A stretch of DNA of 49,027 nt from an uncultured Opitutaceae bacterium (GTDB taxonomy: Bacteria > Verrucomicrobiota > Verrucomicrobiia > Opitutales > Opitutaceae). Location: the NCBI GenBank assembly GCA_903916755.1, contig CAIWXW010000116.1, positions 1 to 49,027 of the forward strand, in the 5' to 3' direction. The notes under the pieces are model-generated. The model saw only the letters and a list, made by a program, of their open reading frames with translations, was not told the origin of the DNA and made no database searches. Below, piece after piece: positions 1 to 49,027 of the stretch (positions are counted from its first letter, which is position 1; the number at the start of each line of letters is the position of its first letter). A program made the translations under genes and the position numbers.

Positions 1-87
1 CCCTGCGGCGCGCCAGCTAGCCCGCGTTTCGCCGCTGGTTTGGCTGTTGCCAATCCGCCCCGCCCTTGCCCATCGTCTGCCGTTCTC

Positions 88-1287
88 ATGGCCATTTCTC
101 TCTTCGCCAAAAACAAAAAGGGCATCCTCAACCGCTGTCGCGACGACTACGCGACCAAGATGCGGCTGAAGTATGCGCCGTACTACCACGCGATGGAGTT
201 CCAGAAGGACACGACGGTCCGCCTGGGTGGGCGCGACATGATCATGCTTTCGAGCAACGACTATCTCGGGCTCTCCTTCCACCCGAAGGTCATCGAGGCC
301 TCCACGGCCGCGACGCGCAAGTGGGGCACCAGCACGAACGGCGCGCGCTCGTCCAACGGCTCCCGGCGGTTTCACCTGGAGTTGGAGGAGAAGCTCGCGG
401 CCTTCCTGGGTCGCGAGGCCTGCCACGTGCATGCCGCCGGCTACCTCGCCTGCATGACGAGCATCGCCTCCTTCGCGCAGAAGGGCGACATCATCTACGC
501 TGACAAGAACATCCATTCCTGCCTGTGGGACGGCATCCTCCTGTCCAAGGCCACGGTCGAGCGCTTCTCGCACAACAGCCCTGAGGACCTGCGCGACATT
601 CTCGCCGCCACCGGCGGTTCCGACGCCCCCAAGATGCTGGTGGTCGAGGGGGTCTATTCGATGGAGGGCCACATCGCGCGGCTGCCGGAGATCACGGCCG
701 TCGCCGAGGACCGCGGCTGCTTCACCGTGCTCGACGACGCGCACGGCTTCGGCGTCCTCGGCCGCCAGGGCCGCGGCACCGTCGATCACTTCGGCCTGAA
801 CGACAAGGTCGACGTCATCTGCGGCAGCCTCTCCAAGTCGCTGGCGAGCACGGGCGGCTTCGTCGCCGCCTCCCGCGACGTGATTGAGTACATGCGCACC
901 CAGTCGCGCCAGACGATCTTCAGCGCCGCCATCAGCCCGACCCAGGCGGCCTGCGCCCAAGCCTCGCTCGCGATCATGCAGAGCGAGCCGGAGCACCTCG
1001 AGCGCCTCTGGTCGAACACGAAGAAATATCGCAAGATTCTCCACGACCTCGGCCTCGACACCTGGGGCAGCGAAACCCCGGCGGTCCCCATCGTCCTGGG
1101 CTCCAAGGAGCGGGTCTACACCTTCTGGAAGGCGCTGCTGGAAAAGGGCGTCTTCACCGTCATGTCCATCGCCCCGGCGGTCCCGGTCGGCAAGGATCTG
1201 ATCCGCACCGCCATCTCGGCGATGCACACCGACGAGCAGCTGGACAAGATCGGCGACGCGATGGCGTACGCCCTCAAGCGGCTGTAG
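88..1287 (+). CDS. Serine-palmitoyltransferase-like alpha-oxoamine synthase (PLP-dependent)
   Basis: This 399-residue protein belongs to the fold type I alpha-oxoamine synthase family (BioF, KBL, SPT, HemA), whose members condense an acyl-CoA with an amino acid. The cofactor region reads DDAHGFGVLG and then SLSKSLASTGGF, where K250 is the expected Schiff-base lysine. The SKS-ASxGG form resembles serine palmitoyltransferase more than BioF or KBL, so a sphingolipid-type first step is plausible. I place the start at the ATG at 88, because the frame upstream of it is only a low-complexity extension. The tail overlaps the convergent glycosyltransferase by 14 bases. BioF or another acyl-CoA:amino-acid synthase remains possible; the family is certain, the substrate is not. 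Confidence 0.8.
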   Translation: MAISLFAKNKKGILNRCRDDYATKMRLKYAPYYHAMEFQKDTTVRLGGRDMIMLSSNDYLGLSFHPKVIEASTAATRKWGTSTNGARSSNGSRRFHLELEEKLAAFLGREACHVHAAGYLACMTSIASFAQKGDIIYADKNIHSCLWDGILLSKATVERFSHNSPEDLRDILAATGGSDAPKMLVVEGVYSMEGHIARLPEITAVAEDRGCFTVLDDAHGFGVLGRQGRGTVDHFGLNDKVDVICGSLSKSLASTGGFVAASRDVIEYMRTQSRQTIFSAAISPTQAACAQASLAIMQSEPEHLERLWSNTKKYRKILHDLGLDTWGSETPAVPIVLGSKERVYTFWKALLEKGVFTVMSIAPAVPVGKDLIRTAISAMHTDEQLDKIGDAMAYALKRL

Positions 1288-2305
1288 GGGCGAGCCCGGC
1301 CCGGAGGGCCAGGGCCGCGTCGGCCCAGGTGGACAGCGCCCGGGTCCGCGCCTCGGTCCGCAGGCGGTCGTGCAGGGTGTCGTCCGTCAGGATGAGCTTC
1401 AGCGCCGCCTTCCAGGCCGCCAGATCGCCCGTCTTCACCGGCAGGCAGCCCCCGCCATCGGCGTTTTCCCGCAGGACCGGCAGGTCGCTGCAGACACAGG
1501 GGACGCCCTGCCAGAGCGACTCGAGCAGCGGCAGCCCGCAGCCCTCCGCGATGGTCGGAAAGACCGTGGCCCGGGCGTTCGCATAGAGGCCCGCCAGCGT
1601 TTCGTCGCTCGCCGCCTCGTGGTAGTGCAGCGCCGAGAATTCCCGGCGGAGCAGCTTCAACCGATGGAGGATGGGCGGCCCAAAATGCGGGTTCACCCGC
1701 CCCACGATATGGAGGTCGAAGCGGACTCCCTCCCGCCACAGTTCGGCGAAGGCCTGCAGCAGCAGCGCCTGATTCTTGCGCGGCTCCAGTATGCCGACAC
1801 AGAGGAGCGAGGGGCGCTTCGGCGCCTGCGCCGGACCCGCCAGGACCCGATTCCCCGCCCGAAAGTCCGCCCCGAGGGCCAGGAGATCGACGGGCGGCAC
1901 CACGTCCAGCCCCTGCCAGTGCCAGAAGCCGAGGAGATCGGTGCGGCTGGCCGCGGAGACGGCCCAGACCCGATCAAAGGCCGCCAGCAGCTTCAGGTAG
2001 GCGGGATGCCGGGCCACGCTTTGCGGCCAGGTGATGTGGGGGAGGCGCAGCGGGATCGCGTCGTGGAAGATCGCCGCGGCGCGGCAGCGCCGCGCCGCGA
2101 GGAATTCGGCGAAGCCGGGCCGCTCCGCCGCGGAAAACAGTTCGCCGGTCAGGAACCAGTCCTCGGGCCCGGCCCTCTGGTCCCATTCCCCCCAGCGAAC
2201 AGCGGTCGCCGCCGGACCGAGCTCCGCCCGGAGCCGCTCGCTCACCCGGTTCAGCCCGGAGCGGTGGCCGGAGGCGCCCGTCTTGGTCGTGTCGAAGAAG
2301 ATCAT
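1274..2305 (-). CDS. Glycosyltransferase family 4 (second of a pair)
   Basis: This 343-residue protein is a GT-B glycosyltransferase of the GT4 type. The C-terminal half carries the nucleotide-sugar binding region, with EGCGLPLLE giving the E-x7-E signature, followed by a GVPCVCSDLPVLREN stretch typical of the family. The GILEPRKN segment in mid-protein is the usual start of the C-terminal Rossmann domain. It transfers a sugar from an activated donor to a cell-envelope glycan or glycolipid; the sugar cannot be read from sequence. Its ATG overlaps the stop of the upstream glycosyltransferase as ATGA, so the two are almost certainly translationally coupled. Its 3' end overlaps the convergent PLP enzyme gene. 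Confidence 0.85.
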   Translation of the reverse strand: MIFFDTTKTGASGHRSGLNRVSERLRAELGPAATAVRWGEWDQRAGPEDWFLTGELFSAAERPGFAEFLAARRCRAAAIFHDAIPLRLPHITWPQSVARHPAYLKLLAAFDRVWAVSAASRTDLLGFWHWQGLDVVPPVDLLALGADFRAGNRVLAGPAQAPKRPSLLCVGILEPRKNQALLLQAFAELWREGVRFDLHIVGRVNPHFGPPILHRLKLLRREFSALHYHEAASDETLAGLYANARATVFPTIAEGCGLPLLESLWQGVPCVCSDLPVLRENADGGGCLPVKTGDLAAWKAALKLILTDDTLHDRLRTEARTRALSTWADAALALRAGLAPTAA

Positions 2306-3516
2306 GCGGCGGCGATCGTCTGATGAAAGCGCTCCAGCAGGCGGCCTGCGTTCTTGTGGGCGTCGAAGTTCCCCTCCACCCAGGCGCGCCCGGCGGCGCG
2401 CAACCGCTCCGCCAGCGCATCGTCGGTGGACAGCCGCCGCAGCGCGGCCACCCAGGCGGCGGGATCCTCGACCGGCGCGACCATCCCGTTGACGCCGTCG
2501 GTGACCGCCTCGGTCGTGCCCGCCGTCGGCGAAGTCACCACCACGGTGCCGATCGCCATCGCCTCGGGAATGACATTGGGCAGCCCATCGCGATCCCCGC
2601 TGGGGGCGATGATCCCGGTGTGCAGGAGGGCGTCCGCCCAGGCCAGCTGGGCCCAGATCTCGTGCTGCGGCAGATGCCCGGTGAAAGTCACGTCGCCGGC
2701 GATCCCCAGCCGACCGGCCAGCCGCTCGAGCTCGGCCCGCAGCGGCCCGTCGCCGGCGATCCGCGCCGCAAAGGGCACGCCCGCCGCCTTGAGGGCCGCG
2801 TAGATGCGCAGCTGGAGATCAAGGCCCTTCTTCGGCACCAGCCGCGCGACCGCGAGCAGCTGGAGGGGCGAGCGTGAGGCGCGCAGCGGTTGCATCGCCG
2901 GCAGCTGGTCGAGGCCGCGCCGGATGCAGATGATGCTCGCCGGGGAGAGCCCGCGCGCCACCAGGGCCGCGCGGCCCATCTCGGTCGAGGTGTGGATGAA
3001 GGCCGCCTGCTCGAGCTTCTCGCGCAGCCACCAGTCCCCGCCGTGCTCGTAGATGTCGTAGGCATGGGCGGCCGCGCTGAAGCGGTGGCCGTCCAGCCGC
3101 CACAGGATCCAGGCCGCGGTCGCGGGGCCGCCGCCCCAGGCGGCGTGGATGATCGCCGGCGGATTCCGGCGGAAGGAGCGGGCGTGGACGCAGGCGAAGC
3201 CCGCCCCGAGCATGTTCTCCCAGAAATTGAGCCAGGAGGGGGCCCGCCGGGTGGACAGCCCGCGCAGGAGCTGCTTCAGCACCTCGGGCCGGCGCCAGCT
3301 CTCGTACGGGATCAGCCAGAAGAGCGTCAGCAGCCGCCACTTGTTGAACCGGGCCACGGGTATGCCGCGAAACGTCCCTCCCCCGCCCCACATGGAATAA
3401 AGCCGGAGGTTCGCGCCCCGCGCCTTCAAGGCGACGATTTCGCGCTGCAGAAAAGTCTCCGTCGGCTTGGGAAACGTCGTGTAGAGGTAGGCGATGACGG
3501 GCGCGGATGGCGGCAA
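2302..3516 (-). CDS. Glycosyltransferase family 4 (first of a pair)
   Basis: This 404-residue GT4 glycosyltransferase resembles exopolysaccharide and colanic-acid type enzymes. It opens with YLYTTFPKPTETFLQREI, a common N-terminal pattern in this group. It continues with a VARLVPKKGLDLQL linker to the donor domain and a DGLPNVIPEAMAIG segment, in which the first glutamate of the E-x7-E signature is Asp. No in-frame ATG lies at the right place, so I use the TTG at 3514-3516. It is the promoter-proximal gene of a two-gene unit with the next glycosyltransferase. Its 5' end faces the DUF1343 gene across about 115 bases. Confidence 0.82.
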   Translation of the reverse strand: MPPSAPVIAYLYTTFPKPTETFLQREIVALKARGANLRLYSMWGGGGTFRGIPVARFNKWRLLTLFWLIPYESWRRPEVLKQLLRGLSTRRAPSWLNFWENMLGAGFACVHARSFRRNPPAIIHAAWGGGPATAAWILWRLDGHRFSAAAHAYDIYEHGGDWWLREKLEQAAFIHTSTEMGRAALVARGLSPASIICIRRGLDQLPAMQPLRASRSPLQLLAVARLVPKKGLDLQLRIYAALKAAGVPFAARIAGDGPLRAELERLAGRLGIAGDVTFTGHLPQHEIWAQLAWADALLHTGIIAPSGDRDGLPNVIPEAMAIGTVVVTSPTAGTTEAVTDGVNGMVAPVEDPAAWVAALRRLSTDDALAERLRAAGRAWVEGNFDAHKNAGRLLERFHQTIAAA

Positions 3517-3630
3517 GGTCGCGTCAGCATGGGTTTTCGTTTCCGCCCCGCAATGCTGGAGACGCCGTTCGGGCGCCGCCGCGATGTAGGGCGTGACAAA
3601 ACCGGGGCCGCTCCCAAAGTCTCAAATCAC

Positions 3631-4977
3631 ATGCCCGGTCCGTCCCGCATCTTGTCCGCCGCGCTCGCGCTCCTGCTGCCGACGCTCGCGTCCGGCGCCA
3701 CGCCCGCCGCCCCCGCGGGCCCCCGTCCCAGCGGCCCCCCGGTGCCCCACATCGCCATCCCCGAGGGCGTGCAGCTCGGCATCGACGTCCTGGAGGCGGA
3801 GGGCTTCGCGCCGCTGCGCGGCAAGCGCTTCGGCCTGCTGACCCACCACGCCGGCGTGGATCGTCGCGGGGTGAGCACGGTGGACGTCCTGCGATCAGTC
3901 CCGGGCCTCCATCTCGTCGCCCTGTTCGCGACCGAAAACGGCACCACCGGCACGGTCACCTCCGGCAAGATCTTCGGCGATCAGAAGGACCCGCGCACGG
4001 GCCTGATGGTGTTCTCCCTCTACAATGGCAAGACCCACCAGCCGACGGAGGCGCAGCTCAAGGGCATTGATGCCCTGGTCATCGACCTCCAGGACATCGG
4101 GACGCGCAGCTATACCTTCACGGGCGCGATGAAGCAGGCGATGGAGGGCTGCTTCCTCCACAACGTGGAAGTCATCATCCTCGACCGCCCCAACCCCCTC
4201 GGGGGGCTGAAGGTCGACGGCCCCATGATGGACACCCAGTGGCTGGGGCCGAACCTCGTGAACGATTTTCCCGTGCCCTACGTGCACGGCCTGACCATCG
4301 GGGAGCTGGCGCGGCTGGCGAAGTTCGAGCCGGGCATCCTGCGCATCCCCGAGGCGGCGCGCGCGAAGGGCCGGCTCACGGTGATCGCCATGCGCGGGTG
4401 GCGGCGCAGCATGCGCTGGCCGGAGACCGGGCTGCATTGGGTGCCCACGTCGCCGTACATTCCTGATTTTTCCGCGATCATGGGCTATCCCATGACCGGC
4501 CTCGGCTGCTTCATGGGCGACTATCCCAATCTCGGCGGATTTCGCAGCGGCGTCGGCACCCAATACCCCTTCCGCGGCCTGTCGCACAAGTTTGCCACCT
4601 CCGAGACCGTCGAGAAGGAGCTGAACGCCCTGCACCTCCCCGGCATCCAGTTCCGCCGGGTGAACGTGCCGGACGCGAAGACCGGCAAGCCGGCCACCGG
4701 GCTCTTCATCGAAGTCACGGATTGGGACGCCTGGCAGCCCACCGAACTCAATTTCTACCTGATGAAGCTCGATTGCCGCCTCTCGCCCCGCAATCCCTTC
4801 GCCGCGGCCTCCAAGAGCATCGACGGCAGCTTCCTCCGGCACATGGGCTCGCAGGCGCTCTTCAACGACCTGGTGGCGCACGGCGCCCGCGTGGATATCG
4901 ACGGCTACATTCGCGCGTGGCGCGTGAAGTCGGAGCAGTTCCAGCAGCAGACCAAGCGGTTCTGGCTCTATCAGTAG
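3631..4977 (+). CDS. DUF1343 (NamZ/GH171-like) exported protein
   Basis: This 448-residue protein starts at the ATG at 3631 with a hydrophobic signal sequence ending near residue 22 and a proline-rich linker. The DUF1343 domain fills the rest. Family marks include GKRFGLLTHHAGVD, DLQDIGTRSYTF, DRPNPLGG and PYVHGLTIGELA. Characterised members are exo-acting beta-N-acetylmuramidases of family GH171 that work in peptidoglycan recycling outside the cytoplasm. Two normally conserved spots differ here. The usual SPEHG motif reads ATENG (residues 100-104), and the usual EGTN region is replaced by a glycine- and aromatic-rich stretch. The family call is firm, but muramidase activity should not be assumed. 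Confidence 0.85.
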   Translation: MPGPSRILSAALALLLPTLASGATPAAPAGPRPSGPPVPHIAIPEGVQLGIDVLEAEGFAPLRGKRFGLLTHHAGVDRRGVSTVDVLRSVPGLHLVALFATENGTTGTVTSGKIFGDQKDPRTGLMVFSLYNGKTHQPTEAQLKGIDALVIDLQDIGTRSYTFTGAMKQAMEGCFLHNVEVIILDRPNPLGGLKVDGPMMDTQWLGPNLVNDFPVPYVHGLTIGELARLAKFEPGILRIPEAARAKGRLTVIAMRGWRRSMRWPETGLHWVPTSPYIPDFSAIMGYPMTGLGCFMGDYPNLGGFRSGVGTQYPFRGLSHKFATSETVEKELNALHLPGIQFRRVNVPDAKTGKPATGLFIEVTDWDAWQPTELNFYLMKLDCRLSPRNPFAAASKSIDGSFLRHMGSQALFNDLVAHGARVDIDGYIRAWRVKSEQFQQQTKRFWLYQ

Positions 4978-4983
4978 CCGGGG

Positions 4984-6624
4984 TCAGTTTGTCGGGGCCT
5001 CGAGGTACACATCGGTGTAAGGATGGATGTTGAGGGGATTCTCGTACCACCCCTTCACGTCGGGTCTGCGCAGGTTGGCTCGGGTATAAAAATAAATCGG
5101 CAGGAGGGGACATTCGTCCGCCAGAATCTGCTCAGCCTTTTGGTAGAGCGCGAATCGTTCGCTTTGATTCGAGCCCTGATCGGCCTTCCGCACGAGGCGG
5201 TCATATTCGGCGTTCGACCAATTGGTCACATTGTTGCCATTGTCCGTCAGCATGAGGTCGAGGAACGTGCTGGGATCCATGTAGTCCCCGCCCCAGCTCT
5301 GCCGGCCGATCTGAAAATCCTTCGCCCGGATTGTGTTGATCCAGACCTTCCCCTCCTGGTTGTAGAGGGTAACCTCGATCCCGAGTTCGCGGCGCCACAT
5401 CTGCTGCAGCGTCTCCGCGATCTTCTTGTGCTGCTCGTTGCTGTTGAAGAGGATCTCAACAGGCGGGAAGTTCTTGCCGCCCGGGTATCCCGCTTCCGCC
5501 AAAAGCTTGCGGGCGAGCTCGGGATTGAAGGGCAGGCCGGCCGTGGCGTTGAAGCCGCCCGCCGTCGGCGGGGTCAGGTGGTCCGCGGGCTGCTGCCCCG
5601 CCAGCGCCACCCGCTCCACGATCTCCTTCCGGTCGATGCAGTAGTTGAGCGCCCGCCGCACCCGCGCGTCGGTGAAGGGGGGCTTGGCCACGTTGAACGC
5701 ATAATAATACGTCCAGAAGATCGGCTCGAGCTTCAGCAGGTCGCGCAGCTGCGGATTGGCCTTGTAGGCGGCGATCTTGTCCGGCGGCATGCTGCAGGTC
5801 ATGTGCAGCCCGCCGGAACGGAACAGCGCCTCTTCGCCGAAGAGGTCCTCGATCGGGTAGAAATCGACTTCGTGCAGGCGAATATGCCCCTGATTCCAAT
5901 AGGTCGGTGACTTCGTCACTCGAATCACCTGGTTAGGGGTCCATTGCGTCAGCGTAAACGGGCCATTCCCCACATAGTTGCCCGGCCGCGTCCAAGGCGA
6001 ACCGCGTTGATCCATGCGGCCGAATCTCTCGATCGTCTTGCGATTGACCGGATACCAGGCGAATCCGCAGACCATCGTCGGGAGATAGGGCACGGGAAAC
6101 TCCAGATGAAGCACCAGCGTGTGGTCATCCACCGCCTCGGCCCCGACCTGCGAGAAATCCTTCACTTTGCCGGTGTAGAAGGCCCGCCCGTTCTTGAGCG
6201 CGAAAAGCATGGACGCGTATTCCGCCGCCAACCCCGGACTCAGCATCCGCTGGTACGCATAGACAAAATCCGCCGCCACCACGGGATCGCCATTGGACCA
6301 GCGGGCCTCGGGCCGCAGGTGGAAGGTCCAGTTCAGGTTGTCGGGAGCCACCTCCCAGCGGGTGGCCACCGCCGGAACCGGCTGGCTCGTCCGGGCGTCG
6401 TACTGGGTCAGACCCTCCATCAGCGCCATGATGATGTTAAAAGTCTCGCCCGTGTCGCACGTCGCCGGGTCGAGATCGTTCGGTTCGCCCAAGTTGCCCA
6501 TGTGCAGCGTCTGCGTGCGATCGCCGGCCATGACCGCGTTTTCCCGCTGGGCGCACCCCCCGAGGCCGAGAACGAAGGCCGAGCCGGCCAGGAAAAGGAG
6601 CGAGGAGCGGTGATTTAAAGGCAT
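4984..6624 (-). CDS. Oligopeptide ABC transporter substrate-binding lipoprotein (OppA/SBP_bac_5 family)
   Basis: This 546-residue family 5 extracellular solute-binding protein has a lipoprotein signal peptide with lipobox LGGC (lipidated Cys24). Conserved features include the DPATCDTGETFNI region, WSNGDPVVAADFVYAYQRML and a C-terminal ADECPLLPIYFYTRANL typical of OppA-like proteins. It would capture peptides in the periplasm for an ABC permease, but no permease or ATPase gene lies in this window, so it is an orphan binding protein. I choose the ATG at 6624 over a TTG 30 bases upstream because it starts the signal peptide directly. The leader in front of it is pyrimidine-rich with no Shine-Dalgarno motif. 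Confidence 0.9.
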   Translation of the reverse strand: MPLNHRSSLLFLAGSAFVLGLGGCAQRENAVMAGDRTQTLHMGNLGEPNDLDPATCDTGETFNIIMALMEGLTQYDARTSQPVPAVATRWEVAPDNLNWTFHLRPEARWSNGDPVVAADFVYAYQRMLSPGLAAEYASMLFALKNGRAFYTGKVKDFSQVGAEAVDDHTLVLHLEFPVPYLPTMVCGFAWYPVNRKTIERFGRMDQRGSPWTRPGNYVGNGPFTLTQWTPNQVIRVTKSPTYWNQGHIRLHEVDFYPIEDLFGEEALFRSGGLHMTCSMPPDKIAAYKANPQLRDLLKLEPIFWTYYYAFNVAKPPFTDARVRRALNYCIDRKEIVERVALAGQQPADHLTPPTAGGFNATAGLPFNPELARKLLAEAGYPGGKNFPPVEILFNSNEQHKKIAETLQQMWRRELGIEVTLYNQEGKVWINTIRAKDFQIGRQSWGGDYMDPSTFLDLMLTDNGNNVTNWSNAEYDRLVRKADQGSNQSERFALYQKAEQILADECPLLPIYFYTRANLRRPDVKGWYENPLNIHPYTDVYLEAPTN

Positions 6625-6652
6625 GAGGGAGAAAAATGGACGCGAACCGGCC

Positions 6653-6686
6653 AAAAAACAAAAAAGCCACGCGGTTGAGGCGTAGC
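6653..6686 (-). terminator. Rho-independent terminator downstream of the coiled-coil gene
   Basis: Read on the minus strand, a 7-base-pair stem (arms at 6680-6686 and 6666-6672, one G-T wobble) with a 7-base loop is followed by T6-G-T6 (plus-strand A runs at 6653-6658 and 6660-6665). It lies 31 bases past the stop of the gene at 6718-7518 and ends that transcript before the oligopeptide-binding gene. Confidence 0.85.
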
Positions 6687-6717
6687 TTTGCTTGTGCCGT
6701 TTGGAACGCGGAGCGGA

Positions 6718-7518
6718 TTACTTCTTCGGGGCCTGCGACTCGATCGTGTTCAGCCGGTTCGTGATGTCGTTCATCCGGTTGACCAGCTCCTGCTCCTTCT
6801 GCTTGCGCTCGGAGCTGTTGACGATGCTCAGGCTGGCCGCGTCCTTGACCACATTGGCCGGCAGCGACAGCAGCCGGGTGATCAGGCCCTGGTCCTTGAA
6901 GGAGCTCAGGTAGAGGGCGGTGATCTCGTGGGACAGCGCCAGGGATTCCTGGGCGACTTCCTGCGTCTCCCGCAGGTTGTTGTTCAGCTGCTGGTTCTTG
7001 GCCAGCTCGCTCGTCAGCACGTTGCCGACCTGGTCGGAGATGCGCTGGCTGTACTGGGCGATGGAATCGCGGGTGAGGTGCTGGTCGTTGGCCATTTCGG
7101 TCAGGATGGGCGAGATCCGCTGGGTCATCCGCGCGGACACCTTGTCGACCTGCTCGTTCTGCATGCGAACGGCCTCCTCGGGCGACTTCGGCATGGGGTT
7201 ATAGGGCTGCACCTTCTTGGCGATGGCCTCGGCGAGGGCATTCATCCGGTCGGTGTTCAGCTTGGCGACTTCCTCGTCCGTGCGGAAGAGGTCGGCCTCG
7301 CGCTTGGAAATAGCATCCTTCAGGAGCTGGTTGGCGGCGACCACCTCGCGGTGATTCTCGTCCGCCGCGGCCTTAAGGGCCTCATTTTGCTCACGCAGGG
7401 GAGCCAGCGCGGCGTCCTGCTGGATGGACATTTGCTTCACGGCCCAATACGCCGCCCCTCCGAGGAGGAGCGCGATGATCACTATCGTGGGAATGAGTTC
7501 TTTTGTTTTTTGCCACAT
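6718..7518 (-). CDS. Membrane-anchored coiled-coil protein, function unknown
   Basis: This 266-residue protein has one N-terminal transmembrane helix (residues about 9-28, TIVIIALLLGGAAYWAV). A long, charged, Gln/Glu/Asn-rich helical region follows, with the heptad-like spacing expected of coiled coils. There is no catalytic motif. The topology suggests a periplasmic helical rod anchored in the inner membrane. I do not recognise a named family. It is a single-gene transcript: a clear terminator follows it and a 190-base gap precedes it. The bases before the ATG are C-rich (CCCCCCTCC) where a Shine-Dalgarno motif would be expected. Confidence 0.7.
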   Translation of the reverse strand: MWQKTKELIPTIVIIALLLGGAAYWAVKQMSIQQDAALAPLREQNEALKAAADENHREVVAANQLLKDAISKREADLFRTDEEVAKLNTDRMNALAEAIAKKVQPYNPMPKSPEEAVRMQNEQVDKVSARMTQRISPILTEMANDQHLTRDSIAQYSQRISDQVGNVLTSELAKNQQLNNNLRETQEVAQESLALSHEITALYLSSFKDQGLITRLLSLPANVVKDAASLSIVNSSERKQKEQELVNRMNDITNRLNTIESQAPKK

Positions 7519-7709
7519 GGCTGGAGGGGGGTTAATCAGCTGAGATTAGTAGCGACGTTTATTGATGTAATGCAATGACATAACCCCGGTCCGCCGCTGG
7601 CGGCCGTCCGGGTCTCACGACCTGCTGTTGCGACCGCACGCTGCAAAAGTTGTTCGATTAATTTTCATCGCGCCGCACGTTGGACAGCCGTCCCCACCCT
7701 CTTCTCACC

Positions 7710-8030
7710 GTGAGCCTTAACTCCTTCGAACAACGAATCTTCGATTATTGGCAGACGCATCATGACGAGGAGCGTTTCTGGAGGGAGAAGGTCAGGAACC
7801 TTGCCGCCCTGATCAATGACCCGAGCGAGGCGGCCACCCGGCTCGAGCGGGAGCTGTGGCATTACTTCGAGGAGCGCAGCGGGGCCATCCCCGCTTTTCG
7901 GGAAGCCGTGCAACGCGACGGCTTGCGCCGCACCAGCATGCGTAATTTGGCCGAACTGCTGCTCCGCATCTGGACCGACATCCGGCCGAAGAAAAAGAGC
8001 GGGCCGGGCTCAATTAACCAGCATAACTGA
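7710..8030 (+). CDS. Small conserved-looking cytoplasmic protein, function unknown
   Basis: This frame encodes a 106-residue protein if the GTG at 7710 is used; a TTG at 7680 would add ten residues. The sequence has no signal peptide or membrane segment. It is rich in Arg, Glu and Trp (SFEQRIFDYWQTHHDEERFW near the start) and looks like an all-helical protein ending in a basic KKKSG tail. I do not recognise the family. Codon character is like the neighbours, and the frame is followed by hairpins that could end its transcript, which supports a real gene. Both candidate starts lack a Shine-Dalgarno motif; the GTG is preceded by CCCTCTTCTCACC. Confidence 0.6.
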   Translation: MSLNSFEQRIFDYWQTHHDEERFWREKVRNLAALINDPSEAATRLERELWHYFEERSGAIPAFREAVQRDGLRRTSMRNLAELLLRIWTDIRPKKKSGPGSINQHN

Positions 8031-8165
8031 CGATCCGTCAGGGTCTAAGCGCAGGGGCCGATCGAAAATTGAAACAAACGGCCGCTGATGGCGTCAAAGT
8101 ACCGTATCAAGCAATTCTCTTTCCCTCCGCTTAGCGGTGGGAATTGGGGTAAGTAAGAAAGCAAT

Positions 8166-8205
8166 AGGCGGGCCGCTTAGGGGTAGGCGGCCCGCCTTAC
8201 TTTTT
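8166..8205 (+). terminator. Strong hairpin terminator between convergent genes
   Basis: A perfect 11-base-pair GC-rich stem (8166-8176 with 8187-8197) encloses a 10-base loop and is followed by TTAC and five T residues (8201-8205). It lies between the small gene ending at 8030 and the convergent cysI ending at 8224. A weaker hairpin (8123-8130 with 8134-8141, one mismatch) sits just upstream. The T run is on the plus strand, but the stem could also slow transcription coming from the cys operon. Confidence 0.75.
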
Positions 8206-8223
8206 ACCGGAAGCGAAACCGGC

Positions 8224-9981
8224 TTAGGAAGCCGCCACTGGCTTCGCCGCGGGAGCCGGCGCCTCCTTCTTCTCGTGAAAGTCCGCCGGCGTGCCCGTCG
8301 GCTTCACATATCCGGCGCGAATCGTGAAATCGCCGAAGCGCTCCCCCGGCTGGCGCTCCGCCGCATACTGGCGGAACATCGGCTTCAGCAGCGGGACCAG
8401 CTGGTCGGCCGGCACGGAGGGCTTGTAGAGCGTGTTGAGCCGGGAGCCGTCAAAAGCGGCGCCGAGATATACGTTATACTTGCCGGGAGCCCGGCCCACC
8501 ATGGCGATTTCCGCCAGGTAGGGACGGCCGCAGCCGTTCGGGCAGCCCGTCATCCGGATCACGATCGCGTCGTCGCGCAGGCCGGCGGCTTCCATTTCCG
8601 TTTCCAGCAGGGTCACCAGCTCCGGGAGGTAGCGCTCGCTTTCGGCCAGGGCCAGGCCGCAGGTCGGCAGCGCCACGCACGCCATGGAGTTCAGGCGCAG
8701 CGCACTGGCCCCGTTGGCGGCGTCCAGCCGGTGGGCCTGCAGGAGCTGCTCGATGCGGGGCCGCTCGGCCGCGGTTACGCCGGCGATCATGAGATGCTGG
8801 TTCGGGGTGAGGCGGAAGTCGCCCCGGTGCACCTTGGCGATTTCGCGGATCGCGGACTTCATCGGATATTCCGGGGTGTCCTTCACGCGGCCGTTCTCGA
8901 TGAAGAGCGTGTAGTGGGAGGTGCCGTTCGAGCCCTCGACCCAGCCGTAGCGGTCGCCGGTGTCCGTGAACTCGAAGCGGCGCGGCGTGCCGAGCTCATA
9001 GCCCAGCCGCCCTTCCAGTTCCTTCCGGAACCAGGCCAGGCCGCGGTCGGCGATCGTGTACTTGAAGCGGGCGTGCTTGCGGTCGGTCCGGTCGCCAAAA
9101 TCCCGCTGCACCATCACGACCTTCTCCGCGACATCCACCGCCTGGTCCACCCGGCAGAAGCCGAGGACGTCCGCCAGCCGGGGGAAGGTCTCGATCTGGT
9201 TGTGTGCCATGCCCATGCCGCCGCCGACGGTGACATTGAACCCGATCAGCTTGCCGCTGTCGTCGCTGATCGCGATGTAGCCCAGGTCGTGGGCCCAGAT
9301 GTCGACGTCGTTGTGCGGGGGCACCGCGACCACGATCTTGAACTTCCGCGGCAGGTAGGTCTTCCCGTAGATCGGCTCCTCCTCGGGCTCGCCGCCGGCG
9401 ACCAATTCGCCGTCGAGGAAAAGCTCGTGGTAGGTGCGCGTGCGGGGCAGCAGGCGCTGGGTGATCGCCTCAGCCACCTTGATCACCTCCGCGTGCAGGC
9501 CCGACTGCAGCGGGTTGGGATTGCACATGACGTTGCGGTTGATGTCGCCGCAGGCGGCGATCGTGTTGAGCAGCACCCGGTTGATCTCCTTGATCGCGGG
9601 CTTCAGGTTGCCCTTGAGCACGCCATGGAACTGGAAGGACTGCCGGTTGGTGATCTTGATCGTGCCGTTGGCGTGCGAGTCCGCCAGGGCGTCGAGCGCC
9701 AGCCACTGGGCCGGCGTGCAGACGCCGCCGGTCGCGCGGATGCGCGCCATGAAACTGAAGGCCTTTTCCTTGCCCTCCTTGCGCAGCTGGTTGCGCAGGT
9801 CACGGTCGTCCTGGGCATAGACGCCGTGGAATTTCATCAGCTGGTTGGTGTCCTCGGGGATGGTCCCGGAGGAGGTGTCAGCCAGGTCGTGGGCGATCGT
9901 CCCGCGCAGGAAATTGCTTTCAGCCTTGAGCAGCTCGTTTTTGTGCAGGGGCTTGGCCGGAGTGTCGGAGGTCGGATTCAT
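8224..9981 (-). CDS. cysI: Assimilatory sulfite reductase, hemoprotein subunit
   Basis: This 585-residue siroheme/4Fe-4S enzyme reduces sulfite to sulfide with six electrons. The cluster-binding cysteines are visible as C-x5-C (CVALPTC, C435 and C441) and C-x3-C (CPNGC, C480 and C484). The N-terminal half has KITNRQSFQFHG and GDINRNVMCNPNP, typical of the CysI/ferredoxin-sulfite reductase family. Length matches CysI (about 570). It is the last gene of the cys operon; its ATG overlaps the cbiX stop as ATGA. No cysJ flavoprotein gene lies in the window, so the electron donor (a remote CysJ, or ferredoxin) is unknown. Nitrite reductase is less likely given the neighbours. Confidence 0.95.
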   Translation of the reverse strand: MNPTSDTPAKPLHKNELLKAESNFLRGTIAHDLADTSSGTIPEDTNQLMKFHGVYAQDDRDLRNQLRKEGKEKAFSFMARIRATGGVCTPAQWLALDALADSHANGTIKITNRQSFQFHGVLKGNLKPAIKEINRVLLNTIAACGDINRNVMCNPNPLQSGLHAEVIKVAEAITQRLLPRTRTYHELFLDGELVAGGEPEEEPIYGKTYLPRKFKIVVAVPPHNDVDIWAHDLGYIAISDDSGKLIGFNVTVGGGMGMAHNQIETFPRLADVLGFCRVDQAVDVAEKVVMVQRDFGDRTDRKHARFKYTIADRGLAWFRKELEGRLGYELGTPRRFEFTDTGDRYGWVEGSNGTSHYTLFIENGRVKDTPEYPMKSAIREIAKVHRGDFRLTPNQHLMIAGVTAAERPRIEQLLQAHRLDAANGASALRLNSMACVALPTCGLALAESERYLPELVTLLETEMEAAGLRDDAIVIRMTGCPNGCGRPYLAEIAMVGRAPGKYNVYLGAAFDGSRLNTLYKPSVPADQLVPLLKPMFRQYAAERQPGERFGDFTIRAGYVKPTGTPADFHEKKEAPAPAAKPVAAS

Positions 9982-10802
9982 AGGACAGCGGGTGCGGGCA
10001 GCGCTTCACGGAGCGTGCGCCCGAAAGTGGCGATGGCGAGCGGATGCGATCCGATCAGCGCGGCAAAATGGACGCGGAGACCGGGCGCGCGGGCCGCGGC
10101 GTCCCGGGCGATCTGCGCCAGGTCGCCCTGCGGGCCGGCATGCCGGCCGGGGGCGAGAAACAGCGGCGCGACGACGACATCGGCCCGATTGAAGCCCGGC
10201 GCCGCCAATTGGGCGGCAAAGAGGGGCTGGTTGAAGGCAAAGTCAGGCCCGTCGGGCGATTCCATCGAGGCGGCGGCGATCCCCGTGATCTCGCCCCCGA
10301 GCCGCGCCCGAGCCGCCGCCGTCACGTCGTCCCGGAGCTCCGCGGAGCGTCGGACGGGGCCGCCGTGATCCACGACGATGACGGCCGGGGGGGGCAGGCC
10401 GCGGGCGGCGATCGTCTCGCGCACGCGGGCGGCCAAGATCTCCCCCAGGATTTCCACCGCGGGCGACAGGCCGGCCGTGAACGCAAAGGCAAACCCGCCC
10501 TCGTCCCGGCGCAGCGTCTCGAGGTCCGCGCGGACCAGGCCGGCGATCGCGCCCTGGCCGCTGACGAAGAACGGAATGAAGAGAAACTCGGCCTCGCCCT
10601 GGCGCAGGTGCCGGCACACCCAGGGCGCGAGCGTGGCCGCGGCCGCGCCGTCCAGCTCCGCGGCGGGAATCCGGTCGCTGTGGCGCCACGACACCGCCTC
10701 CACCGCCAGCCCCGTGCGCTCCGTCAGCGCCAGGGCCGCGGCCCGCAGGGCGCGATGGGCGGCCGGCTCGAGCGAGCCATTGTCGATCAGGGCGATCCGC
10801 AT
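9978..10802 (-). CDS. CbiX/SirB-family sirohydrochlorin chelatase
   Basis: This 274-residue protein looks like two tandem CbiX-type chelatase halves. The first begins with IALIDNGSLEP, a variant of the usual HGS motif with Asn in place of His. The second half begins around VIVVDHGGPVRRS, where the metal-binding His is kept. Members insert Fe2+ or Co2+ into sirohydrochlorin. Placed between cobA and cysI it most likely makes siroheme for sulfite reductase. It starts 3 bases after the cobA stop and overlaps cysI by 4 bases. The role rests partly on context, and the second (oxidation) step of siroheme synthesis is not separately encoded here. Confidence 0.75.
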   Translation of the reverse strand: MRIALIDNGSLEPAAHRALRAAALALTERTGLAVEAVSWRHSDRIPAAELDGAAAATLAPWVCRHLRQGEAEFLFIPFFVSGQGAIAGLVRADLETLRRDEGGFAFAFTAGLSPAVEILGEILAARVRETIAARGLPPPAVIVVDHGGPVRRSAELRDDVTAAARARLGGEITGIAAASMESPDGPDFAFNQPLFAAQLAAPGFNRADVVVAPLFLAPGRHAGPQGDLAQIARDAAARAPGLRVHFAALIGSHPLAIATFGRTLREALPAPAVL

Positions 10803-10805
10803 GGC

Positions 10806-11595
10806 TCAGGAAGGGGAGGCGCCCGCCAGCTGGCGGGCGGTTTCGAACCAGGCGAGCTTGCCCGCCCAGCCGGCGAGTTCGCCGATGATGACCAGGCCGG
10901 GGGGCCGCGAAGTTCTCCGCCTTCGCCTCGTCGGCCAGGGCGCCGAGGGTCGTGGCCAGGGTGCGGTGGCGGTCCGTCGTGGCCGACTCCACCACCGCGG
11001 CGGGCGTCTCCGCGGCCAGGCCACCCGCCTGCAGCCGCCGGGCGATCGCGGCCAGGTTGTGCATGCCCATGTAAATGCAGAGGGTCGCGTCGAGGCGCCC
11101 GTAGTTCTCCCAGCGAACCGACGTCTCCGCCTTGGCGGGATCCTCATGCCCGGTGAGGAAGACGACCGCCGAGCTGTGCGCCCGGTGGGTCAGCGGGATC
11201 CCGGAATAGGCCGCGGCGGCCAGCGCCGCGGTCACGCCCGGCACGATGGCGAAGGGGATGCCGGCGGCGGCCAGCGCCTCCGCCTCCTCCCCTCCCCGGC
11301 CGAAAATGAAGGGATCGCCGCCTTTGAGCCGCACGACCGCCTTCCCCGCGCGCGCCAGCCGCACCAGCGTGGCCTCGATGTCGCTCTGGGCGCACTTGAA
11401 TTGGCCGCCCTTCTTGCCGGCGAAGATTCGCTCGCAGTCCGGCCGCGTCCAGTTCAGCACCTCCGGCGAGACCAGGTAGTCATAGACCACCGCGTCCGCC
11501 TCGCCCAGCAGACGTCGCGCCTTGAGGGTCAGCAGCTCGGGATCGCCCGGGCCGGCGCCGACAAGGTAAACGGTGCCTAGGGAGGCGTCGGCCAT
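10806..11595 (-). CDS. cobA: Uroporphyrinogen-III C-methyltransferase, interrupted by a one-base frameshift
   Basis: This SAM-dependent enzyme methylates uroporphyrinogen III to precorrin-2 for siroheme. Family motifs are VYLVGAGPGDPELLTLKA at the start, VVRLKGGDPFIFGRGGEE and VPGVTAALAAAAYSGIPLTHR. The reading frame changes at the C6 run of the mRNA (plus-strand G run at 10899-10904). Upstream the protein reads AENFAAP; after dropping one C it continues as GLVIIGELAGWAGKLAWF to a stop at 10806, giving 262 residues, the normal CobA size. Uncorrected, the frame stays open far into cbiX. The ATG overlaps the cysNC stop by one base (TGATG). An assembly error in the homopolymer is the simplest reading; slippage is possible. 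Confidence 0.85.
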
Positions 11596-13550
11596 CAGAT
11601 GTTGGCGCCCTGCTCGCCGACGGAGGCCTCGGGCGGCCGCGCCAGGCTGATCGCCAGGTCGGCGATCTTCTGCAGCGACTGCTCGACGGACTCGCGGTCG
11701 GTGTGGACCTCCACGTCGGGCGCCAGCGGCGGCTCGTAGGGTGAGTCGATCCCGGTGAAGAGCGGGATCTCGCCCGCGCGCGCCTTTTTGTAGAGCTGCT
11801 TGGGATCGCGGCGCTCGCACTCGGCGAGCGGGGCGTTGACGAAGACCTCCGCAAACGGGATGCCGCGCTCGCGGGCCTTCTCCGCCACCATCGCGCGGTC
11901 CGCGCGGAAGGGTGAGATCAGGGCCGCGATGACGACCACGCCGGCGTCGGCGAGATGCAGGGCGAGCTCGGTGGCGCGGCGCAGGTTCTCGCGGCGGTCC
12001 TCGGGCGTGAAGCCCAGGTTCTTGCTGAGCCCGGTGCGCAGCATGTCGCCGTCGAGGATGGCCGCCAGGACGCCGGAGCGAAGCAGGCGGGCTTCCAGCG
12101 CGGTGGCCAGGGTCGTCTTGCCCGAGCCCGACAGGCCCGTCATCCAGAGGACGGCGCCGCGGTGGCCCAGGAGGGCCGCGCGGTGGGCGGGTGAGCCGCC
12201 CGCGGCATCGGCCGACGCGCTCTCATCGCGCAGCACCGCGTCGATCACGCCGCCGCCGGCGATCCGGCGGCCGCGCATCAAGACAAAGCGGCCCAGGGAG
12301 GGGATCCGGCCACCCGCGTCGCAGGCGATCGGGCGCCGCACGCGGAGGCGGATTTCCGCGACCTCGTGGCGCTTCACCTCGCTGGCGGGACCGGTGCTGC
12401 TTTCCAGGGTCGTCGCATCCAGCGTGCGCTGGATCGCGACCAGGCGGGCCTCGCCCTGCTGGGTGCCCAGCCGGAGCGGGACCAGTTCGCCCACCTTGAG
12501 GGGCTCGGCGTGCAGCCAGAAGATGCGCGCGGTGAAGACGTGCGCCTCCGTGGGGGTGTCACCGGGGGGGGCGCCGATCTGGCCGCGCTCGACGAAGAGC
12601 TCGTCCTCGAGGGTGATGGCGACCGCGCGCCCCGCACCCACGGGCCCCTGGCCCACGCCGGGAGCGGTGGCCGGCCAGTTCTCGATCGTCTTCACCCGGC
12701 TGCGCTTGCCGCCGGGATGGAATTCAATCGGGTCGCCGGCGGACACCTGGCCCGCCTCGACCATGCCGGCCACGATGCGGCGGGCGTCGAAGCGGTAGAT
12801 GTCCTGCACGCTGAGGCGGAGCGGCGCGCCCTGAATGGGCGGCGTGGCGCGGAACTGCTCCAGCGCCTCGAGGAGGGCCGGCCCCTTGTACCAGGGCAGG
12901 TTTTCGCTCGCCTTGATCAGGCCGTCGCCGCGCTTGGCCGAGATCGGGACGAAGTGCGTCGGCTTGGCCCCCAGGCGGCCGAGAAACTCGCCGAGCTCGG
13001 CGCTGATGCGGTCGAAGACCTTCTGGTCGTAGTTGACCAGGTCCATCTTGTTCACCGCGACGACGATTTGCTTCAGCCCGAGGAGGGAGAGCAGGAAACC
13101 GTGCCGGCGGGTCTGCTCGCGCAGGCCCTCCTTGGCGTCGACGATCAGGATCGCGGCGTCCGCGCTGGCGGCGCCGGTGATCATGTTCTTCAGGAATTCC
13201 TTGTGGCCCGGCGCGTCGATGATGGTGAACGCCCGGCGCGGAGTGCTGAACGGCACGCGCGTCGTGTCCATCGTGATGTTCTGGGCCTGTTCCTCCAGGA
13301 GGGCGTCGAGGAGGAAGGCGTACTCGAATTCCATGCCCTCGGCCTTGGCCGCGGCCTGCAGGCGCTCGATCTTGCCGTCCTCGACCGAATTGGTGTCGAA
13401 GAGCAGCCGCCCGATCAGCGTCGACTTGCCGTGGTCGACATGGCCGACGACCACCAGGTTGAGATGGTCGAGCGCGGCGGAAACCGGCTTGGAGGGGGCG
13501 GAGCGGGGGGCGGCGGGCACGGGCGTGGTGGAAGGTGAAAGGGTGCTCAT
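11595..13550 (-). CDS. cysNC: Bifunctional sulfate adenylyltransferase subunit 1 / adenylylsulfate kinase
   Basis: This 651-residue fusion has two parts. The N-terminal part is the CysN GTPase of ATP sulfurylase, with G1 [10 protein letters not shown]3 DAPGHKEF and G4 NKMD, followed by beta-barrel domains to about residue 450. From about residue 466 comes the CysC APS kinase, with P-loop GLSGSGKTT, the [16 protein letters not shown] region and ISPFRADR. CysN with CysD makes APS from sulfate and ATP driven by GTP; CysC phosphorylates APS to PAPS. This matches the PAPS-type CysH encoded two genes upstream. The ATG lies 10 bases after the cysD stop, within one operon. Confidence 0.96.
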
Positions 13551-13560
13551 CGGAAATGCC

Positions 13561-14364
13561 TCACATGAACCCCTTGGCCCGCAGCTTCTGCATGGCGTTG
13601 CGTTCGTGATGATCCTGGGCGCGGCCGGCGCGCTCGGAGGTCTTGGTCGTCTTCAGCTCCTCGATGATGTCGGCGATCGTCGCCGCGTTGCTCTCGACCG
13701 GCTTGCTGATCGGCATGCAGCCGAGCGACCGGAAGCGCTTCCCCTCGCGGGAGAAGTACATCCCCGGGAGCGGCACCTTCTCGCGCTCGAGGTAGCGCCA
13801 GATGTCGATCTCGTTCCAGTCGAGCAGCGGCTGCACGCGGACGTGCTCCCCCGCCCCGACCTCGGTCGTGAAGTGGTTCCAGAACTCCGGCGGCTGGTCC
13901 TTGTAGTCCCACTCGAAGTCGGAGTTGCGCGGCGAAAAGTAGCGCTCCTTCGCCCGGGTCGAGTCCTCGTCGCGGCGGATGCCGGTGATCAGGGCGTCGA
14001 ACTTGTGCGCGGCCAGCACCTGCTGCAGCGCGACCGTCTTCAGCTCGTGGGTCACCGTGACCGGGTCGTTGTTCTCATAGCCGATGCCGCGGGCGCGGGC
14101 CTCCTGGTTGACCCAGACGATGAGATCGAGGCCGTAGTGCTCCTTGGCCCAGGCGCGGAAGTCGAGCATCTCCGGGAACTCGTAGGTCGTGTCGACGTGC
14201 ACGACGGGGAACGGGATGTGACCCGCGAAGGCCTTCATGGCGAGCCAGACCAGGACATTCGAGTCCTTGCCCATGGACCAGAGCATGGCGGGCCGCTCAA
14301 AGGCGTGAAAGGCCTCGCGCATCAGGTAGATGCTGTGGGATTCGAGTTCGTCGAGATGAGACAT
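13561..14364 (-). CDS. cysD: Sulfate adenylyltransferase subunit 2
   Basis: This 267-residue protein is the catalytic nucleotide-alpha-hydrolase-type subunit of ATP sulfurylase. It carries the PP-loop motif SMGKDSNVL near residue 30, [13 protein letters not shown], and the conserved [19 protein letters not shown] and [17 protein letters not shown] segments. The C-terminal [14 protein letters not shown] is also typical of CysD. It is slightly shorter than the usual 300 residues but no domain is missing. It sits 12 bases after cysH and 10 before cysNC. Its leader has no Shine-Dalgarno motif but a pyrimidine stretch (CTTTTTCATCC), so expression may depend on coupling to cysH. Confidence 0.96.
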
Positions 14365-14376
14365 GGATGAAAAAGA

Positions 14377-15102
14377 TTAGATGACCGGGCCGGAGTCCTC
14401 GTGCAGGCCGCACTCCCGCTTGAGGCCGAAGAAACGGGTCTGCTCGGGCGTCAGTTCGGCGGTCAGCGGCCGGGACGTGTGCCGGTCGCCGATCGAGACG
14501 TAGCCCTGATCCCAGAGCGGATGATAGGGAAGCTGCTCGGCCTGGAGGTAGCGGTGCACGTCGCGGTCGGTCCAGTCGATGATGGGCAGGACCTTGATCC
14601 GCCCGTCCTGGCGGCCCGCGACCTCGAGGTTCTCGCGGGTGCTGGACTGCGAGCGGCGCAGCCCCGTGAGCCACGCCTGCGCGCCGAGCTCGTGGAGCGC
14701 GCGCTGCATGGGCTCGACCTTGGCGATCTTGTTGTACGTCTCCAGGCCCTCGATGCCGTTTTCCCAGAGCCGGCCGTGACGGGCCTCCATCCAGGCGGGG
14801 GACTCCACCGCGCGGTAGACCTTCAGGTTAAGCCGCAGCCGGCGGGTCAGCTCGTCCGCAAAGCGGTAGGTCTCGGCAAACAGATAGCCGGTGTCGATGA
14901 AGACGACCGGGATGTCCGGCCACGCCTTCGTCGCGAGGCTGAGCATGACCGCCGCCTGCGCCCCGAAGCTCGAGCTCAGGACCAGGGCGCCGGGAAACTC
15001 CGCCACCGCCCAGGCGATGCGTTCCTCGGCTGAAGCGCGGGATAGCCGGCCGTTCACCGCGGCCAGGTCAACCGCGGGTGAAACTCTTTCCGCAGTCGCC
15101 AT
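14377..15102 (-). CDS. cysH: Phosphoadenosine phosphosulfate (PAPS) reductase
   Basis: This 241-residue protein reduces PAPS to sulfite with thioredoxin. It shows [12 protein letters not shown] (PP-loop-like), [40 protein letters not shown] and the catalytic C-terminal ECGLH (Cys231). The paired cysteines that bind a 4Fe-4S cluster in APS reductases are absent, so PAPS is the expected substrate, consistent with the CysC domain encoded in the same operon. It is the first full-length gene of the operon. Its ATG follows, after only three bases, the stop of the cysteine-rich leader frame. That frame is in the same reading phase, so UGA readthrough would extend CysH. Confidence 0.96.
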
Positions 15103-15105
15103 CTT

Positions 15106-15186
15106 TCAGTTCGGGCAGCAGCAAAAACCCGGGAGGCAGGAGCAAAGCGCACAGTAGGCGGATTGGGCGGCAACCTTGGTTTTCAT
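15106..15186 (-). CDS. Polycysteine leader peptide of the cys operon (26 residues)
   Basis: A 26-codon frame begins at the ATG at 15184-15186 and ends at the TGA at 15106-15108, three bases before the cysH ATG. The peptide begins MKTKVAAQSAY and then has Cys at positions 12, 15, 17, 22, 23 and 24, with three in a row, ending PN. Six cysteines in 26 residues is far above the usual frequency, in front of an operon whose end product becomes cysteine. Polycysteine leader frames that control sulfur genes are known from mycobacteria. By analogy, ribosome pausing at Cys codons when Cys-tRNA is low could change translation or transcription of cysH. The control mechanism is inference; the frame and its codons are read directly. 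Confidence 0.7.
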   Translation of the reverse strand: MKTKVAAQSAYCALCSCLPGFCCCPN

Positions 15187-15291
15187 GCTGGAGGGATAAA
15201 CCATGCAGCCGGGTGCGGGAACGTCAAGGCTCCGGGCGGTTCTAAGCGGGGTCTAATTCCTGTCATAAAATTTGTCACTCGGGCCTAAATC

Positions 15292-15304
15292 TTTGTTCGA
15301 CAAA
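15292..15304. promoter_or_regulatory. Inverted repeat in the cysH-phoH divergent region
   Basis: The sequence TTTGTTCGACAAA is a 5-base inverted repeat around a 3-base centre. It sits in the 160-base gap between the divergent cys operon leader and the phoH gene, an AT-richer patch than its surroundings. A further TTTGTC lies at 15271-15276. This could be an operator for a dimeric regulator of one or both transcripts. No promoter boxes are clear enough to place it relative to a start site. Confidence 0.3.
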
Positions 15305-15346
15305 CGGCCCGGCACTTGCTCAGTTACTCACAAGATATCCACACCG

Positions 15347-16870
15347 ATGGAAAACCTGCGCGGGGCGCTAGCCCCCAATTCGCGGATCAGGGTGGCGAAG
15401 AAGGTAAAGACCTTCGTGCTCGACACGAATGTTCTCCTCCACGACCCCCAATCCATCTTCAAATTTGAGGATAACAACCTCGCCATACCCGTGGAGGTCC
15501 TCGAGGAGCTCGACGCGATAAAAGGCGAGCAATCGAGCGAGCGGGGGCGCAACGCCCGCCGCGTCCACCGCATCCTCCAGGAGCTCCTCCCCGACACCCG
15601 CTCGATGCAGGAAGGCGTCGAGATGCGCAATGGGGGCACCCTCTCGGTCATCATCAATCCATACCTCTCCGACCCCAGCCGCCGGTCCCCGGCGATGGAG
15701 CGGCTGCGGGCCATCCTGCCGGACCTCTCGAAGAAGGACAACCGGATCATAGCCGCGGCCCTTTTCGTGCAGGAGCAGTATCCGCCGCCGACCATCCTGG
15801 TCACCAAGGACGTCAACGTGCAGCTGAAGGCGCGGGCGCTGGGCCTCGAATCCGAGGATTACCTGAGCGACAAGGTGCCGGAGGCCGACGAGGAGGCCAG
15901 CTACCGGGAGATCCCGCTGACCATCTATGAGCTCCAGCGCTTCTGCTCCGAGGGCGAGTTCGAGATCGACGGCGATACCGCCCAGAATCTCTTCCTGAAC
16001 GAATACCTGCTCCTCCGTTCGGACGAGGGCAAGACCATGCCGGCCCGCTACCACGGCGATGGCATGGCCCGCCGGCTCAAGATCCCGGAATTCGTCAAGG
16101 CCCCGGGCGGCATCCCGGTGCGCCCGCGCAACCTGGAGCAGCAGTTCCTGATGGACGCCCTGCTGGACGACAGCATCCAGATGATCACCTGCTTCGGCAA
16201 GGCCGGGACGGGCAAGACCCTGCTCTCGACCGCGTGCGCCCTGCACCAGACCTCGGACGAACATTCGAAGTATGACGGCGTCTCGATCACCCGGCCGATC
16301 ATCACGCTCGGCAAAGACATCGGGTTTCTCCCCGGCACCCTCGACGAGAAGATGAAGCCCTGGCTGCAGCCCTACTACGACGCGCTCGAGGTGCTGATTC
16401 CCTCGAAGCCGCCAAAGGAGCCGCAGTTCGCGGCCAAGAAGGTCTCGAAGAAGAAACACCGCCAGTACAACGAGCCCTTCGCGCCGGTCAGCAGCTTCGC
16501 CCCGTCGGGCGGCCATGGCTCCGTGAATCCGGTCAAGCCCTACGAGCGCCTGCTGAAAAGCGGGCTGGTGGAGCTCGAGGCCCTCTGCTTCATCCGCGGC
16601 CGCTCGATCGCCCGGCGCTTCTTCATCCTCGACGAGGCCCAGCAGCTGACGCCCCACGAGGTGAAGACCGTCATCACCCGCATTTCGGAGGGCTCGAAGA
16701 TCGTGCTGATCGGCGACCCGGCGCAGATCGACAATCCCTACGTCGACTCGCGCAGCAACGGGCTCGTCTACTGCCACAACCGCATGAAGGGCCAGAGCAT
16801 CGCGGCCCATGTGAAGCTGACCAAGGGCGAGCGCTCGAAGCTGGCGGAGCTGGCGGCGGACCTCCTGTAG
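15347..16870 (+). CDS. PIN-PhoH family ATPase
   Basis: This 507-residue protein joins an N-terminal PIN nuclease-like domain to a C-terminal PhoH ATPase domain. The PIN part has TFVLDTNVLLHDP, with its acidic residue, and VEVLEELDAIK. The PhoH part has Walker A FGKAGTGKT (residues about 283-291), GFLPGTLDEKM and Walker B FFILDEAQQLTPHEVK. Characterised PIN-PhoH (PhoH2) proteins are RNA helicases with ribonuclease activity. Between the ATPase motifs is a lysine-rich insertion (KKVSKKKHRQY) plus a Gly/Ser stretch. I take the ATG at 15347, since the upstream frame extension lacks family sequence. It is transcribed away from the cys operon. Confidence 0.9.
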   Translation: MENLRGALAPNSRIRVAKKVKTFVLDTNVLLHDPQSIFKFEDNNLAIPVEVLEELDAIKGEQSSERGRNARRVHRILQELLPDTRSMQEGVEMRNGGTLSVIINPYLSDPSRRSPAMERLRAILPDLSKKDNRIIAAALFVQEQYPPPTILVTKDVNVQLKARALGLESEDYLSDKVPEADEEASYREIPLTIYELQRFCSEGEFEIDGDTAQNLFLNEYLLLRSDEGKTMPARYHGDGMARRLKIPEFVKAPGGIPVRPRNLEQQFLMDALLDDSIQMITCFGKAGTGKTLLSTACALHQTSDEHSKYDGVSITRPIITLGKDIGFLPGTLDEKMKPWLQPYYDALEVLIPSKPPKEPQFAAKKVSKKKHRQYNEPFAPVSSFAPSGGHGSVNPVKPYERLLKSGLVELEALCFIRGRSIARRFFILDEAQQLTPHEVKTVITRISEGSKIVLIGDPAQIDNPYVDSRSNGLVYCHNRMKGQSIAAHVKLTKGERSKLAELAADLL

Positions 16871-16973
16871 GCCGGTTTCCGCCGCCGCCCGGCGCGTTCG
16901 TCCCTGGGGGCCGGCGCGCCGATCGCGTTCCGGCTGAAACTTGCGGCCCCGCCGGTCGTCATTAGGATTAACC

Positions 16974-18401
16974 ATGAACGCCGACCATCCCTGCTGCGGC
17001 GTCTCGACCAATCCGGAGGACTACTTCCTCAACCGCCGGCAATTCCTCAACCGCATGGGGTTGGGCATGGGCGCCCTCGGCCTGGCCACGCTGCTGGATC
17101 CCCGGGACCTCCTCGGCGCCACCCCCGGAGCCGCGCCCAGGATCATCAATCCGCTCGCCCCCCGGACGCCCCATTTTCCGGCGAAGGCGAAGACGGTGAT
17201 TCACATCTTCGCGCAGGGGGCCCCCTCGCACATCGACACCTGGGATCCCAAGCCGGAGCTTCTCCGCATGGACGGCAAGACCCTGGCCGACGGCGGCGTC
17301 GCCATGGGCTCGCCCTTCAAGTTCACGCCGATGGGAAAGTCCGGCATCGAGGTCAGCGAGCTGTTTTCCAAGGTGGGCCAGCACGTCGATGACCTGGCCG
17401 TCATCCGCTCGATGTACACTGACATTCCCGCCCACGAGGTGGCCACGGTGTTCATGAACACGGGCTCGCTGCGCATCGTGAAGCCGAGCATGGGCTCGTG
17501 GGTCGTCTACGGCCTCGGCACGATGGATCAGAATCTCCCGGGCTTCATCGCCCTCCGCAACGGCGGCCTGCCCCAAGGAGGCTCGACCAACTACGGCGCC
17601 TCGTTCCTGCCCGGCGTCTATCAGGGCACCAGCATCAACATGCAGGCGCCGAACGTGCAGCAGATGATCCAGAACATCCGCAACCCCTACGTGGGCCGGC
17701 CCGAGCAGCGGCGCCAGATCAGCCTGGTCGACCAGCTCGACGAGATCCAGGCCCGCAGCATGCAGCGCGACGCGGCCCTCGAATCCCGCATCCAGTCCTA
17801 CGAGATCGCGTTCCGCATGCAGACGGAGGCCTCCGACGCCTTCGACCTCAACAAGGAGACGCCGGAGACGCGCGCGGCCTATGGCAACACCCCCACCGGC
17901 AAGCAGCTCCTCGTGGCGCGGCGGCTGGTCGAGAAGGGCGTCCGTTTCGTCCAAGTCTGGCACGACGGCTGGGACCATCACCAGGACCTGCAGGAGCGAA
18001 TCACAAAGAAGGCGAGAGAGATCGACCAGCCGCTCGCCGCGCTGCTCGGCGACCTGAAGCAGCGCGGGCTGCTTGATTCCACCCTCGTCATCTGGGGCGG
18101 CGAATTCGGCCGGAAGCCGACCAAGGACCGCAACGGCTACGACAACCCCGGGCGCGACCACAACGGCCGCGGTTTTTCAGTCTGGATGGCGGGCGGCGGC
18201 GTCAAGGGCGGCACCGTCTACGGGGCCACCGACGAGCTCGGCGCCGAAGCCGTGAAGGACAAGGTGCACGTCCATGACCTGCACGCGACGATTCTCGCCT
18301 GCCTCGGCCTCGACCATACCAAGCTCACCTATCGGTTCAACGGGCGCGACTTCCGCCTGACCGACGTGGCCGGCAACGTGGTCAAGCCGGTGCTGGCATG
18401 A
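16974..18401 (+). CDS. DUF1501 protein with twin-arginine signal
   Basis: This 475-residue DUF1501 protein belongs to the alkaline-phosphatase/sulfatase-like superfamily often paired with cytochrome-containing DUF1549/DUF1553 proteins in Planctomycetes and Verrucomicrobia. The N-terminus has NRRQFLNRMGLGMGALGLA, a twin-arginine signal, so it is probably exported folded. Family stretches include HIFAQGAPSHIDTWDPKPEL, WGGEFGRKPT and HDLHATILACLGLDH. The biochemical role of the family is not established. The start at 16974 has one of the few Shine-Dalgarno-like sequences in the window (AGGA about 9 bases upstream). Its stop overlaps the next gene as ATGA. Confidence 0.9.
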   Translation: MNADHPCCGVSTNPEDYFLNRRQFLNRMGLGMGALGLATLLDPRDLLGATPGAAPRIINPLAPRTPHFPAKAKTVIHIFAQGAPSHIDTWDPKPELLRMDGKTLADGGVAMGSPFKFTPMGKSGIEVSELFSKVGQHVDDLAVIRSMYTDIPAHEVATVFMNTGSLRIVKPSMGSWVVYGLGTMDQNLPGFIALRNGGLPQGGSTNYGASFLPGVYQGTSINMQAPNVQQMIQNIRNPYVGRPEQRRQISLVDQLDEIQARSMQRDAALESRIQSYEIAFRMQTEASDAFDLNKETPETRAAYGNTPTGKQLLVARRLVEKGVRFVQVWHDGWDHHQDLQERITKKAREIDQPLAALLGDLKQRGLLDSTLVIWGGEFGRKPTKDRNGYDNPGRDHNGRGFSVWMAGGGVKGGTVYGATDELGAEAVKDKVHVHDLHATILACLGLDHTKLTYRFNGRDFRLTDVAGNVVKPVLA

Positions 18402-20974
18402 AGCTGCGGCCGATCATCTTTTCCGCGCTCGCGCTCGCCGCCGGCGTGGCCCGCGGCGCGACCCCCGCCGCCACCGCGTCGGCGGCCCCACCCTCCCAGC
18501 CGACGGCCGCCGCCGCCCCCGAGAAGCCGCTCTCGCCCGCGGACCTGGCGTTCTTCGAGGAGAAAGTCCGGCCGGTCCTGGTCGACCGCTGCTACAAGTG
18601 CCACAGCCACGATGCGGACCGCGTCAAGGGCGGCCTGATGCTCGACACCCACGAGGGCCTGCTGCAGGGCGGCGACACGGGGGCCGCCATCGAGCCGGGC
18701 AAACCCGACGCCAGCCTGCTGGTCGACGCGATCAAGTATGCGGACAAGGATCTCCAGATGCCGCCCAAGGGCGACCGGCTGCCGCCCCAGCAGGTGGCCG
18801 ACCTGATCGAGTGGGTCCGCCGCGGCGCGCCCGACCCCCGCACCGGCGTGGCCAAGGGCAGCTCGCTGGCCTATGGCGGCGTCGGGCGTCAGCACTGGTC
18901 CTTCCTTCCGGTGACCAGGCCGGCGGTGCCCCACGTGGGCAACGCCGCGTGGTGCCAGACCCCGATCGACAACTTTATCCTGGCGAAGCTGGAGGACAGC
19001 GGCATGAAGCCGAACCCGCCGGCGGACAAGCGGACGCTCATCCGCCGGGTCACCTTCGATCTGATCGGCCTGCCGCCGAGCGCCGAGGAGGTCCAGGACT
19101 TCCTGGCCGACGACTCGCCCGACGCCTACACCAAGGTGGTCGACCGGCTCCTCGCCTCCCCGCACTACGGCGAGCGCTGGGCGCGCTACTGGCTCGATGT
19201 GGCCCGCTACGCCGACACCCGCGGCGATCCGCCCCAGAAGGGCGATCCGCGCTTCCCGAACGCCTGGACCTACCGCGACTACGTGATCGACGCCTTCAAT
19301 TCCGACAAGCCCTACAACCAGTTCATCCTGGAGCAGCTCGCCGCCGACCGCCTGGTCGCGGCGGCGCTGAAGACCGACCGGAACGACCCGGAGAAGGTCG
19401 GCCAGGGCCGCCTGGCGGCGCTGGGCTTCCTGACGCTCGGGCCGCAGTTCGAGGGCAGCGTGAACGACATCATCAACGACCGGATCGACGTCACAACCAA
19501 GGCCTTCCTGGGACTGACCGTGACCTGCGCCCGCTGCCACGACCACAAGTTCGATCCGATTCCGACCAAGGACTATTACTCCCTCTATAGCGTCTTCGCC
19601 AACACCTTCGTCCCGAAGGAATGGAAGGATCCCTTCGTTCATCCGGTGACCAAGACGCCGGCGCTGGTCGCCTATCTCGCCCAGATCGATGCCCTCGACC
19701 AGCAGGAGAAGCAGGTCGAGGCCGGACTCGAGGGGCTGAAGCACGTCAAGGCGCGCGACCTGGACAAGGCGGCGCGGCAGGCCCGGCGCCGCGACCTCCT
19801 CAAGCAGCAGGGCGACCTGGAAAAGCAGATCGGGGACGCGGAGGAGAACGCCGCGGCCCCGCCCCTGGCGGAGCTGATCGTCGACGCACCCGCCTTGAAG
19901 GACTATCCCGTTCTCCTCCGGGGCGAGGCCGCCAACAAGGGGCCCATTGCCCCCCGCCGGTTCCTCGAGATCCTCTCGCCGCCCAAGCGCCCGGAATGGA
20001 CCAAGGACAGCGGCCGGCTGGAACTGGCCCAGGCCATCGCCGATCCCAGGAATCCCCTGACCGCGCGCGTGCTGGTCAACCGCGTCTGGCAGCAGCACTT
20101 CGGGGTGGGCTTCGTCTCCACCCCCGACGACCTGGGCAACCAGTCCGCGCCACCGACCTACCCCGAGCTCCTGGACTATCTCGCCAGCCGGTTCGTCGAG
20201 CAGGGCTGGTCAATCAAGCGGCTCCAGCGGATGGTCGTCCTCAGCAGTGTCTATCGCGAGAGCAGCGCGGGCAACGCCGCCTACACGGACACCGATCCCG
20301 ACAACAAGCTGCTCTGGCGGTACAACCTGCACCGGCTGGACTTCGAGCAGATCCACGACGAGCTCCTGCAGATCGCCGGCACGCTCAACCTGGACACAGT
20401 CGGCGGCCGCTCGATGTCGATCGGCAGCGCGGAATTCGTGACCCGGCGCGCCCTCTACACCTACATCGACCGGCGGAGCCCCGCCGAACTTCTGACCCAG
20501 TTCGACTTTCCGAATCCCAATGTGCCGACCGGCCGGCGCTACAACACCACCGTGCCCCAGCAGTCGCTTTTCCTGATGAACAGCCCGCTGGTGATCGAGA
20601 CCGCCCGGAAGCTGGTCGAGCGGCCCGAGTTTCTGGAGTGCGCCTCCGACGAGGATCGGGTCTCATCGCTCTTCCTCGCGGTCTACCAGCGGCCCCCTAC
20701 CCTTCAGGAAACGCGGATTTGCCTCCATTATGTCGCGACCAACCCGGGCGGGATCCAGGCGCCGCCCCCGTCGCCGGCCACGATGGCCGCGGACCGTGCG
20801 GCCCAGAAGCAGGCCCAATTCGCGAACCAGGTCGCGCAGAACGGCGCGCTTCGGCGCAACGCCCCCCAGGTCGAGGCCGGCGCAGCCGCCTTCCGGAGCC
20901 GGGCCCCGCTGGACGCCTGGACCAAGCTGGCCCACGCCCTCTTTCAGACCAACGAGGCGGTCTTTGTAAACTAA
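18398..20974 (+). CDS. PSCyt1-DUF1549-DUF1553 exported cytochrome protein
   Basis: This 858-residue protein has a signal peptide (about 1-20) and an Ala/Pro-rich linker. A planctomycete-type cytochrome c domain follows with heme motif CYKCH (C65-H69) and a likely axial Met in LQMPPKGDRLPP. Next come DUF1549, containing a second C-x-x-C-H (CARCH, about 377-381) and DHKFDPIPTKDYYSLYSVF, a coiled helical linker, and C-terminal DUF1553 (NPLTARVLVNRVWQQHFG). The set is typical of PVC bacteria; its substrate is unknown. It is translationally coupled to the DUF1501 gene, in the order DUF1501 then DUF1553. Confidence 0.92.
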   Translation: MKLRPIIFSALALAAGVARGATPAATASAAPPSQPTAAAAPEKPLSPADLAFFEEKVRPVLVDRCYKCHSHDADRVKGGLMLDTHEGLLQGGDTGAAIEPGKPDASLLVDAIKYADKDLQMPPKGDRLPPQQVADLIEWVRRGAPDPRTGVAKGSSLAYGGVGRQHWSFLPVTRPAVPHVGNAAWCQTPIDNFILAKLEDSGMKPNPPADKRTLIRRVTFDLIGLPPSAEEVQDFLADDSPDAYTKVVDRLLASPHYGERWARYWLDVARYADTRGDPPQKGDPRFPNAWTYRDYVIDAFNSDKPYNQFILEQLAADRLVAAALKTDRNDPEKVGQGRLAALGFLTLGPQFEGSVNDIINDRIDVTTKAFLGLTVTCARCHDHKFDPIPTKDYYSLYSVFANTFVPKEWKDPFVHPVTKTPALVAYLAQIDALDQQEKQVEAGLEGLKHVKARDLDKAARQARRRDLLKQQGDLEKQIGDAEENAAAPPLAELIVDAPALKDYPVLLRGEAANKGPIAPRRFLEILSPPKRPEWTKDSGRLELAQAIADPRNPLTARVLVNRVWQQHFGVGFVSTPDDLGNQSAPPTYPELLDYLASRFVEQGWSIKRLQRMVVLSSVYRESSAGNAAYTDTDPDNKLLWRYNLHRLDFEQIHDELLQIAGTLNLDTVGGRSMSIGSAEFVTRRALYTYIDRRSPAELLTQFDFPNPNVPTGRRYNTTVPQQSLFLMNSPLVIETARKLVERPEFLECASDEDRVSSLFLAVYQRPPTLQETRICLHYVATNPGGIQAPPPSPATMAADRAAQKQAQFANQVAQNGALRRNAPQVEAGAAAFRSRAPLDAWTKLAHALFQTNEAVFVN

Positions 20975-20975
20975 G

Positions 20976-20999
20976 GAGCCGCCGGCAGGCCGGCGGCTC
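20976..20999. terminator. Hairpin between convergent genes
   Basis: A perfect 10-base-pair GC-rich stem (20976-20985 with 20990-20999) and a 4-base loop begin one base after the stop of the DUF1553 gene and lie 30 bases from the convergent b562-like gene. There is no strong T run on the plus strand, so it may act as a transcript end or a bidirectional stop rather than a classical intrinsic terminator. Confidence 0.55.
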
Positions 21000-21029
21000 G
21001 AAAAATCCGAAGCTTCCGCTCGCGCAATC

Positions 21030-21518
21030 TCAGTGAGATTCCGGCTTGCGGAAGGCCTTGTGGCCGTCGCGCTCGTCCTTGCCCAGGGCGGCGACCAGCG
21101 TGGTGGCGGTGGCATTGTCATTCGCCTTCAGGGCGTCCGTCACCTTGTCGAGGTCGGCCACGAAATCCTTCATCTTCGCCTGGAAGTCCGCCACGAACTT
21201 GGCCTGGTCGGCTTCCGGCTGGGCCGCGGTGAACGCCGGCGTCTCCTTGATCGAGGCTTCCGCCGCCTCCTTGATCGTCGCCACCAGCGCGAGCGAATCG
21301 TCGTTTTTCGCCGGGTCCTTGACCGACGCGCGCAGCTTGCGGAAGGCGGCGTTCATCTTGGACATGTCCTTGCCGAGCGGCGTCTTCTTGGGCTTGGCGG
21401 CGCCGTCCGCGGGTGCGGTGGCGGCCGGGGGGCCGGCGGCGGGGGCCGGGTCCTGCGCATGCAGCAGCGACACGCCGAGGAGCAAGGGGAGAAGCGAAGC
21501 GAGAGGGCGGAGTTTCAT
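21030..21518 (-). CDS. Cytochrome b562-like periplasmic protein
   Basis: This 162-residue protein has a signal peptide ending near HAQ (residues 20-22), a Pro/Ala-rich linker, and an all-helical domain from about residue 47. The domain resembles cytochrome b562. The MSKMNAAFRKL segment places Met52 at the position of the axial Met7, and GHKAFRK near the C-terminus places His153 at that of His102, with similar spacing (101 versus 95 residues). It would be a soluble heme-binding four-helix bundle. The fold call is by pattern, not by search, and heme binding is inferred. Its leader is pyrimidine-rich (TTCCCTCCTCATCC). Confidence 0.65.
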   Translation of the reverse strand: MKLRPLASLLPLLLGVSLLHAQDPAPAAGPPAATAPADGAAKPKKTPLGKDMSKMNAAFRKLRASVKDPAKNDDSLALVATIKEAAEASIKETPAFTAAQPEADQAKFVADFQAKMKDFVADLDKVTDALKANDNATATTLVAALGKDERDGHKAFRKPESH

Positions 21519-21607
21519 GGATGAGGAGGGAATCAAAATGGGGTTAAGTGGGGTAGAAAGCGGCGGGATTGACGGTGAGGCAACCGAATTTTGGCGGGAA
21601 CAGGTCC

Positions 21608-22384
21608 TTACAGGCGATGGAGGTGATACCCGCCGTCCACGTCGAAGACCGCGCCGGTTGAGAACGGGAAACGGCCTTCCGCGATCGCCCGGACGGCGGC
21701 GCCGACGTCGGCCGGCCGGCCCCAGCGCCGGATCGGCGTGATCCCCTGCTCGAGGATCAGCCGGTCGTACTTCGCCTGCACGCCGCTCGTCATGTCCGTT
21801 GCGACAATGCCTGGACGGATCTCGTAGACATTGATCCCGTCGGCCGCGAGGCGGTCGGCGAACAGCTTGGTCATCATGGCCAGGCCCGCCTTCACCATGC
21901 AGTAGTCCCCTCGGTTGATCGAGGCGGTGTAGGCGGAAATCGAGGTGATGTTGACGATGCGCCCGCGGCTGCCCTCGGCGTCGGGCGCCTGGGTCAGCAT
22001 CTGCCTCGCGACCAGCTGGGTGAGAAAGAACGGGCCCTTCAGATTAATGGCGAACAGCCGGTCGAAGCTTTCCTCCCCGGCCTCGAGGAGATCCGCCCGA
22101 ACGTTCGGCGCCACTCCGGCATTGTTCACCAGCAGGTCAATCCGCCCAAAAGTCCTCGCCGTTTCCGCCACCAGCCGCGCGCGATCGGCGGCCTGGGCGA
22201 TGTCGCCCTGGATCGTGAAGCCGTCGCCGCCGGCCTCCCGGACCAGGGTGAGCGCCTCGGCCGCCGCCGCGGCATTGCCGGCATAGTTGATCGCCACCCG
22301 GCAGCCGGCCCGGGCGAGTTCCAGGGCGATGCCGCGACCGATGCCGCGGGATGCGCCGGTGACCAGGGCGGTTTTGGGGGCCAT
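21608..22384 (-). CDS. SDR-family NAD(P)-dependent oxidoreductase (FabG-like)
   Basis: This 258-residue classical short-chain dehydrogenase has the cofactor motif TGASRGIG, the NNAG motif, and the catalytic Ser (TSIS) with Tyr and Lys in YCMVK. The C-terminal PGIVATDMT and [14 protein letters not shown] are typical of 3-oxoacyl-ACP reductase-like members. It reduces or oxidises a keto/alcohol substrate that cannot be named from sequence. It stands alone on the minus strand and faces the BON-domain gene across a 115-base divergent gap. FabG is possible, but the isolated position away from fab genes argues for a different substrate. Confidence 0.85.
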
Positions 22385-22499
22385 GCGAGCCCGAGGGAAG
22401 CGGACTCGGCCGGGACCCGCCAGCCAAAATCAGGACAATGGCCCGCCCGCGTTCCACCCTTGAGAACCCGCGCCCCGAACGGTTGTCTATGCCCCAACG

Positions 22500-22970
22500 A
22501 TGAAAGCCCTCTTCTGCTTCGTGCTCGGCGCCATCGTCGGCGCCTACTGCCTCCGCCTTTATGAGCATCGTTCCGCCGTGCCGCCGAACGGTGAGAATCC
22601 CGCGCTGGGCGACACGACCCGCGAAGCCGCCTCCGGGATGAAGGAGGCCTTCAGCGAGAAGCTGGTGGAGTGGCACCTCACCGCCCCGGAGATCCGCGAC
22701 GACCTCGCCCGCACGGGCCAGGTCGTCCGCGAAAAGGCCCAGGTGGCCGGGGCGCAGATCGCCGACGCCCGCATCGTCACCGTGATCAAGGCCAAGTACG
22801 TCCTTGATAAGAACCTCTCGGCGTGCGACCTCCATGTCGAATGCCGCGAAGGCATCGTCACCCTGAGCGGCGCGGTCGTGTCGACCGACCTGATCGCCCA
22901 CGCGGTCTCGCTGGCCCTGGATACCGGCGGCGTGCGCCGCGTCATCGCGCAGATCGCGCTCAAGGGCTGA
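22500..22970 (+). CDS. BON-domain membrane or periplasmic protein
   Basis: This 156-residue protein has a short hydrophobic N-terminus (ALFCFVLGAIVGAYCL) acting as signal or anchor, a charged helical middle, and a C-terminal BON domain (about 90-156). The domain is recognised by VIKAKYVLDKNLSACDLHVECREGIVTLSG... and the DLIAHAVSLALDTGGVRRV helix-strand unit. BON domains bind lipid or membrane surfaces and occur in osmotic-stress proteins such as OsmY. The exact role is unknown. It precedes the glycerate kinase gene by 57 bases on the same strand; co-transcription is possible. Confidence 0.8.
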   Translation: MKALFCFVLGAIVGAYCLRLYEHRSAVPPNGENPALGDTTREAASGMKEAFSEKLVEWHLTAPEIRDDLARTGQVVREKAQVAGAQIADARIVTVIKAKYVLDKNLSACDLHVECREGIVTLSGAVVSTDLIAHAVSLALDTGGVRRVIAQIALKG

Positions 22971-23027
22971 GCGGCTCCCTCCGCGACAGGATTGCCGAAC
23001 CCGCGAAAGTCGCGCATATCCCGGGCG

Positions 23028-24191
23028 ATGCGCGTCTTGATCGCCTTCGACAAGTTCAAGGATTCCCTGACAGCCCGGGAGGCGTGCGCCGTCACGGCCG
23101 AGGCCCTGCGCCAGCAGGAACCGGCCTGGGAACTCGACCTCTGCCCGCTGGCGGACGGCGGCGAGGTCTTCGCCGAAATCCTGACCCTGGCGGCCGGAGG
23201 CGAACTCCGGCCCGTCGGGGTCAGCGGGCCCCGGGGCGAGCCGATCGAGGCCTCCTTCGGCCTGGTCCGTCCCGATCGCATTCCTGCCGCCGCCCGGGCC
23301 CGGCTCCAGCTGGACGCGGGCGAGGCGCGGCCGGTAGCGGTCATCGCCATGGCCTCGGCCAGCGGGCTCGAATTCGTGCCCCGCGAGCTCCGGGATCCCT
23401 GGCAGGCGACCTCCCTGGGCACCGGCCAGTTGGTCCAGGCTGCCGCCGGCCTCGGCGCCGGCATGGTCCTCCTGGGCGTGGGCGGCAGCGCCACGAACGA
23501 CTTGGGTCTGGGAGCGCTTAGCGTCCTCGGTTTTTCCTTCCTCGCGGCCGATGGCCAGGCCCTCGATCCCCTGGTGCCGGCGTCCTGGCCGCGCCTGGTC
23601 CGGATCGAAGGCGCGGCCCGGCCGGCCCTTCCTCCCATCCGGATCGCCTGCGACGTCTCGAACCCCCTGCTCGGCCCGCGCGGGGCCACCGCGGTGTTTG
23701 GCCCGCAAAAAGGGCTCCGCCCGGCCGACTATGAGCGGTTGGAAAGCGAAATCACCCGGCTTGCCGCCCTCCTGTGCGCCCATTGCGCCCAGCCCGCCAC
23801 CGTCGCCGACCGCCCGGGCGCGGGGGCCGCGGGCGGCATCGCCTTCGGCCTGATGACGGCCCTGGGCGCCCGCCTGCTGCCGGGCTCGGACCTGGTGTCC
23901 GACTGGCTCGACCTCGACGCCCGGCTCGCCGCCGCCGACCTCGTCATCACCGGCGAGGGCTCCTTCGACGAGAGCTCCTGGGGCGGCAAGGGACCGGGCG
24001 CGGTCGTGGCGCGGGCCCTGGCGCTCGGCAAGCCGGTCCGGGTGTTTGCGGGACGGGTCGCCACGAGCCAAAGGCCCCCCGGCCTGCACCTGCACGCGAT
24101 CACGCCGGCGGGCGTGCCGCTGGCGGACGCCCTGCGCGATGCGGCGGACCATCTCCGCGCCGCCGTCCGGGCAGCCGTGGCCGCGTCTTAG
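23028..24191 (+). CDS. Glycerate 2-kinase (GlxK/GarK family)
   Basis: This 387-residue protein belongs to the type 1 glycerate kinase family, which phosphorylates D-glycerate with ATP. It starts AFDKFKDSLTAREAC and contains LADGGEVFAEIL, VLLGVGGSATNDLGLG, GPQKGLRP and VITGEGSFDESSWGGKGP, all strong family marks. The initiating ATG at 23028 gives the conserved N-terminus; the in-frame extension upstream is not family sequence. The stop overlaps that of the convergent lepB by three bases. It would channel glycerate into 2-phosphoglycerate in the cytoplasm. Confidence 0.93.
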   Translation: MRVLIAFDKFKDSLTAREACAVTAEALRQQEPAWELDLCPLADGGEVFAEILTLAAGGELRPVGVSGPRGEPIEASFGLVRPDRIPAAARARLQLDAGEARPVAVIAMASASGLEFVPRELRDPWQATSLGTGQLVQAAAGLGAGMVLLGVGGSATNDLGLGALSVLGFSFLAADGQALDPLVPASWPRLVRIEGAARPALPPIRIACDVSNPLLGPRGATAVFGPQKGLRPADYERLESEITRLAALLCAHCAQPATVADRPGAGAAGGIAFGLMTALGARLLPGSDLVSDWLDLDARLAAADLVITGEGSFDESSWGGKGPGAVVARALALGKPVRVFAGRVATSQRPPGLHLHAITPAGVPLADALRDAADHLRAAVRAAVAAS

Positions 24192-25549
24192 CGGCCCCAG
24201 CCCCAGCGGCGGGTGAACGGATAGTAGACGAAGAGCGGGCGGCCCACCACGTCGGCGGCCGGGACGAAGCCCCAGACGCGGCTGTCCGAGCTGTTGCTCG
24301 AGTTGTCCCCCATCGCAAAGAAGGAATTGGCCGGGACCGTCACGGTCTGCCCCTTCGCGAGGTAGTGCCCCCCGCTGATCGAGTCGCCGTAGGTGTAGCC
24401 GGTGTACGGCGCCACGCGCCGGGCATTCAGGTCGAAGGCGTCCGCGCCGGTGATGGGCGCGCCGTTGCGATACAGGACCGGGGCGCGAACCTCCATCACG
24501 TCGCCGGGCAGCCCGACCAGGTGCTTGATGAAGTAGTCGTCCTTCCCGATCGCAGGAATGTTGCCGGTGCGAAAGACAAAACCCTGCCCCACCTTCGGGC
24601 GCATGAAGTGGTAGGTCAGCCGGTCGACGAAGAGCTGGTCGCCCGTCATGACGTCGAAGCGCACGATGGGCTGGCCCGCCTCCACGGTCCGGCCGAGCGG
24701 GATGGTGACGACGCGGCCATAGCCGTCGGAGGCCTCGCCCAGCTTGAAGAGGGACGTCTCCAGGGGTCCGGCCTTCTGCAGCGCGATCACGTGCTTGAAG
24801 AAGTTGGCCTCGTTGCCAAAGAAGGTCTGCATCACGACCGCCTCGAAGCCGTCAAAGTCCGCGGGCACCTGGACCGTGGCGGGCACGCCATCGACCAGGA
24901 AGGTGTACTCATGCACCTCCGTCGGCAGGAAGAGCCACTTGCGGCCCGTCTTGACGGTGTAGGCCAGGTAGACCCGGCCCGGCGACAGCCGGTCGCCGAT
25001 CAGGAAATACTGCGCGGAAACCTGGCCGGTGCGCGGGGCGATCGCCTGGCGGCGCTGGGCGCCGAAGGCGACGAAGCGGAAGACCTGGGCCAGGGCGCCA
25101 GGCGCGGCCGTGCCCGGCGGGAATACCTCCGGCGTCATCCCGTAGTAGGTCGGCCACATCGAGTTGGTCGGAATCTTGAAGGGCTGGAGAAAGTAGGTGC
25201 GGATCCCCAGGATCACGATCGCGGCGACCAGGAAGAAATCCACGTTCTCGGCCAGCGAACTCTTGGGGTAGACCGCCCCGCCGCAGCGGCGGAGGACGTC
25301 CTCCAGGGCCTCGATGTCGAGCCGCAGCTTGCCGGCGTCGGCGTTCTCCCGCAGGTCGCGGCGGAGGTCCTCCTCGCGCTGGTCGAGCTCCGCCCGCTCG
25401 GCCTCGGCCAGGCGGTCGCTCCGGTAGCTCCGGACCTTCTGCGCCAGCTCCAGCCAGTTGTCGGCGGCGCGGCGCACCTTGCCCCCGCCCGAGAAGAAGC
25501 GGCCGATCCGCTGGAACGGAAAAAGGAGCGCGGCGGAGAGGGAGGACAT
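24188..25549 (-). CDS. lepB: Signal peptidase I with a large insertion
   Basis: This 453-residue S26 leader peptidase has a coiled N-terminal region (about 35-90) and one transmembrane helix (about 104-120). The catalytic serine box is PTNSMWPT (Ser130). Box C is GDQLFVDRLTYHFMRP (about 303), the catalytic lysine is in FIKHLVGLPGD (Lys342), and box E is MGDNSSNSSDSRVWGFVP. In E. coli the serine and lysine are 55 residues apart; here they are 212 apart, because about 160 residues are inserted between the serine box and box C. All active-site motifs remain. It lies 5 bases after lepA in the fabD-lepA-lepB cluster. Confidence 0.93.
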   Translation of the reverse strand: MSSLSAALLFPFQRIGRFFSGGGKVRRAADNWLELAQKVRSYRSDRLAEAERAELDQREEDLRRDLRENADAGKLRLDIEALEDVLRRCGGAVYPKSSLAENVDFFLVAAIVILGIRTYFLQPFKIPTNSMWPTYYGMTPEVFPPGTAAPGALAQVFRFVAFGAQRRQAIAPRTGQVSAQYFLIGDRLSPGRVYLAYTVKTGRKWLFLPTEVHEYTFLVDGVPATVQVPADFDGFEAVVMQTFFGNEANFFKHVIALQKAGPLETSLFKLGEASDGYGRVVTIPLGRTVEAGQPIVRFDVMTGDQLFVDRLTYHFMRPKVGQGFVFRTGNIPAIGKDDYFIKHLVGLPGDVMEVRAPVLYRNGAPITGADAFDLNARRVAPYTGYTYGDSISGGHYLAKGQTVTVPANSFFAMGDNSSNSSDSRVWGFVPAADVVGRPLFVYYPFTRRWGWGR

Positions 25550-25554
25550 CGGGT

Positions 25555-27351
25555 CTAGTTGTTCTTCAGGACCTGGATGAAGGCATCGGAGGGAATCGAG
25601 ACCTTGCCAAACTGTTTCATCTTCTTTTTGCCCTCCTTCTGCTTCTCGAGCAGCTTGCGCTTCCGGCTGATGTCGCCGCCGTAGCACTTGGAGGTCACGT
25701 CCTTGCGCATGGCCTTGACGTTGTCCCGGGCGATGATCTTGCCGCCGATGGCGGCCTGGACGGCGATGGTGAACATCTGGGGCGGGATGATCTCGGCCAG
25801 CTTCTCGCACAGCGCGCGGCCGCGGGTCTCGGCCTTGTCGCGGTGGACGATGGTCGCGAACGCGTCGACCGGGTCGGTGTTGACCAGGATCTCCATCTTG
25901 ATCAGGTCGGCGGCGCGGTAGTCGGCCAGCTCGTAGTCCATCGAGCCGTAGCCGTGGGTCAGGCTCTTCAGCCGGTCGTTGAAATCGACCAGGATCTCGT
26001 TGAGCGGGAGCAGGCAGGTCAGCATCACCCGCTTGTCGTCCAGCGTGTCGGTCTGCTGGACGATGCCGCGCTTCTCCATCACCAGCGAGAGCATGTCGCC
26101 CATCGCATCGTTGGGAATGTGGATCGACGCGGTGATCATCGGCTCGCGGATCTCGATGAAGGTGCCGGGATCCGGCAGGTTGACCGGATTGTCCACCTCG
26201 AGGATCTCACCGTTGTGCTTCACCACCTGGTAGATGACGCTCGGGTAGGTGGAGATGATCTCGACGTCGTGCTCGCGGCGCACCCGCTCCTGGATGATCT
26301 CCATGTGGAGGAGGCCGAGGAAGCCGCAGCGGAAGCCGAAGCCCAGGGCCACCGAGGTCTCCTGCGAATAGACAAAGGCGGCGTCGTTGAGCTGCAGGCG
26401 GCCGAGTGCCGCCTTCAGCTTCTCGTAGTCGGAGGCCTCGATCGGGTACAGGCCGCAGAACACCATCGGGCGGACCTCCTTGTAGCCCGGCAGCATGTCG
26501 GTGGCGGGCCGCGAGGCCAGCGTGACGGTGTCGCCCGTCTTCACTTCCGACGGGTCCTTGATGCTCGAGACGATGTAGCCCACGTCGCCGGCCCCCAGGC
26601 TCGCGATCTTCTCCATCTTGGGGCGGAAGACGCCGACTTCCTTCACGTCGGCCTTCTGGCCCGTGCTCATCAGCATCATCATGTCGCCGGCCTTGATCGC
26701 GCCCGAGAACACACGGGCGTAGGCGATCACGCCGCGGTAGGAGTCGTAGATCGAGTCGAAAATGAGGGCGCGCGTCTGCGGATATTCCGTCCAGCGCGGC
26801 GGGGGGATCCGCTGCACCACCGCCTCGAGGATGTCCTCGATGCCGATGCCGGACTTGCCGCTGGCGAGAATCGCCTCCTCCGCCGGGATCGCGAGGATGT
26901 CCTCGAGCTGCTTCAGGCAGAGCTCCAGGTTGGCGCTCGGCAGGTCGATCTTGTTGATGACCGGGATGACCTTGAGCTGCTGGCCGAAGGCCAGGTGCGC
27001 ATTGGCCACCGTCTGCGCCTCGACGCCCTGCGCCGCGTCGATCAGGAGGACCGCGCCCTCGCAGGCGGCCAGGCTCCGCGAGACCTCGTAGGAGAAGTCC
27101 ACGTGGCCCGGCGTGTCCATCAGGTTCAGCTTGTAGGACTTCCCGTCCTTCGCCCGGTAGGTCATCGTGACCGGGTGGCTCTTGATGGTGATCCCGCGCT
27201 CGCGCTCGAGGTCCATCGAGTCGAGGTGCTGGTCGGTCATGACCCGCTGCTCGATCGTGTTGGTGTGCTCGAGGATCCGGTCGGAAAGCGTGGTCTTGCC
27301 GTGGTCGACGTGCGCAATGATGCAGAAATTACGGGTGAGCGGCTCGGACAC
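25555..27351 (-). CDS. lepA: Elongation factor 4 (back-translocating GTPase)
   Basis: This 598-residue translational GTPase has AHVDHGKTTLSDRIL (G1), RERGITIKSHPV (G2), DTPGHVDF (G3) and NKIDLPSA (G4), and a C-terminal LepA-specific domain (YGSMDYELADYR, GGDISRKRKLLEKQKEGKKKMK). Length matches LepA. I take the GTG at 27349-27351 as start, as it lies a few residues before the conserved TRNFCIIAHVDHGK. The bases before it are CCTTCCTCCC, with no Shine-Dalgarno motif. The start is 10 bases after the fabD stop, and lepB follows, the common lepA-lepB order. Confidence 0.98.
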   Translation of the reverse strand: MSEPLTRNFCIIAHVDHGKTTLSDRILEHTNTIEQRVMTDQHLDSMDLERERGITIKSHPVTMTYRAKDGKSYKLNLMDTPGHVDFSYEVSRSLAACEGAVLLIDAAQGVEAQTVANAHLAFGQQLKVIPVINKIDLPSANLELCLKQLEDILAIPAEEAILASGKSGIGIEDILEAVVQRIPPPRWTEYPQTRALIFDSIYDSYRGVIAYARVFSGAIKAGDMMMLMSTGQKADVKEVGVFRPKMEKIASLGAGDVGYIVSSIKDPSEVKTGDTVTLASRPATDMLPGYKEVRPMVFCGLYPIEASDYEKLKAALGRLQLNDAAFVYSQETSVALGFGFRCGFLGLLHMEIIQERVRREHDVEIISTYPSVIYQVVKHNGEILEVDNPVNLPDPGTFIEIREPMITASIHIPNDAMGDMLSLVMEKRGIVQQTDTLDDKRVMLTCLLPLNEILVDFNDRLKSLTHGYGSMDYELADYRAADLIKMEILVNTDPVDAFATIVHRDKAETRGRALCEKLAEIIPPQMFTIAVQAAIGGKIIARDNVKAMRKDVTSKCYGGDISRKRKLLEKQKEGKKKMKQFGKVSIPSDAFIQVLKNN

Positions 27352-27361
27352 GGGAGGAAGG

Positions 27362-28282
27362 TTAGGCGATGCGGAGGGCGGCCAGGTCGGCGAACTCGCT
27401 GGCGGTCTTGACCGGCCAGCTCTTGTCGGTGCGGCGGACGAGCCCGGCCAGGACGGCACCCGGCCCGAGCTCCCAGAATTCCGTGGCGCCCGCGGCCACC
27501 ACGCTGCGCAGGCAGTCCTCCCAAAGGACGGAGGAAACGAGCTGCCGCCCGAGGGCGGTCTTGATCGCCGACGGATCGGCGATGGCCTGGCCGGTGGTGT
27601 TCGTGAAGACGGGGAACCGGGGGGCAGAGAACGGTACGGCCTCGAGGTAGGCGGAGAAAGCCGCGCGGGCCGGCTCCATCAGGCGGCTGTGGTAGGCGCC
27701 GGCCACGTTGAGCGGAATCACCTTCTTCATGCCGCGGGCCTTGGCGGCGGCGACCGCCGCGTCGATCCGGGCTTTTTCGCCTGAAATGATGATCTGGCCC
27801 GGAGCGTTGAAATTGGCGGCCTCGACGTGGAACTCCGCGCAGAGCTCGGCCACCTTGGCCCGGTCCTCGCCGATCACGGCCGCCATCCCGCCCACCGTCT
27901 GCTCGCAGGCCTGCTGCATCAGCCGGCCGCGCTCGGCCACGATCCGCAGGCCGGTCGCAAAGTCATAGACGCCCGCCGCCGCGTAGGCGGTCAGCTCTCC
28001 CAGGCTCAGGCCCAGGGCGTAGCCCGGCTGGAAAATCCCGCCATGGCTCTCGCGCAGGGCGGCCAGCAGCGCCAGCCCGTGGACGTACAGCGCCGGCTGG
28101 CAGACCTTGGTCTGGGTCAATTCCGCCTCGGGTCCCTCGAAGCTCAGCCGGGCGAGATCCCAGCCCAGCACCTGGTTAGCCTCTTCATAGAGGGCGCGGG
28201 CCACCGGCGAGGCGCCGGCCAGCGTTGCCCCCATGCCCACTTTCTGGGCTCCCTGACCTGCAAAGAGAAGTGCGAGTGCCAT
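27362..28282 (-). CDS. fabD: Malonyl-CoA:ACP transacylase
   Basis: This 306-residue protein transfers malonyl groups from CoA to acyl carrier protein for fatty acid synthesis. It begins LLFAGQGAQKVGMG, has the nucleophile elbow GLSLGE (Ser93) and the catalytic His198 in AYHSRLM, and ends with ELGPGAVLAGLVRRT. All fit FabD at normal length. It leads the fabD-lepA-lepB cluster. The other fab genes are not in the window. Confidence 0.96.
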   Translation of the reverse strand: MALALLFAGQGAQKVGMGATLAGASPVARALYEEANQVLGWDLARLSFEGPEAELTQTKVCQPALYVHGLALLAALRESHGGIFQPGYALGLSLGELTAYAAAGVYDFATGLRIVAERGRLMQQACEQTVGGMAAVIGEDRAKVAELCAEFHVEAANFNAPGQIIISGEKARIDAAVAAAKARGMKKVIPLNVAGAYHSRLMEPARAAFSAYLEAVPFSAPRFPVFTNTTGQAIADPSAIKTALGRQLVSSVLWEDCLRSVVAAGATEFWELGPGAVLAGLVRRTDKSWPVKTASEFADLAALRIA

Positions 28283-28443
28283 GTGATAAGACGGCCGATC
28301 CGTGCCAAGACCGGTAAAGGAAGAGCGAAGATCGTTCCGGGCACGGCCACAAGCTTTTCAGGCCGGCCGGGCCCGAAAACCGCCCCGGGGCGAAAATCGG
28401 CTTTCGTCTTTGGCGGTTTGCCGAGTAGGCTGTCTTTCCTTCC

Positions 28444-29337
28444 ATGAAGCTTCGCCCTCTCACCGGCACTCTCACCGCCATGGTCACGCCGTTTCGCCGC
28501 GGCGAGGTCGCCTACGACGAGATCCGGAAGTTCGTCGATTTTCAGATCAAGGGGGGCGTGGACGGCCTGGTTCCGGTCGGCACGACCGGAGAATCCCCCA
28601 CCCTTTCCCACGGCGAGCACCTGGATGTGGTCCGGGCGGTCATCGCCGCAACCCGGGGCCGCGTGCCCGTCGTGGCCGGCACCGGCTCGAACGCGACCAG
28701 CGAGGCCGTGGAACTCACCCGGCTGGCCCACGAGGCCGGCGCCGACGCCATGCTGGCCGTCACCCCCTATTACAACAAGCCGAGCCAGGAAGGGCTCTTC
28801 CGGCACTTCTGCGCGGTGGCCGAGGCGACCGACCGGCCGACCATCCTCTACTCGATCCCCGGCCGCTGCGTGGTCGAGATCGGCGTCCCCCTGATGGAGC
28901 GGCTGCGCGCGCGCTATGCCCATGTGGCCTGGATCAAGGAAGCCGGCGGCAGCGTCGACCGGGTGGACCAGCTGAAGCAGGCGCTGGGCCGGGACCTCAC
29001 CGTCCTGAGCGGCGACGATTCCCTCACGCTGCCCTTCATGGCGGTCGGCGGCGAGGGCGTGATCAGTGTCGCCTCCAACCTCTTTGTCCGCGAGGTCAGC
29101 ACCATGGTCCGCGCGGCCCTGGCCGGCGACTACGCGGCCGCCCGCAAGCTGCACCGCCGCATGTATCCGCTCTTCCGCGGCCTCTTCATCGAGCCCAATC
29201 CCACGCCGATCAAGTATGCGATGGCGCGGGCGGGCGTGATCTCGTCGGCCGAGGTCCGGGCCCCGCTTTGCGAGATGGGCGCAGACCACCGGGCCGGCCT
29301 CAACCGGCTGCTCGCCGCGCACCGGCGCTCCCGCTAA
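28444..29337 (+). CDS. dapA: 4-hydroxy-tetrahydrodipicolinate synthase
   Basis: This 297-residue aldolase-type enzyme condenses pyruvate with aspartate semialdehyde in the lysine and diaminopimelate pathway. GTTGESPTLSHGEH and VTPYYNKPSQEGLFRHF are typical. The Schiff-base lysine is Lys165 in WIKEAGGS and the catalytic tyrosine is Tyr136 in YSIPGR. The usual YNxPxRT motif has Ser and Cys in place of Asn and Thr, a mild variation. dapB follows 9 bases later. The leader reads TGTCTTTCCTTCC directly before the ATG. Confidence 0.96.
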   Translation: MKLRPLTGTLTAMVTPFRRGEVAYDEIRKFVDFQIKGGVDGLVPVGTTGESPTLSHGEHLDVVRAVIAATRGRVPVVAGTGSNATSEAVELTRLAHEAGADAMLAVTPYYNKPSQEGLFRHFCAVAEATDRPTILYSIPGRCVVEIGVPLMERLRARYAHVAWIKEAGGSVDRVDQLKQALGRDLTVLSGDDSLTLPFMAVGGEGVISVASNLFVREVSTMVRAALAGDYAAARKLHRRMYPLFRGLFIEPNPTPIKYAMARAGVISSAEVRAPLCEMGADHRAGLNRLLAAHRRSR

Positions 29338-29346
29338 CCTCCCGCC

Positions 29347-30078
29347 ATGGCGCTCACCGTTCTCATCAATGGGGCCAAGGGGCGGATGGGCCAGGCCCTC
29401 GCCGCCGCGGCGCCGGAATTCGGGGTGACGATCGGGGCGGCCGTCGACCAGGGCGATGACCTGGGCGCCAGGCTCTCCGCCTGCGACGTCGCCATCGACT
29501 TCAGCTCCCATGCCGCCACCCGCCCCTTCCTCGAGGCCGCGGTCGCGCAGCGCAAGCCCGTCGTCATCGGCACCACCGGCCACGCCGCCGCGGAAAAGGC
29601 GGCGCTGCTCGCCCTCGCCCGCCAGGTCCCGTGCGTCTGGGCCGGCAACTTCTCGGTGGGCGTGAACCTCCTCTTCGCCCTGGTTCGCCGGGCGGCCCGC
29701 ACCCTCGGCGCCGACTATGACGCCGAGGTGATCGAGATGCACCACCGCTTCAAGAAGGATGCGCCGAGCGGCACCGCCGCCCGCCTGCTCGAGATCATTC
29801 TCGAGGAGCGGAAACTCGACGCGGCGGCGCTGCGGCACGGCCGCGAGGGCATCACCGGGGAACGCACCCCCACGGAGGTCGGCGTCCACGCGCTCCGCGG
29901 CGGCGACGTCATCGGGGACCATACCGTGCTCTTTGCGGCCCTGGGCGAGCGCGTCGAGCTCACCCACAAGGCGAGCGACCGCGCGATCTTCGCCCGCGGG
30001 GCCCTGCGCGCGGCCCAGTGGGTGGTCGGCCAGCCGCCGGGCGTCTATGACATGCAGGACGTCCTGGGCCTGAAGTGA
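29347..30078 (+). CDS. dapB: 4-hydroxy-tetrahydrodipicolinate reductase
   Basis: This 243-residue enzyme is the NAD(P)H-dependent next step after DapA. It has the dinucleotide motif NGAKGRMGQAL, the IGTTGH segment and the catalytic HHRFKKDAPSGTA region. The C-terminal HTVLFAALGERVELTHKASDRAIFA is characteristic. It is somewhat shorter than E. coli DapB (273), as in many bacteria. It lies between dapA and ruvA; its TGA overlaps the ruvA GTG as GTGA. Confidence 0.96.
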   Translation: MALTVLINGAKGRMGQALAAAAPEFGVTIGAAVDQGDDLGARLSACDVAIDFSSHAATRPFLEAAVAQRKPVVIGTTGHAAAEKAALLALARQVPCVWAGNFSVGVNLLFALVRRAARTLGADYDAEVIEMHHRFKKDAPSGTAARLLEIILEERKLDAAALRHGREGITGERTPTEVGVHALRGGDVIGDHTVLFAALGERVELTHKASDRAIFARGALRAAQWVVGQPPGVYDMQDVLGLK

Positions 30079-30674
30079 TCACCTCCCTCCAGGGCACGCT
30101 GGCCTCGTCCGGGCCGCTCTCGGCGGTCATCGAATTGAACGGGCTCGGCTACGAGGTGCACATCCCGGTCACAACCGCGGAAAAGCTGCCGCTCCCGGGC
30201 TCGGCCGTGAAGCTCCACACGGTCGTCATCTACCGCGAGGATGCGCAGACGCTCTATGGCTTCGCCACGCCGGCCGAGCGGGACTTTTTCCGGCTGATGA
30301 TCGACCATGTCACCGGCATCGGCCCGAAGGTCGGCCTCAGCATCCTCAGCCGTCTCTCCCTGCCGCTCCTGGAAAGCGCCATCCGGACGGGCGACGTCGC
30401 CACGCTGGCCCAATGCCCGGGGATCGGCCGGAAGACCGCCGAGCGGCTGGTCGTCGAGTTGCGCGCCCGGCTGGGCGCCATCGACGCCGGGACGCCCGTT
30501 GACGGCGCGGCCGCCGCCGCGGCCGATTCCAGCCCCCATCGCGACGCGGTCGCGGCGCTGATGGCCTTGGGCTACAAGCCGGCCATGGCCGACGAGGCGG
30601 TCCGCCGGGCGGCCCTCACCCTCGGGCCGGGCGCGGCCACGGAGGCCCTGGTCAAGAAGGCGCTGGCCGGCTGA
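30075..30674 (+). CDS. ruvA: Holliday junction branch migration complex subunit RuvA
   Basis: This 199-residue protein starts at a GTG that overlaps the dapB stop. It has the N-terminal OB-fold (LEGTLASSG-like opening, ELNGLGYEVHIP, VVIYREDAQTLYGFA) and two helix-hairpin-helix motifs (VTGIGPKVGLSIL, CPGIGRKTAERLVVEL). A Pro/Ala-rich linker leads to the C-terminal domain that contacts RuvB (ALMALGYKPAMADEAV). It binds four-way DNA junctions with RuvB and RuvC. Neither ruvB nor ruvC is adjacent, and the gene is coupled to a lysine pathway gene instead. Confidence 0.96.
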   Translation: MITSLQGTLASSGPLSAVIELNGLGYEVHIPVTTAEKLPLPGSAVKLHTVVIYREDAQTLYGFATPAERDFFRLMIDHVTGIGPKVGLSILSRLSLPLLESAIRTGDVATLAQCPGIGRKTAERLVVELRARLGAIDAGTPVDGAAAAAADSSPHRDAVAALMALGYKPAMADEAVRRAALTLGPGAATEALVKKALAG

Positions 30675-30680
30675 CCGGCC

Positions 30681-31319
30681 TCAGCGCTGGAACTTGAAGG
30701 CCGACATCTCCGTCTGGATCGGGTCGCCGGGGTGCTCAACCCCCAGGCGGTTGTCCAGGTCGAGGGCCGGCTTCGCGTAAAGGTAGGGTGTCGCCGCCTG
30801 CCGCGCGATCGGCGTCAGCCGCACCTGCTGCATCCAGGCAAACTGCCCGCTCGGGTCCGACGCGGGAAAAAGGACGTTCGAGGCGGCTAGTTCCGTCTTC
30901 GGAGCCAGGCCCCGGGCGACGAAGACCGGCTGGAAGTCGCTGCGGACGGGCGCGCGGCCCGCCGGCGCGCTCTGCGCGACCGCCGGCGCGGCGGGCGCGG
31001 CCGGCCCGGACGCGGGGTGCAGGTGGGTGAAGATCGCCAGGGCGGCGCAGGCGGCGGCCATGAACCCGCCGGCCCAGAGGCCGGTGTGGCTGCGGGGGGG
31101 CGCGTAGACCGTGCCGGAGCGGACGGCGCGCACGGGCGCCTCGTCCTGGAACTGGTCGGAAAGGACGACGCATGCCTTCTGCATCTGGCAGTATTGGCGA
31201 TAGATCGCCCGCCGCGCGGGATCGCGCGTCACCTCGGCCTCGAGCATCGCCGCATCCTCCGGGCTGATCTCGTGGTCGAGATACAGGTTCAGGAGTTCGA
31301 TGAATTCTGAATTTTTCAT
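30681..31319 (-). CDS. Probable anti-sigma factor, membrane-anchored
   Basis: This 212-residue protein has an N-terminal helical region (FIELLNLYLDHEISPEDAAMLE) resembling the sigma-binding domain of anti-sigma factors. It contains Y-C-x5-C rather than the zinc H-x3-C-x2-C motif. A single hydrophobic segment follows (about 81-98, GLWAGGFMAAACAALAIF), then a long Ala/Pro-rich exported region. Its ATG overlaps the sigma factor stop as ATGA, the standard arrangement for an ECF sigma and its membrane partner. Function is inferred from architecture and position. Confidence 0.7.
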   Translation of the reverse strand: MKNSEFIELLNLYLDHEISPEDAAMLEAEVTRDPARRAIYRQYCQMQKACVVLSDQFQDEAPVRAVRSGTVYAPPRSHTGLWAGGFMAAACAALAIFTHLHPASGPAAPAAPAVAQSAPAGRAPVRSDFQPVFVARGLAPKTELAASNVLFPASDPSGQFAWMQQVRLTPIARQAATPYLYAKPALDLDNRLGVEHPGDPIQTEMSAFKFQR

Positions 31320-31912
31320 TTAAAGTCTTCTCCCAGCTTGGACCGCAGGCTCTCGCGGGCCCGCGCAATCCGGCTTTTGACGGTCCCGACCGAGATTTTC
31401 AGGATCTCGGCGATCTCCTCGTAGGAATGATTCTTCACGTTGCGCAGGATCAGGATCTCCCGATGCTTGGCGCTCAAGCGCTCCATCCCGGTCCCGATCC
31501 GCGACACAAATTCCTGCGTGACGGTGATGTCGTCCGGCGTCTCGACCTGGGCGGGGATGATCTCGGCCAGGGTCATGTCGTTGTCGGGCCCGATCGGGCT
31601 GTCGAAGGAGATCGATTGGTCCCGCTTCCGGCGCCACCAATACCAGTACCGGTTGCGGGCGAGATTGGTCGCGATCTGGTACAGCCAGGTCGAAAAGGCC
31701 GATTCGCCACGGAAATTCTCCAGCCCGCGGTGCGCCCGGATGAAGGCATCCTGGGTCACCTCCTCCGCATCCTGGGGATTGCGGAGCAGCTGGTTGACCA
31801 TGGCGTAGATGCGCACCCAATAGCGCGTAACCATTTCATCGAAGGCGGACTTATCGCCATTCTTGAAACGGTCCACGAGCAGTCGATCAAGAGCAACTTC
31901 CTGGGCTTTCAT
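31316..31912 (-). CDS. ECF-type RNA polymerase sigma factor
   Basis: This 198-residue sigma-70 family ECF factor has region 2 (DAEEVTQDAFIRAHRGL, FSTWLYQIATNLARNRYWYWW) and region 4 (LSAKHREILILRNVKNHSYEE, SVGTVKSRIARARESLR). I take the ATG at 31912. A TTG at 31972 would put the start inside the -10 box of the promoter found just upstream, so it is unlikely. It is coupled to the downstream anti-sigma gene. It probably controls an envelope or stress regulon; no target can be read here. Confidence 0.93.
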   Translation of the reverse strand: MKAQEVALDRLLVDRFKNGDKSAFDEMVTRYWVRIYAMVNQLLRNPQDAEEVTQDAFIRAHRGLENFRGESAFSTWLYQIATNLARNRYWYWWRRKRDQSISFDSPIGPDNDMTLAEIIPAQVETPDDITVTQEFVSRIGTGMERLSAKHREILILRNVKNHSYEEIAEILKISVGTVKSRIARARESLRSKLGEDFK

Positions 31913-31971
31913 CGTTAAACGTTCTGCCTCGGTGTGATGCTGATACTGCTGAAATGTTCCCACTGTTTTCA

Positions 31972-32000
31972 AGGATACCCGCCGGCGCCCGAACGGTCAA
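31972..32000 (-). promoter_or_regulatory. Sigma-70-like promoter for the ECF sigma operon
   Basis: On the minus strand, TTGACC (plus 31995-32000) and TATCCT (plus 31972-31977) are separated by 17 bases. Transcription would start about 7 bases further, giving a leader of roughly 50 to 55 bases before the ATG at 31912. This suggests basal transcription by the housekeeping polymerase. No clear ECF-type GGAAC promoter for autoregulation is evident. Confidence 0.55.
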
Positions 32001-32058
32001 CGCCGAGGCCCCGGCCCGAGGAAAAAAATCTTGCAAATAGCTGAGCGGCAAATCCATT

Positions 32059-32064
32059 TATACC
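32059..32064 (+). promoter_or_regulatory. Possible -10 box of tRNA-Lys
   Basis: TATACC sits 17 bases before the tRNA in a short AT-rich patch. No good -35 box is found at the usual spacing (a TTGCAA lies 22 bases upstream), so this is tentative. Confidence 0.3.
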
Positions 32065-32080
32065 CTTTGCCTTGGACTGA

Positions 32081-32155
32081 GGGCTGGTAGCTCAATGGTA
32101 GAGCAGCGTCCTTTTAAGTCGTTGGTTCTGGGTTCGAATCCCAGCCAGCCCACCA
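32081..32155 (+). tRNA. tRNA-Lys (anticodon UUU)
   Basis: The sequence folds as a full cloverleaf: 7-base-pair acceptor (GGGCTGG with CCAGCCC), D arm GCTC/GAGC, anticodon loop CTTTTAA with TTT at 32113-32115, T arm CTGGG/CCCAG with loop TTCGAAT, and an encoded 3' CCA (32153-32155). The anticodon stem GCGTC/GTCGT has a U-U mismatch (32109 with 32119) and a terminal G-U pair, unusual but compatible with folding. The response regulator gene begins 16 bases downstream, so the two may share a transcript. Confidence 0.95.
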
Positions 32156-32171
32156 GCCGAGTTTTCTGTCA

Positions 32172-32819
32172 ATGAAGCGCCTTGTCATCATCGAAGACCA
32201 AACAGCCATTCGCGAGATGCTGGCGGAGATGGTGCGATTGGACAATCAATTCAAGCTGGTCGGCGAGGCCGGCGACGGCCAGACCGCCCTCCAGCTCTGC
32301 CTCGACGTGAAGCCGGACGTCGCCGTCCTCGACGCCAAACTGCCCGGTCTGAACGGCGTGGACCTCCTGCGGCGCCTGGGCAAGCGGCTCCCCAATCTCC
32401 GCGTCCTCGCCTTTTCCGGCTATGAGAACCCGGTCCTCGTCCGCGAGATGATCGAGGCCGGCGCGCACGGCTTCGTCGAGAAGACGGCCGGCCTGAGCGA
32501 GTTCCGGCGGGGTCTCGAGATGGTCGCCGCCGGCGGCACCTACTTCGGTCCGGCGGTGGCCGCGCTCCTGCGCGACGTCGTGGCCCATCCGACCGCGAGC
32601 GGCTCCCCCGACTTCCTGACCGACCGCGAGCGCGAGATCCTCAAGCTCGTGGTCGAAAGCCACAGCAGCAAGGACGTGGCCGCCAAGCTCGGGATCAGCA
32701 TGAAGACGGTCGACAACCACCGCTCGAACCTCATGCGGAAGCTCAACCTGCACGACGTGGCGAGCCTGACCCGTTATGCCATCACGATCGGGCTGATCGA
32801 TCCCAAGAACGCGCGGTGA
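32172..32819 (+). CDS. NarL/FixJ-family response regulator
   Basis: This 215-residue two-domain regulator has a receiver domain (about 1-125) with acidic residues E8-D9, phospho-acceptor Asp54 in VAVLDAKLPGLNG, and Lys in FVEKTAG. A LuxR-type helix-turn-helix follows (about 150-210; LTDREREILKLVVES, KLGISMKTVDNHRSNLMRKL). No histidine kinase gene lies nearby, so it is an orphan regulator in this window. It begins 16 bases after tRNA-Lys. The gene has no Shine-Dalgarno motif (TTTTCTGTCA before ATG). Its targets are unknown. Confidence 0.93.
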   Translation: MKRLVIIEDQTAIREMLAEMVRLDNQFKLVGEAGDGQTALQLCLDVKPDVAVLDAKLPGLNGVDLLRRLGKRLPNLRVLAFSGYENPVLVREMIEAGAHGFVEKTAGLSEFRRGLEMVAAGGTYFGPAVAALLRDVVAHPTASGSPDFLTDREREILKLVVESHSSKDVAAKLGISMKTVDNHRSNLMRKLNLHDVASLTRYAITIGLIDPKNAR

Positions 32820-32896
32820 CACTGGCGATTTTGCGGCTTGCGTGCGAAACTTGCTCCGCGTAACCAACTTCCGGCCCGTCGCCTCCCCTTAATTCC

Positions 32897-33457
32897 ATGA
32901 AATCCGCCTCGAAGCACTTCGTCCTCCTCCTTTCCGCCGTAGCCCTCCTCGCCGGCTGCTCCAAGAAGCCCATGCGCCCCGATCCCAGCGCGACCTTGAT
33001 CGGGCCCCAGGGGGCGGGCGGCGCCGGCAACGGCCTGAATCCGACGGACGTGGCGACCAACCCCGATGCGGCCGGCCTGCAGAGCCGCGGCGCCGGGGAC
33101 TTCGACGCCAATGGCCAGCTCCGCGGCGCCCTCGAGCCCGTCTACTTCGACTTCAATCTCTCCAGCCTGAAGGCCAGCGAGCGCCCGAAGCTTGCGGCCG
33201 CCAAGGAATACCTCGCCAAGAATCCCCAGTACCGCCTGCTCCTCGAGGGCCATTGCGACTGGCGTGGCACCTCCGAGTACAACCTGGGCCTGGGTGACCG
33301 CCGCGCCAACGAGACGAAGAAGTACCTGACGACCCTGGGCGTCGACGCGAGCAAGCTTGAGACCCTCTCCAAGGGCAGCGAAGAGGCGCAAAAGGGCGCC
33401 GACGCCGCCACGATGGAGAAGGACCGCCGGGTCGACCTGGTCGTCCTGAAGCAGTAG
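32897..33457 (+). CDS. Pal/OmpA-like peptidoglycan-associated lipoprotein
   Basis: This 186-residue lipoprotein has lipobox LAGC (Cys21), a Gly/Asn/Pro-rich linker, and an OmpA-like peptidoglycan-binding domain from about residue 75. The domain shows VYFDFNLSSL, LEGHCDWRGTSEYNLGLGDRRAN and a C-terminal KDRRVDLVVL. It matches Pal in layout and anchors the outer membrane to peptidoglycan. The tolB and tol genes are not adjacent. The leader is pyrimidine-rich (CGCCTCCCC). Confidence 0.9.
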   Translation: MKSASKHFVLLLSAVALLAGCSKKPMRPDPSATLIGPQGAGGAGNGLNPTDVATNPDAAGLQSRGAGDFDANGQLRGALEPVYFDFNLSSLKASERPKLAAAKEYLAKNPQYRLLLEGHCDWRGTSEYNLGLGDRRANETKKYLTTLGVDASKLETLSKGSEEAQKGADAATMEKDRRVDLVVLKQ

Positions 33458-33462
33458 GCGCC

Positions 33463-34842
33463 CTAGCGGCGGCCCGCCGCCACGGCAGCGAGGATCTTCG
33501 CGATCGTCTCGCTGCCCTTGCGCATCACGTCCAGGTTGAAGCTCTCATTGGGCGCGTGCAGGTTGTCCTCGGGCAGGAACAGCCCGAACATGACGGAATC
33601 CAGCCCGGTCACGCGCTTGATGTCGGCGATGATCGGCACGCTGCCGCCCTCGCGCAGGTAAAGCGGCGGCCGGCCCCAGACCTCGGTCACGGCGGCGTCC
33701 GCGGCGCGGAACGCCCGCGCGAGCACGGGTGACTGGTCCGGCGGGGTGTTCGGCCGGCCGGGGGGCACCACGATGTAGGGATCGCCCTGGTGCTGGTCGA
33801 CGAACTCGAGCTTCACGTCCTGCGGGGCGCGGGCCCGGATCGCGGCGATCACGAGCTCCTTGATCCTGGCCGGCTGCTGGTTCGGCACGAGCCGGCAGCT
33901 GATCTTCGCGAAGGCGCGGCTGGGAATCACCGTCTTCGTCCCCTCCCCCTGGTAGCCGCCGCCGATGCCGTTGAACTCCAGGGTCGGCTGGAAGCGGATG
34001 GCCTCAAAGGGCGTGTAGCCGGGCGGCGTGTGGAAGGCTTCGATCCCGAGAAACTTCGCGTAGGCCGCGGCGTCGCCGCCCAGCTTGGCCAGTTCGGCGC
34101 GCTCCCACGGCTCGACCTCCCGGACGTCGTCGTAGAAGCCGGGAACGTTCACCCGGCCGTCGGGCGTGTGCAGGGTCGCGCAGATCTCCGCCAGCGCCTG
34201 GATCGGATTGCGCATGACGCCGCCGTGAAGGCCCGAGTGCAGGTCCCCCTTGGCGCCGATGACATGGAGATCAAAGAGGGTCAGCCCGCGCAGCCCGCAG
34301 GTGATGACCACCTGCTGCTCGTTCGGCAGCGCCGTGTCGGAGAGGAAGACGAAGTCGGCCTCCCGCAGCTTGTCCTGGTACTTCTCAAGGAAGGCGGGGA
34401 AGCTGGGGCTGCCCATCTCCTCCTCCCCCTCGATGAGGAAGGTGATCCGCAGCGGCAGCCGGGGGTCCTTTTCCAGGAGCTGGGCCACCGCCGCGATGTT
34501 GGCCAGGAGCGGCCCCTTGTTGTCGGCGGCGCCCCGGCCGTAGAGGCGGTTGCCGCGGATCGTGGGCTCGAAGGGCGGCGTCTGCCAGAGGTTCAGGGGA
34601 TCGGCCGGCTGGACGTCGTAGTGGCCGTAGATCACGACGTGCGGCCATGACGGATCGCCGCCCCGCTGGGCCCAGATGACCGGATGCAGGGCGGTCGGCA
34701 CCGCCTCGACGGCAAAACCCAGGCCGCCCAGGAGCCCTGAGACGAATTCCCGCGCGCCGCGCATGCCCTCCCGCGCCGACGGGTCAGTGGAGATGCTGGC
34801 GTGGCGGATGTATTCCTTCAGCTTTTCGACGGGATCGAACAT
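33463..34842 (-). CDS. M20-family dipeptidase
   Basis: This 459-residue zinc metallopeptidase of family M20 has the metal and catalytic motifs IYGHYDVQP (His and Asp), GRGAADNKG (bridging Asp), IEGEEEMGSPS (catalytic and metal Glu), FLSDTALP and, near the C-terminus, a metal His in NLHAPNE. The dimerisation (lid) domain occupies the middle, including LHVIGAKGDLHSGLHGG. It is related to carnosinase/CNDP-type dipeptidases and probably hydrolyses small peptides. The start chosen is the ATG at 34842; a GTG at 34875 would overlap purH. The gene follows purH by 10 bases. Confidence 0.92.
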   Translation of the reverse strand: MFDPVEKLKEYIRHASISTDPSAREGMRGAREFVSGLLGGLGFAVEAVPTALHPVIWAQRGGDPSWPHVVIYGHYDVQPADPLNLWQTPPFEPTIRGNRLYGRGAADNKGPLLANIAAVAQLLEKDPRLPLRITFLIEGEEEMGSPSFPAFLEKYQDKLREADFVFLSDTALPNEQQVVITCGLRGLTLFDLHVIGAKGDLHSGLHGGVMRNPIQALAEICATLHTPDGRVNVPGFYDDVREVEPWERAELAKLGGDAAAYAKFLGIEAFHTPPGYTPFEAIRFQPTLEFNGIGGGYQGEGTKTVIPSRAFAKISCRLVPNQQPARIKELVIAAIRARAPQDVKLEFVDQHQGDPYIVVPPGRPNTPPDQSPVLARAFRAADAAVTEVWGRPPLYLREGGSVPIIADIKRVTGLDSVMFGLFLPEDNLHAPNESFNLDVMRKGSETIAKILAAVAAGRR

Positions 34843-34852
34843 GGGGCCCTTT

Positions 34853-36406
34853 TTAGTGACGGAAGTGGCGGACACCGGTGAAGACCATCGCGACGCCGCG
34901 CTCGTCGGCCGCCGCGATGACCTCCGCGTCGCGGACCGATCCGCCCGGCTGGATCGCGGCCGTGGCGCCGGCCTCGGCGGCGGCGATCAGGCCGTCGGGA
35001 AAGGGAAACAGCGCCTCGCTGGCGATGACGGAGCCCTGGAGATCCAGCTTGGCCTCGGCCGCCTTCCAGACCGCCAGGCGCGAGCTGTCGACCCGCGCCA
35101 TCTGCCCCGCGCCGACGCCGAGCGTCTGCTCGCCGCGCGCATAGACGATGGCGTTCGACTTCACGTGCTGGCAGACGGTCCAGCCGAACAGCAGGCCCGC
35201 CCACTCCTCCGGCGTGGGGGCGCGCTTGGTCACGACCTTGAAGCCGGAAGCGCGGTCGTGCCCGCGGTCCGGATCCTGCACCAGCACGCCGCCGATCACC
35301 GAGCGGATCTCGAGGAGCGCGTCGGCGGGGGCCGGGCCGCCGGACTTCGCGATCATCAGGCGCAGGTTCTTCTTCTTGGCCAGGATCGCCCGGGCCTCGT
35401 CGCTGAAGCGGGGCGCGATGATCACCTCGGTGAAGATCTCCGCGATCGCCTGGGCCAGGTCGCCCTCGAGGGTGCGGTTGACCACGATCACGCCGCCGAA
35501 AGGCGCCTGCCGGTCCGTGGCGTAGGCGCGCTCCCAGGCCTGCAGCAGGTCGTCGCCGCCGGCGACCCCGCAGGGATTGGTGTGCTTCAGGATGGCCACG
35601 GTCGGCCGCTCGAAATCGCCGATCAGGCGGCCCGCCGCCGTGACGTCGAGAATGTTGTTGTAGCTGAGCTCCTTGCCCTGGAGCTGCTCGAAGTAATCGT
35701 TGAACCGGCCGTAGAGCGCCGCCCGCTGGTGCGGGTTCTCGCCATAGCGCAGCTCCTGCGCCTTGGGCCAGGAGAGGCTGAGCACGGCGGGAAAGCCGGC
35801 GATCGCGGCCAGATCCGGCTCCGCCTGCGACTCGAGATATCGCGCAATGGCCGCGTCGTAGGCGGCCGTGCGCTGGAAGACCTTCAGGGCGAGCCGGCGG
35901 CGCAGTTCCTGGAGTCCGGCCGGGGAGCCCGCGAGCGCCTTCAGCGCGGGGTCGTAGTCGGCCGGATCGCAGATCACGGTGACGCTCGCGTGGTTCTTGG
36001 CCGCGCTGCGCAGCATCGAGGGGCCGCCGATGTCGATGTTCTCGATCGCGTGCTCGAAGGCCACGCCCGGCTGGGCGACCGTCTCCTCGAAGGGATAGAG
36101 GTTCACCACCACCAGCTCGATGAGCTCGATCCCGTTGGCGGACGCCTGCGCGAGATGGGAGGCGTCGTCCCGCCGGGCGAGGAGGCCGCCGTGGATCTTC
36201 GGGTGCAGCGTCTTCACCCGTCCGTCCATGATCTCGGGAAAGCCCGTGTGCGCGCCGACCTCGGTGACCGGCAGGCCCTGGTCGGCCAGCAGCTTGGCGG
36301 TGCCGCCGGTCGACAGCAGGGTGAAGCCGTGCTGGCGGACGAGGGCCGTGGCGAAGGCCGCCAGGCCACGCTTGTCACTGACGGAAAGGAGGGCGAATTT
36401 GGGCAT
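34853..36406 (-). CDS. purH: Bifunctional AICAR transformylase / IMP cyclohydrolase
   Basis: This 517-residue enzyme catalyses the last two steps of de novo purine synthesis. The N-terminal IMP cyclohydrolase domain begins with [16 protein letters not shown] and contains [19 protein letters not shown] and [15 protein letters not shown]. The C-terminal AICAR transformylase domain has [26 protein letters not shown] and [15 protein letters not shown]. Length is typical. I choose the ATG at 36406, at the start of the conserved domain. It is divergent from apaG with a 78-base gap that can fold into a GC-rich stem. Confidence 0.97.
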
Positions 36407-36484
36407 GGGCAGGGCAGCAAGGCGTACCGGGCCGCCCGCCCGCTTGGCAAAGCGAAAAGCGCGGGCCGGCCCAAAGAACACGGC

Positions 36485-36907
36485 ATGGTTTGTAAACCGC
36501 CGCCAACCGCATTCACTGGTGGGGTGCACAGCAGCTCAGAAGAAGTGCCCGGCCTCACGGCCCACCTCGACCGGCTTTCCTACCATTACGGCGGATCCAG
36601 CCTGCCGGCGGACAAGCCGCATGCGTTCGTCTACTTCATCACCATCCGGAACGCCTCCGACCGCACGGTCATGCTCCTGGGCCGCAAGTGGGTCATCGAG
36701 CACGCGGACGGCACCCGGCTGGTGATCGAGGGCGACAAGATCGTGGGCGAGACCCCGCGGCTCGCGCCCGGCGAGCAGTTCTCCTACAACAGCAAGCACA
36801 TCTGCGGCGCGGACGCCCGCGCCCGCGGCAGTTTCCATGGCATCGACGAGCTGGGCCGCCGAGTGCACGTGATCCTGCCGCCCTTCGACCTGACCATCCC
36901 GCACTGA
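36485..36907 (+). CDS. apaG: ApaG-domain (DUF525) protein
   Basis: This frame gives 140 residues from the ATG at 36485; GTG codons at 36524 or 36545 would give shorter, more typical products, and the first residues are not family-like. The ApaG fold is clear: HAFVYFITIRNASDRTVMLLGRKWVIEH, EGDKIVGETPRLAPGEQFSYNS and the C-terminal PPFDLTIPH. ApaG proteins are small beta-sandwich proteins whose molecular role is not settled; they occur in all major bacterial groups. It stands alone between purH and a NUDIX gene. Confidence 0.85.
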   Translation: MVCKPPPTAFTGGVHSSSEEVPGLTAHLDRLSYHYGGSSLPADKPHAFVYFITIRNASDRTVMLLGRKWVIEHADGTRLVIEGDKIVGETPRLAPGEQFSYNSKHICGADARARGSFHGIDELGRRVHVILPPFDLTIPH

Positions 36908-36915
36908 GCGGCCGT

Positions 36916-37419
36916 TCAGGCGGGAGCCGTCGCGAGGCCCCAGAGGTAGCGGAACGAGGCGGCGAAAAGCTCCGGCGCGCGGGCGATCTGGTCGGTGACC
37001 TCCGCGGGGGTGAACCATTCCCCGCGCTCGATCTCGGAGGGAGCCAGCACGAACGGCCCCTCGTGCTCCAGCCGGTAGACCCAGACAAACTCCCAGCTGG
37101 TCTCCGGCCGGGCCTCGATGCGAAACCAGCGCGCCGGCGGCCGCGCCAGCCGCAGCCCGATTTCCTCGCCCAATTCGCGCCGCGCGGCGTCATCGTAGGC
37201 CTCGCCCGAATCGACGTGCCCCGAGCACGAGGAATCCCAGCAGCCGGCCGCGGTGTCCTTCGCCAGCGAGCGCTTCTGCAGGAAGATCCGGCCCGCCGCG
37301 TTGAAGACCAGGACATGGACCGCGCGGTGCCAGAGGCCCCGCGCATGGACCTCGCGGCGGGGGGCCTGGCCCACCACCTCGTCCCGGTCGTTCACAATGT
37401 CGAAAATTTCGTCGTGCAA
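36916..37419 (-). CDS. NUDIX hydrolase, IPP-isomerase-like
   Basis: This 167-residue protein contains the Nudix box G-x5-E-x7-REL-x-EE-x-GL (GHVDSGEAYDDAARRELGEE), preceded by HRAVHVLVFNAAGRIFLQKRS, which resembles isopentenyl-diphosphate isomerase type I and its NUDIX relatives. No ATG lies at the expected N-terminus, so a TTG at 37417-37419 is used; it gives the usual DEIFDIVND opening. The substrate, a nucleoside diphosphate derivative or a prenyl diphosphate, cannot be told apart by sequence alone. Confidence 0.85.
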   Translation of the reverse strand: MHDEIFDIVNDRDEVVGQAPRREVHARGLWHRAVHVLVFNAAGRIFLQKRSLAKDTAAGCWDSSCSGHVDSGEAYDDAARRELGEEIGLRLARPPARWFRIEARPETSWEFVWVYRLEHEGPFVLAPSEIERGEWFTPAEVTDQIARAPELFAASFRYLWGLATAPA

Positions 37420-37470
37420 AAGAAATGCGTTGTCTTATCGCCCCTGCTTTCCGTGGCTGCAGGGTAGCCC

Positions 37471-37908
37471 ATGCCCAAAATAGACATCAGCAAGGTCGCA
37501 GAGATCTTGAAGAAGAACCAGCTGGATCCCGCCACTCTGCGCCGCGTCATCGAGGAACTCAATCTCGCGGTGCAACCCGACCCGGGCGACGAGGATAAGC
37601 CGCCGGCGCAGAAGAAGCAGCATGTGCTGCTCGTGAGCGATCCGGAGGGCCGGCTGCCGAAGACCGACTTCGTGGGCTGGGTGCTGCAGATCCCGGAGAG
37701 CGAGAGCCCGGCGACGACCCAGGACCGGCTGCTGCGCGGCGCCTATGACTACAACATGACCCGCAAGGGGCGCCTCTATCCCGCCAAGACGATCGGTGAG
37801 GCCCTGGAGAATGTCCCGGCCAAGTTTTTCAAGGAGGCGGACCTCTGGGTGAAGACCAAGACGCCCGTCCTCGTCCTGCGGACCGACAACGAGATCCCCA
37901 AGGAATAG
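37471..37908 (+). CDS. Conserved-looking hypothetical protein
   Basis: This 145-residue soluble protein has no signal peptide or membrane segment. It has an N-terminal helical region (KVAEILKKNQLDPATLRRVIEEL), an acidic/lysine-rich linker near residue 45, and a mixed alpha/beta C-terminal part (HVLLVSDPEGRLPKTDFVGWVLQ, LRGAYDYNMTRKGRLYPAKTIGEAL). I do not recognise the family. It starts 52 bases from the divergent NUDIX gene. A GCAGGG stretch upstream of the ATG is weakly Shine-Dalgarno-like. Confidence 0.6.
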   Translation: MPKIDISKVAEILKKNQLDPATLRRVIEELNLAVQPDPGDEDKPPAQKKQHVLLVSDPEGRLPKTDFVGWVLQIPESESPATTQDRLLRGAYDYNMTRKGRLYPAKTIGEALENVPAKFFKEADLWVKTKTPVLVLRTDNEIPKE

Positions 37909-37992
37909 GCCGGCGCCGCCGGGCGCGGCCCCCGGAGGAAACGATTGTCATAGGCGCGGGCCCGCGCTTATCTGACGCGTCGCTCCGACCTC

Positions 37993-39960
37993 ATGATCGC
38001 CCGCCATGTCCTGCCCGCTTCCCGGTTCGAACATGCGCCCGTGGCCGCTTTCGCGAGCAGCCAGGACGCCTCCCGCAGCGCCGCGGCCGAGGTGGCGGCC
38101 CTGATCCGCGCCCGCCAGCGCGAGGGGCGCCCGGCGGTCCTGGGCCTGGCCACCGGCTCGACCCCGGTCAGCTTCTACGCCGAGCTCGTCCGGCTGCACC
38201 GCGAGGAGCAGCTCAGTTTCGCCCATGTCGTCACCTTCAACCTGGACGAGTACCTCTCGCTCCCGCCCGAGCATCCGCAGAGCTACCACAGCTACATGCG
38301 GGAGCACCTGTTCAGCCACGTCGACCTGCCCCCCGCGCAGGCCCATCTGCTCGACGGCTCCGTCCCCAAGGCGGAGATCGACGCGCACTGCGCCGCCTAT
38401 GAGGAGGCGATCCGGGCCGCCGGCGGCATCGACTTCCAGATCCTCGGCATCGGCCGCACCGGCCACATCGGCTTCAACGAGCCGGGCAGCCCGCGCCGCT
38501 CCGCGACGCGGCTGGTCACGCTCGATCCGCTGACCCGGCGCGACGCCGCCGGCGACTTCGGCGGCGATGAGCACACGCCGCACTTCGCCCTCACCATGGG
38601 CGTCCGGTCCATCCTTTCGGCCCGGCGCCTCGTGCTGATGGCGTGGGGCCAGCACAAGGCGGAGATCGTGCGCACCGCGGTCGAGGGCGAGATTTCGGCC
38701 CAGGTCACCGCCTCCTTCCTGCAGGAGCACGACAACGCGGTCTACGTCCTCGACGAGGCCGCGGCCGGCGCCCTCACCCGCAACCGCACCCCCTGGCAGC
38801 TGGGCCCCCTGGCCGAGCAGGGCCTGGCCTGGGATGACCGGATGACGCGGCGGGCGATCCTCTGGCTCGCGCAGCGCTGCGAAAAATCGATCCTCAAGCT
38901 GACCGACGACGACTACAACGAGGCCGGCCTCCAGGACCTGCTGCGCGTCCACGGGTCCGCCTACGATGCGAACCTGGCGGGCTTCTACCAGCTGCAGCAT
39001 ACGATCACCGGCTGGCCCGGCGGCCGCGATCCCGCGCGCACGCGGCCGGGCGACGCCCTGGTCCGCCCCCTCCGCGCCGCCTCGGCGAGTGTCTATCCGA
39101 AACGCGTCCTCGTCCTCTCCCCGCACCCGGACGACGACGTGATCGCGATGGGCGGCACGCTGTGCCGTCTGGTCGACCAGGGCCACGAGGTGCACATCGC
39201 CTACGAGGTCTCCGGCGACGGCGCCGTCCCGGACGAGGCGGTCTGGCGCACGCTGGCCTTCATCCGCGACGCCGGCCTGGCGGGCGCCGGCGACAAGGCG
39301 GTCATCGAGGAGCTGGCCCGCGACTATGAGCGCAACGGCAGCCTGCCGGACGAGGCCCCCTTGCCGGCGTGGAAGGGGCTCATCCGCCGCCAGGAGGCGA
39401 TCGCGGCCGCCCGCGTCTGCGGGGTCCCCCGCGAGCGGCTGCACTTCCTCGACCTGCCCTTCTACCACAGCGCGACCGCCCGCCGGCGCCAGTACGACGC
39501 CCGCGATGTCACGATCCTCCACGGCCTGCTGGCCCGGCTGCAGCCGCATCTGATCTACGCGGCGGGCGACCTCGACGATCCCCACGGCACGCACCGGCTG
39601 TGCCTGCGGATCCTGCGCGATGCGCTGGCGCAATCGGCCGGCGAATCCTGGCGGCAGGAATCCGAACTCTGGCTCTATCGCGGCGCCTGGGCCGAATGGC
39701 CGCTGGCGGAGATCGACCTGGCCGTGCCGCTGAGCCCGCAGGAAGTCCTGCGACGGCGCCGCGCCATCTTCCGCCACGAGACGCAGAGGGACCAGGCGGT
39801 GTTTCTGGGCAGCGACCAGCGGGAGTTCTGGGAGCGTTCCGAGGACCGCGGCCGCCGGCTGGCCCAGGCCTACAATGCCCTCGGGCTGGCCGAGTACGAG
39901 GCGATGGAGGCCTTTAAGCGCTACACCTTGCCGGACTTCGCAGGCCTCGCGCAGCTCTGA
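37993..39960 (+). CDS. Glucosamine-6-phosphate deaminase fused to a PIG-L deacetylase domain
   Basis: This 655-residue fusion has an N-terminal NagB-like half (about 1-270) with GLATGSTPVSFYAEL, TFNLDEYLSLPPEH (catalytic Asp) and GIGRTGHIGFNEPGS (His and Glu). The usual catalytic D of the GNDGH motif is Thr in this subtype. The C-terminal half (from about 370) is a PIG-L/LmbE-type deacetylase with SPHPDDDVIAMGG (zinc-binding H, D, D) and DPHGTHRLC. Together they could remove an acetyl group from an amino sugar and then deaminate it. Similar fusions occur in Bacteroidota. The adjacent sugar MFS gene fits amino-sugar catabolism. Confidence 0.88.
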   Translation: MIARHVLPASRFEHAPVAAFASSQDASRSAAAEVAALIRARQREGRPAVLGLATGSTPVSFYAELVRLHREEQLSFAHVVTFNLDEYLSLPPEHPQSYHSYMREHLFSHVDLPPAQAHLLDGSVPKAEIDAHCAAYEEAIRAAGGIDFQILGIGRTGHIGFNEPGSPRRSATRLVTLDPLTRRDAAGDFGGDEHTPHFALTMGVRSILSARRLVLMAWGQHKAEIVRTAVEGEISAQVTASFLQEHDNAVYVLDEAAAGALTRNRTPWQLGPLAEQGLAWDDRMTRRAILWLAQRCEKSILKLTDDDYNEAGLQDLLRVHGSAYDANLAGFYQLQHTITGWPGGRDPARTRPGDALVRPLRAASASVYPKRVLVLSPHPDDDVIAMGGTLCRLVDQGHEVHIAYEVSGDGAVPDEAVWRTLAFIRDAGLAGAGDKAVIEELARDYERNGSLPDEAPLPAWKGLIRRQEAIAAARVCGVPRERLHFLDLPFYHSATARRRQYDARDVTILHGLLARLQPHLIYAAGDLDDPHGTHRLCLRILRDALAQSAGESWRQESELWLYRGAWAEWPLAEIDLAVPLSPQEVLRRRRAIFRHETQRDQAVFLGSDQREFWERSEDRGRRLAQAYNALGLAEYEAMEAFKRYTLPDFAGLAQL

Positions 39961-39968
39961 CCCCGGGG

Positions 39969-41405
39969 ATGACCGCCGCTCCCGCCCGCACCTCGAGCCC
40001 GCTCGGCTACAGCGCGCTCCTCCTCTTCATCGCGGGCATGGGCGGCGCCCTGTACGGCTACGACATCGGCATCATCGGCGCCGCCCTGCTCTACCTCGGC
40101 AAGACGATCAGCCTGACCGAGGCGCAGGAATCGCTGGTGGTCGCCGCCGTCCTCGCGGGCGGCACGCTGTCCTCCGTCGCCGCGGGCGCGATGGCGGAAT
40201 TCATCGGCCGCCGGAAGGTCATGATCGCGGCGGCATTCCTCTTTGTCGCCAGCGTCGGGCTGATCGCGGTCGCGCAGAGCTTCGTCGCGCTGGTCCTCGG
40301 CCGGACCCTGCAGGGCCTGAGCGCCGGCATGATCGCCGTGGTCGTGCCGCTTTATCTGGCCGAATGCCTGCCCCCCGCGATCCGCGGCCGGGGCACCGCC
40401 ATCTTCCAGCTTTTCCTCACGCTCGGCATCCTGGTCGCGCTCGGCGTCGGCGCGCATTTCGTCAAGGGAGTCGAGCGGCTGGGCGCGCCCGCCCGCCTGC
40501 CGCCCGGCGTCTTCCTCCGGGCGGAGGATCACGCGTGGCGGGCCATGTTCCTCTCGGCCGTGTATCCCGCCGCCGTCTTCCTGATCGGCACCTTCTGCGT
40601 GACCGAGTCGCCCCGCTGGCTGGTGCAGCACGCCCGAATGCCGGAGGCGCTGGCCGCGCTCCGCCGCTCGCGCGCGGAGGCGCAGGCCGAGATCGAGTTC
40701 CGCGAAATGACCGCGGCCGAGCCGGCCGGGGGCGCCCGCCAGCCGGGCGCCACCGACTCGCTCTGGCAGCGGAAGTACGTGGTCCCGTTCGTCCTCGCCT
40801 GCGCCATCCTCGGGCTCACTCAGGCGACCGGCATCAATTCGATCCTCCAGTTCCTGGTCGTCATCCTGCAGAAGGCCGGCCTGCCCGCCGCGGCCGCGGC
40901 GCAGAAGGCGACCTGGGTCGCCGCGGTCAACGTCGGCTTCACGCTCCTTGGCACCCTGCTGGTGGACCAACTGGGCCGCAAGGCCCTCCTGAAGATCGGG
41001 ACGGCCGGAATCACGCTGGCGCTCGCCATCGCCTTCGTCGTCTTTCGCCGCCTGGAGGTCGCGGGCGCCCTCGCGACGCCCGAGACCGGGAGCCTCATCA
41101 CCGCCAGCCTGATGCTCTTCATCGCCTCCTTCGCCATCGGCCCCGGGGTTTGCGTCTGGCTGGCCCTCTCCGAACTCATGCCCACGCGGATCCGCTCCGG
41201 CGGCATGGGCCTGGGCCTGCTCATCAACCAGGGGATCTCCACCGCGATCGCAGCCGTCTTCCTGCCGGTGGTCAGCCGCTACGGCTACCATGCGATGTTC
41301 CTCTTCTGGGGCGCCTGCACGGTGGCGTACTTCCTCACCGCGGCCTGCTTCCTGCCCGAGACCAAGGGGAAGACGCTCGAGGAGATCGAGGCTTCCTTCC
41401 GCTGA
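39969..41405 (+). CDS. Sugar porter MFS transporter
   Basis: This 478-residue major facilitator has about 12 transmembrane segments. It carries sugar-porter marks: GGALYGYDIGIIGAALLYL, R-G-R-G after helix 4, PRWLVQHARMPEALAAL, QATGINSILQF, and the C-terminal PETKGKTLEEIE. It should take up a sugar by proton symport through the inner membrane. It starts 8 bases after the NagB/PIG-L fusion gene, so both probably form one transcript for an amino sugar or related sugar. The substrate cannot be named. Confidence 0.92.
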   Translation: MTAAPARTSSPLGYSALLLFIAGMGGALYGYDIGIIGAALLYLGKTISLTEAQESLVVAAVLAGGTLSSVAAGAMAEFIGRRKVMIAAAFLFVASVGLIAVAQSFVALVLGRTLQGLSAGMIAVVVPLYLAECLPPAIRGRGTAIFQLFLTLGILVALGVGAHFVKGVERLGAPARLPPGVFLRAEDHAWRAMFLSAVYPAAVFLIGTFCVTESPRWLVQHARMPEALAALRRSRAEAQAEIEFREMTAAEPAGGARQPGATDSLWQRKYVVPFVLACAILGLTQATGINSILQFLVVILQKAGLPAAAAAQKATWVAAVNVGFTLLGTLLVDQLGRKALLKIGTAGITLALAIAFVVFRRLEVAGALATPETGSLITASLMLFIASFAIGPGVCVWLALSELMPTRIRSGGMGLGLLINQGISTAIAAVFLPVVSRYGYHAMFLFWGACTVAYFLTAACFLPETKGKTLEEIEASFR

Positions 41406-41417
41406 GCCGGACGGCGC

Positions 41418-42233
41418 CTATTTTCGTTTCAGCCGGACGGAGAAGATCTTTGGCCAGTCCTTGCCGGTCACGAACAGCCGGTCGCCCGCCGCGTCGTAGG
41501 CGATGCCGTTCAGGACATCCTCGTGGCCGTCCCGGTCCGCGGCCGGCAGCAGCCCCGTGAAATCGATCAGCCCGAGCAGCCGGCCGTCGGCGGGGTCGAT
41601 CCGCGCCACGTACGCCGTCTGCCAGATGTTCGCGAGGATCTCCCCCTTCACGTATTCGAGCTCGTTCAGCTGGGTCAGGGGCCGCCCCTGGGTGAAGACA
41701 TCGATCGAGCGGATTACCTGGAATGTGGCCGGGTCGAGAAACCGGATCTGGTTCGAGCCATTGCTCATGATCAGCGAATGGCCGTCAGTGGTCAGGCCCC
41801 AGCCTTCGCCGGCGTACGCAAACGCGCCGGCGGGCTCGAGCCCGGGCCAGCCGTAGATGAAGCCCTTCTGATTCTTCCAGGTCAGCTGGAAGACCCGGGG
41901 TCCGATCACGGTCGAGCCCTCGCCGAAATACTCGGACGGCAGCCGCACCCGCTGCGTGACCTGTCCGGTGGCGAGATCGACTTTCCGCAGGGTCGATTCG
42001 CCGTTCAGCCCCGTGCTCTCGAGCAGCTGGTGGTCGACCCAGGTCAGCCCCTCGGTGAAGGCGGAGCGGTCATGGGGCCAGGCCTGCAGGACTTCGTAGG
42101 TGTAGACCGGCGCGGGAGCCAGGGCGTCGGCCGCCGGGGCCGAGGGCTTCCGGTCGCCGCAGCCCGCCGCTCCCAGGAGAAGGAGCGCGGCGAGCGCGCG
42201 GATGGGGGTCGAAAGCGGATTTGCGTTTTGCAA
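41418..42233 (-). CDS. Glutaminyl-peptide cyclotransferase, lipoprotein
   Basis: This 271-residue protein is of the plant/bacterial-type glutaminyl cyclase family, a five-bladed beta-propeller that makes N-terminal pyroglutamate. It contains AFTEGLTWVD, LESTGLNGESTLRKVDL, GEGWGLTTDGHSLIMSNGS, LNELEYVKGEILANIW and DVLNGIAYDAAGDRLFVTGKDWP, all family marks. A lipobox (GAAGC, Cys25) suggests membrane attachment in the periplasm. No ATG lies at the N-terminus, so the TTG at 42231-42233 is used, which leads into the signal peptide. It is convergent with the MFS gene. Confidence 0.9.
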   Translation of the reverse strand: MQNANPLSTPIRALAALLLLGAAGCGDRKPSAPAADALAPAPVYTYEVLQAWPHDRSAFTEGLTWVDHQLLESTGLNGESTLRKVDLATGQVTQRVRLPSEYFGEGSTVIGPRVFQLTWKNQKGFIYGWPGLEPAGAFAYAGEGWGLTTDGHSLIMSNGSNQIRFLDPATFQVIRSIDVFTQGRPLTQLNELEYVKGEILANIWQTAYVARIDPADGRLLGLIDFTGLLPAADRDGHEDVLNGIAYDAAGDRLFVTGKDWPKIFSVRLKRK

Positions 42234-42287
42234 CGGACCGATGGCTTAATCCCCCTCCGCTCCGCGTTCAATCCCTCTCTCCCTCCC

Positions 42288-43427
42288 GTGGCCTCCCTGC
42301 GCCTGTCTCCGCCCCTCCTTTACGCCGATACCGACCACAGCGCCGACGCGCTTTATTTCGGGCAGGTCGGGGTCCCGGACGCCTTCCTGGCCTTCGGGGC
42401 CCGGGGCCGGAAATACGCGGTCGTCAGCGCCCTGGAATACACCCGGGTGAAGCGCGATTCCGCTTTCGACGTGGTCAAGCCGCTCGAGCCCTACTGGGAG
42501 GCGGCCAAGCGGCGCTGGCCCCGCGCGCGGGTGGGCGCCGCCGAGGTCATGACGCTCCTCGCGCGCGAGCTGCGCCAGGAGCACTTCACCGTCCCGGCGG
42601 ACTTCCCCGCCGGCCTGGCCGACCGGCTGCGCCGGCTCGGGCTGCGCCTGACCGTGGCCGATGGCCCCCTCTTTCCCGCGCGGACCATCAAGACCGCCGC
42701 CGAGGCGGCCGCCCTCCGCGAGGGCAACCGCTGCAGCGCGGCGGGCCTGGCGGCGGCCGCGCGGGTGCTCCGGGCCAGCCGGATCCGGGGCCGCCGCCTC
42801 TACGTCGGCGGCGAGCTCCTCACCAGCGAGAAGCTCAAGTTCGCGATCGAGATCGCCTGCCTCGAGGCCGGGGCGATCTCGACCCACACGATCGCGGCCG
42901 GCGGCGACCAGGCCTGCGATCCGCACGAGCGCGGCCACGGCCCCCTGCGGCCCCATGAGCTGATCGTGGTCGACATCTTTCCGCGCGTGCAGGCGACCGG
43001 GTATTTCGGCGACATGACCCGCACCTTTCTGCGCGGCCGCGCCAGCGCGGCCCAGCGCGGGCTGGTCGAGGCCGTCCGCGCCGCGCAACTGGCCGCGCTG
43101 CGCCGGGTCCGCGCCGGCGTCACCGGCGCGGCGGTCCACGCCGCGGCCACGGCGGTCTTCGACCAGCGCGGCTATGAGACCAGGCGCTCGACCCGCGGCT
43201 CGGTCGGCTTCTTCCACGGCACCGGCCACGGCGTGGGCCTGGAGATCCATGAGGCGCCCCGGGTCAGCCTCACCGCCACCGATCCCCTGGCGGCCGGCGC
43301 GGTCGTCACGATCGAGCCTGGCCTGTATTATCCGGGACTGGGCGGATGCCGCATCGAGGACGTGGTCCAGGTGACTTCGGCCTCGCCCCGGCTGCTCTCC
43401 CGGTTTCATTATCGGTGGGAATTCTAA
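42288..43427 (+). CDS. M24-family (Xaa-Pro aminopeptidase-like) metallopeptidase
   Basis: This 379-residue member of the pita-bread peptidase family starts at a GTG at 42288. The metal ligands are present: two Asp in VVDIFPRVQATGYFGDMTRT, His in GTGHGVGLEIHE, and Glu in TIEPGLYYPG and in GCRIEDVVQV. The N-terminal creatinase-like domain (about 1-150) is divergent. It probably removes N-terminal residues before proline or cleaves dipeptides. The GTG is preceded by a long pyrimidine tract (CCCTCTCTCCCTCCC) and no Shine-Dalgarno motif. rfaE1 starts 16 bases further on. Confidence 0.9.
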   Translation: MASLRLSPPLLYADTDHSADALYFGQVGVPDAFLAFGARGRKYAVVSALEYTRVKRDSAFDVVKPLEPYWEAAKRRWPRARVGAAEVMTLLARELRQEHFTVPADFPAGLADRLRRLGLRLTVADGPLFPARTIKTAAEAAALREGNRCSAAGLAAAARVLRASRIRGRRLYVGGELLTSEKLKFAIEIACLEAGAISTHTIAAGGDQACDPHERGHGPLRPHELIVVDIFPRVQATGYFGDMTRTFLRGRASAAQRGLVEAVRAAQLAALRRVRAGVTGAAVHAAATAVFDQRGYETRRSTRGSVGFFHGTGHGVGLEIHEAPRVSLTATDPLAAGAVVTIEPGLYYPGLGGCRIEDVVQVTSASPRLLSRFHYRWEF

Positions 43428-43443
43428 CCGCCGACCGCCGTCC

Positions 43444-44421
43444 ATGAAAGGCCTTCCCGCCCTTTTTAAGAAGATCGCCCGCCTGCGCATCCTGGTGGTC
43501 GGCGACGTCATGCTGGACCACTACCTGTGGGGCGACGCGACCCGGATATCCCCCGAGGCGCCCGTGCCGGTGGTGGACATTGCCCGCGACACCTGGACGG
43601 CGGGCGGCGCCGCCAACGTGGCCTTCAACGTGGCCTCGCTCGGCGCCCGCTGCACGGTCGCCGGCTTCTTCGGGCCGGACGACGCGGGCGCCCGCCTCGC
43701 GCAGATCCTCCAGGCCAAGCACATCGAGACCATCGCGACCCCCGGCACCGGGATGACGATCGTCAAGACGCGGGTCCTGGTCCAGCACCAGCAGCTTTGC
43801 CGGCTCGACCGGGAATCGGCCCCCGGCTCCTACCGGATGACCGCCGGCCAGGCTGAGACCCTCCTCGGCGCGGCCATCCGCACGCACGACGCGGTCGTCT
43901 TTTCCGACTATGCCAAGGGCATCCTCAGCAACGAGGTCGTCGCCCGCGTCACCAAGCTGGCCCGCGCCGCCGGCAAGTTCATCGCGCTCGACCCCAAGCC
44001 GAAGCGGGCGCTCGCCTTCCATGGGCTCGACCTGATCACGCCCAACAAGCGGGAATCGCTGATGCTGGCCGGGCTCGAGCCGTCGCCGCACTCGCCCTAC
44101 CCCGCCGCCGCGGTCTGCGCCCGGCTGCAGGAGCTGTACGGCGCCAAGAACCTGGTCATCACGCTGGGCGAGGACGGCATGCTCCTCAGCACGGGCGGCA
44201 AGATCGTGAACACGATCCCCACCGCCGCCCGCGAAGTCTACGATGTCTCCGGCGCCGGCGACACCGCCCTGGCGGCGCTGGTCCTGGCCCTCGCCGCCGG
44301 CACGAGCCTCGAGCAGGCGGCGCATTTTGCCAACGCCGCCGCCGGCGTCGCGGTCGGCAAGCTCGGCACGGCCGCCGTCACGCCGGCGGAACTGCTGGCC
44401 TACGCGGACGCGGCGGAATGA
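43444..44421 (+). CDS. rfaE1: D-glycero-beta-D-manno-heptose-7-phosphate kinase (RfaE1-type, PfkB family)
   Basis: This 325-residue ribokinase-family enzyme starts with a short helical leader, then LVVGDVMLDHYLWGDATRISPEAPVPVV and GGAANVAFNVASLG, the hallmark of heptose-7-phosphate kinases. The PfkB C-terminal motif is DVSGAGDTALAALVLAL. The nucleotidyltransferase half found in fused HldE is absent, so it is a standalone kinase of ADP-heptose synthesis. Its stop overlaps the gmhB ATG as ATGA, and gmhB encodes the next enzyme in the same pathway. Confidence 0.92.
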   Translation: MKGLPALFKKIARLRILVVGDVMLDHYLWGDATRISPEAPVPVVDIARDTWTAGGAANVAFNVASLGARCTVAGFFGPDDAGARLAQILQAKHIETIATPGTGMTIVKTRVLVQHQQLCRLDRESAPGSYRMTAGQAETLLGAAIRTHDAVVFSDYAKGILSNEVVARVTKLARAAGKFIALDPKPKRALAFHGLDLITPNKRESLMLAGLEPSPHSPYPAAAVCARLQELYGAKNLVITLGEDGMLLSTGGKIVNTIPTAAREVYDVSGAGDTALAALVLALAAGTSLEQAAHFANAAAGVAVGKLGTAAVTPAELLAYADAAE

Positions 44422-44951
44422 CGGCCCGGGCGCTCTTCCTCGACCGGGACGGCACGCTGATCGTCGACAAGGTGTACCTGGCCGACCCGGCCGGCGTGGA
44501 GCTGATTCCGGGCGTCGCGGCGGCGCTGCGGCGCGCGCGGTCCCTGGGCTACCAGCTTTTCCTCTTCACCAACCAGTCCGGGATCGGCCGCGGCTACCAC
44601 ACGCTGGCCGACACCGAGCGGGTCAACGCGCGGCTGGAGGAGCTGCTGGGCTTGCCCGCCCCGGTCTTTGACGGCATCTGCATCGCCCCGGAACGCTCGG
44701 ACCAGCCCCCCGTCTATCGGAAGCCCTCGCCGCGCTTCATCCTTGAGACGGTCGCCGCGCGGAGGCTCGATCCCGCGGATTGCTGGATGGTCGGGGACTC
44801 CGCGGCCGACCTCGGGGCCGCCGCCGCCGCCGGAATCCGGGCCGCCGCCGTGCGCACCGGCAAGATCGACCCGCAGATCCTGCCCGAGGTCGCGGCGGGC
44901 CGCGTGCCGCTCTTCGCCGACCTGCCGGCGTTCGTCGCCAGCCTCTCCTGA
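44418..44951 (+). CDS. gmhB: D-glycero-D-manno-heptose 1,7-bisphosphate 7-phosphatase (HAD-IIIA)
   Basis: This 177-residue HAD phosphatase has the nucleophile motif FLDRDGTLI (Asp9 and Asp11), [13 protein letters not shown] (motif II), YRKPSP (motif III lysine) and [16 protein letters not shown] (motif IV). It removes the 7-phosphate in ADP-heptose synthesis. The cysteine/histidine zinc motif of E. coli GmhB is missing between motifs II and III; the corresponding loop reads [11 protein letters not shown]. Members without this zinc site exist. It is coupled to rfaE1 and lies two bases before the fpg start. Confidence 0.88.
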
Positions 44952-44953
44952 CC

Positions 44954-45778
44954 GTGCCCGAGCTCGCCGAAGTCGAATTTTTCCGGCGGCGCTGGGCGGA
45001 AGCGGCGACCGGCGAGCGGGTCGTCCGGGTCGAGGCGCACGACCGGCCCCGGCTCTTCCACGGCGTGAAGCCAGCCGCCGTCGCCCGCGCCCTCGAAAAC
45101 AAGCGGCTGCGCTCCTCCGCGACGGCGGCGAAGCAGATGCTCTTCCGCTTCGGCTCCGACGCCTGGCTCGGCGTGCACCTCGGCATGAGCGGCGAACTGC
45201 GGGTCGAGGCGCCCGGCTACGCGCCGGGCCGGCACGATCACCTGGTCGTCTTCACCGCCCGCCATGCCCTCGTGTTCGAGGATCCCCGGATGTTCGGGCG
45301 CATCCAGCTCCACGTCGGGGCCCGGGCGCCCGACTGGTGGACGGGCATCGCGCCCGCCGTGCTCTCGCCTTCGTTCACCGTCGCCGCCGTCGCCGACTTC
45401 CTGCGCCGGCGCGGCCGCGCCCCGATCAAGGCGGTCCTGCTCATGCAAGAGCGCTTTCCCGGCGTCGGCAACTGGATGGCGGACGAGATCCTCTGGCGGG
45501 CGGCGATCCATCCCCGGCGCCCGGCCGGCTCCCTGACCCCCGCCGAAACCCGCGCCCTCTGGAAGGAATGCCGCTGGGTCGCGCGGAGCGCCCTGCGGGT
45601 GATCGCGGGCCGCGGCGGCCGCCGGCCGGCGGACCTCAACACGGGCATCCCCGCGACGTGGCTCTTCCATCACCGCTGGGAGCGGGCCGGCCGCGACCCC
45701 CGGACCGGCACGCCGCTCCGCCGCGAGCAGATCGGGGGCCGCACCACCGCGTGGTCCCCCGCCCGGCAGAAGCCATGA
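44954..45778 (+). CDS. Fpg/Nei-family DNA glycosylase lacking the zinc finger cysteines
   Basis: This 274-residue formamidopyrimidine-DNA glycosylase-like protein starts at a GTG followed by PELAEVEFF, so the processed N-terminal proline and following glutamate of the catalytic site are present. The helix-two-turn-helix is [18 protein letters not shown]. The C-terminal finger region aligns with the family, but all four zinc cysteines are replaced ([25 protein letters not shown]), while the DNA-contacting Arg in GGRTT is kept. This makes it a zincless-finger type, as known from NEIL1 and plant Fpg. It removes oxidised bases. Coupled to tlyA by ATGA. Confidence 0.88.
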
Positions 45779-46542
45779 GCGCCCCGCCCAAGCTGCGGCT
45801 CGACGAGCTGCTGGTGGCGCGCGGCCTGGCGGAGTCCCGCGCCCAGGCCAAGGCCCTCATCATGGCCGGCCGCGTCCTGCTCGGCACCGAACGGCTGGAC
45901 AAGCCGGGCAAGGAATTTCCCGTCAACCTGGCGATCACGCTCGAGGCGCCGCCGCGCTTCGTCAGCCGCGGCGGCGAAAAGCTGGCGGCCGCCCTGGAAG
46001 CCTTCGCCGTCGACCTGAAGGGCGCCCATCTGCTCGACGTCGGGGCGTCGACCGGCGGGTTCACCGACTGCGCGCTGCAGGCCGGGGCCGCCTCCGCCGT
46101 CTGCGTCGACGTGGGCCGCGGCCAGCTCCACGCCCGGCTGCGGGCCGACGCCCGCGTGACCAACTTCGAGCGGATCAACGCCCGCCGGCTCGACCCCGCG
46201 CTCCTGCCCCGCCGGGAATTTGACGTGGTCGTCATGGACCTCTCCTTCATCTCGCTGCGCTCCGTCCTGCCGGCGGTCTGGCCCTGCCTCCGGGCCAGCG
46301 GCAGCCTCGTCGCCCTGGTGAAGCCGCAGTTCGAGGCCGGCAAGGCCGAGGCGGACAAGGGCCGCGGGGTGATCCGCGATCCCGCCGTGCGGGCCGCCAC
46401 GCTGGCGGCGGTGCGCGACTTTGCCCTGGCCGAGCTGCCGGGTGCGGTCCTGATCGGCTCGATCGACTCGCCGATCGCGGGGGCCGACGGCAACCGGGAG
46501 TTTCTGCTGGGATTGCGCAAGATGGCCGTGGGTGTAGTGTGA
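45775..46542 (+). CDS. tlyA: TlyA-family rRNA (cytidine-2'-O)-methyltransferase
   Basis: This 255-residue protein has an N-terminal S4 RNA-binding domain ([29 protein letters not shown]) and a C-terminal FtsJ-like SAM methyltransferase domain, with [18 protein letters not shown] as the SAM site and [15 protein letters not shown]. TlyA proteins methylate ribosomal RNA and are also called hemolysins. The ATG overlaps the fpg stop, and nadK follows after 6 bases. The tlyA-nadK neighbourhood is common in bacteria and supports the identity. Confidence 0.94.
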
Positions 46543-46548
46543 TCTCCG

Positions 46549-47388
46549 ATGCCCGCCCTCCGCCAAATCGCCTTTGTCGTGAATTCGGAAAAAGTCGGGG
46601 CCGCGTCCCTGGCCCGTGAGCTGATGGTGATCGCCCGCGCCGGGCGGGTCCGGCTCAAGTTCACGAGCCGGCTTCCGCTGCCGCGGGGCTATCTCAAGGG
46701 CTGCGACGCCTGCTGCGTGGTCGGCGGCGACGGCACCCTCCTGGGGGTCGCCAGCGAGGCCGCCCGCGCCCAGGTGCCGATCATCGGCGTCAACCGCGGC
46801 ACCCTCGGCTTCCTCACCACCTTTTCGGCCGAGGAGGCGCGGGCGAGGTTTGCCCATCTGCTCCGCGGCTCCTTCCGCCTCGACCACCGGGCCATGCTGG
46901 CCTGCTCGACCGGCCGCGGCGTCCAGGACCTCGCGCTCAACGACGTGCTGATCAAGGCCGAGAAGAACACCCGGCTGGTGCAGCTGGAGGTCTGGGCCGA
47001 TGGCGAGCGCGTCAACAACTACGTGTGCGATGGCCTGCTGTTTTCGACGCCCACCGGCTCGACCGCCTACAATCTTTCCGCCGGCGGCCCCATCATCGCG
47101 CCCCGCGCACGCGTGATCGCGCTCACGCCGATCTGCCCGCATACGCTGACCAACCGCACCGTCATCTTCCCGGATACCGTCCAGCTGAGCGTGGTCAACC
47201 GCTCGCGCGACAGCCGGCTGCTGGTGGCCGTCGACGGGCAGCGGAACCTGAAGTTCGGGACCGATGCCCCAGTCAAGATCTCGCTCGCCCGCCAGCGGCT
47301 GCCGCTGGCGCAGCGCGCCGATTACGAGCACTTCGCCGTCGTCCGGACGAAGCTCGCGTGGGGCGGCGGCTACGTCGAGCGCAAGTAG
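46549..47388 (+). CDS. nadK: NAD kinase
   Basis: This 279-residue protein phosphorylates NAD to NADP. It has the GGDGT motif (VVGGDGTLLG, Asp61), IIGVNRGTLGFLT, the ALNDVLI region, and TPTGSTAYNLSAGGPII, which is the NAD-binding signature. Length is normal. It follows tlyA by 6 bases and ends the six-gene run that starts with the M24 peptidase. The leader (TGTAGTGTGATCTCCG) contains no Shine-Dalgarno motif, so expression likely depends on coupling to tlyA. Confidence 0.96.
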   Translation: MPALRQIAFVVNSEKVGAASLARELMVIARAGRVRLKFTSRLPLPRGYLKGCDACCVVGGDGTLLGVASEAARAQVPIIGVNRGTLGFLTTFSAEEARARFAHLLRGSFRLDHRAMLACSTGRGVQDLALNDVLIKAEKNTRLVQLEVWADGERVNNYVCDGLLFSTPTGSTAYNLSAGGPIIAPRARVIALTPICPHTLTNRTVIFPDTVQLSVVNRSRDSRLLVAVDGQRNLKFGTDAPVKISLARQRLPLAQRADYEHFAVVRTKLAWGGGYVERK

Positions 47389-47398
47389 CGCGCGGGGC

Positions 47399-47704
47399 TT
47401 ACTTCGCGGCGCCGTCCATCGGCGCCGGTTCGGCCGCGGCGGCCGGAGCGGCGGGCGCGCCATCCGCCGGTGCCGCGCTGGCCTTGTGCTTCTTCTTGTG
47501 CTTCTTCTTGCCCTTCTTTGGCGCCGTCTGGGCCGTGTCGGCGCCATCCTTGGCCGCGGTGTCCAGCGAAGGGGCGCTGGCGTCGGAGAGGGAGCCCATG
47601 GTCGGGGCCGCGGCGGCTTCATCGGCGCGCGCGGGCCGGGCCGAGACCACCAGGAAGGCGAGGACGCCGGCGGGCACGAGGAACGAGAGGAGGAGTTTTT
47701 TCAT
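47399..47704 (-). CDS. Small exported Ala/Lys-rich protein, function unknown
   Basis: This 101-residue protein has a signal peptide (MKKLLLSFLVPAGVLAFLVV...ARA, about 1-27), then a low-complexity Ala/Pro/Asp-rich chain with a central basic block (KKGKKKHKKKHK) made from near-repeated AAG and CAC codons. No domain is recognisable. The positive block suggests binding to the envelope, nucleic acid or acidic polymer, but this is a guess. The ATG is preceded by ACTCCTCCTCTGCG. It ends 10 bases from the convergent nadK. Confidence 0.55.
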   Translation of the reverse strand: MKKLLLSFLVPAGVLAFLVVSARPARADEAAAAPTMGSLSDASAPSLDTAAKDGADTAQTAPKKGKKKHKKKHKASAAPADGAPAAPAAAAEPAPMDGAAK

Positions 47705-47769
47705 CGCAGAGGAGGAGTAACAAGGGGACATGCGCAAATGACGCCGTCCGCAAGAAAAAGTGACAAAAT

Positions 47770-49027
47770 CTAGGGCCGGACCACCAGCTGGGTCCGCCGC
47801 TCCACCTTGAAATAGCGGCGCGCAAACGCCGCCAGGTCCGCGCGGGTGACGGCGTCAATATGCCCATCGTAGTTCTTCCAGTCGTTGAGGGGGCGCCCCT
47901 GCAGGGCGTTCAGGCCGGCCTGCAGCGCCCGGGCTCCATTGGTCTGCAAACCCTGCCGGCGCGCCGCCTTGAGGCGGGTCTGGCAGCGCAGGAGCTCGGC
48001 GTCCTCGACCCCGTCGGCCTTGACCCGGGCGATCTCCGCGTCGATTTCGGCCAGAACCTCCCCCTCCTTGCCGGGCTGGGTCCCGGCAAAGAAGCAGAAC
48101 ATGCCCGCGTCGAGCCCGGTGACCCGGGTCGAACGGACGAAATACGCCAGGCCCTTCTCCTCCCGCACGCGTTCGAACAGCCGCGAGGCCATGCCGCTGA
48201 AGAGTTCGTCAGCCACCTCGCCGACATAGTAGTCGGCGCCCAGGACCGAGGGGGCCGGGAAGGCCTGCAGCACCACGGCCTGCTCGCGCGGCTGCGTCTC
48301 GGCAAAGTCGCCCACCTGGTCGGGCAGCGCCACCGCCGCCGGCGGGAGCGCCGCCAGCCGCCCGGACGGCAGGCTCCGGAGAAAGGCCTTCAGCTGCGGG
48401 ACGAGCGCGCGCGGGATGTCCCCGGCCACGGCCAGGACCACGTTGCCCGCCACGCATAGCCGGCGGTGCATCGCCTTGAGATCGGCGGAGCGCAGCGCCA
48501 GCAGCCCGGCCTCGTTGCCATGGGGATCGAGCGCGAGGGGATGCGCGCCAAAGAAGCGCGCCCGCAGGTGCTTGCGCGCGCGGGTGACAACGTCGTCCAG
48601 GTCCTGGCGGAGCGCGGCCAGCTGGGCGTCGCGCTCAATCGCAAAAGTTCCGGCGGCGAACGCGGGGAACCGGACGGCCTCGGCGATGAGGTCGAGGGCG
48701 CGGGCCCCGTCGGGCGGCAGCACCTCCGCCGCGACGCCAATGCTGTTGTTGCCCGAGATGGGATAGAAGGAGCCGCCGACCCCCTCGATCAGCCGGGCGA
48801 CCTCGTCGGCCGTGCGCCGGCGGGTGTCCTTGGTCAGGAGCGTGGTCAGGAGCGCCGTGGCGCCGCGCTTGCCGGGCTCCTCGTAGCGCGGGCCCCCCTC
48901 GAAGAGGCAGCGCAGGTGCAGGTTGGGCAGCCGGCGGTCGGTCTGCAGCAGAAGACGGGCCCCGTTGGGCAGCACCGTCTCCTCAAAATCGGGGATGCCG
49001 GCCGCCGGGGCGGCCGCCGGCGGCGCG
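47770..49027 (-). CDS. M16-family zinc peptidase homologue with a lost active site (5' end beyond the window)
   Basis: The frame is open to the window edge, so the N-terminus is missing; about 419 residues are visible. It is an M16 (insulinase/pitrilysin) repeat unit: PNGARLLLQTDRRLPN, a PGKRGATALLTTLLT segment, and the C-terminal R/Y-type signature (SRLFERVREEKGLAYFVRS). The catalytic HxxEH is replaced here by ALLTT, so this half has no zinc site. Either it is the inactive half of a two-unit protease continuing upstream, or the inactive partner of a PqqL/M16B heterodimer. An Ala/Pro-rich linker just before the unit supports the first reading. Confidence 0.85.
   Translation of the reverse strand, partial: APPAAAPAAGIPDFEETVLPNGARLLLQTDRRLPNLHLRCLFEGGPRYEEPGKRGATALLTTLLTKDTRRRTADEVARLIEGVGGSFYPISGNNSIGVAAEVLPPDGARALDLIAEAVRFPAFAAGTFAIERDAQLAALRQDLDDVVTRARKHLRARFFGAHPLALDPHGNEAGLLALRSADLKAMHRRLCVAGNVVLAVAGDIPRALVPQLKAFLRSLPSGRLAALPPAAVALPDQVGDFAETQPREQAVVLQAFPAPSVLGADYYVGEVADELFSGMASRLFERVREEKGLAYFVRSTRVTGLDAGMFCFFAGTQPGKEGEVLAEIDAEIARVKADGVEDAELLRCQTRLKAARRQGLQTNGARALQAGLNALQGRPLNDWKNYDGHIDAVTRADLAAFARRYFKVERRTQLVVRP

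Follow-up and report, generated by a model that had tools for sequence, protein, structure and literature searches.

The short reading frame that ends directly in front of cysH probably acts as a Cys-responsive, ribosome-mediated attenuator of the cysH-cysD-cysNC-cobA-cbiX-cysI operon, to judge from its sequence and from the pattern of its conservation. The leader would be translated, Cys-tRNA would be the signal and starvation would raise expression; the level at which the predicted attenuator has its output is proposed with less confidence. The window, i.e. the whole stretch of 49,027 nucleotides from a soil bacterium that was analysed, carries the leader on its minus strand. Translation of 15186-15106 gives MKTKVAAQSAYCALCSCLPGFCCCPN followed by a stop, with 26 sense codons of which six (codons 12, 15, 17, 22, 23 and 24) encode Cys, and the stop TGA (15108-15106) is followed by AAG and then by the cysH ATG (15102-15100) in the same phase. 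This is the frame given in the preliminary description, with 26 codons, six of them for Cys, ending in phase three bases before the cysH ATG.

15106..15186, minus strand: leader frame (uORF), by translation, with counterparts in 14/14 genomes with the same cysH lineage
15115..15123, minus strand: terminal Cys-codon triplet TGC TGC TGC, leader codons 22-24
15106..15108, minus strand: leader stop codon, TGA in the window, 3 nt 5' of the cysH ATG

The Cys triplet is unremarkable per se, because nine TGYTGYTGY strings occur on the two strands of the window against 1.6 expected, and the weight of the finding rests on its position and conservation. The genes behind the leader are the following.

14377..15102, minus strand: cysH, phosphoadenylyl-sulfate reductase, without a Shine-Dalgarno sequence (PF01507; TIGR02057, PAPS reductase, above cut-off)
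13561..14364, minus strand: cysD (NF003587 above cut-off)
11595..13550, minus strand: cysNC, CysN fused to APS kinase (APS kinase model above cut-off)
10799..11577, minus strand: cobA, uroporphyrinogen-III C-methyltransferase (SUMT), start provisional (PF00590; TIGR01469 above cut-off)
9978..10802, minus strand: cbiX-like gene (PF01903, 29.8 bits against a cut-off of 22)
8224..9981, minus strand: cysI, sulfite reductase (NF010029 above cut-off; PF01077, PF03460)

The gene order assigned earlier is thereby matched by Pfam and NCBIfam, with CbiX, for which no NCBIfam match was obtained, assigned by Pfam alone, and with the CysN-CysC fusion scoring below the cut-offs of both the CysN model and the fused CysNC model. 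The score of CysI against TIGR02041 is just below the cut-off. The products of the operon make sulfide for cysteine, which supports the attenuator, and cysD comes after cysH in all 14 loci that carry the leader.

CysH was searched for in 252 genomes of the family and 13 of the genus, and in samples of 372 genomes of the order and 387 of the phylum. Among the 252 family genomes a sharp step separates 14 with a CysH of 68-100% identity (E 2e-110 or better) from the remaining matches, which have at most 65% identity (E 2e-92 or weaker). These 14 comprise 11 of the window's genus, where CysH is present in 11/13 genomes, both of the genomes covered from a second genus (2/2) and one genome, G139, of a third; the two genomes of the window's genus with no CysH match at E 1e-20, G038 and G162, are 94% and 95% complete. 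A Cys-bearing frame with its stop 2, 3 or 4 nt before cysH was found in 14/14 genomes of this lineage, with a likely start at one aligned column (ATG, or GTG in L003 and L009). In the window an additional in-frame ATG is present at 15204, six codons upstream of the leader start (product MVYPSSMKTK...). The C-terminal ends of the leaders are FCCCPN, CACCCSD, CVCCCFD, ACCCCFD, VCCCVF, RCCCPLH and ACACCPLP in the first seven, and CDCCCPF, CACCCPN, CACARCRLN, ACCRLP, CVCCCPQ, ARCCLY and VCCLLQ in the other seven, so that the last nine codons hold at least two Cys in 14/14 and at least three in 11/14. The three leaders with only two tail Cys codons (L010, L031 and L032) weaken the attenuator. The leader of L031 is also present, identical, in the Opitutaceae MAG palsa_1380 (L033); this locus, and L034 which repeats L009, were left out of the counts. 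One of the scans masked long antisense frames and therefore missed the leaders of L007, L010, L012, L031 and L032, while two other scans were unmasked.

Such frames are rare by chance. Each of the 14 regions upstream of cysH (150 nt) was dinucleotide-shuffled 4,000 times. The rate per locus was 0 to 0.0018 for frames that stop at most 12 nt from cysH and carry three or more Cys among their last nine codons, compared with presence in 11/14 real loci, and 0.0025 to 0.019 for those with two or more, compared with 14/14. That the Cys tail and the position of the stop are kept in all 14 genomes and are rare in shuffles supports the attenuator, and so does the observation that only 1 of 180 distinct other cysH loci has a comparable frame under a looser definition (a CC pair or three Cys in the last nine codons, and a stop near a possible cysH start). 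This count was obtained after identical proteins had been collapsed and loci with an alignment score below 250 left out, and a few of the 180 loci have little upstream sequence because a contig end is close (e.g. 85 nt in L035). The single case, L065 from Ectothiorhodospiraceae, has the frame LGFVCSSTMRRGTNRCCSLY ending 21 nt before a possible cysH start and is probably due to chance. Since cysH follows other genes in many proteobacterial loci, the other Opitutaceae are the fairer contrast, and the Cys leader is absent from the other cysH loci examined in this family. Nor was a Cys leader found at 20 cysS and SATase-type (SATase_N) loci in the genus, a set that includes some other synthetases, and this weakens the attenuator.

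The stop codon of the leader is TGA in one locus, TAA in four and TAG in nine, and this change of identity at an unchanged place also supports the attenuator. It bears on the secondary reading of the preliminary description, in which UGA readthrough, or alternatively a frameshift, would add a Cys-rich N-terminus to CysH. The frame in the window does invite this reading, being in phase with cysH and ending in UGA, but the stop is TAA or TAG in 13/14 loci, and two of the 14 leaders are shifted in phase relative to cysH, in opposite directions (L004, gap 2 nt; L010, gap 4 nt). Readthrough as a shared function was rejected on these grounds, and the probability that we would give to any such extension is close to nil.

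Number and spacing of the Cys codons are variable over the 14 leaders, from two adjacent to six. A Cys-rich C-terminus could also be expected of a nascent peptide that binds copper, another metal or a thiol on the ribosome, similarly to CruR, which senses copper via a CXXC motif (in the account of PMC9426467). The variable number and spacing, the absence of a RAPP arrest motif from the 14 leader peptides and the role of the operon in sulfate assimilation all speak against such a sensor, and we regard it as improbable.

The body of the leader drifts, as it should if little besides the Cys codons and the stop is of importance. For eight equal-length leaders from the genus (the remaining six of the 14 differ in length or lineage and were not used), the leader frame has a pN/pS of 0.65 versus 0.89 and 0.88 in the two other frames, which is in favour of the attenuator, and pS in the leader is about 0.47. 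The alignment proposed in the preliminary description, in which Cys codons and stop should be kept while the rest drifts, thus came out positive in 14/14 loci, again with three leaders having two tail Cys only. A maximum-likelihood tree of 124 CysH (the 14 with leader and 110 others among those listed, L209 onward being left out) groups the 14 leader-bearing proteins as a single clade (100/99), which lies with CysH of Verrucomicrobiae and proteobacteria and is separate from other members of the family. As far as these genomes indicate, the leader belongs to one cysH lineage and not to the Opitutaceae at large, and was perhaps brought in together with it; of the scope suggested earlier, conservation within Opitutaceae, what stands is conservation in the 14 relatives with this cysH lineage, and what falls is generality in the family. 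The single clade means that the 14 genomes are therefore not independent cases. Together with the weak purifying signal, this would suit a frame that merely came with the cysH lineage by descent and is now functionless. However, the stops have switched among TGA, TAA and TAG while staying in place, the two out-of-phase leaders retain their tails and stops, and the pS of the leader implies ample room for decay, so that there seems to be little chance of a mere remnant. In G139 the leader-bearing cysH (L004, G139:C106) is on a 19-kb contig, and the other members of its genus (g7) have only distant CysH matches among the matches listed; this could be either a transfer or a mis-binned contig.

Further upstream, the motif TATGACA (15261-15267, minus strand, in the window) occurs at aligned places 5' of cysH in 13/14 leader-bearing loci, and L002 carries TATTGACA in its place. 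The ATG of the motif shares the frame of the Cys leader in 11/13 loci; the frame that it opens in L001 and L009 is short and overlaps the leader start with its end. In the window's genus TATGACA is followed by a CTTGTCAAA or CTTGTAAA string, forming a loose dyad. The motif is unexplained, candidate roles being an operator, part of a promoter or the true leader start. For the longer leader that would begin at this ATG, pN/pS is 0.78 versus 0.88 and 0.98 in the other frames (7 loci, with L005 and L012 left out too), which is too weak to decide. The divergent neighbour of the operon encodes a PIN-PhoH fusion protein (15347-16870, plus strand).

The anti-Shine-Dalgarno pairing upstream of cysH is no stronger than -1.7 kcal/mol in 14/14 loci, while 27-29% of random 17-mers are as weak as that and the random median is -3.0. 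At the leader starts the pairing is weaker than the random median in 11 of 13 usable values, L007 being left out because its value was taken at a wrong start. No terminator-like and no promoter-like consensus site was found in 14950-15420. The missing cysH Shine-Dalgarno sequence, the lack of a terminator-like site and the constraint in cysH codons 2-17 described below support the attenuator. The first of these is suggestive only, because in the window cysD also lacks a Shine-Dalgarno sequence (cysNC has one), and this, together with the lack of a clear rut signature, weakens the attenuator. C exceeds G over the leader in 13/14 loci, yet more strongly inside cysH, and such a zone is too slight to decide for Rho. 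The leader in the window does not have a strong structure (181/200 shuffles fold at least as well), no RNA family of Rfam exceeded its gathering score, and the sole match near the leader up to E 5 was narK, far below the cut-off. The short gap had been taken to favour translational coupling or Rho over a terminator hairpin, and this fits the absence of a terminator-like site and of a cysH Shine-Dalgarno sequence together with the gap of 2-4 nt. The gap and the lack of a Shine-Dalgarno sequence in 14/14 loci would also suit a constitutive stop-start coupling, in which the leader mainly brings ribosomes to the cysH start and the Cys codons are of minor importance; re-initiation from close leader genes has indeed been proposed as a general booster (PMC4833913). 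The distance peak given in that paper is however 10-11 bp, not 2-4, and coupling leaves unexplained both the persistence of the Cys tail amid a drifting body and its place before this operon. We therefore consider constitutive coupling to be an unlikely, although not far-fetched, account of the leader.

The most interesting part of the finding is a constrained element inside cysH, which adds to the earlier reading of the region a nucleotide-level constraint within the first 17 codons of the gene.

15052..15099, minus strand: cysH codons 2-17, nucleotide-level constraint (synonymous identity 0.806 versus 0.566 elsewhere)
15090..15098, minus strand: segment A, cysH nt 5-13, can pair with B
15069..15077, minus strand: segment B, cysH nt 26-34, can pair with A or C
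15057..15065, minus strand: segment C, cysH nt 38-46, can pair with B and more weakly with the Cys tract

Synonymous identity is here the share of identical codons among pairs with the same amino acid. The level of codons 2-17 is reached by 0/211 later 16-codon windows and by 0/20,000 random column sets, and between the two subclades alone the values are 0.756 versus 0.526. Codon 3 is ACT in 13/13 cases of Thr, compared with 3/188 Thr codons from codon 21 on, and codons 4, 10 and 15 are GCG in 14/14, compared with 131/315 of the later Ala codons. In three leader-less cysH groups of the family (12, 13 and 14 loci) the first scorable windows have 0.36-0.49 against 0.44-0.58 overall, without a rise, where the N-termini differ in length and sequence and give too few comparable pairs to score the first codons. 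In the nine-member subclade, windows starting at codons 120-123 reach 0.88-0.96, versus 0.87 at best for the 5' end, and are thus as constrained or more so, which weakens the attenuator. This second stretch of high synonymous identity, at about codons 119-130, is unexplained.

The invariant strings (ACUGCGGA-type, CCGCGG and CCGCGG) make two mutually exclusive 9-bp stems possible in early cysH. Over the 14 genomes A:B is paired in 95.2% of cells (22-54% when slid) and B:C in 96.0% (33-71% when slid); the Cys tract with segment C is paired in 94.9%, but still in 81.6% when slid by -3. RNAalifold combines the stem A:B with pairing of the Cys tract to segment C. Over the 14 genomes no covariation beyond shuffles was found for A:B, B:C or the pairing of the Cys tract with C, the 14 cysH 5' ends have no extra folding stability compared with synonymous shuffles (z from -1.23 to +0.63), and masking by the ribosome gave no consistent stem switch over the loci, the 'open' value of the stop state, which includes masked bases, being left out. 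These three results count against the attenuator. It is tempting to speculate that the first 17 codons are themselves the switch: because the leader stop abuts cysH, the same nucleotides would encode the CysH N-terminus and form the stems A:B and B:C that read the position of the ribosome, and this would have arisen in a single cysH lineage of Verrucomicrobiota independently of mycobacteria. We put this forward tentatively, as a doubtful but real possibility.

In the mechanism that we propose for the Cys-responsive attenuator, ribosomes on the leader would meet the Cys codons just 5' of its stop. With scarce Cys-tRNA they would stall at these codons, the nearest of which starts 14-19 nt before the cysH AUG, and with plentiful Cys-tRNA they would terminate 2-4 nt before it. 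A ribosome reaches about 12 nt beyond the start of its A-site codon, so that a stall at this distance would cover or crowd the cysH start and not simply open it. This position, over or beside the start, weakens the attenuator, and a ribosome at the leader stop would reach the first bases of segment A. As output we favour either that the stalled lead ribosome would keep Rho off the message, or that it would leave early cysH free for one of the two alternative stems, A:B forming instead of B:C as in a trp leader. Release at the leader stop, beside a start without a Shine-Dalgarno sequence, would leave the message open to termination or to poor re-initiation. From plain re-initiation coupling one would expect less cysH on starvation, a response of the opposite sign. 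Sparing from Rho, the alternative stems and plain coupling cannot be told apart from our data.

Two sequence features of a Cys-codon leader attenuator are seen here, namely Cys codons clustered near a stop before a sulfur operon, and Cys codons and stop kept while the rest drifts. Trp-type attenuators have their regulatory codons just before the leader stop and use mutually exclusive stems. The present leader resembles them in having regulatory codons just 5' of its stop, with mutually exclusive stems possible right behind, and it differs in that the stems lie in coding sequence, the switch is a candidate only, and the U-run terminator is missing: no hairpin with U-run was found between leader and cysH in 14950-15420, and the gap in the 14 loci is only 2-4 nt. 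The uORFC-8-2 motif of Rhodobacterales (PMC8632094) likewise combines two tandem Cys codons in a leader with a position ahead of a cysteine-related gene, but as described in that source it precedes cysS and closes with a U-run that would suit an intrinsic terminator, neither of which applies here. CruR (DUF2946), a copper-responsive leader of Bordetella in which a stalled lead ribosome limits Rho (PMC9426467), is a translated leader with Cys, as the present one would be, and offers a precedent for a stalled lead ribosome that limits Rho. In the text of that source its CXXC is conserved, and it has a RAPP arrest motif that is conserved in spacing, whereas the spacing of Cys varies here and the 14 leader peptides have neither conserved Cys spacing nor RAPP.

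The closest parallel is with the leader peptides described in PMC1262725, which have Cys runs near the stop and, in that account, no terminators, and which precede cys operons of Mycobacterium and P. acnes and also cbs of B. longum. These mycobacterial leaders were predicted in PMC1262725 and later tested by Canestrari et al. 2020 (via PMC9031893, PMC13236596), and in M. smegmatis cysteine availability controls the genes behind the leader (same sources). In mycobacteria such leaders stand at several cysteine loci of a genome, as a cysteine-wide system. Such Cys-run leaders before cys operons, and a stalled lead ribosome that limits Rho, are precedents that support the attenuator. No Cys-codon leader in Verrucomicrobiota was found in searches of the open-licence literature. 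The leader in the window is similar to the mycobacterial ones in being a short frame with a Cys run near the stop, before a cys operon and with no terminator hairpin found, as far as the sources describe them. It is different in belonging to another phylum, in its stop 2-4 nt from a cysH that lacks a Shine-Dalgarno sequence and in the constrained element inside the first gene; the mycobacterial polycysteine leaders are moreover described as leaderless, while the present leader is known from sequence alone. The role of a 'cysteine sensor' ascribed to the leader in the preliminary description would agree with all this, and the leader probably serves as a cysteine gauge built into the operon, a type that has until now been reported chiefly from mycobacteria and related bacteria. 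Thanks to the constraint inside cysH one can test how a leader acts without room for a terminator, and the occurrence of such leaders in a further lineage, with another arrangement, would point to a recurrent tendency of cells to control sulfate assimilation by sensing Cys-tRNA directly.
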